NCBI GenBank assembly: GCA_018389105.1
Contig: JACATO010002142.1
Span: 248,001-312,000, forward strand
Reading direction: 5' to 3'
Length of the DNA stretch: 64,000 nucleotides
Source: Nautilus pompilius
Taxonomy: Eukaryota > Mollusca > Cephalopoda > Nautilida > Nautilidae
Shown here: positions 1 through 64,000 of the stretch, in pieces
How positions within the stretch are numbered: the stretch's first letter is position 1
Layout: each line of letters opens with the position of its first letter
Program-made: the position numbers and the translations under genes
Notes under the pieces: generated by a model
Told to the model about the DNA's origin: nothing
Database searches by the model: none
The model's input: the letters and a program-made list of their open reading frames with translations, nothing else

Positions 1-658
1 TGAAAGACAAAAATGTTATTTACATTGAGCAAATATATTTAAAATCTGTTAAAGCAGGGTTAATTATTTTTATTTTTTTTGTTTGTTTAATGTTTTAGAG
101 GCAGAAAATAACATGGTAAAGAAAAAGACAAGTGGATAACACGGGACCTCGATTGTGTGAATGCATTTGGGAAAAGGGTTAAATTGTATGGAACTGAATA
201 ACTTCTCAGTCAGATTTTAAGAATCTTTCAGAATATTTTTTAACTTTAAGAAAGTTTCATGTTTCTTTTTTTTTATGTGGCCTTTTCTTTTGCAGCACAT
301 GAATGCACTAAGATGGATAAAAATTTTTTTACTTGGAATTTTTTAAATATGATTTCTTTGAATCATCATTTCACTTTTTCTTATGTTAGCCTTTAAGTTA
401 ATTTTTTTAAAATAGTTTCCTGTAACAAGTATGCAAATTCACTGGTATCACAGGGCGATTCAGAAGTCGAGTTGGCTAGAAACTGGTGCCAATTAATAAT
501 GCCCATATTTCTTATAATTGTTAAATTTTAGACAAATAGTTTACAATTATACTTAGTATATGGCAAGTTCATGAAATATGTTATTATGAAAATGAACAGT
601 AGTAGCATTAACATACTAGAGATGAAAATAATTTTTGCTTGGGAAGATACCTTGTTTG

Positions 659-660
<2 letters not shown>

Positions 661-690
<30 letters not shown>
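661..690. repeat. (AT)n microsatellite
   Basis: About 15 uninterrupted TA/AT dinucleotide units. Confidence 0.95.
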
Positions 691-693
<3 letters not shown>

Positions 694-1049
694 CTACTTA
701 TGTTTGCTAATCAATTGAAACAATGCTAATTATTTTGATTTCTTACCACCAGTTGCTGATGATCTTTCTAATTAATTTGCCCCTTGTGTAATTAACAATA
801 ATAGACCCCTTTCTTCCAACCATTATAAAACACCTAATTTTAAGATATCTATATTTAGATATATGGTTTTCTTTTGTAAGTCTAGTGATTGTTTTTCCAT
901 TAATCAGAAGGAATTTGCAAACTCTCTTTGTAGATCACTTGCTCTGCCACTATGTTGGTTTTGTTGGATTTTTATAAAAAATTCATCCTTAGTCTTTATT
1001 TTTAATAATAATGAATAAAGGGCTGCTGTTAGTAAAGATGAAATAATGC

Positions 1050-1477
1050 TTAGATTTTGTTTGTTTGCTTGTGGAATACTATACTAAAGCTTGTTATACA
1101 GAACCTTTCTGCGACTTCATCAACAGCTGTGCTCGCACTGAGATTAATTTTTTCCGAGATTACCAACCCTGGGCTCTGTTTCTTCAGATTTAATAATCTC
1201 CATTTTCTACTGGTCCTTTTCTCACCATTGAAGTGTTGCTGCTTTCTTCTGATGCTAATATACTGCCCAGAAATAGCACACCTTAAAGATGTTTTTTCCA
1301 AAACTGTTCCGCATTGTACAGACACAAGTAAAACTGTAGCCATTTTCTGTGAGAAGAGGATTGAGCTCAATTTGCAGACATGGTGGCATTTCTTCACACT
1401 TAATTTTTGCTTAACTCTTCAAACAGATTCGAGACTAATAACACGCCCACGTAGCCATTAAAAAAAAAAAAAAAAAC
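1050..1477. other. unrecognised open stretch ending in poly(A)
   Basis: Both strands are open here for about 115-134 codons, and the segment ends on the plus strand in about 17 A residues (1459-1477). A poly(A) tail on higher-complexity sequence suggests a retroposed fragment. I recognise no protein family on either strand, and overlapping open frames on both strands argue against a real gene. It is recorded as unexplained sequence only. Confidence 0.25.
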
Positions 1478-3529
1478 TGTTCAAAGTTCTGTCAGCTCCT
1501 GAGATATTCAACCCAAGATATGTGGGTTCACAACTTATTTGTAGACTTGTCATGGTAACCATGCGAGTTCATTAAATATGCAAAACACTTTGGCACTGTA
1601 CTCTTTTAACTGTTAATCAGACTTGTCAAATTTCGTCTCACACCTTTTTTTATTTGAAGACAGCACTTGTTTGAATGCAGTGTTATTGGGATTTTGCACA
1701 TTTTTCATGTTTTATTATTATTTTTTTAGACTTTTTCTTAATTTTTGAAATTCTGTGAATTACAAAATATGATATATTCATCCAAACTTTAAACTAATGC
1801 AGGTAAGAACATTTTCCCCATGCAATGCTTTGGTCAGACTTTACCATATTCGGAAGAATTTGGATGAAAAACAATGGAGTTGTATACCAGAAAATGGTAA
1901 AATGTCATAATTAGGAGAAATGCATTCAAAAATACTGGTAGACTTGGTACCATTGAGTCTATACTTCTACTATGTCAATTGAACTTCCACATGGTTTTTG
2001 TGAAAACAAAATAATATTTTAAATTGTAACTCCAGAAGACAGTTTAACTTGTAAAAGTACACTCAAATAAAAGTGTGGAAATCACTATTTGTTAGGAATT
2101 AAAAAATAATAAAGTAAAATGCTATTAAAAAGTAAGGACGCAACTATGTAGGAAAAATCACGCAAATCTAATATTTCAAAATAATAATAAATTATATTAT
2201 TCTTTGTACTTAATGTTGAAATGGTTACATATGAGCTGTTTCCAGTTTGGTCTGTTCACTGCTTACTGACTGTAATATGAATGACATAACAAACAGCTGT
2301 TCAGATATTCAGCCAGTTACCAAGGAATTTGAGCAGGGAATCCTATGAAGTTCTGCAAATTGATGATAAATAATGTGTTAAAAATCTGATTTAGTGGAAT
2401 GATTGTAGTCATATTTAGCATGCATGGTTATTGAATCAACCAACCTTAAAAGATGTGTGATGAAGATGAACAGACTGAAGTAGAAAGGAATTCATCATGA
2501 CCAGCAAGCCAGCCAGGAGTTTTCTATTTAATAAATTGAACAATGCTACATGTAATTGCAAAGCGCAAATATAGTATGATACACTTTTTATGTGCATTTA
2601 ACTTAATGCTTATATTCCAAATACATAACAAATATGAAAAAATATTACTATCAGAGATTTGTTTTGATCTCATTTGGTTTTTCAATATCTGAAATTAAGG
2701 GCATGGTGATAAAAAGTTAAACTTGCATTCTAATAAGATAATTTACTCTAGTCTAAAAATGAAGGATTCTGGTAGAGTTTTTTGGGTATGTGTGATGGAG
2801 GTAACTCTTTACTGCCTTGCACCTTGATTACTGCTCAAGAGCCCTAGCTGCACACCTAGGTAACTAGATCACCAAGGCTAATAATAATCCACATCTTTAC
2901 CCTAGTTCATTGCTGAGAGATGCCCTTAGACCGTGAAATTCAGGACGGGGGGTGACAAGAAGAATCTTGAAGTATACTTAGCAGTTATGCATTTTTCTTT
3001 ACACAGATCTGTATCATGTTAGATTTGTGATCCAATATCTAAGGTAGTGTAAACAAGTATGCAGCTGAATTGACTTTTACCTATTAACTCCAAAAGTCAA
3101 ATTCAGTGTATTAAATCTAAAAGTGTATATATTAGTATGATCTATTAGAATTGGGAGAAGCTAGATAGATATTTGTATGCCAGTCATCAAATAATTCTAA
3201 GTATTTAAACAAAAAAAAGCGATGGAGCAAGTGAATTTTATTTAGATAGAACTTGTTTATTTCTCTTTTCATAAAGAAGCATTTTGAAATATTTTTAAAA
3301 AAAATTCAGAAAGATGCTGCTTTAAATTTTACTAATAAAGTAATTTTCTGCAGTATATTGTTGGAGATAGCAATTTTGGATGTTAGAGGCTTTCAAAATA
3401 ATTAGGGGTTTTGACTATGTGAATAGGGATAGTTTCTTCAACGTCTACAATCACTAGGGTGTCATAATTACAAATTAGTTAAGATTTCAGCAGAGTTAGA
3501 TATTAGGAAATGTTGTTTCTCTTCCTGGA

Positions 3530-3600
3530 GACCCTTAAGTCATGATGGCTTCTTGCCCCCCTTGAACTTCTAAACCAGACTGGCTTTAAATGAAGTTTGA
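3530..3600. repeat. dispersed repeat, copy A
   Basis: Resembles 50823-50905: both contain CATGATGGCTTCTTGC followed by a similar CT-rich and AAAC-containing tail, with scattered differences. The family is not recognised. Confidence 0.45.
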
Positions 3601-3724
3601 TATATTTCTGTCTTTTCAACACTTGAATTCTAGCTATAAAAAGAAACAACAAAAAATCCAATATACCATGCATCAGAACTTATCTTGCCAGTGTTTTTCA
3701 AAATTAAAAATAGACTTTTTTCAC

Positions 3725-3927
3725 ATGAATAAATGCTGCGGACATTTTGGGGCAGCTTGTTGAATAACTTTTTGAAATATTGCCTCCATTTCTTTTGCAA
3801 GTAGTTTCATGGTTGAGTGACATTGTTTGGATATTTTGACACTCTGATCTAGTTCATCCCATGCAGCTTCAGCAAGATTCAGATGGGAAGGAGTAAGTCC
3901 TAGCCTTGCTGCATTGAGCTTGACCAT
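3725..3927 (-). mobile_element. Tc1/mariner transposase C-terminal remnant
   Basis: A short minus-strand open frame reads like the end of a Tc1-type transposase. It has an LTPSHLNLAEAAWDELDQ stretch where the family has a PSDLNPIEHLWDELDR-type block carrying the last catalytic acidic residue, then a helix-rich tail of KEMEAIFQKVIQQ type. Only about 65 residues survive and the DNA-binding and main DDE parts are missing, so this is a dead fragment. Identity rests on motif similarity read by eye. Confidence 0.6.
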
Positions 3928-5485
3928 TATTTAATTGCAGTATAAAGTGATCACCTAAATTTGCCTTAAATATTTGAACTAGCAGCTTATTTTCCTTTTC
4001 CATGGTTCTTTTTCTTCCCCACCCGCCCCTTTAAGTTCATAATGATTGAGCCAGTTGACTTCAATCTATAAATGTGAGTTCATACACAAATCTGTCAAAT
4101 TAAGTGTTGCAAAACTGACATTGATGACTGCAATATGGTTGGGTGTAACATTGAGATGCTTCACTTTTTTTTTTTTTTATATCTTTTCTTCAGATTCAGC
4201 AATACACGAATAACAAGTTGAGGCCAGCCTTCATTTTACCAGCTTAGTAGAAGATTGTATGTGGAAATAGATGGTTGTCATTCATCACTGTATACATCAA
4301 CATACTGTCAGTACCTGATTATAAACATTTAAAGTTTCTTTTTGTGCAATGATTAGTTTAATCATTTTTAGTAATCAGTGGGTATGTATATGACAATTTA
4401 TTACCTGGATTTTGATTAAAATTTGTACAAGTGAGGAAAGGTTCAGGATTTTAAATCCAGTGGACAAAACGACATCGTAATTTAAATAGACCTGGTCCAT
4501 AAAAGTAGAGACTATATTAAAGCTGGTTAATTCACATTGCACCCTGAATGTATGCATAAAGTTCATTTTTTTTTTCTTATACATTTTACAATATATCAGG
4601 ACTGCGTAACAGATGCTGCTAATAAAGAACTAGTGGGGGGAAAATCAAATGTTTGTAAAATCAGGATTAATCTACTTTATATCAAATGATATGATTTAAT
4701 AATGGAACTGGCTAGCTTGATTACAGATAGCCAGCTGTACATCTTTGTAATACTGTAAACAGTTATCAGGCATGGGGAAGTCAGGGTTGTGATTGTGGCG
4801 CCATTATGATTGTAAACGAAACTGCAATCCTTGAGCATAAACTAAAATGTCGACAGGCACGGATTATTGTGTTGCAGGAAAACAATTCCTTTTAGGGTTT
4901 CGCAGAATCCACACTTCACATAATAGCAAGGAATTTTTTTTTTTTTTTCCTATGGCCAGTTCTATTGCTTCTCTCTCTAAAATAGATCCATACACAGTTC
5001 TCCACACTCTTCTTGACTTGGTACCATACTGAATAGACAGATCACCAGTGATTACCAGTTGTACTAGTTTTGCTGTCAGGGGTAATGTCATGAATCCATA
5101 ATTATTGTTCATCTGTTTAACAGCAAGCGAGATGTATGTAAAGATGGCTCAGATATGACTGAGACAGTTTAATTTTTATTGTCACAGCTCTATTCAAACT
5201 TCATTTGCCGGGCACCTTGGCAGCAAATGGATTAATATACGAAAAGAAATTTTACCATTAGAATATTAACAAAAATTTCTACAGTTGAAATATTTTATTA
5301 TAAAATCTACTGTACAAAGTTTCCGTGTTGCAATTAGAAACATAATGGATACAAAATTCTCTGCATCTATGGAATGAAGTAGTCAGTTGGAACTACTGAC
5401 AGTTTTGTTTGTTTTTTTTCCCACACCAATTAATATAGCAAATATTGGGTAGTCTTCTTCAATGGTTTGACACAAACCAGTAGTT

Positions 5486-5534
5486 TATATATATATATAT
5501 ATACATACATACATATATATATACATATATATAA
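5486..5534. repeat. (AT)n / (ACAT)n microsatellite
   Basis: Alternating AT units with interspersed ACAT units. Confidence 0.9.
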
Positions 5535-7117
5535 TAGCAGTCCAGTCAAGTCACTGGAGAAGAAAAAAATTTAAATAACCTACCATTTGTTTTATATAAG
5601 TTGATTATTTCTTTTTTACCCGTTAACCTTTCAGTATCAGATAGAATATATGGAAATGCGCGGCTTTAACAAAAATGTGGTGATGGTGATGATGATGCAA
5701 GGGGACAATTTTTGAATTTACAACCATTATATCCTAATCTGATTCCATTAATGACTCTGACCTTAATATTTCAGTGGGAAAAGCTTACAGTACAAAAACT
5801 TAGTTCAATGAGAGTTTCTTAGTTTGCTTACAGGCATCATTTAGTTTTGAGAACATAAATAAATAAAGTAAACTGGAGGTACTGACTTTTGTTTTTTTTT
5901 TTTCTTGCCAAGTTAACATTTGTCAAAATTGTCCTGACAACAACTCCGAACTGACCCAGGTACTTTATGGAAAAACACATTCAATAGTTAGTTCAGATGA
6001 GATATGGCATAATTTGCTGCTAAGATAAGTTGTTGGTGATTGCAATGTTAGTTGGTTCTGCAACCAGTTTTTGGCCACCACATTAAAATCCTAAAGAGTG
6101 AAAGTGGGCCGACCATTTTGAGAAAACCAAAGTGTCATAACTAATTTTGGTGCCACCATATTTACAAATACTCCATGCTGCTGACAAAATACCTTTCCTT
6201 TCATTTTCTCCCCTCCTCTTTTAAAAGTGGCTCCAGGATGCTTTGATGTACCAACAATGAATATTGCATCTCATCATCAATCTGTATGTCTAGTTTACTT
6301 ACATGTCCATTTTTTAAAATTCCTTTTAAAAGATTGATCAATTATAGGATTATTTTTACATATAAATATACTTAATACAAATACTTTAACATTACCAGTT
6401 ATACTAGATTAAAGATGCAACTGTTTCTGACTTTACTTATAGAATGACATTGTCATAATAAACTGTTTTTCTAACATTGCAAATTTAAATGAAAAAAGAA
6501 ATTTCTAAACAATTTTCTGAATATTTGTTTTGTTTCTTTTATCCATTTCACAGATATACCTGTGACTAATGCAAAACTTTTTCCATATGGTACAGACTAT
6601 TTCAAAGGTACTGAAGCTCGTATGAAATGTGATTTGTGGACTCTAGTAACAGCACTTAACATGTAGATAATTATCTATTTCCACATGCAGAGTCTCAAGC
6701 TGTAGAATTTAGAATTTTGTTCAGTGATGGTGTGCACAGGAAAGGAGATCCTTGCTTGTCTCTCTCTGGATGGGGCTATTATAATGAAGCAAGATAATTC
6801 TCATCTAACAAAAGTCCGTTTTCCATCAATTTAGTATTTCTACCCTAAGTTTGCGCTGTTTAGACAAATTTTTTCTTGAGGGGGGTAATGTTAATCTTGC
6901 TAACAAACCCATTTCTGTGTACATAAGATGAACTTAAATAATTATGAGGAAAAATATCCTTAGAAGTTTCCTAATTACTATACATGGGGTATCATTTTAT
7001 AACAGTCAGATAAACTCTCAATAGGCTTGTATGTATTCTAAATAATGTTCAGATTATGAATGTTTTTTTTTAACTTTCTACAATTGAGGCTAAGATTTTT
7101 GAGGGAAACAAAAGGCA

Positions 7118-7123
7118 TTTATT
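7118..7123 (-). terminator. candidate poly(A) signal of GABPB
   Basis: AATAAA on the minus strand, about 320 bases downstream of the GABPB stop codon. Other AATAAA matches lie further downstream, so the true cleavage site is not decided. Confidence 0.35.
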
Positions 7124-7444
7124 TAAAAGTATCTTTGATATATATATATTTAATAAAATTGACCACTTTTCCCTGGGATTTGAACCAACTTTGTTATGTC
7201 CCCCTCCCATACATGATGAGGTTTTTCAATGTTTGCTCAGCAAGATATCTTCTCCAGTGGTCTTGGCTGTAAGTGAATTTAAAAAAAAACAGCACTTGTC
7301 TTTTTCACTGAAGTCTGAAATGAGCAGTAAATAAAGACCACTTCTCAGTCCAAGTCTGTAACCAAGACACTTTTTTTTTACACAAGTCTGGCTGACTACA
7401 GTACATTGGTTCTTTTGAATGAGTTCCAGACATCTTGATGGTGA

Positions 7445-7615
7445 TTATTTCATGTCCAATTTATTTGTAGTGATTTCGCTCAGTTGTTTCTTGTACACCT
7501 CTGCTTCTAGCTCCTTCTGCCGAAGCTGAAGCTTGTATGCATCTGCTTGTCGCTGCACTTCTTCCAGCTGTCTCCGCAGCTCATCTTTATCCAATCCATC
7601 TCGGCTTTCCTTAGT
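7445..7615 (-). CDS. GABPB1: GABPB coding exon 11 (leucine zipper, stop)
   Basis: Residues 418-473 and TAA stop. A heptad-like amphipathic helix ([20 protein letters not shown]) and the [11 protein letters not shown] block align with the vertebrate dimerisation zipper (EQEAEAYRQKL). Acceptor CATTGCAG. Confidence 0.95.
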   Translation of the reverse strand, partial: TKESRDGLDKDELRRQLEEVQRQADAYKLQLRQKELEAEVYKKQLSEITTNKLDMK

Positions 7616-10600
7616 CTGCAATGGAACAAACAAATCTTGGTTATGATAAACTTATAGAAGTGAAAGACCTGCAGTGGATGAGCCAGGCTGTGATAAATGT
7701 ACTCTAGTTCAAAGAAATGTACTGATTAGTAAAAGCCGTTGGTTGGGTTAATGCATAGAACACAACTGGAGGAAAAAAACAAAAACTTTTTTTTTTTCAT
7801 CTCTCACTCTTAAGTAAAATGCCAACACTGCAGTTTTACAAGGTTTTAAAACCTAAACCATTCTCCTGTATCAACTGAAGATTCTAAAATTGCAATACTG
7901 ACAAAAACTGTTAAGCTATTTCAATCTGCTTTCATCATTCCAACTTGAGACACTTTTTAATGGCAGTTTTTACCTTTATTTTCTACTACAATCTCTAGTT
8001 TTGATCAGAAAGCAGAAGAAAAATCTTGTATCTAAAGTATCTCTTGTCCATCTTAAGCCTATACAAACTTGGAAAAATTTTGTTTTTGTGTAACTATTTG
8101 AACTAAAGCATCTCCTGTTCATCTGAAGACTATATATGCTCAACAAACTTGTTCCACAGAAAAGTCTGATTGACCACCTGATTGGTTTTGCCAATCTTAG
8201 ACCAATAAAGGAATCATGATGCTCTGGAAAGAGATAATATACTTGATGTGTAAAGAAACTTACATGAAGGATCTGTGTCAGATCAACCACACCAGCTGTT
8301 ACATCTTGGTCGCCATCACCAGAATCTAGTCGAGATTTTTTTGCCAGTGGTTCTTCACTGTCCCTTTCTGCAAAAGAGAAAACAGGTATAACAGAAGGAC
8401 GCCTCAAAATACATTTCTTAACAATCATGGCAACTAATACTCAGAAGAGTATCCTGAGTTTTGTTTTTCTTAAATTTCGCTAGAAGCTTCCCAAATCTTT
8501 AAAATGCTAAATCAAAAATTAACACATATTTATTTATTCAATAAAATAAACAATGCACATGACAGAACTAAAAAGATTGCAAGGTTTCACCATCTGAACG
8601 GTTAGATCTACAAGTATATGCTCCAATAAATACAAGAAAAGACTAACCAAAGCAGTGTGTAAAATACATTAATGACAGACTCAACATTTGTTGGCATGAG
8701 TTTCTTGGGAGTGAAAAGCAAAAAGTCCACCCATGAAACTGTATTAACAGAAAAAGCTTCATCTTACTAAAACCAATATTACTTCTGTAAAAGAAACCTG
8801 TTTGCTTAACAATATCTTTTATATAGGAAAACAAAAAATTAAGAAATGTAATGACTAACTCTCTCCATAAGGTTCTGTATCATGTCTCATACTGAATTTG
8901 ACAACGTTGGAGCTTTCACTGCTAGTTTTTCATTAGTGAAAGCACCATTTACCTGTTTCGATAGAGCTGTCTGTCACCACATCAGCACTGACTGCGACAA
9001 GCACAGAGTTATCACTGCCAGAAGAAGTCACCTGATTCTGGTCTGTTGTCACTATGGTAATCACTTTCTGTAAAGAAATGTTCTCCATTAGATGTGATGG
9101 TAAAAAAGTTGGTATCTACGTACTTCTCTCGTTTGTCAGGAACCAATAATTGCCATGCATGTATTGAGGGGTGATCAGGAATCACCAATCATGTTCGAAC
9201 AGAGATTAATATAAAGATATACCTGGTGACCATAACTGTTGACTCACCATATTTCAAAAGATAATTAATTTATCAGTGCATGTAGTCACCAGTATATCAG
9301 CATATGGCTGTTAGAAAATATATCAGTTATAATAAGTTTATGTTGGAACTCTGATCACATGAGAAAATTTCCATCATTAGAGAGTCCACAATTATGGATA
9401 CCAGTATAGGTGGTAGTTAATAGTTTGTACTGGCAAAAGAATAGAAATCAATGTTCTAAAGTTATTTAATGAGTATTTTTTAAAAACTATCAGAAAGTAC
9501 AAGTGTTTACATGCAAAAAGAAAAAAATGGTGAACACCATTTTTTTAAGACCATACATTCCAACTAAATCTTGTGCATGCAAATTTTTTTGTTTTATTGA
9601 TCCATAAGTATTATCGCTAAGAAATTTTTTGCGTTTTTACCTGAGCTTTAAACCTTGCCTACCTGCTCTCCTGTATCACCTACAACGTTTTCAATTGCAC
9701 TGTCAACTGCTGAGTCCTGAGTTTCACCATCTGATGTTGTCCGATTCAATCCCTGTTGTTTGATAATGTTCAGTGCCATTTTTCCAGCCTCTGAGTTAAA
9801 TAAATAAGTAAAACTTACATTCAAAGAAAAAATAAAGTTTCGGATAAAAGAATGACAGATCAGAGGTTAGTACAGGGTTCCCTTGCCTATTGCAAGGGAT
9901 ATGCTCTTGAAAACCACCACAAAAGGAAAAAACTGGTTAGAAAATATAAGGCCTTATGGAAAATAGGGTTATGGCACAGCTGCTGTGTCCCTAACTCTCT
10001 GACTAAGTTGCATCTTCCTTCATTCCTTCACTACTGTGGTGCAGTGACATCTTGGACAGTGGATGTAGCTGGAGCATCAGTGGTGGCTTTCTTAAAAAAG
10101 CTTAGATGGAAGGCTGGCTCATTTTCTTCTGTAGCTCCCTGTATGGTTTCATTAATTCCTCCAATCCTCATTTGAGCTCCATGAATGGATCAACCTTCAT
10201 GAAAAGGTTGGAGAGACTAGTAGCAAGCATTCCATGGCTAAGGTTGGCTAGAGTCATCTTTGGCTTTTCCACCACATCCTTGTCCTCATCATCTCTAGAT
10301 GACTGTATCAGTTCCTCAAGGTCCTCAGTTAACTTCTCAACATGTGACTGAAGGAGTTTCTTGACCTGATTAGCCTGGATGTTGGCCAGCCCCTCACCTC
10401 CAAAATGTTGTGCAGCCCACATGATGCACTGAACCTCAATGGCAACTGTAGGGAAGCCTTTGAAGTTATTCACTACCTCCCTCAAAAATTTAGCCCAGCA
10501 GGCACTCAGTGTTCATGGCTTCAGCTCATCAAGTGCTTCTTTAATGTTAAAAATGCAGTCTATGATGTCACTTTTTCCAACACTCTGCCATTGTCAAGGT

Positions 10601-13600
10601 CAGGTCCTCTCCATGACATCAATGATGCCAGACATGTATTAACTTTTGAAAGCCACTATCATACTATGTTCCATGGGCTGAAAGAGTATGACATCATGTT
10701 GGGAGGCAGGAACATGACTTAAATATTTGGATGGGTGAATTTGAGTGCCTCAGGGTGGCCGGTTAAATTATCCAGGATGAGTAGCACCTTGAACACCAGA
10801 TTTTTCTTCACATGGTACCACTCCACCTCATGCACAAAAGTTGCTCAACCAGTCCATAGAGACTGCAGCAGTTACCTACACCTCGTGGTTAGAGCATCAA
10901 AAAACATGGAGGTGATTTTTGTTCTCCTTCAGCTTGAAGAAGCAATCCCCCGCAACATTGCCACAAAGGAGAAGGGTCAGTCGGTCCTAGAGCAGACTTC
11001 TCAGTATTCAAGATGAAAGTTCTGTTAGGCATGCGCTTCCAAAACAAGCCAGTCTTGTTGGCAATGAGGACCTATTTGGCAAGTAACCCTTCTCTTCAAT
11101 CAACTTCAGATGCTCTGAGTATATCGCAGTGACCTCATGATCTACTAAGGCAGATTTCCCCACAATCTTGATATTATGCAGGCTGTACCTCTTCTTAAAG
11201 TTTTCAAACCAGCCCTTACTGGCTTGAAACTTACTGTCTTCAACACTTCCCTCCTCCAGAATTCCTACAAGGTGCATGTAGATACGCTTACCATTCCCTT
11301 CTCACACATCACCTGGCTACTTAGCGGCACTTTCTTCTGGGCTTGGTCTTCCATCCATATGTTTAGAGCATTCTTCATTTTTTCTATGTTAGGATCATGT
11401 GGCATAAAGGTCACCTTAGCACTTTTAGATGTATTACCAGCAATACTAGCCCTTATCAAAGTTTTACTCTTTTTTGTTGTCCTAATGATGGACTTGTTAA
11501 CTCCCATGAGTCTCCCCACCAAAGCTGCACTCTCACCACAAGCAAGTTGATCAACCACTTATAATTTATTTTTCTAAGACATTACATTCCATGGCCTTTT
11601 CACACTTTTTTCACCTTTACCACTGAGTACATGCTTAGGAGCCATGTTTAAGGGTAAAATTATTGCTAATAAACAATAAATAAAAGTGAAGAAATTCAGA
11701 ATAATATAGAGCAATCAACAATGCCCACATGGTACAACAGTCACAGTACAAGAGACAGTGGGGTGGGATGACCAGCAGTGATGGGATGCTGTGCAGATGA
11801 ATATGTGTATGGTATTCTTTGACATGCTATACTGCTGATACACAAAAATTCCATACTGTTGTTGCTAAAATGGTATACAGAGGGGAAAACATGGATACAT
11901 GCATTCTGCAGTTGGAGTGGGAATGTTGCATAGCATGCCCACTAATCATGGTGGCTATGGTTGTGGGCTGTTTGTGGTGTCTCGCCAGGATTGTGATTTC
12001 TCTCATTACTTGTCCCTTTCCACACTCAAAATCTCTAATTATTTAGAAAGCCTCAATTAGATCTCTTAAACATCTAAAATTCAGACTTGATAGATGTGAT
12101 ATTTTTAATAGTTCAGCATATTCCAAAATAAAATCTATGCTGAACTTTCTAATAGTCCTCAAATAACGACATCATGCATGTTTTTCTTGAATCTTTTGCT
12201 TGCTTATCATCAACTTGCCATCCCTACTGACGCAAAGTTTTATAGTTTAGAGGTCAAAGGGCTATTAGCCTTTTTTTATGTCAGAAGACAAAAATACAAA
12301 AACAAATCTGAGTTGCAATCCTTTTTCAAATAAGGAAAAATTATCTGCTAAAACTTTTAGCATGACAGCAAAATAAATTCTAATAAACCTCTTCCATTTC
12401 CAAAAAACAATAAGAATAAAAAACACTATTCAATGCTAGTCAGAATGTTTAGAAAGAGGTACCAGAAACAACCAAAACTGTTGCAAGTAGAGGAATTTTC
12501 TTAAATGTTAAACCTGTTTTCCCAATGAAATTATTTATTTATATTTATTTCTGAGAGTCAAAAAAAATTTTGAGCTGACCTGTCAATGCGATGGACTGGC
12601 CGCTTTCCATGGCTGATGTGATGATACTGCCGTCATTGGTCGAAATCATTGTGATACCGTGACTTTCTAACCAGCTCATGGCTTCTGCAGTGCTGGGGTC
12701 TAAAAGCAAAAACAAAAAAGAAATTATGGGTTAATTATCTCCATATTAAATTTAATTAAAATTGGGGTTGTTTTTTCTTTATCAGGTTTTAAAAAAATCT
12801 CTTGCTATGTTAAGTTGAACTTGGGAGCTGGGTAGGCAACCGATTGATCAATGGTAATTGTTAAGCCAGACGTGTAGCAACAGACTGATCAATGATAGTC
12901 GTTAAGCTAGATGTGTAGCAACAGACTTGCATATTACAAATCTCATTTTGCTCTCTCAGTCTGCATACAGTCTACAGGAATCATATAATTTATTCAACGA
13001 CAACAAAGAACTGCATCAAATTAGTACTATTATCTGTTAAAGGCATTACTACATAACAAAAACATTCAAATAACTATTAAAAGGCTACAAATAGCGACAT
13101 TTAAATATATTTAGATGAAAGGTTTTGGATAGCCATTAAATCATTCAAATAGAGATCTAAACAAACAAAGCATTTAGACAATTTCCTTATTTTAATTTTA
13201 AAAATATAGTACTGTGTGTAAAAGAAATAAAAAGAAGACTATTATTTGATGTTTGAAGTTTCAGAAGAATTATTGTTAAAAAATAATATAGAAACAAAAA
13301 GTAAAATCAGCACTAAAACTTTGTCTGCCATGGTTGGTATAAACTCACCCTGCTGTGACTTTCGTAGCTATGCAGCTGCAGGCACAGAACCATCTAATAA
13401 TCTATTAATAACACGTTAAGTGAGGCTATTTGATACCAGGTGACAAACATCTGAAAACACTTCTATATCACATTTCGCCTCTCCAGGAGGCCACTGCTGA
13501 AGAATAGTGACCATATCACAACAGCTGTGACTGCCATGGAAAGTTTTATTTGGTTGTCTTCTTTTCTATCTTTTCTATCTATATATTAATATATAGAGAA

Positions 13601-15329
13601 TCAAAAAATCTCTGCAAAAACAATTTATTTATAAAAGAGTTCAAACAAGTGACAATGGTCTGGTCATCTGTAAGTATGGATGACCCTTAAGAACAGATGG
13701 AATCTTACTTTGTGCATTGAATGGTGCTGTGGCTTCAGCTAATACTGCCAGAGTGGCAAGAACAGACGTACTACTAGGATCAGAGGAGTTTTCTACAAAA
13801 CAAACATCATGAATTAGATCACAGATTCACCTCACAATACTGAATAGAAATCATCACATAAAAGACTATACAATTTGAATAATGAATTCCAGCTTTGAAA
13901 AAAAAAAATGTATATATATATTATTTCAGTTAACTTGTTGGGAAAACGTGTCCAAAATCTATGATCTTGATTTAATGCTACAAGGAAGATTAATTTCTTT
14001 ATGAAATCCAGGATGTTAAGCAGAACAGTTGCATCTGATACCTCAACCAGCTGCACCATGCACTTTGTAAAATACAGTAAAATAAAAAAAAAAGGATATA
14101 TTAATACAGAACTTAATTTTAATGCATTCAAAGAATTATTTTAAATCTGAAATATTTCACAGAGTAAATGACCAGAAGGCCTTATAATCATTAATTTTCC
14201 CATTAAATATAAATATATTTATCTTACCTGGAGATTTACTTGGGATGACAGTAACAGGCAGAATTTGTGTGGGAGAGGCATTTCCCTTTGTGATGATGAT
14301 GGGTGCTGATGGGGTGGTAGGTGTTTGGGATGTGCTTGTGGTCACAATTTCTTGTAAATCATTTGACGTGGTTGTTACTGTTTCTGTTGTTTCTACGGTG
14401 ACTGTCTCTCCTTCCGTTATGCCTGTTATATCAGAATTTTGTTGCTGCTACAAAAAAACAAAGCACAATAAATATGACTTATAACTGCTTTTTCAGATGT
14501 TATGCCATTGTGTGGCTATGCAGGGGAGGCAACTTGGGTGTGGAAATCTTTGGGCTGCACAGGCAAACTGGCTAGCTCCAAGTACAAGCTCAGAGAAAAT
14601 ACCACCTTCTACCTGTGCTTCTCTGCTACTCGGTGAAAGAAAATGGAATACGAAGAAGAAACCCAGACTGATGCTTAACAAGAAATGAGCACCTGATAGC
14701 GATACAAATAAGACTAATGGTTTCCATGAACATACTTCAGTATAATAATAGCATGAAAAATCTTTAGAGATGCACATAAATAACCAGTGACCCTCAGGAT
14801 GAATAAAGCTCTTAATGCATTTATGTTCTAACAGTGGAGTATGTTTTCACCACAAGTTGACAGGACTTGCTATAGCTTGGCTTAGTCCATGAAAAATGGT
14901 TGTTAAAAAACAGTCTGAGGTCAGACAATGTAACTAGACCTTTTAATTTTTAAACAAGCTGATGGCTTAAGTATTATTGTAAAAAATTTATCATTCATTA
15001 AAAAATTAAATAAAATCTATTCAAATAAATCTTTTATCAGTAAAGAAAAATTATTTTAGTTTTAACATGTACATCTCTGAAAATGAAATCTGTTATTTTT
15101 TTTCCTTCCCAATTTTTTATTAATCTGCATTACCTCGCCATTCTGTTTCACAGATATATCTAATTATGCTGGTTATATGTTTCCATCCTTTTTATTGGCT
15201 ATCCATTTCTCTAATTATGGCTAAACCTGGTGTGGAAAAATTATAGGAAACCACTTGAGAAGTACCCTTTCTTTCCAATCTATTTCAGATCATAGATGGC
15301 GACTATTGTTCCTGGATCTGGAATAACAC

Positions 15330-15364
<35 letters not shown>

Positions 15365-18300
15365 TTATGGTAAACTTAGTGCCTCATCCAAATTCTGGGT
15401 CACGGCACCAAAGACATTGCCAGTAAAAGCTGCCCTTATTAGTTTGTTTCCACTTTGGTTAACAAAAAAAAGTCACAAAATATTAAGTCATCAGTAGAGA
15501 CCTACAGCTGAATGCAGAGTGAGAGAAGTTTGCACAATAATTATGACTACAAAACAAAAATATAAGTAAACACTTGCTCACCTGTCCAAACTGCAACATT
15601 TGGATGAGGTCTGTTCTGTCGTTTCCATTGGCGATGTCTAGAGTTGTGCGATCAAACTAAGAGAGAAGAAAAAAATTGTTGGCAGACTTAATGTTAAAAA
15701 AACTTAAGAAATCCACATTATTTTGTAATTAAAACTTTCCAAGACACTTTGCATAAAAATAGGTGTACTATAAATTATTGTATAAATACTGATGCTTATT
15801 ACAAAATCTGAAGAGTCTGATGTGGTATTTGAGATTATTTAGACAGACAAACAATGGAGAAAGAAAAAAAAAACAGAATGTAACAGGAGATTCAAGTAAC
15901 AATTACTGCCATTCTAACCATTGGCTTTTGAATCTTTCAATACAAAAGACTAAACACCTGAAGTCTAACAAATCAGCACTCACAAATCATGCCAAAGTAA
16001 TCCTAGAAATGTTAAACATGCAGAGTAAAAGCAAACTGTTCAGCTGCAATGACTTTGATATGGATGAGAAATAGAGGTTGAAAAACTCATTAATGATATG
16101 GACTATGAAAGTCATTTTGGAGAGGAGTGTTGTGAAATCTGTCAGGGGAACAGAAATCTGTGTAGCTACAAATAGAAGAATTGACACTTTTGGCTATTAG
16201 TGAGGTCAAAAGAAACATTGCTAGCCAGAGACATGGAATTCAAAGCAAGCCAAGATACAACTTCATCATCCAGGTCACTGCCCCATCTACTAGCCAACAT
16301 TTAGCTCAATAATTCTGATAGATGGCTGATGGTGTAATAATACTAAATATGTAACCTAATAGTTTTTTTTAGAAAGGTTAGTTAATGAAACTTTCTAGAT
16401 TTTTATAAATAGCCTCACATTTTTGGAAGTTTACTTCAGTATATAGGCCTGATATCTGAGAAACTGACAGCCATTCATATTTCAGGAGTATATATTACTC
16501 TTTTATCATTTGAATTTAAAAGAAAACCAGGTAAATTTCGCTGTAAAAGCATAATAAATTTATATATTTCATATGTAACTTAATTTATCAGAGAATGTCA
16601 TTACATCCATATATGTAAAAAGTTGTATTTTAAAACTTTTGTCACAAAACTTAAAATCAAAATATCCTCCTTTATGCTTAATGAATTGTTTTATTGGTGA
16701 GTCCAGAATTGTGGACCACCAGCATACATACATATATATATATTAAAATTTGCAAATAAAATGTATAAATTTTAATGAACTTCACTACTACATTATGCTG
16801 ACTTTTTGTTCCTTCAAGTGACATGATACCACTTGGTTTTTCTACCCGGTTTAGATATTAAAGTTTGATTGACTACATTTGAAGAATTCAGTGCATTTTC
16901 CAAGCACATATACCACATGAGGACTTCTCTGATAAAGTACTGGCTCTGATATAATGCAGATATGGGTGAGTGTATGTTTGTGATTCTAATAAAAGGACCA
17001 GGATGCAATGGAATGTATATGTATGTGTGTGTGTGCAGTGCTCTGTTCCATCCATTTAGCTCACACCGCCTGACTAATACCCCTAATCTGACATGAGTTA
17101 GAGATAGCCTTAGCTATCCACCCAGTTCCACTCCTTGGGACAGTACATGCATACATATTACAGAAGAGAGTCTAAGCCAACTCAGCTCTGGTATAACTCA
17201 CATAAAAGTTGACTTCCATCAATCATGTGACAGTTGCATGTTATAGATGCTACAGCAGCAATAATAACTACAGGTGAAAGAGCAAAATGTTGTTTGTGCC
17301 TATGTTATGTACAGGGGTCAATTTTTCCAGCAATGCATTTTGAAAATACTTTCATATACTGTCACTTTAAATAAAATTAGGAAAATTAAAAAAAAAAAAC
17401 AACATTTTTTTGTTACATATTTACAATGTCTGACCAAAAAGCCTGCAAACAATACACTTTGCTTAATTATTGCACTTTAACAATTAAGAAAGCATGAAAA
17501 TTTACCACAGAGAAACAATTCAAATGGAATGAGCAAGCATACAAAATACCAGAATAATATATTAAGTTGTTTTTATTGTTTCATTTTCGTTTCAATTTTG
17601 GCTAAATCTGTCCACTCACCTTATCTTCACAAGTAGCATCGGCACCATTTTTCAGTAGTAGTTCAATGATTGCAACATGACCTTTTTCTGTGGCCCAATG
17701 TAATGGTGTCATTCTCAACTTAAATAAATAAAATTCCAGAACTTATCTGATTACCTTAACTTCAAATCTTACACAAAACTGGAAGTCTGATTTTCTTTCT
17801 TTCTCTTTTTAAGATAAACCTGATTCTACATTTATTGCCTAATATTCAGTTAGATCCCATTAAGGATCTTTATATATTGTTTTAACTTTAATCATATATA
17901 ACTTTAAAAGTTTTGCATATGACTTTTAATGGTCGTTACAGAGCACCAAACTTTAGAAACTTTCCACTATCCAGAATATGTTTTTAACTGTAACCAAGAG
18001 AAACCTTGGTGAAATGTTTCCAAGGCAGGCAACATACCATGTCTCGTGCTTCAATGTCAGCAGAGTTTTGCAAAAGCAGCTCCACAAGTGTCAGGTGACC
18101 TTCCTGGGAGGCAACATGAAGTGGTGTCCGATCAACCTTTGTCCGAGCATCTCTGCTGATCCCTGCCCGCAGCAGCACCTCAGCAGTCTGGATGTGACCA
18201 TTTCGAGCAGCAAAATGAAGGGGAGACATTCCTAACTAAATCAAAAAAAGTTTTTCTTTAAAAAAATAACAAAAAATCCAGCATGGTAGAAAGTATTTGC

Positions 18301-20373
18301 AGTTAGTTTCAAACTTAAAGAGGGGGAAGGGTGTATGGAATCTGAAAAAAACTTCTAACCAGCAATATTTCAATGTCTCTTCACTCTTAGAAGAACATGG
18401 TTAAAACTTGATTGCCAAAAATGTGCTATTTTACCACACAATCTAAACACCACAACTGCAATAATATTTGCAAAATTAAAAAATCAGAAAGAAAACTGTG
18501 CCCCTTATTTATAATTGGCTCCAGGGTGTGAGCTTTTATACACTGCATTGTGGAAATACTTTCCTTAATTATCAACACCCCTTGGCATGGACACAGATGT
18601 GGATACCACTGGAGAACTGGTCCTTTGGCATGATCTTCCTCTTGAAGATGATGTATGGCAGGACCTTCTCGTGGCATTTGTCTTTATGGTGATGGTCTTT
18701 GACCACTGTGCTGTTGTAGGGATGGCTGAATGTCATGGGCCTCTGGTCAGCATTCCCTATGTGACTCAGGATTAGTCATGTTGTTTTCTCAGTTTTATGA
18801 TGAACTGTTGGTACCTCAACAGCTGATCTTCGTAATCATCAGGTAGCTTCTGGGCAATGGTGGTCAGCTGGCATAAGCTTATTTGGATGCAGGACATGAA
18901 GTGGGCACACCATTTCTGAGATGCCTTAAAGTCAGGCAAAGATTGAGTTTTTGAGTTTTGTAGACAGAAAAGTGTGTGCATGTGTATCTCTGTGATGGAA
19001 ACCTCAACACCCTGCATGCACCTTTCAGCAATGAAGAAAAGTACCTCCTTCTCAAGTTTGGGATAGGCTGCACCCTTGCCCTGATTAGCACATTTTGAAC
19101 ATGGCATGGCTTCAATCTTCTCCTGAGAACATTACCAGGACCTGATGTTGGCCTTGTTCACTCCAAACGTTCAAGATACAGCTCTGTTGCCATGTTCAAC
19201 TGCATAGCTGATCATTTGGAGTTTATCTGCAGCAGTGTAGCTCATATGTCATGTTGGCGGCATGGCTGTGAAAAGTATGTAGAAACAGGAACTGAATGAA
19301 GATAATCCCCATGCGGAGTTTACATATATGTTACCATAATACCTTGGTCACTATGCCATGGCGTAATAGGCAAGGTGGCCTAAACGAGGGTGGCATAGTA
19401 ATTGAAATGGAATTTTTTTACGAAAACCTTTAAACACCATGGCGTAATGAGCAAGGTTTTCATGGAAACCTGATTTGTGCATTCCAGTCACTACTGCAGC
19501 TGAGTGAGTGAATTTTTCGGATTTTTTTTGAAACTATTACGTACTTCCCATAAAATATCTCCACATTTAGTTTATTCTGGATGGCCCCACTAAAGGAAAG
19601 ACGTTGCAATTTCTCAGTTGATTTTAAGTTGAAGATGGCCATTTGTCTGTTATAACACTCATTCTCCTTCAGATTGCCTGAAATATGAGCTAAATATGCC
19701 TGCATATTATAATGGGAATTATACGTTTTTGGGGGATTTTACAGATCAAAATTGGGGTGCTTATTATATATGATAGTGTATAATACATGGCACTTTATGG
19801 TCGGTGCATATTGCTGTGTGATGTTCAATGGTTTTATAGTCATGCAAGACTAAGCTATACAGCATTTCCATGGGTTTTGGTGTCATTACATACTCTCACA
19901 TCAAAAGACCTGAAAGAAACCAAACAAAACAACATGGCACTCTCAGTAATACTTATTTCTTATTTGCAATGCATGGGATAATTTTTGCTTATCAAAATTT
20001 TTAGTGGTGCATGTTAAAAACTGCTTGGATTTCTTTGTTCCCTTATTTCTAATAAGCAACAAGAAAGGAAAAAATCTCATTAACTGAAATCTGCCAGTAC
20101 AGCACAACAAATGGAACAAACTTATCAGCCAGTACCTACATGTTTTGGTCTAGCAAGAAGTGGAAAGTTAATGAAGTGCTCTTATAATTTTTAGATCAAA
20201 CTGTGCTCACAAGTGGAGAACCTGAGTGTCTGAGGCTTAAGCCACAAAGGGAGGAGGAGATTTACCCAGTCTGTTGTGAAAGGAGCACCATTAGACATAA
20301 GAGACCGGACTTCATCTGTATCTCCCCGTTTGGCTGCATCGAGAAGTCTCTTACCCAGTTCAACCAGTGACAT
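7445..20373 (-). CDS. GABPB1: GABPB: GA-binding protein subunit beta (complete, 11 coding exons)
   Basis: Joined minus-strand exons 20373-20266, 18235-18038, 17718-17620, 15656-15582, 14447-14228, 13792-13709, 12699-12580, 9790-9663, 9067-8953, 8367-8264 and 7615-7445 give 1422 nt, 473 aa plus stop. All introns are GT-AG and phases join without a break. GABPB has no ETS domain; its ankyrin repeats bind the ETS protein GABPA and the C-terminal leucine zipper makes the alpha2-beta2 tetramer that activates ribosomal and nuclear-encoded mitochondrial genes (family knowledge). Visible here are ankyrin repeats at about residues 5-160, a T/S-rich activation region with the conserved [14 protein letters not shown] and KVITIVT blocks, a basic AKKSR patch near 390, and a coiled coil from about 425 to 465. 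Vertebrate GABPB1 is about 395 aa; the extra length is in the middle. Vertebrates have two paralogues, so the symbol stands for the family. Confidence 0.95.
8264..8367 (-). CDS. GABPB1: GABPB coding exon 10 (basic patch)
   Basis: Residues 383-417 with [11 protein letters not shown], equivalent to the EEPPAKRQC region of vertebrates, a likely nuclear-localisation patch. 104 nt, donor CAT|GTAAGT. Confidence 0.93.
8953..9067 (-). CDS. GABPB1: GABPB coding exon 9
   Basis: Residues 345-382, beginning [12 protein letters not shown], which matches the conserved QQVITIVT block of vertebrate GABPB. 115 nt, donor ACAG|GTAAAT. Confidence 0.93.
9663..9790 (-). CDS. GABPB1: GABPB coding exon 8
   Basis: Residues 302-344, including [12 protein letters not shown] and an acidic stretch. 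128 nt, phase 1 in and 0 out, donor CAG|GTAGGC. Confidence 0.9.
9873..11660 (-). mobile_element. Tigger-type (pogo superfamily) transposon, decayed
   Basis: Lies in the GABPB intron between exons 7 and 8, same strand. The transposase can be followed from an initiator near 11653 ([11 protein letters not shown]) through a helix-turn-helix remnant ([15 protein letters not shown]), the CENP-B-like domain ([19 protein letters not shown]), a broken DDE region with a degenerate LQPMDQG-type block, and a C-terminal tail with [19 protein letters not shown], ending near 10035. Several stops and frameshifts interrupt it. A CAGGGTTCCC terminus preceded by TA at 9871 looks like one inverted-repeat end; I could not place the other end. 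Plus-strand open frames here are shadows. Confidence 0.8.
12580..12699 (-). CDS. GABPB1: GABPB coding exon 7
   Basis: Residues 262-301, with [13 protein letters not shown] and a serine-rich tail. No clear vertebrate counterpart that I recall, so it may account for part of the extra length. The donor is ACAG|GTCAGC, with an unusual C at +3, but the phase fits exon 8 exactly. Confidence 0.85.
12845..12926. repeat. 41-bp tandem duplication, two units
   Basis: Two adjacent 41-bp units (12845-12885 and 12886-12926), both starting TGATCAATG and ending GTGTAGCAACAGAC. They differ at five positions, all transitions. In the intron upstream of GABPB exon 7. Confidence 0.9.
13709..13792 (-). CDS. GABPB1: GABPB coding exon 6 (conserved activation motif)
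   Basis: Residues 234-261 including [18 protein letters not shown], nearly the vertebrate sequence in the activation region. 84 nt, phase 1 in and 1 out. Donor CAAA|GTAAGA. Confidence 0.95.
14228..14447 (-). CDS. GABPB1: GABPB coding exon 5 (T/S/P-rich linker)
   Basis: Residues 161 to 233 plus one base. Strongly threonine-rich ([14 protein letters not shown]) and followed by [12 protein letters not shown]. Low-complexity activation or linker segment, poorly conserved in the family. Acceptor TTTGTAG, donor CCAG|GTAAGA. Confidence 0.9.
15331..15363. repeat. (TGA)11 microsatellite
   Basis: Eleven uninterrupted TGA units in a GABPB intron. Confidence 0.95.
15582..15656 (-). CDS. GABPB1: GABPB coding exon 4 (last ankyrin half-repeat)
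   Basis: Residues 136-160, [20 protein letters not shown], matching the capping repeat (TAFDISIDNGNEDLAEILQ type in vertebrates). 75 nt, donor CAG|GTGAGC. Confidence 0.95.
17620..17718 (-). CDS. GABPB1: GABPB coding exon 3 (ankyrin repeat)
   Basis: Residues 103-135, one full ankyrin repeat with an [12 protein letters not shown] core. 99 nt, phase 0 at both ends, donor AAG|GTGAGT. Confidence 0.95.
18038..18235 (-). CDS. GABPB1: GABPB coding exon 2 (ankyrin repeats)
   Basis: Residues 37-102: two ankyrin repeats with [11 protein letters not shown] and [11 protein letters not shown] cores. The [20 protein letters not shown] block is nearly identical to the vertebrate protein. Acceptor GATTTAG, donor ATG|GTATGT. 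198 nt. Confidence 0.95.
18480..19785 (-). mobile_element. pogo/POGK-like transposon, decayed
   Basis: Lies in the intron between GABPB exons 1 and 2, same strand. From about 19260 down it reads an HTH remnant ([19 protein letters not shown], then a stop where the family has Arg, then [10 protein letters not shown]), a CENP-B/Tc5-type domain ([12 protein letters not shown]), the family block [16 protein letters not shown], then a shortened DDE region with IGNADQRP and [20 protein letters not shown]. Much of the catalytic core is deleted. The upstream part to about 19785 includes an AATTGGGGTGCTTATTATA stretch typical of the ends of this group. The insertion is dead. Confidence 0.75.
20266..20373 (-). 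CDS. GABPB1: GABPB coding exon 1
   Basis: Residues 1-36, starting [17 protein letters not shown] and ending APFTTDW, almost as in vertebrate GABPB. Donor TGG|GTAAAT. The start is fixed by family similarity, and a 26-base UTR remnant and splice acceptor lie just upstream. Confidence 0.95.
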
Positions 20374-20399
20374 AATGGATGCATAAACCCTCTTCTTCC
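20374..20399 (-). other. GABPB1: GABPB 5' UTR part of exon with start codon
   Basis: Between a splice acceptor (TACTTTTAG) and the ATG lie 26 bases, so at least one upstream non-coding exon exists. The best donor upstream is at 24686. Confidence 0.7.
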
Positions 20400-20872
20400 C
20401 TAAAAGTAAATTTAATTTTTAGAAAAAAAAAAAGTTTTATTTTATTTAAAAGCCCAAAAAAAAAGGGTGATAAATACAACATGCAAAAACATACATCACA
20501 ATTATAGGTGATAAAAATTAATGCATCACCTGATGCCTTTAAACAAAACACAGAGCATTCATTGCCGCCTGTCACAGAGTTGAAGTGCATTTTAGAGGCC
20601 CACTGTACAAAAGCATGCTTAATGATGGAGTAATTTCCTGTTGAGAAAAACAAATGTACAGTAACAAAGCAGTAAACTTCAATAAATGCATACTTTACTA
20701 TATATTTTTAATTAAAGATTATTTTGGCAAAAGGAATATATAAATGATCAATAAGAAACAGAACAGATGCTTAAAAATTGTAATAGTTATGGTATAGTTA
20801 CACTTAAAAAGAAAGAATTATTTCAGGGTGATTAAAAAATTTTGGCCACCATAGCAAATTTTGAGAAAAGTA

Positions 20873-21346
20873 CAGTCAGCTCCAGAATTATTGGGATGCC
20901 CATGCCTTTTCATGTCATTGTCAAATTAAGATGATAAAACACATTACACTTCACCCAGGTACTGATCAATAGTAGAGCAACAGGTAGCCAACTACATAGA
21001 ATGCAGCCCACTACGACTAACAGATCAATCACCACTGAGGTTCATGACTCACTTAGACAAACCTTCAATGGTATGGTTTCTTCTCCCTTTTTTGTACCAT
21101 TCTGTCAGCATGGGTTTCCTCTGATGGCTAAAAAAGTGAGTCTTGTTAGGTTGGTCAAAGCTGGCACATACCAGGCACTTTTGTAACATGCACCCTTTTC
21201 TCCAAGTGTTCCAGATCTGATCTACATTAACAGTCAGGTACAAGAGAATAAGACAATATCAACAAAGAATTAATAGCATATTCATCCATCAAAAGTTTAT
21301 ATAATTCCTAAAATTTCTTTTTGTACCAATAATTCTGAGCACTACC
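20873..21346. mobile_element. Tc1-like non-autonomous element remnant
   Basis: The left end reads TA then CAGTCAGCTCCAGAATTATT; the right end in reverse complement reads GTGCTCAGAATTATTGG. The shared CAGAATTATTGG core and flanking TA are typical of Tc1/mariner termini. The roughly 450-bp interior has no transposase I can recognise. Confidence 0.5.
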
Positions 21347-22135
21347 ATATATAGCAATGTTGTTATTACCTTGTTTCTATCACTGTGACAGTTCTATAAA
21401 CGCTACAGCTGCTGTCTTAATAATAAAAGTGTCTTTTCTCCAGTACTATATTTGTTTTTCGCATCATTAAAATTTAGGGTTCCAGCTATCCAACTTACCA
21501 TGTATCCAATAAAATTTAATTATCTCTAGCTAACAAATAAGACTTTTCATGTTACATACTTTTCAAAATGAAGCATAGAAAAACTAGCTATTTTATTTTT
21601 CCATATTCACTGAAGTAATGTTTTCTATAAAATACTTCTTCACATTTTTTAATTTTATTTGGTATGCAAAACATTTTTAGCTGGGGAGTAAAATTGCATA
21701 TATTATGGATGTAATGCAGAATTCAAGGGCACTGCCACTACCATTCCAACTATGATCTATGAAAGTGTGTGGGGAAGATAGTTTGAAGGAACAAGTCTTT
21801 AAATTCTGTAGTCAAATCTAGTATTAAGACCAGCATTTGTAAATTTGTTTTATTCCCACTACTGATATGTAGCTAACTAATAACATCATTTCCTTTATAA
21901 ACACAGAACTGATAAAAGGTAGGTGTTGTTTTTGGAAGTGTGCACGGAATGTTTGTGGGATCCAGGTTGAGACATCCTGTAAATATGAGGTTAAATATCA
22001 CCAACTTTAGTGAAGCAAGAACCTTCTTTTTCAGAGGACACCTATGCAGAATGTGCCAGTACAGAAGAATAATCTTGATCAAGCTACACTATCCCCCCCA
22101 CACACACACACACACTTCTTCAGCCAATCTACTTT

Positions 22136-22353
22136 GTTTTAAGACCTCTGGACAAAAGGTAATGCAAGTGATCCTAAAATATGCAGAGTCTACTGATTAC
22201 GTTATGGTTTTTGAAGCAGTTTCAAAATATGTAGCTGAGACAATTAATGGCGAGTACCAAGTAGATGTCACTTATTCAGACTTTAATAATTTGAGTTCAA
22301 AAGAAAAAGGAATTACCCTTTTTAGGAAACTTACAAATGGACCACTCTGGTAA
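22136..22353 (+). other. unrecognised coding-like fragment
   Basis: An open stretch whose composition looks protein-like (for example YAESTDYVMVFEAVSKYVAE and VTYSDFNNLSSKEKGIT), ending in TAA. It lies antisense inside the GABPB 5' intron. I do not recognise the family. It has no clear start or splice partner, so it may be a fragment of a transposon or retrocopy. Confidence 0.3.
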
Positions 22354-24214
22354 CCTTAATTAGTTTCCAACCTGAGTTTAAAACATGACTGATGAGTTAC
22401 CACATGGGTTGGTCTTAAAAGACATTCTGTAAGTAATATTACAAAGTTTATAGAACTAAGAGTTTTGCAAATGACATTCATGTATATATACACAAAAAAG
22501 ACAACTGAAATATCAACTATGATTCTGATAAATCTAAGTAACTGACCAGGCTGGTCAATCAAATGAAAGACCAAATATAAAATGTAAAATTCTGCAAAAG
22601 GCAGCTAAATTTCATGTTGATTTTGCAGTTTAATTTAGCAACTAATGGCACTAATAAGATGTCTAGTTATCAATCAAACATTGCAAAATAAACTAAAGAA
22701 ATTTTAGCACTTTAGTAGACTAGTATTCTGATAGCCTTTTAGTTCAAATGTCGCTTTAATATGCAGTGCTATCTCGTTTAAAAAAAAAAAAACAACAGAT
22801 GTGGTAAAGGATTCAGCAGAAAATTTCTCTAAAATAATATGCGAGTTTTCTTTTTTTCAGTTAGAAAGAACAAAAAAGGTGTTGAAAATTAATGGCTTTA
22901 TGTAAACTTACCAATAATTTTTAGGCAAAGCAAACATGATAATAAATGGACTGAAACATCTGCAAATTAGAAAAAATTTTTTTTTTCAATTTCTTAGCCA
23001 TGGGACCCCCTTCATACAATTCATAATGAGTTTCCAGGAAAGCAAAATACCTAAGAAAATTTATTTTTCGTTTCCATCAAGCAATCCATACTTTTTGGTC
23101 ACAATTTGGAATTGTAATTTTATAAATGTGCTGAGTTATTTCCCTTTATTTTATTTTCTTAAATGTTCTCAAAAACTTTTATCTGCAATAACATTATTTA
23201 TATAAAGGCACATACATTCAAAATACTAGCGTAACACTTAAATCTTTTATTTATTAAAAAAATATGAACAAAAACGGTAAGTGGAGGCAGAAATTAACTG
23301 TTAGTCATAATACAGTTAACATTGATTCTTACTTTATGTAAATACAGCTAGAACAAGGAATTATTTTAATATGGAACATTTTTGTTTAATCAAGATTTTC
23401 ATGTATAAAATTACAGAATTTTCCAAATAAAAATAAATAAAAGAAAAAACTGAGAAAAAAACCATACTGCATTCGTTTCTGTTAGGGGAAAAAAAAAAAA
23501 AAGTCATTATGTCGGTTTTTTTTTTTGTTGCTTATTTAGTAATAATATTCCCTTATACATTCGTGAAAGCTTAGCACGCAGCAGATTATTCTCTTCGAAA
23601 ATGCAGCAAACTCATATTTACACTAGAAATGGTTACAAGAGTAGAGGGATGGACTTCAAAGGCAGATTAAGTACGCCGGAAGGGAAATTGTATTAACTGC
23701 TTTAAATGGCCATTATTAAATGGCGCAGCCCTAAAGGCCATAGACAGACAAATCAACGTTTCGTCTCCAGCCATGTAGTCGTAAATCTCGGTTATACAAT
23801 TCCTCGAATTAATGCGTGCGTAGCAGAATTAATAATGATATATATATGTGTGTGCAAATGATAATGAAGCAGAAGTTCTTGAGGGTTTCTCAGTGCAGTT
23901 ACTTGCAGTGTTTAATCCCGTGTAAAAAAGATTACAGTGCGTTTTCAACTTTCGTCACCAAAAAAAAAGAGAAAAGAATAGAAAATTCTGCCAACTTGTC
24001 ATCTTTTTTTCCTTATTTATTGCGCTTCGAAACCGAACCCTGTACGAACATTTCGAAATATGATAACATTTGAGTTGAGCAGCAGCAGCAGCAGCCCGCC
24101 TCATTTACTCGGTTCCATAAAGACAGTAACTCCGTCTGGCATCATCATCAGGGTGGACGACACCTTCCACAATCTAAGAGAATAATGGGTAGGAGAAACG
24201 CCTTCAGGATGATC

Positions 24215-24570
24215 CCCCAGCGCACGTGTTTTCTGCAAATGCGAGCGAGTACCGTAAACGTCAGGGCCGCCGGGGGGTCTGGGGGGGAGTCAGTCTGGGG
24301 GGCTCCTAATCGACTGCAAACCGCGGTGACGATAAAATAATATCAGCTCCACCGCCATCGGCGGAGTGAACCGACGGTGGCCTCCTCTCGTCCCTGTGGC
24401 GTCGATACGGATCCCGCCCGTCCCCCGAGCCGCAAGCGGGCACGCGTCAGAGCGGGGAACGACGAGCCGCGCTCGCTGACACCACGGTGGAAGCCCCGAG
24501 GCCAGAACGTCTCGACGGGTCGGCTCGCCAAGCGGCGGAACAGCGGTCAAAGCGCCGCCATTTTCCTCAT
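24215..24570. promoter_or_regulatory. CpG-rich island
   Basis: GC-rich sequence dense in CpG inside an AT-rich region, next to the head-to-head starts of GABPB and TLNRD1. A CACGTG E-box lies at 24223-24228. Open frames on both strands here follow from the GC richness and show no protein similarity. Confidence 0.6.
24554..24564 (-). promoter_or_regulatory. YY1-like site
   Basis: GCCGCCATTTT, the reverse complement of the YY1 consensus AAAATGGCGGC. Confidence 0.5.
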
Positions 24571-24579
24571 CATCAAGTC

Positions 24580-24790
24580 AACGGAAGTTGCATGTGGTTA
24601 AAACGGAAAAGGACATTAATCTACTTCACTTCCGTTTCCTAACGCCACTTCTGGACAGTATGTAAAATAAAAATGGAAGACTTACCAGAATTTTCTAAAT
24701 AATATTTCAAAAAAGCCACTAATTTTCTCGCTTTTTTCCTAACTTTCTCTCCTGCTACAAATAACTCGGAAGTGGGCTTCCATTCCGGAA
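24580..24790. promoter_or_regulatory. cluster of ETS/GABP-type sites
   Basis: Four matches to the GGAA-core ETS consensus: ACGGAAGTT near 24581, reverse ACGGAAGTG at about 24627-24635, TCGGAAGTG at about 24766-24774, and the palindrome TTCCGGAA at 24783-24790. CGGAAGT is the preferred core of GABPA, the partner of the GABPB encoded next door. Binding is inferred from motif only. Confidence 0.6.
24686..24790 (-). other. GABPB1: candidate GABPB non-coding first exon
   Basis: A strong minus-strand donor, TTCTG|GTAAGTCT, ends at 24686. Splicing to the acceptor at 20400 would join the 5' UTR. The upstream limit is unknown; 24790 marks only the end of the ETS cluster. Confidence 0.4.
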
Positions 24791-25475
24791 ACTAACTAAC
24801 CATACAACGCTTGAATTGAATAAGTCGAGCTTGTATTCATCCGCGCAGAACAGAGCCCTTAAACGTCTTCCATACCGCATTCGAACTACAGATATCTGTT
24901 TTATTTCAATTTCTGCACCAAAAAATTCCTATGTTTCACTACGCCCCATCTCTTTTGAGCGCCGTTTCGACAAGGAATGAACTACATCCAGAAGCGTTTC
25001 TACACCGTTGGACGGCGGGTATGACGCGGTCGTGATCTCGCGAGGTGCTGCGAGTCTGTGACGTAGGGTCAGTCGTCGTCGTCGTCGTCGAGGCCGAGGC
25101 CGGCGATGCCGTATTTGGAACGGCTATGGATTTTGAATGCTTGTTTATGCGTGCTGCCATGCGAACGTGGACAGCGGAAAGGCGTGTGTTTGAAGCGTTC
25201 TTGGGCGAGGATTTTGAAAAGGGACCGAGCGGAGGATCTGTTGCCGGACGTGTGACCCGTCAGTCGGCGGGAGAGTGCAGATGCTGACGTTTTTTAAAAG
25301 CCCTTTGTAGCTGTGTAAACACGTGCGTTGGATTTCGGTGCAAGGCAGCGAGCATCAGCAGTTCGATCGTAGTGATAACTGGCTGCCGGCTACAGGCTGG
25401 CGTAGTGCAGCTTCAAAGCGGGGGTCCCTGTTGCGGAATGCCGACTTGCTAGCCGACGCACCGCCGAGTAGTGCG
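24791..25475. promoter_or_regulatory. TLNRD1: upstream region / 5' UTR of TLNRD1
   Basis: CpG-containing sequence between the two head-to-head genes. It holds a (GTC)n run near 25072-25091, a half-CRE TGACGTAG near 25058, a TCTCGCGAG element at 25036 and a CACGTG at 25320. No TATA-anchored start is obvious. The whole likely acts as a dispersed bidirectional promoter. Confidence 0.5.
25036..25045. promoter_or_regulatory. TCTCGCGAG (BANP-type) element
   Basis: TCTCGCGAGG matches the TCTCGCGAGA palindrome at nine of ten positions. In mammals that element is bound by BANP at CpG-island promoters. Confidence 0.5.
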
Positions 25476-25490
25476 ATGAGGAGGTTATGA
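25476..25490 (+). promoter_or_regulatory. uORF overlapping the TLNRD1 start codon
   Basis: ATG AGG AGG TTA TGA: four codons and a stop. The stop overlaps the main ATG in an ATGA arrangement (main ATG at 25487), so main-frame translation would need leaky scanning or termination-reinitiation. Confidence 0.6.
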
Positions 25491-26267
25491 GCGCTGATAA
25501 TGCACGCACAGTGGTTGTTGCTTGCGAACTAAGCCACATCAAGATGCAGGGGGTGGCCGATCTCCTGCTCCTGTCCTGCGATCGCCGGCCCGTCTTCCTG
25601 AGGTGCAGCGAACCGTTCTGCCGGTGCCGCGAGATCGTCCTGGACAAGACCAAGGCGCTGTTCGTGCTGACGCAGAACGTGGCGACGCAGATCCACACGC
25701 TGACCGCCAAGTGGCCGGAGGTGTGCGACGACGTGCAGGCCCTGGCCGACCTGGTCGTGGAGCTGGTCGAGTACTGCAGCCACGCCGCCTACCTGGTGGC
25801 CATCAGCTACGACGGCAGCACGCCGGCCATCCCGGGTCTGGTGGAGCGGTACCGGGCGAGCCACGCCTGCCTGGAGGTCAGGCTCGCCTGCACCCGGCTG
25901 AAGAAGGCCAAGGCCGAAGAGCTCAGCCCGCACGCGCTGGTGCAGATCTGCACGTCGCTGTCCAAGAACCTGGCGGTTCTCGCGGACATCTGCAAGTACG
26001 CCAGCGAGAAAACGGAAGAGCAGAGCGACCAGGACCAGTTCAAGCTGTGCCTGAAGAGCCTGACGGCCACCGCCAGCTGCCTCATCTCGAGCATCAAAAC
26101 TTTCAAAAACAAGCCGACGCCGGTCAACCAGGGCCGGTGCGTGGCCTTCTGCGAGCCCGTCGTGGCCTCCGCCAACGCGCTCGTCAACTTTGCCATAGAG
26201 AAGGAATTCATCGGCGTCACCGCTGTCTTATCAGCCGAGGCCAAGGAAGCCCAGACTGCAATCCTCG
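25487..26267 (+). CDS. TLNRD1: TLNRD1 coding exon 1
   Basis: Codons 1-260 plus one base. Very GC-rich compared with exon 2 and the surrounding DNA. It includes the start chosen here (MSADNARTVVV); a second in-frame Met at codon 20 precedes the conserved QGVADLLLLS. Confidence 0.92.
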
Positions 26268-27098
26268 GTAAGTCCTTCGATTTGGCTCCGCGCTAGCTAT
26301 TGTTATTACTTTTATCTTCGACTTCCATTTGAGGGGTTGCTATGGAAACCGATTTTGTTTGCCCCTGCGGCCTTGTGTTTCGATTTTGACTGCCAACTCG
26401 GCCAGGGTTGGATTGGTGACGAAGGGGATTGTATAGTATTGTAGAGGGGGGAGGGGCAGAAAATCCGGGGAAGATGAGAGCCTGTGAATGAATGGAATAT
26501 AGTTAAAGTTCATTAGTAAGGAAGAACGGGGTTTTAGGGAGGGGAAAACCAGAAAAACAAAACGAAAGAAGGCAAAACGAGAAGCTCTCTTGAGACAACC
26601 AGCCGACACTGAGCTCTAGAAGCGATAGAGTTTGAGATCTTCTCTCTCTCTCTCTCGAGTACTGACGTCATCTCTCACAGGTACTGACGTCATACCTCCC
26701 TCTATTGACGTCATCACTCTCTCTCCATCTCTCCCTCTATCTCTCTCTCCCCTCGCTCCCCTATCTCTCTCCCCCCTCCATCTCTCTCCCTTCCCCTCCC
26801 CTCTCTCCCTCTCCCTCTATCTCTCTCTCTCTCCCACCCCTCTCTCTCTCTCTCTCCTCTCTCTCCCTCCCCCCTCTCCCTCTTCTCTCTCTCTCCCCTC
26901 CTCTCTCTGTCTCCCTCATCTCTCAACCCTCTCTCTCTCCATTCTCCCTCTCTCTATCTCCCTCTCTCTCCTCCCTATCCCTCTCTCTCCCCCTCTCCCC
27001 CTCTATCTCTCTCTCTCCCTCTCTCTCTCTCTCTCTCCCCCCCCCTCTCTCTCTCTCTCTCCCTCTCCTCTCTCTGTCCCCCTCTCTCTCTCTCTCTC

Positions 27099-27135
<37 letters not shown>

Positions 27136-30100
27136 AACAACAAAAAGCATCTTTGATTTCCCATTTACTACCTCTTTTGTAGCTTTACCTTCTTGAATCC
27201 ATTAAATGTTTAAACAGATGCAGTTCGGGTGCCTGCAGCTTTCTTCAAACAGGTAGATAGATAATCATCGTTCGTGAACTCGAGGTAGACTATCTGTCTT
27301 ATCCTGAAAGTCAAAGGTAAGAGCAACTAAACCTTTTCAAGGATCTACTCTAAATATAACCAATGGCTCACACATTGAAACCGAAATATGTTTTATACTC
27401 CTGGTTTTATTTAGTAGTCCTGTTTAACGGAGCTGATTTCGGATGCTGGAACTGCTCTCCAACATTTACTGTTGCTCCCAAGGCTGGATTTTCCTCCTCA
27501 GCTGTTTGCAGTCATCATGCAAACTCTTTCCAAGTCGCCATGGTCGCCTAAACTTGCAATAATGTAAAGGATGCTGGTGGTCCTTTATTTAGAAACAAGA
27601 CAATTCACGTACCCACCCTGTTCATCGAGACTAGCCCAGGGTAGTGGCAGTACTTGTGCGATTGTACTAGAACGGTAGGATGTCTTCTTAGCTCTGCATG
27701 CAGCGTCTCTACACGTTATTGCCACTTTGATGAAGTCAAGCAACATAAATCAAAAATAGATTGGCGAAGAATTAGGAAGGCTTGTAAAAGATTATTCTAG
27801 CCAACAGCATGTGAAAGAGATCGCAGGTAATATATGAAGAGGGTGGGAGAGGTGGCTATACTCAAATTTCAGAACTGCTTGGAATGTAATTTGTAAAAGT
27901 TTGTATTGAGAGCCTATTCATATACATGTGCTAGATTAATTTGTTTTTGAAAAAATGCAAACATACAAAAACCAAAAAAAAAAAAAAAAAATTAAAGATG
28001 TTTACTCTTAAAAACTGAATGCTTAATTTCTTCTTTAGCCGCTCACTGCTTTTGTTCTTTCTCGAGTTGTTGTTTGAAAGTCTTAGTTTTGTGATTTTCT
28101 TTGTCTGTTTCCGAAATTTTTCATTGGTAAGAGAGGACCTGTTGCATTGGTGGTAGAGAGGTGAACGGTCCTGACTGCATAATCACTCTCTTGTCTTTCT
28201 CACCCATTTTCTGCCCCTCAGTTCTAATGCAGCATATGTAGGCTTAAAAATTACAAGATATCTGAGTTGAAGAAAGGGCTGGGGGTGACTTTGCGGTCTG
28301 ATTCAGGGAATTAAACATCCCTACTCGCTCTTCCGACATGTTGGAAAATTGAAGGGGCCACCATCTAATGCCAAAACCTAAGATCTCAATGTTGAGTCTT
28401 GGTAGTAGAAATATCTTGGAATCTTTACCCCTCTCCCTGACTTGTGTGTACATCACTTAATCCATCTGGTAATTTCTCAAAATTGCCTTGCTTCATTTTC
28501 AAACCTTTGAAAATCTTCTTGCCCAGTTGGAAAAGTTTTAAAATAATCAAATACTGATCAGAATTAATTACAATTGTAAAATTAGAATATCAGATTTCTG
28601 AAGAACACTTTATATATAATGTGGCATTTAGCATTATTAAATAAACACACTAATAACAAGTAAACATAAATTCTACAATTAAGGATCCTGCTGAGGGTCT
28701 GGAGAAAGATTGGTGAGGCTTTTAATCTATCATGTTTACAACCAGCTGTTACACATGGTAGATCTGGATCATTGATATGCCTGTTAGTAAAATCTTACTT
28801 TCATTGATGAGCTTCTGCCAGTTCCATATCTATTCTTTGATTCCTGCCTTTGTTTGATCAGAGAATCTTTAACTGGCCATTCTTCCAGAACCACTAGTTT
28901 GGAAGATGCTTGTTTGCCTAGAACTCAGATGTAAACGAGCACCTATGGGGAGCATCTTGAGAGACATTTAAGGGCCAAATAATCAAGACCTATCTTATGG
29001 AATCAATTGAAGAATACTTGCAAAGTTTGTGGAAAAAACTGAGACTGGTCACCACTGATAATATAATAGATGCCTAGATGTCTGTGACTGCTATGTGATG
29101 CAACAGGTTCTCCAAGCAGAAAAATAGTTATGATATATACATTACAGAAGAAATGTACATGGTTATGGTGATCATATCATATGGCAAGGGCAGAGGATCT
29201 GTACTTGCAAACATTTATTATTTATTTATTAAAAAAGACTTGTATTCCTCCACTATAATACTACAAAATCTAAGTTCCCACAATAAACATGGGCAGTGTT
29301 CTATAACTGCATTAAGAGCTCTAGTTTGCCTTTTGATGGGAGTCCTAACAGAGGTGAGGATTATGTCAGTTTCTGTAGTGGATAGAAAACTCTTTTAGAT
29401 TTTGTTAAACTTTATGCTTTGTAGAATTTAACTCAGCATTACTGTTGGATTCATTTAGCATTTAATTCAATTTAACTTCACATCAGTTTTTGCAGGAATA
29501 TAATTGTAAAATGAAGAGCACTTAATCCAAAACTTTCTTTAGTAGTTAATTCCAAATTATAATTTTGGCAGTGCCAGCTTTACATTTAATAGTGTGCAAG
29601 CTGTACAAGTCAGAAGGCAGATGGGTTTTTCACAGAAGAACAAACAGAGAAACCAAGGCTATTTAGGAACTGTAAGAAATGATGTAGTGTCTGGAGCAGA
29701 AACTACATTATATTTATCATCAAACTAAACCACAGCATGTGGTAATGTGTTATTTAGCTGTAGTTTGCTTATTATCTACTGTAAGACCTTCGTTTTTAGA
29801 AAACAAAGAGCAAACTTTCCATCTATTCTGTTTGCTTCCTGTTTAGGTTAATTAATTTGTTCAGCTTCAAAAGTGTTTAAACCTCATTATCATCTTGTAA
29901 ACATTATTTAATAAATACCACAAAACAACTGATGTACATGCACAGATAGGTGTATTTCATTAATCCCCCCCACAAAAAAAAAAAGAACTTTGTTATACCT
30001 TTAAGAGGTAATGATGATCTCTCGTTGGTGAATAGAAACTATGCAACCATAGCAAACCTGAGAAACTGACCATCTCATATCTTGAAGAGTAACCTTGCTG

Positions 30101-33100
30101 TGAAAAACTAATTTTATTTCCATAGTGCAGAAATGGAAATTGAAAGTGATTAACCCTTTCCACACAACTGCATCCTAAGATCAATAAAATGAATTATTGA
30201 AGTACCAACTTTCTGGAAATACTAAATTTTCTTCATCAACATGCATGAATGCATTTAAGTAATGACTGCTGCTGTAGCATTCATTAGGCATGGGCTCTAA
30301 TCATTTGATCAGTCTTTATTTTTTGTTTATAATATCCATTCTACTAATGTGGATATTGCTTGAATAATTCTATACAGCAATGTATTGACTGTTGGTGCTT
30401 TGCATTGAGATTTTTTCAAATGTTGCTGAATAATGTATTGATTTTTGCTTGACCACAGTTATTAAACGATTTCCGGAGGTACTTCTGTAAATTGCTTTGC
30501 ACCTACATGCATTGTGGTAGTTCTTTGTTACTGCATTTTCTGTATGCCCACTTTCCCCAGGTGAGTGATTACAGCTTATTGATTAATTATTGACTTTGAG
30601 CTTAGCAATCAACTTCCGAAAAACTGATAACAGGTATTATAAAAAAAAAAAGAAAATTTTACATAATTCTAAAAAAAAGAGAGAGAAGAATAAATGTAAA
30701 CATTTAAAAACTGATATTTATAAATGCAGACAACATATTTATTTTGTATACAGAATTATTTTCGGATATGATAAAGTAAGTTAAAAGTTTATACTATCAG
30801 TCAGGACTTGTTTTTATATTTAGAGAAAGGAGAGCAGGTTTAAATATGTTGTAGTAATAAGGACGTCATCATGTGATTTGGAGACGAGAGTTGTTCGGTC
30901 ACGTGATGTTTAAAATGATGATGACAGAATTATGGGTAAAGGAAATCGGGTTCACAATAATTGACACCTTACTATAATAATATCTTTTTATTTAATTATC
31001 TCACCCCTCTTTTATGTTGAGAGAAGAAAGCGAAAGAGAAAACTGATTTGATTTGCACTGTGCCATGGCTTCCCTAGAAATGTTTGTAATTGGTTGACAG
31101 CACCAGGCACGCCATGACATATTTCAATGGAGCACTGGCCATGAAACTGTTTACTTGTCTCTCCGGTTTCTTTAAGTTCACTGAGGATTAGATTTTCAGA
31201 GAGAGAGAGAGAGTGTGTGAATATAATTTAAGGGTTAGCCAGAAACATATGCAGAGAAAATGGATGTGTTTTATTCCTTTATTATTACTAGTTTGTTTTT
31301 TTTTTTTTGATTTTTTTTTTTTGCTAAAATTTAAAACCTGGCATCTGTACAGCAGATGGAATCCATGTTTTACCACTGACTCACAAATGTTGCTATTTAT
31401 AATCCAAACATTTAGGTTAATTTTATTGCCAGTTATTTTAATTAAGCCTTATTTTAAAAAAAAATATGTTTGTTTTATAAAGTCATTAATTATATTTTAA
31501 ATTCATTTGTCTGTTTGTCAAAGATCGCATTTTGTGTTTGTGGTGGTATCCAATCAACATACCATTTGAGGAAATGTTAAATAACCTGCCTGAGTCTGTG
31601 AGGTAACATTAATTATAGAACCTACCTGGATGAAAGTCTTTATTATTTCTTTAGCAGTCTTTACCAGCCTATGGGATGAGTTCCAACCCACAACAACCAA
31701 AGAATTAATTCTGTTAAGGTGTCTTACCATTTATTTCTGTGTAATTTTTCTCCCCAGAAAACAGCACATTTTCTTTGATTTGCCTTGTCAGTGGTTCTTC
31801 ATTTGGCTGCTTTTCAGGTGCTGTGCAGATAACATCACAAGATTAATGATGATTTTTTTTTTGCCATTAGCTTTATCACCACACCTGGTTTCTACTGTGT
31901 CATAGTGTCGTGATGGCAGGGCAAAAGTGCAGTTTGTTTTATGTAATGACATTGTACCTGTGTAATAGACTAAACAACAAATAATTACAAATTCTGTTCT
32001 CTCGTGGTCTTAAAATTACCACCAAAAAAATTAACAAGCTCGATGTTAACTGAGTAGAATTAATTAATTATTAAATCAGGAACGAAACAATAAGTTGTTT
32101 TTTTTTTATTAATTATGTGAAAACATTTTTATCTTTGATAATTTGTGTTGGAACCTCACTGGAAAGATCACAATGCATCATTGGAAGGTTTTGTCTTCCT
32201 CCCCTTTGCTGCTTTTTGCTAAAGAAGGAAAGAAACAAAGTTTTTTACTTAGTTGTGGTAAATATAAGGAAATAATAGTTTTAGCATTAATTAAAAGATG
32301 CTTCTGTTGCTTTTAAAATTTGTTGTACCCACTAGAATTGTAAATTGCTATCAAAATCAACATTAAAGCTGACTCTATTTCATTTTTTGTCTGTGCAACC
32401 TGGGGCCTGAAAACTGCTAAATTGTCCTTGGTTAGCACTTTAAAAACAAAAAAAACTTAGAATGTGACTTTTGTTTACCAGACTTCAAAGCAAATCTCTG
32501 CTCTGCTTATAATCGCACTTTCCTAGCTACTTAGATTTACTCAGTTACTGCATAACAAGAAAATCACTATCTGGCACCTGTTCTCCATAGGTGGAGTTTG
32601 ACAGATTCTGCTGCTGGTTGGTTATCCAGCACAGTCTGAAGATAGAAAAATCTCATCTAGTCTCATAATGAAAGTCCCAATTTGGTGGTTAGAATTCTCA
32701 CCCGGAGACTTACTGTTTTAGTTCAGCTTTAATGGACACAACACTAGAATACAGTCGGGTTTTTTATGTGGAAAAAATAGTTTGATTCTTCTTTTGTTCT
32801 TTAATGCAGATATTTAATTTAGTGTGGTGTCACTTCAGCAAATGAAAAAAAAAACAAACAAACAGCTAATGATTTTCATTTTATCTTATGATGGGAAAGT
32901 GAATTTGTAATAGTTATTTAAAGTGATACTGCCTTGGCATACATTTGTTGTTGTTTTTTTGTATCTTTTATTATTATATTATTTTGTTAGCTTATTTATT
33001 TTACTAAACCTTAATTTTGGTATTTAGTTGTGTTTTAAAAATTACACTTTCCTGCAAATAGAAATAAATTTTTTTAAAAGTAAAAAAAGTCAGGTGACCA

Positions 33101-36100
33101 TTACCTACATTTCATTCTCTAAAGTCGAAAATTGTGTACAGATGAAAATTAAATACATCCACATAGTGACAACTGTCTGATATTATTGGCAGTTTATTTG
33201 CTGTAGTAGAAATTTTTTTAAATTGGTTATCTCTCGTTGGATATTTTAGTCAGGATGAGTTTAAAATATCCTTGAATTTGATGGTTTTTTTAGAATTCAA
33301 TAATAGAAACATTTCAAATGATATTTAGCACAAAGAAATTTTAGCCTAATGCCTTTTCTTACTACATATGAAAACCTTTTTAGATATCACTGGTCAACAG
33401 ATTTTTTTCTCAGTAAAAACATGTAAAATGTATTTGTTATAATATTGCTTTAAATAAAATGTATTTGGCTTATAAGCTTCCCATATGGTTTTCAAGATCC
33501 ATTTATTCATAATTGTATGCAGGGCAAAAGTTGGCCCCCTTGTATGGCTAAGAGGAAAACAATTCAATAGCTTTTCCTATCCCAATGTTGAGGTGAGAGC
33601 CAAAGGATCATAGAAGTGATTGCTACTTTTTCTCACAAAAATTGCTGTTTTCTTCTAACAACAAGCATAATATCTAATACACTAATGGGTTTTCTGCTAT
33701 TAAGCCAGTTCCTCTTGAAGAATTTCCAATTCCAACTCATTTGGAAACTTGGGAAAAGCAGCTGTGTAGTGAAGGTATGCTAGCAACTGAAGAAGACAAA
33801 GATTCAGCTTCAGATGATGCCTACAAACATTGAAAGAAAGAAGACAGAATGCCACATTTAATAAATCAACAAGAGCTGATTGGTCTGGTATGTGATTTAA
33901 CTGTATCAAAGCAGCAAGCTAGACTTCTTGGTTCAAGGCTACAGCAATGGAATCTTCTGGCAGAAGATGCCAACATTTCTACATTCAGGAGTTGCAATGC
34001 AGTATTGTCAATCTACTTTGAAAGACAAGATTCTAATTTTGTGTATGCACAAATGTCAATGTCCTTATGCATGAATTAGGTTTTGAGAATAACCCCAGTG
34101 CATGGCACCTATTTATAGATTCTTAGAAATTAAGTCTAAAGGCTATTTTTTTGCATAATGGAAATAAGAAGTCTTTGATGCTATTAGTTCATTCTGTTGA
34201 TAGGAAAGAGGCTCATGAAAGTTTGGTCATCATTTTTAACTTCAAGTTATGTTATCATAGTTTTATTATGCATATAGAGTATATAGTATTCACATATGTT
34301 CACACATAAATAGAAATTTGGTATGCTTTTTTATGTTTCCTGTTTTTATATTTATTTACTTTGTTTTTATAATTCAAGTACTGAGAAAAATTTAGTATCA
34401 TAGGAAATAATATTTTATTTACTTCTCAAAAACTATACATACTATGCAAAAATGGATAGTTTTGCTGCAATCAGTAGTCAGTTTTACACAGGATATTAAC
34501 AAATAAAAAGTTAAAATTTGTTTAGCTTAATTATAGTTTTATTTTAGCATCCTAGAATATAATTGTAAGTATTCCCTTTTCCTGGTCACCCTTATCTTCA
34601 GCAAAGATGCAAGACGAAGGAAGAATTCCTGTAAAAAATCTTCACTCCCAACAATCTTATCTCTCTATTCCACAGTCATTTTTACAAGTGCTCTGAGGTA
34701 CTGAGGGAAGTGGTATTGACCAAGTGGTAAGTGGTGAAATCCCAGCTCTTCAGGTTTAGAATGACCGACTTGGCAGTGTCTTGGTTAGGGTGGAGCTCAA
34801 ATACTCCTGAACACTTCCTGGACAACCAGTGAGGACTGCCAGCTATAATTATAGGCTGTTGACACAGCAAATTTATAGCTCAGTGCTGCAATATATGTTG
34901 CTTGTTTATTTGTTTAAAATTCTTGAGTGAACTTTATTTGCATGGTTTCAGGCAAGCTTTCTGTTTTTAAAGAGAGGAGAACAGCTTTAAAATAAACTGG
35001 CGTGAGGCCACAGCAGTTTTTATTTATACACTGATGTGTTATAGAAGGATGCTATCATCTCTGAAAAATCTGCTCTGTTGGTGGACTGTAGAACTGGTTT
35101 GCATAGAGTTTGAAACCAGGGAGATTTTTAAAGGACTAAAAAAAGGGGGGTTGTGAAATGTTTTGAGAGGAGTGGTGACCATCTAGCAAATATGTTGAGT
35201 AAATAATTCCAAATATTTGTCAGTTTATTTTTAACCCTTGAGGAGGTTTACCTTTTCTCTTTTATAAAGAGATATTTAATTTAACTGTTATGTACGTAGA
35301 AATATGCCCCCCTTTTTTTTTTTAAGGAACCAAATGGAATAATTAAATAATACTTAGGGACACATTGATAACTTCCACAAAGATTGGTCACATGTTTTTC
35401 ATTTATACATTAGCTGCGATTTTCTGTACAGTGTAGATAGAAGAGAATTATGAAACATGGAAAGAACAATTAGTCCCCAGCATATTTCTTTCATAGCTAA
35501 TTTTTACGTTTTGAACTTATTAAAAATGAAATTGCACTGAGGCTGGACACTGATTGGTTGACTGATTTTATCCCACTTCATCCCTTGTAGAATTGGCTGT
35601 GCAGTAGGAGACTACTGGTTTACTGCTAAGGTTGAGGGCCCAAGTTCAAAGCTGCACAGATTTTCTCTCCATCTAAAAGAGTTCCAGTTTGGTTTACTCC
35701 GCCAAAGTCAGAAGTGCCCGCCTGCTTGCGTGGCAAAACTGGTAATACTTGCTAGTGGACAAATGCAGCTGTACATTCTTTCATCAAGGTTGTCTCCCTG
35801 AAGCAACAACATTTCTGTGCAGATTCTTCTTGTCTACCATTGCTGGAGTTCCATTTGCTTTACTGATAACATTGCACTGAGTCAGTCCTACAGCTCCAGA
35901 TATCAACCATTTTGCTAAACCAAAAACGTACTGTCATGTTATGTATTACTGAGTTTCAGCACTTCACATCTCCTGTGATTCTATGTTAAAATTTTCTTTT
36001 TTTTTTTTTAAATTTAAGTAAAAGCAAAAACCCGTTATAAATTATCCCTATTCGAAGTTTTGGAGAAAGTCTTAAGAGAAATGCAGTAGAAATATATATA

Positions 36101-37393
36101 TATATATTAAAAATGTTTGTGATTATGAGTAATATGGACCTGTTAATTTTTGCGATTCAGATGTTTTAAATTAGACAATTTTTTTTAAAAAAGTTAATAC
36201 ATCGCCATTAACACTTCAGTCTTGATACTTTTGCGAATACGAAGCATCTAAATTATCCATCTGCCATCTGTCAGGTGAAGCATGTTGTTGGAAAGTAAAA
36301 GCAAAGCCGAACTCCATTGCTGCTGGATACAGATGATGGAGACAGCAAACAAACCCAGAATGAACCAGCTGTTAGCTAAACGAACAAAAGTTGCACAGTG
36401 ACACCAGAGACTTAGTTGGGCTTAAATGTACATACCCTCAACCAGAAAGCCGACAAGACTATGCACAGGCTGGCTTTAAAAATATGGAGGTGCTGTATTA
36501 TCAGACATCAGAAAAAACTTTGGCTAAGTAAGCGGCCAACCAGAATAGCAGAACGCTAACTTTGCCAGGGGCATTACTATGGCACCATATAAAATGGTTC
36601 TCTCTGTCTTGTGTGTTGACCATACTGGCGACGTTTGTTGTTGGTACATGGGACTGTTACAAACACTCGGCATTTCCATTTCTCTCTTAAATGGTGCATG
36701 CTATGTTTCTTTTCATTCTAAAACAGTTTTTCTGATGATTCTTGCTTGTAAAAACACCAGTGGAGCAGCTGATTCTCTTGAATTTAAAGTGAAAGTTTAC
36801 CAGATTCTTCAGGAAATGTGTTTAGCAGTAAGAAAATTATTTTAAAAAGAAGGAATAACAATGTTGTGGATAGGGGTGGGGATCAGAGTGCTGAAAAGTT
36901 ACTGGTATGGAGATCAAAGAAATACTGACATCTTCCTCTCCCTAAAAAGTAATCCCACTGATGTTTTGCTCTGATGGTGGTATAGAGTAACCTCCTTTTT
37001 CAGGGATTCTTGCACCCACTGTGCTAAACATGTAATACTTGGAATTTGGAGTTTTGGTTGGGGGAGGGAATCCTCAGAGTTTTTTCCACTTTGATACATT
37101 AATTTTTTTAGATAATCATTTTATTGTCCCTGCTAATCTTCTTGTGGTTGTTACTGATGAAAAAAATTTTTTTTCTCTTCACAGGAACTTGTCTCAGCAT
37201 TGTGTCATCTTGTATCCAGTTATGCAAGACTATCAAAGAACTCGTCCATGATGTCATGAATTCACGCCATCGTGACCGACTTCTCCTCTGCTCAGAATCT
37301 GCTGACAAGGCTTCGGGGCAGTTATCTGCTCTTCTCATGCAGTATGATATTGACGACAGCAGCTCTTCTTCAGCATCAGTCAAATCTCGCTAG
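25487..37393 (+). CDS. TLNRD1: TLNRD1 (MESDC1): talin rod domain-containing protein 1
   Basis: Exons 25487-26267 and 37185-37393 join at CTC G|GA ACT to give 990 nt, 329 aa plus stop (vertebrate TLNRD1 about 360 aa). Donor G|GTAAGTCC, acceptor CTTCACAG. Conserved blocks include KMQGVADLLLLS near the N-terminus, QADLVVELVEYCSHAAYLVA-like residues around 90-110 (vertebrate [20 protein letters not shown]), GLVERYR, SLSKNLAVLADICKYASEK, QFKLCLKSLTATAS and AKEAQTAILG spanning the splice junction. The family folds as a talin R7-R8-like helical bundle, dimerises and bundles actin in filopodia (family knowledge). No signal peptide or membrane segment. It lies head-to-head with GABPB. Vertebrate TLNRD1 is a single coding exon, so the long intron is notable. 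Other frames in exon 1 are shadows. Confidence 0.92.
26641..27134. repeat. CT-rich polypyrimidine tract ending in A33
   Basis: From about 26714 to 27099 the plus strand is almost purely C and T (CT, CCT and CCCT mixtures); 33 A residues follow at 27102-27134. The encoded long Ser/Leu/Pro frames are artefacts of the repeat. Confidence 0.95.
26663..26713. promoter_or_regulatory. three perfect CRE palindromes
   Basis: TGACGTCA at 26663-26670, 26685-26692 and 26706-26713, spaced 22 and 21 bp, about two helical turns. About 400 bp into the TLNRD1 intron and right before the CT tract. CREB/ATF binding is inferred from the consensus. Confidence 0.7.
27135..33690. other. TLNRD1 intron 1, proximal part
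   Basis: AT-rich intron without recognised exons on either strand. Short open frames (for example near 27.4, 28.3, 29.2 and 31.3 kb) show no similarity I know. One higher-complexity block lies at 30.85-31.16 kb. Confidence 0.6.
30860..31160. promoter_or_regulatory. candidate non-coding regulatory block
   Basis: Unlike its AT-rich surroundings this block carries GACGTCAT near 30864, GGTCACGTGATG near 30896, and GAAAGCGAAAGAGAAAAC near 31029. These resemble CRE, MiT/TFE E-box and IRF-type sites. Function is inference. Confidence 0.3.
33700..34245 (+). mobile_element. fragment of a dispersed transposon-like ORF
   Basis: Broken plus-strand reading frame: ISQAEL-like INQQELIGLVCDLTVSKQQA, then LLGSRLQQWNLL, then a degenerate stretch, a stop, a frame change and a WHLFIDS-stop-KLSLKA, LHNGNKKS block. 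The order DLxLSKQQAELLGSRLQEWNLL, then EWRLFIDSSKxSLKAVLLHNGN, is that of a multi-copy ORF family repeated in many invertebrate genomes. Its superfamily is not clear to me. Stops and frame changes make it a pseudogene. Confidence 0.55.
35580..35830 (+). mobile_element. degenerate tRNA-derived SINE (same family as 61.7 kb)
   Basis: GGTTGAGGGCCCAAGTTC resembles GGCTGAGGGTCCAAGTTTG in the better-preserved copy at 61.7 kb, and a TGGCTGTGCAGTAGG stretch sits where the A box would be. Boundaries are approximate. Confidence 0.4.
36258..36277 (+). promoter_or_regulatory. three E-boxes at 7-bp spacing
   Basis: CATCTG at 36258-36263, CATCTG at 36265-36270 and CAGGTG at 36272-36277. All match CANNTG and start exactly 7 bp apart, just upstream of TLNRD1 exon 2. 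Confidence 0.4.
37185..37393 (+). CDS. TLNRD1: TLNRD1 coding exon 2
   Basis: Residues 261-329: TCLSIVSSCIQLCKTIKEL aligns with the vertebrate AMSVVSACVLLTQCLRDL helix, then RHRDRLLLCSESADKASGQL. It ends in a serine-rich tail and TAG. Confidence 0.92.
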
Positions 37394-40300
37394 CACAATG
37401 CACCTCACTTGCAGATGTTGGGATTAAAAAAAGGAACTTGTTTATTTGGGGGGGTTTGAAATTTCATAACAAGAAAGAAATCATGGTGAGAGAGGGCGGG
37501 AGAGGCTATGGTGGCTGCTTCACTATGGTCCTGGACAATTTTCCAACATTTTAGAAAAATATAACGTCAAGTTTACACTAATCATTATCTCATAAGAGTT
37601 TCTCTCTCTCTTCCTAAGTATTTTTGTTGGGGAAGAGTTAAGAATTGTTATTTTGTTAATTTACTTGTTTAATGTGTTTTCTAATACTTTGTCGTATCTG
37701 TCTCTTTTGTTGTTTTTTTTTAACCAAACATTTCCTATGGCTAAAGGTTCCAAACTATCGTAACACCTGGCTAGACGAGTTCAGAAGATTTGAAGATAAG
37801 TTCTTCACATCTGTCTATCTGCCACTTCACTGTTAGCCAACTTCTAAACCAACTTTTCTGTAATTGTTTCGTTATCTCTAGGAAACTTTTTGAGGGTTAG
37901 TTTTTAGACTTCATCTGTGTGCATGCATGGTGAAACTCAGTTTTCCATGTTTGGCAACTCTTATTTTTCCAGAAGTGTTATGGACTTTTTTATTTTTTTT
38001 ACTTGGGTGCAACTTTCTAGGTACTATGTTATTGTTGCTGCTGTGTTTCTCCTTTTTTCTCTTTTTTTTTCCCTTTCAGTATATTTTTCTAAAGATCCTG
38101 TTATTCACCATGTGCCTCTTTCCCAATTCTACACCAAACTCTTACAGAGAGCTTAATACCCAACAGTCATCAATTCAAGTCTTGGAGAATCACTGTAGAT
38201 TGCTAGTCCTCCAAAATTAAATCCATATTTTTATGCTGAGTTAGTCCACCAAACTAACACTGATGATGTCAGCCAGATAGGGGAAGATTGTAGAAATGCG
38301 GATATAGAGTTTAATTCTAACAAAATTGTCAGGAAAAACCCAACTGAAATTTCTTTCTTTATATCACGGCCTGTCTAAAGATGCATTTTTTTTTTTCATT
38401 AGATCAGAAAATGCTTTAAGCAAACTTATTTTCCTCACTGGAGCTTTGATTTCCATTCTTCATTGCCATAAACATGCCTACCAGCCTGTTTTTTATTTAC
38501 ATCTTAGATACTATGAAAAACATTGTTTGCTATGATTCCATATAATGTAGGGGTGGCCAAACTGAGCTCAACATTTACCAGTTTTCATTGTCAATACTTA
38601 AATATTTCATTTTTGTTTCATAGAAACATTATACTATATTAATTTGTGTGAAAGAATTTCTTGTGTCAAATGCCCAGATTTATTTCCATTATTATCATTA
38701 TAATAATTATTATATCTTTACTAATGATAACAATAAAGATGTTACCTTGTGCATGCATGTGTGCATTGCACATATTTGTGCTTAGTGGGATTTCAGGCAC
38801 TCATCCCTGCTTCCATTCAGTTGTGCTCGCATGCAGCAGTTCTGTGAAAATAGGATTGGTGCTTAGATTTCTCGTGTTTGAGTTTTGAGAAAACAGGCTC
38901 ACAAAAATAAGTCGAGGCGAACATGAAGACTAATTTTAGGGCTGCACCTTTGATGTTAGGGTATTTTTATTTTCCTTTGGTATGAGCTTCCTCTTTCTGG
39001 ACAGACTACAATCTGTCGTGTTGCCAAGGTTTTGTTATTTCCATTTGGGACACTGCTTTGTCAGTGACTAAAGGGGGGGGGTGTCAGACATTTGACTTCA
39101 GCACTAGAAGGGTCAATCGGAAATCTGATCTGGGGTCTTTGCTGCTGCATATCTTGGAATCTTTCCTCAAAAATTGTCCTAAGTTCATTAGCCAGGCTTA
39201 TCTATTTATGCTCCATTTTAGGGCCTCAGCTGCATCTTTGCCTCTGAAACAACTGCATTTTGTTTATGAATAGATCTGACAGCAACTTAGATTTCCTTTG
39301 CATTTCCATGTTTAGTTTATTCAAATACAGCAGCATATCTCTAGGAAATGCCAAATCTAGAAACCACTTAGTCTGTAAGCTAGGAGTGTATTCTGAGTTT
39401 CTCCATAAACAATTTCACTGGTTCCAGCAGCTAGAAAATAACGAGTGATAACTTAACTTCTCAAGAGCCGTTGAACTGCACATTGAAGTGTCAAATTGGA
39501 CAGGAGGCAGCCATCTTCATCCAGTTCTTTAATCAGACTTTGGAGTCGTCTGTGGGAGTGCATTTGTGCAAATGTAATTCACAATTTCAGAGACATGTTC
39601 CAAGATGTGATTTAATTTGAGCTTTTTAGACACTGGTTGCTCCAGACGAGTAATACAGTGGAATGTCCAAAGTTCAGGAAAGCTCTCACCAGACTTGCAA
39701 AGCCCTACTAATTCATTCACCTGTCTGTTTCACAATTGCAGTGAGCCACTGTAAAGGTAGGTTGTTTTTAGCAGCTACTGGTTTCAATGCAGCCTCTAGA
39801 TCCTGTCCTTTATTTGACACAACATTGAGGAGTTCTTCCCTCGCAACGCAGTCATCATCTGACCGAAGACAAAAGCTGCTAGTTAAGGTTTGTCCCCCAC
39901 ATTGGTCAAAGCAATCCTCAATTACCCAGACTTCTGGAGTTGTGATTCAATGTCAGTATGAGAGTTGCAGGACTGAAGTCACATTATGGAGGCATGTTTT
40001 GATAAACTTACATTCAGAATTAGGCTTCTTTTCTTTTTTTTGCATGGGCTACATGCCAGGCCACATGATAGGAGGCCAGTGTTCCAGTTTGTGATTGTTT
40101 GGCAGAACTTGTGAAGATGTGGGCTCGAAAATCAATGCTTGTATGTTCAAATTATTCAGTTTTAAGGTGGGGAGTTCAGAACCTTGTGGAAAGTCTTGAC
40201 GCTGCTGGGTTGAAGATTTGGACCGAGGGAGACATCTGGCAAAAAAAGACACGACTGTATCATTATGTGCAACAAAAAATACATACTTTCCCTTGGAAGA

Positions 40301-40783
40301 TTCACTTTTCCATGTGTATTTTTTTTTTTTTTCCATTTGCACTCACATCTATTGTAAGATGCTGCAAAAAAAAACTTTCTTTGAAGTTGGGCAAACACTG
40401 TGAACCTGAAAACTAGAGTCAGTCTCCACTACGTGGTTTAACAGTAACAATGATGATTGGTTAAAGTTGTGAGAGAGAAAAATAATTGACAGTAAGCATA
40501 GGTAATAATTCAAATGCATAAGTTACTAGCTACTTTAACAATATAATTTATCTTTTCTCCGTTCACCAAAATGGCCAACTCTGATATAATGCATGTTTTC
40601 TCTTCTACGCTCTGAATACTAAACAAAATCAACATGACAGATTTTATGATGAAGATTTTAAAAATTAATGGCTACAGCATGACTATATTACATCTAATAC
40701 AGAAGTGTGTTCTTCGTGTTAGACAGAAGTAGCCGGTGGGGCAGGAAGTGTTACCTTTTCTCCAGAATGCTTTGTTTAATAAA
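37394..40783 (+). other. TLNRD1: TLNRD1 3' UTR and downstream DNA
   Basis: No introns or exons recognised. AATAAA occurs at 38732-38737 and 40778-40783; either could end the transcript. The second half is occupied by an antisense hAT-like remnant (39.45-40.34 kb). Confidence 0.4.
39450..40340 (-). mobile_element. hAT-like transposase remnant
   Basis: Minus-strand pieces read MNELVGLCKSGESFPELWTF, then FHCITRLEQPVSKKLKLNHI and HVSEIVNYICTNAL. These resemble the ELxxFHCIIHQ...LCxKxLKxDHVMxxVVxxVNFI region of SCAND3/GTF2IRD2-type hAT transposases. Upstream pieces are too degraded to place with confidence. Stops and frame changes throughout. Confidence 0.4.
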
Positions 40784-43700
40784 GTCTTGAAACCATTGGC
40801 ACATTTCACTTTTACCACTTCTTGGTGTCTCGTCTAGTTTGATGCTTGTCGCTGTTCTGCTGATAGTGGTCCTCTAAAATAAAAATAAACTAGCAGGGGG
40901 GGTTTTGAATTTTAACTGCTTTGAATTATTTTAGTTCTGCTTTACAGAGCATAACTTTTTTGTTGTTTTTGTCATTTCTGAAAACCACCGTCATAATAAG
41001 ATTAATAACTCTCTTTAAGACTTTAAATTGTCTCCCCTTGCCCCTATTTTTTTGTTTTGTTTAGACATTTAATTGTAAGTGTTTATCTTGTTTTTATGTC
41101 TGGTCCATACCACACAGTTTCTAGTCCTCTATGAAGGAGACAGGGGTGATACAGACTCAGAATTGAGCAGGCTGGCTGTTATAAGGATATAAACTACACT
41201 CCCAGTCTTAAAGAGGTAAAGAACTCCAAGCACTACAGATGGGTATTGTAGTTAATATATATATATAAATTTGCTGTAGTGTGGATGACTAATGATGGCT
41301 GCTAATTTTGTAATATCTGGAAGGAGTAGAGTGGGTAATTGGAATAATTTATGAAGGAAGGGAAGTAGAAATGTATGAAATGACTTACTGTTCACTGGGC
41401 ATGTACTGTTGTTTGACTGAACTTTATCTAGTGTCTGTATTGAGTTTATCATTGTTTGTTTTCTTTTGGTCTTACACGTTTTTATTGGGTAATGCATAAA
41501 CTTACACCTAATGCATTTTCTCAGTTAATATTGTTACTGTCAAACTTTGAAGTTGTTACTTTTTAGAAAATAATTTTAAAAATCATTCATTTTTTTTTTG
41601 TATGTAAATAGAATCTAGTAATAGATTTTTTTTTTATGTGCTTTTGTTTATAAAACTTTTCTTAAATTTTATGGGAGGTAAAAAGCAAAAATATAATTGC
41701 TCAGCAATACATCAGTAATTATTGACCATTTTCATTTGTAGCAACAGAATTTGATATGATGCAGAACAGAAGAGTTGAGGTCTCATCAATACTGAATGAT
41801 TGAATAATTTTGAATTCCAAAATTAATCTTTTTAAGTGACATTTAATGATTATGCAGTGCAAAAAATAGTTATTTTACTATTTAAAAAAGCAACCCTTTA
41901 ACAAATAAATGTTTCTACCTTATATTTTCTTTTCCTTAGCTAAATTTCTTTACTTTTGTGTATGATTTTCTTTTTTCTCCCTTGTTTCCAGAAGAATCAC
42001 CCTTATAACCTATATACTTGCAGCAAAAGTTTTATTTTTGTTTTTCTATTACTTCTTTTTTAATTTATTTATTTTTAGATAAAATAATCGTATTAATATT
42101 AAAATATTATTATTTTAGATTCAGTATGGCTTTAAGTAATTGGCGTAATAACAGTATAACCATACATTTAATAAATGCATATTTTTTTGGTAATTAAAGT
42201 TAATATGATCTGTGAAGCACAAAAGAGAAGAAAAAAATTCTTCTGCAAACGTCATTTGTACCCATAATATAGGTTTTCATTACTTCTGTTTAGGGGGAGC
42301 AAGCTGTATATATAACAGAAGTTGTGTGTTTTGAAGGATGCGCCTAGATTTTTGTACTGATTTGTGTCATGTGACAGTGTCAGACTATAGAAAACCTGCT
42401 TTAAAAATAATAGATACTGTAAATACATAAATACGAGCTGATGAGGCTGTGGTCTGGTTTGGAGAGGGAAAGATGAGAGATGGCACGGAAAAGCCAATTG
42501 AACAGTTCCCTTTGAGATTCCTTAAAATTCCAGTTTCTCTCTAAAAAGATTTTGGGTCTGCCCAAAATGTGCCTTCAGGTGGTAGTGGGGGGGGGCAGAT
42601 ATGTACTGCTATCAGCAGTATTATATTTTGCTGTTTGGTTTAAATCCAATGGTCGACTGTGCTGCACCAGTTCATGACCATGGCTACGGCTACCCAGCAA
42701 ATGAAAAGGCATCGACTATAATTTTGCTACCCCCCCAACCGAAACCAAGAAGTTGGCTGTTGCCATGGTTGCAAGTTGTACATCTGAAAATTAGCTTTCA
42801 TCTATTTACTCTTTTAAGCACACATTTATCACAAAAGAGAATTTATTATACAAATGGCTGAAAATGTTGATGACATGGGTGCAATTATTATTGCGAGAGC
42901 ATCACTTAAAATTTGTCCATGAGTGCATTGCTAAAATTAGTTGTATGTTCCTGTTACATGATTGTTTTCCTGAACTGAAGTGAGACACTACACTTTAATA
43001 CATTTCCAGTGAGATCTGAACAAGTTAAGCCCAGCCATCGAAGGAACAGTATGCATTTTCTAATTTCTGGTCAAATCATTTTTAATACCTCAGTTTAAAT
43101 GTGTTATTTAAAAACCACCCCGTCTACTCATATATATATACAGAAACTGCGCATTTTATTATCTTTAATTTTTTTGTATCTACAATACAAACTACTGGAG
43201 ATGTTCAAATGAAACTAGGCTGGCTATGATTAATTTTTATCAGCTTTCATTTGAATGCCTGCAATTTAAAAAAAAAATATTTGTTTCTTTTTTATTGTGT
43301 GTGTATTAAATATGGGTAAGCAAGCTGTACTCGAGATTATATGATTGGCACCTGTTCACATAACAATAATGAAAGGGTTAACCGTACTTAATGAATGTCA
43401 GTTATTTTAACTTTTTTTTGTTAATTGCTAACAGCTTTTTTTCTGAATTTAATAACCACACTGTCTAGAGATTCACAAGTTTTTTTTAGAATTTTTATGG
43501 CAAACAGTAGGTTATAAAGCATTTTTTTTTTTAAAAAAAATATCACGACCCCTTTCTTCCAATATGTAGAGAAAATAAATAAAATTATGGTAAAACACAG
43601 AAAACAAATCAAAAACTTCCAGAGTTTGAAGTTGTTATTCGAAGATCAGTTGTTTAAAGAACATTTATTACAGTTACACAAGTGAATCCTGTTTGTCTGT

Positions 43701-46700
43701 CTCTCTGTCTTACATTTTGCTACAGTCCAAAAATAATACCTCCCACAAAGAATAACAAATTGCTAAGCACTTAAGACTGTACATTTATTTTCTAAAACAG
43801 TTGTTTTTTTTTTTACTTGTTTAAAATCAAATTATAGTTTTAAAAAATCTGACTGGGTAAACAAAAAATCCGCTATCTGCATTTAAAGAAGCTAAAGTGT
43901 TTTTTGCTGAGTAAATATTTATTTCAGAGACTCGCATCTTGTTTCTGAGTCTATACTGTGTTCATATATACGTCAATTTAGGTGATCTCACCCTTAGTGT
44001 GTATCCATTATAATATTTTTGACTGATAAAGTTGTGAACAGTGAATTATGTTTTTGAAATTCATTGTGAATCCTTGTCCAGCTGCTGCCACCATTGGCCA
44101 GTTGAAAACTCCTCAATTCAAACACTGGCTGTTACTCCAGCTTTTCCACTGTACCGCATTTTACAAGAAACAGCTGACGGGTGTGGTTACTAACCTGAGA
44201 GATTGCTTTACAAGTCAACATCAGTGGCATTCAAGGCATCAGCCTCTTAGGATCTCCGTTATGAAAGAAGATAGTGCATTCTAGCAAACTGCTTACTCAA
44301 TCTATGAAAGACAGTTATTACTTCCAACAGACCTCCATTGATTCTTGCCTCTTAGTTTTCCACTTGATGGATCTTCACTGCAGCAGCAGATGGAATTCTA
44401 CCAAAGATTTAAATAATTTTAAAAAAAGAAAAACAAAAACAGAAGAGTGGTGAGATGGGTATGGATGGAAGGGTAAGAAAGAGTCTGTATAGCCTAACAT
44501 GCAAGTTTTACAGCATAGAAGGGAGTGAGCAGGAGGCATTAAAAAAAATCATACTATTTCTCATATATTATAATTTTTTGTACAGAATCTGTTAATGAAA
44601 TATTTTCACTTATTAACCCTAAATTCTTGAACATGAAATTGAATTTTTGAACAGTGAAGAATAAAACTGTATCTGTATCAATGACTTCACAGGGAATGTA
44701 CAGAGAATAATTTATTGTTTTTTATGCCATAGTTTCCAGTAATTCACAAAGTGCTATGAACGTTTTTATTATCATTGTTTTTGAAGTCAGTATTATTTCA
44801 ATGATTGCCCATTTACTGTTGTAATAAATAATCCTTTTATTTCTTCTTTTTCATTTGAAAAAAGAAAAAAGTAGATTGTTGTTGTGCTTCTGTTAAAGAG
44901 ACTCTGTTTGCAAAGCAGACCAGTGTCATTGAGCCTGAGCCAGGATTTCATGTTTTAAAATTTATTTACTCTATCATAAAAAGATCTTTTTTTAATATGC
45001 AAATACAGTTTGGTAAAATTAATCAGAAATGTCATTGCTTTACAGAATTGGTCAAAAGACCGTCTTCAACATTAATTAGGCAAAGATTTGGTGAACACAG
45101 GTCTTTATCAAATTGCCTATAACGCCATATATAACATTATGAAGCACACAGAAGCCATCTCAGGGTTCTCTGTTCCAAACTGAATTTTAGAAGGTGAAAG
45201 TAGCACCACACCTTTATCACGAGAAAGACCCTGGTTCTTTAAAACTGTTGCAAATACACTCTTGTCTGCGTTAAAAAAAATGAATGCACTAAGGGATCAT
45301 TTTTATTTGGCAGCCATTTCCAGATAAACTTTGGATAAAAATACAGCTGTCCCCCGGTGTTCGCGGAGGTTACGTCCCTTGAGCACCCGCGAAAAGTGAA
45401 AAACCGTGAACATTGGACGTGGTCCATAAAAATGCCTATAAACATCAAAATATAACATAACATATAATAAAAAATATAAGTAAATATATAATAATAATTT
45501 AATAAAAAATACAGTAAAATGTACGGGTACTCACCAATAATGAATGATATTGATTGAAGATGATGATGATGATGAATAAGCTGTGCAGCGCCTCGTGGGC
45601 AGCAGCCAATCAGCAGCGAGGAGAAATGAATACCGCTCTCCGATTGGCTACTTTCAAACCTCCAGCCAATAGTGTTTATTTTATATTGATATTTTGCTGA
45701 ATTTACGTTAGCATTTATATTACAAAATTAGTAAATTGTATTGTTATTAATAATTTAGTGCTAAAAAGTATGAAAAAATATATATTGCCACGAAAAAAGC
45801 CATAAAAAATCACAGGAGATATTTGCGATTCCGCGAATATGCGGGGGTTTCCATGAACAATTATTGGTTAGGTTCTAAGGAAAATTCTGCAAATGCCAAA
45901 CCACAATTACGTGGGGGTCGACTGTATACTTAACTAAATACCAATTTGAAAATATTTAATCCATCACCATTAGAACGTACCTGCGAGTGGTGTGGCTTGA
46001 TACAATAAACTTTCTCAGCCGTTTGTGGCCACTGACATATTTGATTTACGGCATTTACCACAGCAGTCACCAGGAAAAAAGTGTTTAATACAAGCACACA
46101 GGATCCACAGCAAAGCACGAGGGTAACTTTCTAAAATTCTGGTGTGGTATTGAAAAGGTTAGATGTTAAATATGTGATAAACTTTAATAATGTCTATTGT
46201 GTTTAGCAAAGTGAATATCTTCATTCGTATCAATAAATCTACAAGGTTTAATTTTCCTTATGTTGAATGCATAATTATGTCTGCTCCATGATAAGAACGA
46301 TTGTTACTAGATATGGTGCAGGAATTATCTGGAGGAAAAATCCATTCCTTTTGTTTAGCAAGTTTTATTTAAAAACAAAGGTCATCCTTGAGGTTAGAAT
46401 TATTTTACTGAAGGAGATTTTGAAAATATTTACTCTCTCTGATTTGTTTCTGTGAGTTAGCAGTGAAACATCTACCATCCTTTGATTGTGGATCTTGTGT
46501 AGTTGGGGTTTTCTAGGTCTCCTATTGATTTACAGGTTGGCTTATCCCATTTTGAAAGGTAAATGCATTTTCAGTGCTGCCAGCAAGCATTTGCTCATCA
46601 GTCAGATCAGTATTATTATTTGTGGATTTATAAAAAATGTCCATTGTTTCTGGACCTTTTAAATCTCTAAATGATGAGATGATGATAAAATTATAATAGT

Positions 46701-48553
46701 GCATGTCTGTATATGACAGAGAGAAAAAATACTCTGGTAATTGTCAACAAACAGAGCTGGCTGGCTTTTGTTAGATCAAAGGGCAGGGAATGTAAATATA
46801 GAGATCAAAGTGTGGTAGATTTTCCCTGATAGAAAGTCCATAGCAGGTGAACACCTGTCACCACCACTATATTATGGTATGTAGGTTGATGCTTTTTCTC
46901 ATTGTCTTGACTTCAACCTATATACTGATTCAACCTACCTATTAAAAACCACCATGCAAAATCTAGACCTGATTGGTGTTCAGAAAACAGAAAGGAAATT
47001 TATCCATAGTGATATTGAAATCAGATTGTTATTGCTTACCTATTAGTAGAATGCTTTCATCTACAAAAAAATTCTCGGACTCAGAATCTATTATTTAGTC
47101 TAATAATAATGCAAATCTCCATCATTTCATTAATTTATGAATCTTTTTTTTTTACATCAAAGAAAAACAATGTTTTCTATTTGGTTTTAGCTTATTACAA
47201 ACATGTATCATCATTGTTCTAAAGTTATTTAAATTTGTTTCTTTATCATTCTATTTGAGCTCATAACTGACAAAACAAGGTTGAGTTATTTACACGTGTC
47301 AGATATCTTTGTTCTTATTTGGAAAATATAGTAAACTACCTCACTTATTCAGAAACAGCTTTTCTATTTAAAAACTCCATCAATCTTCATGAATGAAAGC
47401 GAAATAGTTAAATGATTAAACTGAACCAATAAGCTACAAGTTGCTGCCCTTGAATAGGGAGTGGGGGGATATCAACGTCAGCAAGATACAATACTTGAAT
47501 GTGTAATTCAAACATTGCAACTGAATCTCTTTATAGATCTGCATTTTCTTTCTCCCCCCCCCCTCCCATTGAGCCAGGTTGCTAATTGCCCTTTCTGTGT
47601 CAATTGTAGTCTTCCTTCCTGTAATTATTTCAGACACGTTAATTAAAATTCTTGACCCATTTACCTGTAAATCACTTTTCTGAACAAGCCATTCTTCACT
47701 TTCCTGTTTGACACCCCTGCTTAGCTATTATGTAGTATTTGCTATATACTTGTGTAGTCTAATATGTCAAGTACTGATCTTTGCTGCAGAAAATGAACAA
47801 TAACAGAAACCAAAACAAAGTGCACTAAATAACCTAACACATTGAAACTTTTGGGCCTCTAGCCACAAAAAAAGATAAAACTGTTCTCCTTAATACACTG
47901 TTAATCATGAAAGGACTCAGGGTTGCAGAGTCCTACTCCCATAACAGAAATCCTACTGGATTTATCCTGAGGTAGGAAAGAAAGGGATCACTGAAGATCT
48001 ACGTTCACATTTTTTAAAGTTTTAAAAAATCTAATGCACTTCTTTTTATTTAATATCAGGCCTAGGTTTAGAAACATTTCTTTTGCATTACAAACCTATT
48101 ACTGAGAGATAGAGAAAAGGGAAATAGCTATCATCCGCACAATAAACAAGGGCTGGAAGAATCACTTTGAAGGTAACAAAACAACTTTTAAGGTATGAGT
48201 GTTAATAATATAGTAAACAGAATCTGCACAACGTTTTAACTAAAATAGTGCTGCTCTTATCAGAATCTTTATCTAGGAACATTGATCAAGTGAGTTAATG
48301 TGACAGTAAATTTGTTTCTTTTCCTTCAGTTAATCACAGTAAGATAGTGAATGTGTAAAGTCAATTACATGATAAACTAATTCAGCCACATCATAAATAT
48401 CCAGATCATGTGATAACTCAAGCATACAATAGTGTGCTGCTGTTATGAAACACTAGAGTGTACTGATTTCATTTCCAATCAAATGACAGGTTTGTAAATC
48501 TATTTTTTTGAGTATGAAATGAATACAGTATTTAGTAGTTTGAAGAGATAATC
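40784..48553. other. intergenic TLNRD1-LRMDA
   Basis: AT-rich sequence without recognised genes. It holds the pogo-type MITE at 45.34-45.92 kb. Small open frames near 42.7, 44.1 and 46.0 kb show no similarity. Non-coding 5' exons of LRMDA could be in its last part but are not visible. Confidence 0.55.
45344..45924. mobile_element. pogo-type MITE, 581 bp with TA duplication
   Basis: The left end reads CAGCTGTCCCCCGGTGTTCG; the right end in reverse complement reads CAGTCGACCCCCACGTAATT. Both are flanked by TA (45342-45343 and 45925-45926). The CAGTCGACCCCC-type terminus and GCGGGGGTT-like subterminal motifs are typical of pogo/Tigger elements. There is no transposase. The inside contains a (GAT)n run and AT-rich DNA. 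Confidence 0.8.
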
Positions 48554-48675
48554 ATGGCGCATACATACAGCAGAGTGACACTGGCTTATCAGGATATGCG
48601 GGACATACCTGCAGAAGTGAATGAAAAATACAGTGATTGGTTGGATGAATTGGATCTTAGTTATAATTGTATAAC
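48554..48675 (+). CDS. LRMDA: LRMDA coding exon 1
   Basis: Residues 1-40 plus two bases: [15 protein letters not shown], then [17 protein letters not shown]. The exon ends ATAAC| before ATATCCTT. Confidence 0.75.
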
Positions 48676-51600
48676 ATATCCTTTTTGGTATATATGCTAC
48701 CACCTGTGTGTGTGTGTTTCGAAAGGTTGAGATGAAGGAGAAAATGAGAACAAGAAAAGAATGAAAATCTACAAAAAGTAGTAGACGTTCACTTTGGGTC
48801 TTTCTCCATTACTTTATTACTAATAACAGAACTAATATTCCAAAAAGTAAAAAAAAAAATATATATATATTTGAGGGGATGCCTTGGTGGTGTAGTGGGC
48901 TAAAGCATTTGTCACAAGTTGCTTCAAAATTAAGTAACAAACAGGTCGTCTTCTCAAGCCACTTTCTCTGAACCCTGATTATGGTGACTGGGAAAGGCTG
49001 CTGAAACATAGGTCTATTGGCTAATTCTGTTCTAGTAAATTGATGATAAATTTATGAACCAATTCCCTACTTAGCGAAATTATTTTTAAAAAATGAAAGG
49101 AGAGAGGAAGCATGTGAAAAACAATAGGAATGGCATAAAAGGGTTAAAGTGAGAAAAAGGATACAAGAGAAGTTTGAGAAAAGATGGCAGTGTTTGAGAG
49201 AGAGAGAGGACAAGGAAATGCTGTGAGACTAAAGGTGGAAGAGAGTGAAATGGGAAAACTGAGAAAAGTTGAGAAGAGGCGATTTGATTTTCAGTTTATT
49301 TCTCAAGTATTGCTGGTCTTTTGTCTTCTTTTTTTTCCTTAATTGGGAAGAAATGATTTGCGATTTCTCACAAATTTCACAAATCTGTCTACACTGATTT
49401 TGGACCACAACAGCATCCAGTCACACGCAAAGATGCCAGTCATGCCAACTCTGCACACACTCTGGTTGAACCACAACAAGATCACCAACTTAGGTATGTG
49501 CAAAACGGTGTGTCTTGTCATGACTGAATGGCTTATCTGCGGCAATTTTATAGGGAAACATTTTCAAAAAAACCAAGAGGTGACTATGCAAGCTTTTAGG
49601 GCAGAATCAGAGTCACGATTGCCCAAATAAACTGTTTGTGTGCCCCAAAGCAGCAGTTTGTTTCCCATAATATTTCCCCATTCTCAGTGCCTAGTTAAAG
49701 AAACGTTTAGTCATTTAAAAAATAATTTAAAAATTAAGATTAACAAAAGTCAAATAAAAGTATCTGCTTTTCAAAAACTTGTTAACTGCTAATGCTCATA
49801 TATCCTCATCGGAAATTACCAACCCCCTACCCTAAAATCAACAAAAAATCAGCAGAGCAACAAAACTTTTAATTTCCAGTTCAATGATGAATGTAACCAA
49901 CACAGATAACCAATTTGTCCACCGTTATGGCTGAATATAACCAGCATGAAAAATCCTAGCATTTATCAGTTAACTTGTAACCAAAGTTGCAGAATTGTAA
50001 CTTATCAATTTTCAGTGATGGACAGAAACAATGTGAAAAAAGCTGTAACTTGTCGACTATCAGTGAAACAAATGCAAAAGATAGGGAACTTTTTTGAAAA
50101 CTGACCTGACGGAAATATCATGGCGTATCATAGGATATGGTTTTGGGTCTACTATTGCTTGTGATTAATATAAATAAGAGTGCAGTAGATGTCAACATTA
50201 AAACGTTTGTAGATGATACTGAAATTTAATGCTATAACTAAAACTATCCAAACATAAACATCATTCTATAGGTGACACTGGATTGTTAGATGTCCAGGAA
50301 AGGATGTAGCAGTAAATGTTAATTACAATCTCAAATGTGAAGAGATAACCTGATGAAAGTAACAGGGGAAGATTGCTGAAACAGATTCTCTAATTAGTTC
50401 TTCTAACAAAGGTGGGTGGATTATGCTCCAACCATCTAGTTTCTGAAGGTAACAGATCACCAATAACCTTCCGCTACCATCAGTGCATTTCAGCTGCAAA
50501 TAGAATGTTGAGTAAATAAATGGAGTATTTTGGTTCATCCATGTCTTGAATTTTTTTGTGAAGGCATGAATTTCTTATTTTGGAAAAGACATGGATTTGC
50601 TTGAGTTTTGAGGCTATAAGCTAAATGATTTTTAAATATTAGATCTGTCAAATCTGAATTTTAGAAGATAGACTTAATATAGGTTTTCAAAATACTTAGG
50701 ATTTGCACATGTGGACAATGGCACTTTTTTCAGTACAAGGAGAGATAATCCCCAAAATAGCTAAGATTTTGGCATGTAAATTAAGTAGCAAATGTAGTTA
50801 AATGCTGATCATTTATATTGATGGCCATTTCTGATCCCTGAAGCCATGATGGCTTCTTGCTTCCTTGTAAGTACTAAACAGTAGGTGGTTTGAACGTCAG
50901 CCATTGGAGATGAATAACAAATTGTCAGCACTATTTTAATGCAAGCCAAATATATTCTATAGAAATAAGAAAGCTATGATGTAATCTAAATTTTATAGGA
51001 TCAGATGCTAAAAAAAAAAATATGCCTGAAGCAAACACTGAAGAAAATTTTTAATTTAAATATTTGAAAGTTAACTAAGCTGCCATATTTGTGTAAAGTG
51101 CAGTTTGATTTGGAATTCTCTGCAAAACTGATGTCAGATCACTGTGTTTATTTTCTTACAGGTGTTTTTATAACTCGCATTTCTAAATGCTGTCCGAGGC
51201 TAAAGCATTTAAGTATGATGAACAATGTGGCAGCTCCGAGTTATTTCAATGGCGGAACATATCAACAGTATCTAGATTACAGGTAAGCCTCGGCTTATCT
51301 CACGTCACATTTAAGAATTTTGATCAGTCACTTTAACGTTGATTTTATATAGATGGGACCCGTAACAGGGCTTGACTAGGCCCTCACCAATCCCCACCCC
51401 TGGAACATGGTTGTTTGGTTCAGTAAGCAGGTGAATAAGCTAATGTGGTATTTGATACTAAACACTTTGAAGAAACCGAACTTCTTTATCCGTGTTTGTG
51501 TTGTTGTTTTGAAAACATTACAAGAATATGCGGAGTTTGGCATTGCTATTTTCTAACAGGCAGTATGTTATCAGTCAAATTCCCAGTCTACAAGTATTGG

Positions 51601-52050
51601 ATGACACAGCCATCAACATGGAGGAAAGGGCAGAGGCTGAGCGAATCTATGAGAAATATCTCATTTATGGAACAACAGGACTAGGTAACAATGTTTTTAT
51701 TTAACTATTCAAAACGGAAGTCATCAAGAATGCCTTCAACTCTATCCCAGCTTCTAGCTTTCATCACTGGACACAGTTAATCCACCCCCACCCCCCCCCA
51801 TCCCCCACCTCCCTATCTTGCCATTTTTACAACTAGTTTAAGCCAGTTGAATGGATCAGAGTTAGTGAACTTCAGCAAGAAAATAATAGCATCACATTGT
51901 GTATTATTTGTGTTGAACCTTTGATGCAATCACTTGCTGGTAGCATCTCTTTTTTTTGTTTCAGTTAAGCCAGTCAAGCGAGAAACTTCAACTTCATTAG
52001 GAAGGAAGGAGCACTATGACAAAAACAAAAAAGGAACTGCAATGCACTGA
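48554..52050 (+). CDS. LRMDA: LRMDA-like leucine-rich repeat protein (C10orf11 family)
   Basis: Exons 48554-48675, 49351-49493, 51162-51282, 51560-51684 and 51965-52050 sum to 597 nt, 198 aa, the length of the human protein. LRR cores are [35 protein letters not shown] and [13 protein letters not shown], then the LRRCT-like [14 protein letters not shown] and [13 protein letters not shown]. This order and the tail match human LRMDA (HTLTLNKNRITDL, YLSLLGNVACP, KLPNLKFLD, REEA, VVKPK). No signal peptide or membrane segment. In humans loss of LRMDA causes oculocutaneous albinism type 7. The start is the first ATG after an in-frame stop at 48536-48538. The intron after exon 1 has U12-type signals; the others are GT-AG. 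Confidence 0.8.
48676..49350 (+). other. LRMDA: U12-type (AT-AG) intron of LRMDA
   Basis: It begins ATATCCTTT, the canonical minor-spliceosome donor, and has TTCCTTAAT at 49335-49343, the U12 branch consensus, 7-8 nt before AAG|. The reading frame and LRR spacing (23 residues) fit only this junction. GT donors at 48670 or 48687 would shift the frame or create a stop. Confidence 0.75.
48880..49033. mobile_element. SINE-like element with shared tail module
   Basis: Inside the U12 intron. GGTGGTGTAGTGGGCTAAAGC resembles a tRNA A-box head, and the end carries the CTGATTATGG...CTGAAACATAGG module also found at 50349 and 60147. No B box is clear, so the SINE label is tentative. Confidence 0.4.
49351..49493 (+). 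CDS. LRMDA: LRMDA coding exon 2
   Basis: Residues 41-88: [20 protein letters not shown] through HNKITNL, two LRRs. Donor TTAG|GTATGT. Confidence 0.85.
50349..50400 (+). repeat. dispersed module copy
   Basis: CCTGATGAAAGTAACAGGGG then GATTGCTGAAACA: a third copy of the module seen at 48973 and 60147. Confidence 0.4.
50823..50905. repeat. dispersed repeat, copy B
   Basis: Partner of 3530-3600. This copy has a short inverted pair around GAAGCCATGATGGCTTC. Confidence 0.45.
51162..51282 (+). CDS. LRMDA: LRMDA coding exon 3
   Basis: Residues 89-128 plus two bases: [20 protein letters not shown], then [11 protein letters not shown]. Acceptor TTTTCTTACAG, donor TACAG|GTAAGC. Confidence 0.85.
51560..51684 (+). 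CDS. LRMDA: LRMDA coding exon 4
   Basis: Residues 129-170: [20 protein letters not shown], then the acidic [13 protein letters not shown]. Acceptor TTCTAACAG, donor CTAG|GTAACA. Confidence 0.85.
51965..52050 (+). CDS. LRMDA: LRMDA coding exon 5
   Basis: Residues 171-198, [20 protein letters not shown], then a lysine-rich end and TGA. Human LRMDA has VVKPK at the same position. Confidence 0.85.
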
Positions 52051-52287
52051 AAGAAACCAGTATCTTCTTTTTTCCCTCCTGTTTATGGATATTACTACAT
52101 TACTTACCCTGCTAACAACTTCTAGCTTGTGGAACTGCTATCATAATACTATCAAGATTATTTACATATTTCCACAAAAAAGAAAAGGTTATTGTTGTAC
52201 TGGTTGTACAGGGCTATGGCAGCAAGTCATGTTAAATATATATATCTCCTGATTTTCCATTTAACCAGGATATTAGACACTACCCAT

Positions 52288-52293
52288 AATAAA
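52288..52293 (+). terminator. LRMDA: candidate LRMDA poly(A) signal
   Basis: AATAAA about 240 bases after the stop codon. Confidence 0.4.
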
Positions 52294-54989
52294 CAGTATT
52301 TTTCTTAAGTCATTACACTGATGTCTACAAGGTAGACAACCCTGGTGAGGAAGCATAGTTTGCTAGGTTACATTACCAGTCTTGCACTATGTGGAACCCA
52401 ACAAGGAACTCTGCATTTTCAGATATGGGAGGTTAACTAACCACTGGACTACCATGCCATTCAGTGTGAATTTTAGAAAGCAGTGTAACAGAGACTACTT
52501 GTCTGTTCTTCTAACCTATTTACAATACCACCAGGTTAATTTCCTAATACTTAACCTTTATGAACAGGAATAACCTGTTTAAAATACTTATTCTTCATTT
52601 CATGAAAACAGTGCTATTTTATTTCAGCTGATCATGTAATTTGGAAGTAGGGAACAATGTAGAAATACAACTGACACTTTGCTACAAGAGGTAGTTGTTA
52701 TCTTTAATCTATTAAGTTCTTAATTATGAATGGGTAAATAGCTCATAAAAACCAACTACAAAACATTCTAATAAAGAAAGGTGATTTCCATTCACTTCAA
52801 TGTGTTATTTCATTTGTTGCAAATTTAATGGATATAGAATTTAAAGACATTAATCATTTTCTCATCTCACAAACTCGGGTTTCCTTGTAAATCTCCAAAC
52901 CTGATGAAAGGCACACTTTTAAGAACAAAACAGGTTCTGGTAGTGCGACATCAAAAATAAAGAGTTATTTCAAGCTTTTCCCATCATCACATTATCATCA
53001 GTAATATTCTAGCTTATAAATCTGTTTTTCAGCAATCATTCCCTAGCACCATCATGAGTATTACTCCAGAGGACCATTCTTGGTGCTGACACCTCCAGTG
53101 GTACTAAATGATGGGAAACCTATAACCTACCAATTACTAATATTTTTAAAAACCAACTGAGGTGCTAGGACCAACAGTAGTACATAAAGAATATTCCTCA
53201 TATTGGTGAAAGGGAATGATCACCGAAACAACTTTACTAGCTAGATGTAATCTAATATGGTAATAAGAAAACACAAAAAAAAATCCTTTAAATTCTACAG
53301 ATCACCTTCTTTGGAACATCTTCAGACACTACTATACTGTTCAAAGCAAATCTATCCTTTGGTTAGATGTGGGGGAACAAAGATAATTGGATTCTACCTT
53401 TAATCCTAACAGGTAAATTAATAAATTGCCCTAAGCGAATCTGATGGAACCGGCCTTCTGTAGGAGCTTCCTTGTATCTCAATATATTTCCTCCTCCAAG
53501 CATTGCAGCAAACTATGAGAGAGTATGCTGCTGAAATTACATTGTTAATAAGGCATGAAAAAAAGAGAAGAGAAGAGCAGTGCATAGTCAACTCATGGGA
53601 ACTGTAATCAACCCTGAAATATAATGGCTTGATCTGGAATATTTAGCTCAAAGATGACCCCAAAAAGTCTGGACAAAGGCCATGAGATATCCTCAATGGG
53701 CAGTGCTCCTTTAGTATTTAAAAACTAGAAATATGTAGAGAGAGAGAATAAGTTCGCAAATTCTGTTTTAAAATGAAAACAAACTTATGAGCAAATTTTC
53801 TTTTATAAACCAAATTCAAAGTCAACAAAGATGACTGACATAAATTGCATATATTTAAAGATACTATAATCTGAACAAAAATCTGATCTTCTAAACCTGA
53901 TCAATATAATTTCAATAGAAATTTTTAAAATTCCATTTATTTTTAAAACTAAACGACAAATAAAACTACCAAGGGGAGATCACCTCTTATTAATTTTATG
54001 TTTACAATCAAGTTTTATTTAGAATGTTAAGATAAATGCAAAATATGTATTTCAATTACAGGTTTTTTATGTTTTTCAACTTATACAATTATAGTCATTT
54101 CCTTTTGAACATTTCAGGAGCTGTTGGGGTGAACTCTTTCTTTCTTGTGTTATTGAATCTCTTCTTATTGCTTGTCAATACAACTAAACTATTTTTTCTT
54201 GTGAAGCATCATTACACGCCTTGATTTTTGTATCTGAGGAGGAGAATACAAAAACCTGTCGTTTTATTATCTACATTTTAATCAAAGACAAAGCTGAAAA
54301 CCGCATAAGAACAGAACCTTGGTCAAGGATAAAACACAACAGTATATTTACAACAGCTATTTTAAGCCTTTTAAGCATAGCCATGACAAAGGGAGACAAT
54401 TCTGAAAAAAAAAATGAGCATGTGCAAAATCTGCCAAACATGCAGTTAGCTAGTGATTTTGTAGTAGTCTAGTGGGTTGAGTTTAAATTTTTTAAAACCA
54501 ACCCCCAATGGATACCCTAGTGATAAAGAAGTAAAAAAAAAAAACAACAAAAACCCCAGCTTACAAAGTACTATTTGTTGTTTTTTTTTCAATTCTGAAA
54601 ATAGTGTTCAGCTTCATTTTGAGTTTGTTCTAATAGTGATTAATTTTCTTTAACAGCTGTTTATAGCTCCCTTTTCGTGTCACATTTAAATGACTGCATT
54701 TTAAAAAAAATTTACCTTTTATTTCTTGCTTTCCTTCCTTTTTGTTTTGTTTATACTAGCGCATAGACAATTCTCATTTTGGAAATTTATAGTAGTGTTT
54801 CTGGGTAGCGATAAGCAGAAGACCTCTGTGTCAGAAGAAACGCACCGATAGACTGAAAAATAATTTTGTTAAAAACTTCAGTGCTTTTAAATAACAAGAA
54901 AACAAACAAATTGTGTGTAATGAATTTGTTTCAATGACTGTGTCACATTTTCCAAGAGTTGATTCTGTCAGCTGTAATGACATTAAGAA

Positions 54990-55150
54990 AAAATAACTGC
55001 ACCGCTTTTCAGTTGGCCATGAGCAAGTTTATGCTTCGCTACACCAAGATTAATTTATTAGAGAGATGCAAGCTGGATGGCCATGCAAGTCAGCAGATGC
55101 AAACAAGCAATACCGTTTGCTGCGCTAATTGATTGCATGTGTACAGCTAA
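54990..55150. promoter_or_regulatory. candidate conserved non-coding block
   Basis: High-complexity sequence in AT-rich flanks, with homeodomain-like TAATTTATTAG and GCTAATTGATTGCATG motifs and repeated TGCAAG/ATGCAA words. No function can be shown from sequence alone. Confidence 0.2.
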
Positions 55151-56156
55151 AGGTGAAAGTAAACTAGTTATTTATACATGTCCATCAGGAAGTTCTGGCA
55201 TGAATTTGGTCTAATGGATAGAATAAATCTATTCATTGTAGAAGGTAAACATGGAAAATCAAAAGATCAAAGGCAAATACAAGAGATGAACTTACCAATG
55301 TCTATGTCTCTGTATCCAGCCAGGTAAAATATATAAATAGATCTTAGATCTTTAAAAATTGAGCAATAATTAAATTACACATTCAAAAACTATATTTAAT
55401 TAATGTAACAGATACCTTTGTTAAGTGAAGGTTTTGGCTAAAATATCCCACAGGGAGTTAATGAAAAAAATAAAATCCAAAAATAGTTTCATTAAAAGTT
55501 GATATTCCTGCCTTTAGACCAGACAATAGTGGGAGTTTTAAACTTTTAACAAATAAAACCATAGGATTTGGTTTAAAATCCTTCACACGGTTGGGTTTTT
55601 CTTTTTGAATTTGTTGTGCACTATTTTCTGCTAAATAAAAATAAGTAAGTGCCTGATAGTAGTCGTGACAGGATATAATTAGTTAGAAAGTGGTTTAATT
55701 ATATATATATGATATTTAGCAAACTTTAGAAATCTGGTAAAGTTTCATTAAGTTTTTTTATTTAATGGTTTTAATTCAACTTGATACTTTTCAAAATGGC
55801 TGCATTCCTTAGAAAAACAAAACAATGACAAGAAAGTTTTGAAATGCCAAACAAAATTTTAAGGCTGTAAAGACTTTGAAACAACTATGATATAGTGTAG
55901 CACAAGACAGTTTAGAAACTTATTTTTCCATCTTCTATTTTCAATGATTTCAGTAGATGGAAAATAAAGAATTTAAAAAAAAAGTTATGAAAAATATATA
56001 AAAAATGTAGCATTCATTTATGATTTATAGAAAATATTAAAATAACATGTAATTTTACTTTGTATTAGATAAAACTGAAAATTTTCTCTGTCAGTAGTGT
56101 GTGCATGGGCACGCGTGTGTACAAGAAAACTAGGCAGAGGAATGCAAAAGAATGCA

Positions 56157-56162
56157 TTTATT
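56157..56162 (-). terminator. WDR61: candidate WDR61 poly(A) signal
   Basis: Minus-strand AATAAA about 67 bases past the stop codon. Confidence 0.6.
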
Positions 56163-56228
56163 AACCAATGGAAGGAATTAATAAGATGAAAGATTTTTAT
56201 GAACTCAATGTGAGTTGGTGTCAAGCTA

Positions 56229-56318
56229 CTACAAAGGACAGTCGTAGATGTGAATGGCTTTGTCATCAGATACAGACACAATCTTGCTGCCATTGAAATT
56301 ATACTTGGCACACCATAC
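56229..56318 (-). CDS. WDR61: WDR61 last coding exon
   Basis: [20 protein letters not shown] through CPL and TAG. Acceptor TTTTTACAG. Confidence 0.95.
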
Positions 56319-59300
56319 CTGTAAAAAACAAATAAAAACAATGGGTAGTAATTAAGCACCATCTATATTAAAAGGGAAAGTGATTTGTGGCAGCAGGAAA
56401 TGTTTGCTGAAATTGCCTGTAGAATTTATTCCAGCTAACAATGGAAGAAAATGCAAATTAAGCCAGTTCAACAGTGGTGGTGTTTGACTAGAAGGGAAAT
56501 CAAGCCAGCCAGCCAGTCAGCACATTACATTTGCCAACACTCACTAATCACAGCTGCTACAGCATAAAAGGTTAAAGAATATATAACCTAAATAAATATA
56601 GAATTTTCAGATGATATAAAATCCAGTCTAAACACAAACAAGATAAAAATACAAAGAACCATAGCCAGGGATGGAGAATATGCATGGTATAGATCTGTAA
56701 AGAGAAGTGCGCCATCTGTTGCTCATTAGTGATTGGAGAGATAGTAGTTGGTCACTGAGAACTGATTTGAGATTTCTAACAGACAGATTCCATAATTTTA
56801 AATTTAGAATCAGTACAGGGCCAGGCCAAAATTTTGTTGTTGTCCACTTTAAACTGATGCCTAGTTAATGTCATATGAAAGAGTCCTTATGTTCAGAAGA
56901 AAAAGTTTAATAAAACTTTGTTGTTTTTTTATAGCTCAAATACATTGCACACAAGAATGAGAAACTCTGGAGGGAGGAGGGGGAAAGTCAGTTCTGGGCA
57001 TTTGCTATATTTATCCAAGAATACTCACCTTCTTGAAGAAACACCTTAATTCACATTTCCATAACCATTTTTTCAGCAGCAGTCCTACCTGGCACTGCAC
57101 CCAAACTCAAGTAAAACATTTCTGTTTCCTCTCTACCTGCATCCATTTAGCTAGTACTTTTACCATTTTAACAATCTCTGGCTACACATTCACTTGTTCT
57201 GCTAACTAACTTGCAGAAAACTGTGCAGCTGCCATTATATGGCCACATTTACAAAAGCAGCAATTAAAAAAAAACAACAACAACACATGGGTAACAGCAT
57301 CTCTGCAGTCAGTTCCCTTACGTGTGTGCAATGTGAGCCTGGCTGCAGAGTGAAATCTCACAAAGCAACTGATTATAACAATCAAACATAGCTTCCTTTT
57401 GCTAAAAATGGAAGCAACCTGGACATCTCACTCACTTGGTCTCCATGTTCAGCAAACGAGTGCACACACTGCCGAGTTCCAGCACTCCATATTTTCACTT
57501 TCCGATCAGATGACCTAGAGAAAAACAACAACAACAAAAATGAATAAACATTATGCAAAATGCTTTTAAATCATCAAATGTCATCTTTTTGTGGTCTATT
57601 AGAATAATTTTTCTGCAATTTTCAGATAACAAGGACACAACTCTGTCAATATGGGATTTTAATGTTTCTTGGCACCTGCTTCACCTGGTAATCTGCTTCT
57701 TTGGAAACATTACTGTTATTGTATGATGATATAACATAAATATCTACATACAGCTTACAGGGAATGTTAAATATTATCTTAGTATTTTCTACTTAATTAA
57801 TTAATTAAAACAACTAACTAATTCAGCCCCCTTAAAAACAGAACCCTGCAAACAATTTATCCCTTTTGAGACCTAAAAATTCTGGGAACAGAAGCAAGAA
57901 ATTTCATTTAGTTGACTGTAATGATCAATTTTCATATAACTGATGATAGAAGCAGCACTGCTTTATGACATTGGTATGAAGCACAGCTAGACAGGGCCTG
58001 ACATGGGTTGTAAACAACATACAGGCTGGAATCTGCCATGAAGCAGATTTCCTTTACCACACCTAAGGGTCTATAAGAACAGAGCCAAATGTTAAACAAG
58101 AAATTCCCTACAGTTTTAAGGTGACTACAAACTATTAGTCACAAAATTAGGTAGCTTACTAAATGCATCAGTGGAGTTACCACTCCCAGGATTTGTCAAC
58201 AATAATATAAAAACCTCTACTAACTATCTCATCCACTGCACATGCATTGTATTTTCTTGTTATACAAAAAATTTAAAGGAAAATGCTGTTGTATTCTATA
58301 ATTATCCAACTAACGCGACATTTATGTAAAAACTGTTAAAAAAGAAGTTTCAACATTACCAAACATCCATGATGACTGTTTGACATTTGCATCTCTGAAA
58401 GATGCACTGTCAGGTTGTTTTATAAAGTTATCACCTGGTGTAGCCATCTCTTCCTATAGCATGTATATAAAGTCTAACTTCCTGTCTGCTGCTGGAATGT
58501 TAGATGCAGTTCATGTCACTACAGGAGGAGGAGAACCTAGCACGAACTATTGTCCATATGATTTATGATTTTGGTTTAGAACTAGCCAACTAATATTTCA
58601 CAGCAGCCCATACCATGCTGCTACCACCACCACATTTGTTATGAGAATGACAGCAAACAGATCCTTCTACCACTAACTAAATCATCAGTTGTTTTATGAA
58701 AACAGTCAAGATTTCCCCACAGCTTTCTGAATCTTGTTATCTCATCTCAGAGTCTCCATGGAGAATGGATATGCTGCTACACCATGTTCCTATAGAAATT
58801 AATACACTCTTGAGTCACTTTTAAGCAGAGATTTTGTAGATATAGCAAACCCCCAATTATCTCCACTTCTGCCTGTAACTTTGTGATGGAATACAACCTG
58901 ATTTATGTTAGACAGGTGCAAACAGCTAAGCCATTACCATTCTTTGGAAAAGGCCTTCATTAAACATGCCTTTTTTTCAGTTGAGGCATCTTGATACTTA
59001 GTGGTAAAGATTTGAAAAAAAAACATTCATTTTTTTAGTGAATCACATACTATCCAAGTACAAGAATGTATAGTTATTCTTTGAAACAAATGTTCATACT
59101 CTACAAAACATGGAAAAATAGATGAACAAAGGAAATTTACATATTGTCTATTGTCTGCACATCCAATGACACTGTCAAAAAACATGCTAACCTGTATGAT
59201 AGAAAAAACATAATTTCAATGGCATCACATTATAGATCATATTTCTTGAAAAGGGTGTATTCTTGAACCAGGCATTTATAAATAACAAAAGCAAGGTGCT

Positions 59301-62300
59301 AACTGAATCTATTTAGGCCTTTCTTGCCACCTTATTATCATACTGAGAGAAAGTGGTCTATTCTTCAACTGATATACTGTTAAGAAGAATTCAAAACAAA
59401 CAATGGAATTCCTGAAGCAGTACCAGATAAACAGATGCTTATTCATATTATGCAATGAAAAGATGTATAAAAATTACATTCGATAGCTGAAATTCATTAC
59501 TTCAGTGCATGCAAATTCCATTTCATAGTTGTACTTACCCTGAGACAAAATGATTGTTGTCTGGACAGAAAGCCACACTCAGAACCCATGAGCCATGACC
59601 AGAGAGAGTACCAGCCAAGTTTGCATGTTGTCTAAATCAACAAATAATAGTTATCAGATGTGTGGTAAAGAATGCAAGAAATACATTGATGTTACTGTTA
59701 TCATAAAAGCTACAGTGAGTGAAGAATAAGCTTTAGTTGAAGGTATCTTTGGATGGTTTTTCTTTTTAAATTCCAGTATCTAAGCTAATTAGCTTCTTTA
59801 TAAATTGCTTTCTCTGTACTAAAAAAGAAAAGATAGTTAGTTGACATTTCTCATAATCTTAACTAGTAAACACATTCATGCTTCAGCTTGCTGCCACCAA
59901 CAATGTTCAGTCTCAAAGAAGACTGTTTTTGAGTGCAGCAATGTTAATTTGCAGTAAATGTTTCTATTTTTGGATTGCGCTGTACAAGCTTGAGTTGGCC
60001 TTGCCAAGTTTCTGTGTAGTTTTGAGCAACGCTTTAGCTCATTGTGCCTCCATGAATTCCAAAATGACACAAGCCACTCATACATTGCAAAAAATAGCAG
60101 CTGCTATTACATATTAACATCATGAATGTCCTTCTCAAGACTAAACTCTGATGATGGCAATGAAAAGATTCTGAAATATAGGTTCATTGGTTTTCTTAAT
60201 ACTTCTAAGATGATGGGAATTGACCAAACACTTTACTTTTTGTAGATAACATATCACCAATAACTCCCTGTTCTTATCCCGCACTGTAAAGGTTTAACTA
60301 CTTTTTAAGTTAGGTAATACTGCTGTTAAAAATCTGAATTATATGCATGCATTGAAAGCATTAAAATATATGTTGGTGAAGTTTTTGGGGTGAAATGTTG
60401 TCTAGCTACTACTGAATGGGACTTATGGCACAGCAGCACTGGCTGAGTTATTATATACCCAATGAATGATCCACTAATATTCTGCCAACCAACTTTATTG
60501 ATAGTGTATCTCTAGGGTTTGGGATCAACAAGTAGAACTGCCTTTTTGCTGTTTGTTTGGGTAAATGAGCCACAATAACTTGTTTGGTTTCCACAATGGA
60601 CAGGAAGAACAGATGAAATTCATTTGTCACTGTAAACAGAGATTCTTCTTTTGATTTCTCATCTAGTCTGTACAAATATAGTTGCCAGCTCACTCTGCAA
60701 GGGACTGCCCTCTGACCAGACAAAAGATAGAAAGGTTGTTAACACTGCCAGCTAGGCAAGTTAACAGCAAAACACTGGGGGATAGGTCGAAACAGAGGCT
60801 GGATGACATTCAGAACAAGAACATTCATGGTAATCTCCTTAGATGTACACACACACACTGAAAAGTATCTGTGAGCACTTTCTATGGGAGCAAACCAGAA
60901 CATCCAGAGAAACACTACATTGATAAGCATGTGGATAAGAGCATGAAAAAAACACAAAAAGTTTGCCAACCAGAGTCAGGAGGCAAACTTGCTTTAAAGA
61001 TTCTAATCACTTAACAATCGAGGCATCAATCATTGAAAGCCTGGAAAGAGGAGGAAACTTACACATCGTAAATTTTAATGTGATTATCATCAGATCCAGT
61101 GATGAGCAGTTGAGAATCTGGAGAGAAGCACAGTGATCTAATTGGCATGGCATGTCCTGAAAAAAAAACAAACAAACAAAAAATTTGTTGCTTATGGTTT
61201 GCAATATGGGAAAAGTCTAAATCTCTGTTGGAGAAAAAAATAACCAACTTGAAAAGTTCTTTAAAAGCTCAAAACTAGGTATTTTTAAGGGGGGGTTTAT
61301 ATAAATTTCCAACCATAATATACTTATTCCTAAATGCTTTTCCATTGCTTGCTGTGGATGATGCTCAAACATAAACATACCAGGCATGGAGTGAATAATT
61401 TTGTAACAAAACTCAGAAATGGCAATTGGGTGAACAGTGAGCTCTTGTGGTCAGTTTGGATTATTAGCTCATCAGTTAATAGCAAAAACTGACAAATCCT
61501 GTATGACAACAGCACTAGTAAGTCTTACAACACAAGTTTAGAAAAGGATTTTTGATTTTGCAAGTCCTTACATTTTCTTGCTGCATTTGGTTTGGCATTT
61601 TAGCAAAGTCTGATGTAAACAACAGTATAGCAAACAGATTTATACTTAACTAAGTTAGGATTTTCCTTGGTGACAATGTAAGTTTTGAGCAACAATCAGG
61701 ATGGCCAGTGGCTCAGAGCAGTTAGGCTATGGGATTGTCATGGCTGAGGGTCCAAGTTTGATTCCTGGTTGATGTCAGTTTAGTTTGGCATTTTACCTGT
61801 CTGGCATGGTTTCTTCTAAGTTCTTCTCTATCACCTGGTTGTGTGGGTTCCCTCCAAGCACTCTGGTTTCCTGCTATATTTAAAAATGAAGAGTTCTAGT
61901 AAAGCTATCCCTGTAGAAGTCTGAAGTACTTGGCCCCTTGTGGCAGAGAAGCTCTCTAGGGGATAATTATGGCACTATGTTCCCTTACCAGGGTTTCGTG
62001 GAACATTCTTTTTTGCACGCTACTATCCTGGCCATTTTATTAATTTCCCAGATTTGATTCCCAGGGATGAGCTTGAGTGTTGTGTACCATGTCAATAATC
62101 ACTACCTGAAACCTTACAAAAACATCTCACAACAAGCTTTACCTTAGTTCATGGTGCCTATGAATCACAGGTGTCAACTGTTGTGGTGTTCACACAGGGC
62201 ACTAGATCCAAAAATGCCTCCATCTACTGTGGGTACTCAAACTCATGTGGTGTTTTTGCGATTATTTAAATTGTGACTTCTTCTATGGCTACTGAGATTA

Positions 62301-63787
62301 TACACACTGTAATATCTAAGTAACTTTAGAAACTGGTACCAATAAATACATTTATTAGCACCCTACACATTATGGAGACAGCTGGTAAGGTGAGACAGAA
62401 TTAAACATTCTTCAAAAACGATCCATTTAATTTTAATGCTTGTGGTTTAATTTCACAACATGTACAGCAGACAATCTGCAGCCAGAAAAACAATATAAGC
62501 TTACAGTTTTGTGAATTTGTTGAGTTTAAGTTTGATTCTGGTAACATTTTGACAAAATTAAAGGCAAGGCTATGAAATGTGCAAAGACAAAGTAATTTAA
62601 GGATTTCACAGAATCCTGAGTTGTTAAATTCTTTTAGAATCATTGAAATTAAGATATGTTACACTTTCACCTTCCTCATCCTTCTCTCACTCCACATCTT
62701 CCAAGTTTCTTCAAAGAACCTCTAACAGTGTTTCCATACTTCTCAGAGGACCTTCTACTCTCTAAACTCTAATTCTCCCACACACACACACACTCTCTCT
62801 CTCTCTCTCTCACTCACTGAGAAATACAGAAATCATTATAAATTAAAAGAGTTAATAATATTACCTTCAAGTGTATGCAACAGTTTCCCAGTAGTAATAT
62901 CAAATATATTTACAATGCCATCTATTGCTCCACAGGCGATATACTTCCCATCAGGACTCTGAAACAAATAAAGTGAATCAAAATTTAGTTTAAAGGAGAA
63001 AGCACAGACTGAACTTTCTGCTAAGAGTTAGTGCTAAAATATACATTATTCCAGTTTTCAAAATGTTTCAAATATCAAAATGACAGTTCAAGAAATTTTT
63101 AGCTACAGACAGTACAACTATCCTAGTAATGTAGTGTTTTCTAACTGTATACATAAAAAAAAAAAAATGTATATATATTCACGTATGCTAAGCTTAAGGT
63201 AAATTTCCCTCTGGTGTCCAGTGAGGTCTCCTTTTGTCCAGAATCCACACCAAATAGGTTGATTTTTCCTGTGTGGCTACCAGAAGCCAAGAATCGAGAA
63301 TCTGGTGAAAATACTACAGTCCATGCATCAGCTGAAGGAAGGAAGAAAGTATAGAGTCAATACAAAAGCAAACCAAAGGAAAAAGGGTAACTGCTTAACA
63401 GTAAAAATGAGAAGTTTGTAGAATAAGGTTTATAGTGAGTTTGTGTGTTGATGGGTTTAAAGGACATAACTTCTAACAATTCACAAGAAAAGCATATGCA
63501 AATTACACTAAATAAAAATCAAGTCTATAACTTGTAAAAAATCTTATAAAACAACGCCAAGATTTTGTAAAGTTTTACACTTCTTTTTAAATAAAATGTA
63601 TCATTTTAAGGCCAAAAACACTATTTATCTAAGAAATGGTGAGCGCACGCGCACACACACACACATACACACACAGGTAATGATTTATCTGGATCCATAC
63701 CTGGGTCAGCATCTATACTTTTAGCCAGTTTTCCAGATTCCAGATCCCACAGCCGGATGTGGCTACCAAGACTGCTGGATGCAGCAA
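56229..63787 (-). CDS. WDR61: WDR61/SKI8 WD40 protein (C-terminal three quarters)
   Basis: Exons 63787-63701, 63331-63183, 62958-62865, 61156-61063, 59631-59539, 57514-57436 and 56318-56229 join in frame to 227 complete residues and TAG. They align without a gap with human WDR61 (305 aa) from about residue 79 to the end. Visible blades include [87 protein letters not shown] and SSDRKVKIW. The ending is [12 protein letters not shown]. In other animals it is the shared WD40 subunit of the cytoplasmic SKI complex (with SKIV2L and TTC37, feeding mRNA to the exosome) and of nuclear PAF1C (family knowledge). The first ~78 residues lie beyond the window. Confidence 0.95.
57436..57514 (-). CDS. WDR61: WDR61 exon
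   Basis: [20 protein letters not shown] through HGDQ. Acceptor TCTCTAG, donor CAA|GTGAGT. Confidence 0.95.
57515..59538. other. WDR61 intron
   Basis: About 2 kb, AT-rich. A plus-strand open frame at 58380-58568 has no recognised similarity. Confidence 0.6.
59539..59631 (-). CDS. WDR61: WDR61 exon
   Basis: [20 protein letters not shown] through NNHFVS. Acceptor GATTTAG, donor CAGG|GTAAGT. Confidence 0.95.
59632..61062. other. WDR61 intron
   Basis: About 1.4 kb. It contains one copy of the CTGATGATGG module (60147-60200) and unrecognised small open frames at 59.9, 60.5 and 60.8 kb. Confidence 0.6.
60147..60200 (+). repeat. dispersed module copy
   Basis: CTCTGATGATGGCAATGAAA then TTCTGAAATATAGGTTCATTGG-like sequence, matching the end of the 48.9-kb element, with a shared CTTCTCAAG just upstream. 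Confidence 0.45.
61063..61156 (-). CDS. WDR61: WDR61 exon
   Basis: [20 protein letters not shown] through IKIYD, nearly identical to human. Donor GATGT|GTAAGT. Confidence 0.95.
61700..62060 (+). mobile_element. tRNA-derived SINE
   Basis: Inside a WDR61 intron, antisense to it. An A-box-like TGGCTCAGAGCAGTTAGG starts at 61709 and a B-box-like AGTTTGATTCC at 61755-61765, spaced as in tRNA genes but without a foldable tRNA. A body with GGGTTCCCTCCAAGCACTCT follows. Ends are approximate. Confidence 0.6.
62779..62818. repeat. (CA)n(CT)n microsatellite
   Basis: CA units followed directly by CT units. Confidence 0.95.
62865..62958 (-). CDS. WDR61: WDR61 exon
   Basis: [20 protein letters not shown] through LLHTLE plus one base. 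Acceptor TTTCAG, donor GAAG|GTAATA. Confidence 0.95.
63183..63331 (-). CDS. WDR61: WDR61 exon
   Basis: [20 protein letters not shown] through [11 protein letters not shown]. Acceptor CCTTCAG, donor TAC|GTGAAT. 149 nt. Confidence 0.93.
63643..63675. repeat. (CA)n microsatellite
   Basis: CG-interrupted CA repeat starting GCGCACGCGCACAC, in a WDR61 intron close to an exon. Confidence 0.9.
63701..63787 (-). CDS. WDR61: WDR61 exon (first in window)
   Basis: [20 protein letters not shown]. The acceptor GGTAAG|TTGCTG has little pyrimidine before it. Donor CCCAG|GTATGG. The preceding exon is outside the window. Confidence 0.85.
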
Positions 63788-64000
63788 CTTACCAGCATTA
63801 AGGAAATTATTTAAATTGTTTCAACACCACCTAATCCCAATCTCTCTTTATTCAGGTCCCAATATTTACTATCCCTTATATATGCTGTTGAATTATAATA
63901 ATTGTCCTTTTATGTTAATCCAAAGATTTCTCTAAGCATAGATTATTTAACTATAATTGAAGTAGCCAATGGTGTACAAAATGTGATTCATTTGTTAGCA
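63788..64000. other. start of the upstream WDR61 intron
   Basis: AT-rich intronic DNA to the window edge. No further WDR61 exon is visible. Confidence 0.6.

Follow-up and report, generated by a model that had tools for sequence, protein, structure and literature searches.

A probable AT-AA minor intron in an LRMDA-related leucine-rich repeat gene

Human A-type minor introns have been recorded with AC, AA, AG and AT ends, and depletion of CENATAC affected 92% of A-type introns (both from excerpts of PMC8280824). According to excerpts of PMC10639083, non-canonical termini make up about 3.8% of all conserved minor introns in the animals examined there, with AT-AA the commonest among them. The two spliceosomal classes can also meet at one codon position: 87 clusters in U12DB hold U12/U2 intron pairs of this kind, between orthologues (excerpts of PMC2831892). 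We describe here the first intron of a leucine-rich repeat (LRR) gene that resembles the animal AT-AA minor introns in the AT 5' end of its ATATCCTTT motif, in a TTCCTTRAY branch-site sequence, in a spacing of 11–12 nucleotides from there to the 3' end and in a last base other than C. No difference from them is evident, the intron being a single instance with a predicted 3' end. As an AT-AA intron, it is most likely a known and fairly ordinary variant of the minor class.

The gene and the signals of its first intron

The window, by which we mean the whole 64,000-nucleotide stretch of DNA analysed, lies on contig C2040 of a 728-Mb genome (G000). A gene with five exons spans 48554-52050 on the + strand and has the following features.

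48554..48675, +: coding exon 1, from ATG; 122 nt, open frame, phase 2 end (after ATA AC)
48676..48684, +: U12-type 5' splice site ATATCCTTT, exact RTATCCTTT
48676..49353, +: intron 1, predicted minor (U12-type, A-type), phase 2; 678 nt as AT-AA, the preferred form
48676-49350, +: intron 1, alternative AT-AG form; 675 nt
49335..49343, +: branch-site sequence TTCCTTAAT, exact TTCCTTRAY; candidate branch A 49341 or 49342
49354..49493 (49351-49493 with the AG end), +: coding exon 2, frame kept
51162..51282, +: coding exon 3, frame kept; flanking introns GT-AG
51560..51684, +: coding exon 4, frame kept; flanking introns GT-AG
51965..52050, +: coding exon 5, including the stop codon TGA

The predicted protein has 197 amino acids with the AT-AA form of intron 1 and 198 with the AT-AG form. 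Three of the four introns have GT-AG termini, and a U2-type donor, TAG/GTATGT, lies directly 3' of exon 2. Within intron 1, the stretch 48971-49013 has a copy on contig C2086 (91% identical) and the stretch 48776-48837 a copy on contig C643 (82%); both are possibly fragments of dispersed repeats. Elsewhere in the window, a GC-rich stretch on the + strand holds an open frame of 274 codons from stop to stop (25472-26296), which matches talin rod domain-containing protein 1 (6xz4, E 6.6e-53) and Pfam Talin_IBS2B and looks like a TLNRD1 gene that is at least largely intronless. Shortly 3' of it lies an imperfect CT dinucleotide array of about 197 copies with 72% matches (26717-27099).

Both U12-type signals of intron 1 were found where a first-pass annotation of this DNA had placed them, ATATCCTTT beginning at 48676 and TTCCTTAAT at 49335-49343, and both agree exactly with the U12 consensus patterns, for which we used textbook values. 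Exact RTATCCTTT has a single + strand occurrence in the window (at 48676) and two on the - strand; for exact TTCCTTRAY there are two on the + strand (at 18561 and 49335) and one on the - strand. A first-order Markov model of the same composition gave per-base expectations of 1.55e-5 and 3.8e-5, respectively. Because each of these rates is low, chance placement of both signals at the needed sites is very unlikely, with a probability of roughly 1e-7 by our own rough estimate, which allows for some 30 positions for the donor and 8 for the branch site. Across the genome, ATATCCTTT is present in 6207 + 6219 copies on the two strands (12,426), and the same motif read backwards in 5713 + 5776 copies (11,489). 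Since ATATCCTTT alone is this common, the case rests on where it stands, at a coding junction, in combination with the branch site. There is a pyrimidine run immediately upstream of the 49335 branch site and none from that site to the 3' end; minor introns usually have no distinct polypyrimidine tract. The sequence thus characterized is very likely that of an A-type minor-spliceosome intron, and the earlier assignment of intron 1 to the U12 type stands, both signals being exact matches that occur rarely in the window.

A paralogue on contig C951 and the identity of the gene

When compared with its own genome at E <= 0.01, the window protein matched its own exons only (five matches). A related gene on contig C951 was found with a C-terminal stretch of human LRMDA as the query, to which its best stretch is identical at 23 of 27 residues; within 120 kb of C951 sequence, the window protein matches three exons of this gene (E ~1e-4). 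For the preceding C951 exon, the one that ends at 192223 was selected by eye from the 15 places listed, and the joined exons read ...LDLTFNKL(AG/A)SLEGLESFSYLEELILDD. Exon 1 of the window gene aligns with the C951 exon QGIHKLPSLLIKDYAAITKRLDLTFNKL. At the codon aligned with window intron 1, also in phase 2, the C951 gene has a GT-AG intron of the U2 type (C951:192224-195848), and no exact U12 signals were found at the ends of that intron. The pair resembles the U12/U2 pairs of U12DB in that the codon aligned with the minor intron is interrupted, in phase 2, by a GT-AG intron of the U2 type, and differs in that the two genes are paralogues within one genome. One codon position thus appears to be minor-class in the window gene and major-class in the C951 gene.

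The next C951 intron (C951:195976-196626, loci L020 and L028) is a textbook U12-type GT-AG intron in phase 0, with the signals GTATCCTTA and TTCCTTAAC, the second A of the latter 12 nucleotides before the end. It is like window intron 1 in being a minor intron of a homologous LRR gene, but is G-type, in phase 0 and at another codon, whereas the window intron is A-type and in phase 2. From the signals of these two introns, two genes of the family would each carry a minor intron, at different codons.

LRR_4 and LRR_9 scored above their cut-offs in the window protein, which places an N-terminal LRR domain there. The C-terminus of human LRMDA, IRDDQL, binds Retriever (excerpts of PMC12491506). The predicted window product ends in KKGTAMH and, in the five-exon model, is without this Retriever-binding tail. 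The C951 gene ends in NSEGNRYIKNMDL followed by a stop, which appears to match the human LRMDA tail. Because an LRMDA-type tail seems to be present there and is absent from the predicted window product, the C951 gene is probably the likelier LRMDA orthologue of the two. The window gene had been annotated as LRMDA-like; it does encode an LRMDA-type LRR protein, but is probably an LRMDA-related gene and not LRMDA itself. Titles and the opening parts of abstracts yielded no literature linking LRMDA/C10orf11 with minor or U12 introns.

The 3' end of intron 1

With the donor fixed at 48675/48676 and the frame of exon 2 fixed, candidate ends fall at every third base, and the in-frame AN ends 8–28 nucleotides past the branch A residues are just AG 49350 and AA 49353. 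As the two are one codon apart, frame cannot tell them apart. The first-pass annotation had chosen AG 49350, and joining 48675 to 49351 does keep the frame as it said (ATA AC/A AAT GAT). It had also described this as the only junction that is open, but AA 49353 is open from the same donor, as are 9 of 697 GT-AG pairs. AG 49350 is the first AG beyond the branch site; it lies 8–9 nucleotides from the branch A, compared with 11–12 for AA 49353. In the excerpts of a review (PMC3584512), the optimum for this distance is given as 11–13 nucleotides, a range that includes AA 49353 and excludes AG 49350, and AT-AG termini are described as apparently disfavoured, in agreement with the rarity that the annotation had attributed to them.

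The encoded repeat gives a second measure. With the AA junction the first LRR has 22 residues and with the AG junction 23, the extra residue being Asn; the 22-residue form matches the LRR consensus, and the exact repeat spacing formerly ascribed to 49350 fits 49353 better. Pfam scores were higher for the AT-AA than for the AT-AG protein with LRR_4 (55.0 vs 51.3 bits), LRR_9 (44.2 vs 39.9) and LRR_8 (23.7 vs 20.3), while LRR_Zer-1, at 21.0 bits and below its cut-off, was listed with the AT-AG protein only. Seven of the ten PDB chains that scored best for the AG protein scored higher with the AA protein, chain 5il7 rising from 53.8 to 78.4, and three scored slightly lower (3jb9, 36.1 to 33.8; 9y6s, 34.3 to 33.6; 9fqr_H3, 33.8 to 32.7). 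Eight SHOC-2 chains listed for the AG protein were absent from the listing for the AA protein, which covered 60 of its 61 chains.

Generic LRR models prefer 22 residues whatever the truth of the junction, and a direct relative was therefore needed. Alignment to the C951 gene, a single paralogue and not an orthologue, scored 245 for the AA form with no gap at the junction and 235 for the AG form with a one-residue gap there (253 vs 246 with a milder gap cost). Because AA 49353 has the better branch distance, the 22-residue LRR and the gapless paralogue junction, we prefer an AT-AA intron that ends at 49353, to which we give a probability of about three in four; the AT-AG end annotated before is probably three bases off.

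A minor intron that ends at AG 49350, and so leaves a 23-residue first LRR with its extra Asn, is an unlikely but credible alternative. Its end is in frame and is the first AG after the branch site, the SHOC-2 chains are listed with its product, and human AT-AG minor introns exist (excerpts of PMC8280824 and PMC4176328), two U12-like AT-AG cases being recorded in the same sources as edited to GT-AG. Against it stand the short branch distance, the disfavoured terminus (PMC3584512, in excerpt), the lower scores with all three Pfam models and the gap that its product requires against the paralogue. It is also conceivable, though unlikely, that AAG/AAA/ acts as a tandem acceptor with both ends used, which are in frame and 3 nucleotides apart; this reading overlaps those with a single end and would give two proteins, one of which has an additional Asn in its first LRR. 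Similarly unlikely is the joint proposal that such isoforms, with and without Asn, go together with a codon position that is minor-class here and major-class in the C951 gene, the latter having its minor intron elsewhere.

A U2-type GT-AG intron that starts from a different donor or follows a different first exon is highly improbable. The pyrimidine run ahead of 49335 would suit it, and open junctions exist among the 697 pairs formed by GT in 48600-48799 and AG ends in 49000-49429; the earlier statement that GT choices give a stop or a shifted frame is thus right in substance, save for nine pairs that keep the frame and score poorly. On a U2 splice-site matrix of textbook values, the highest-scoring open pair reaches 0.4 bits in total, compared with 11.5, 12.6 and 6.9 bits for the three GT-AG introns of the same gene, and no AG in 49000-49429 had an acceptor score above 0. 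All nine open pairs add residues to the first LRR or remove them from it, and the alignment of exon 1 to the C951 paralogue reaches the junction itself. Least probable of all is an AT-AC intron ending at AC 49371 or 49380, both in frame and with the classic terminus, as these lie 29–30 and 38–39 nucleotides from the branch A, cost 6 or 9 residues that the AA form retains, with gaps of that size against the C951 paralogue, and lower LRR_4 to 39.5 bits in the 49371 form, which the scan covered. If the base at 49350 or 49353 is in error, the true terminus may instead be an AC.

Minor-spliceosome machinery and proposed splicing

Besides the signals, the frames and the spacing in a homologue, the machinery genes of the minor spliceosome were observed in the genome. 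There is one match above cut-off each for U6atac (107.3 bits), U11 (83.3), U12 (121.5) and U4atac (60.8), and CCDC84/CENATAC has three exon matches; none of these five had a match in 14 control genomes. The CCTTTT of the 5' splice site can form six consecutive Watson-Crick pairs with the genome's own U11, whereas the U6atac pairing has two registers with nearly equal scores (7.5 and 7.0) and carries no weight for or against the assignment. The letters of the U12 locus contain TTTTCCTTACTCAT, whose complement, ATGAGTAAGGAAAA, corresponds to the branch-binding stretch.

We infer from these features that intron 1 is spliced as follows. U11, and later U6atac, would pair with ATATCCTTT, while U12 would pair with TTCCTTAAT and bulge one of its two A residues as the branch point. 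The 3' cut would then fall 11–12 nucleotides past the branch point, after AA 49353, and the mature protein would carry a canonical 22-residue LRR across the junction. By analogy with human A-type introns, removal of intron 1 would be expected to depend on CENATAC.

The locus is a further probable case of a non-canonical minor intron in an animal genome, and indicates that frame and an AG alone can misplace such an intron by three bases. Together, the window gene and the C951 gene offer a compact natural case in which a homologous intron position is apparently served by different spliceosomes.
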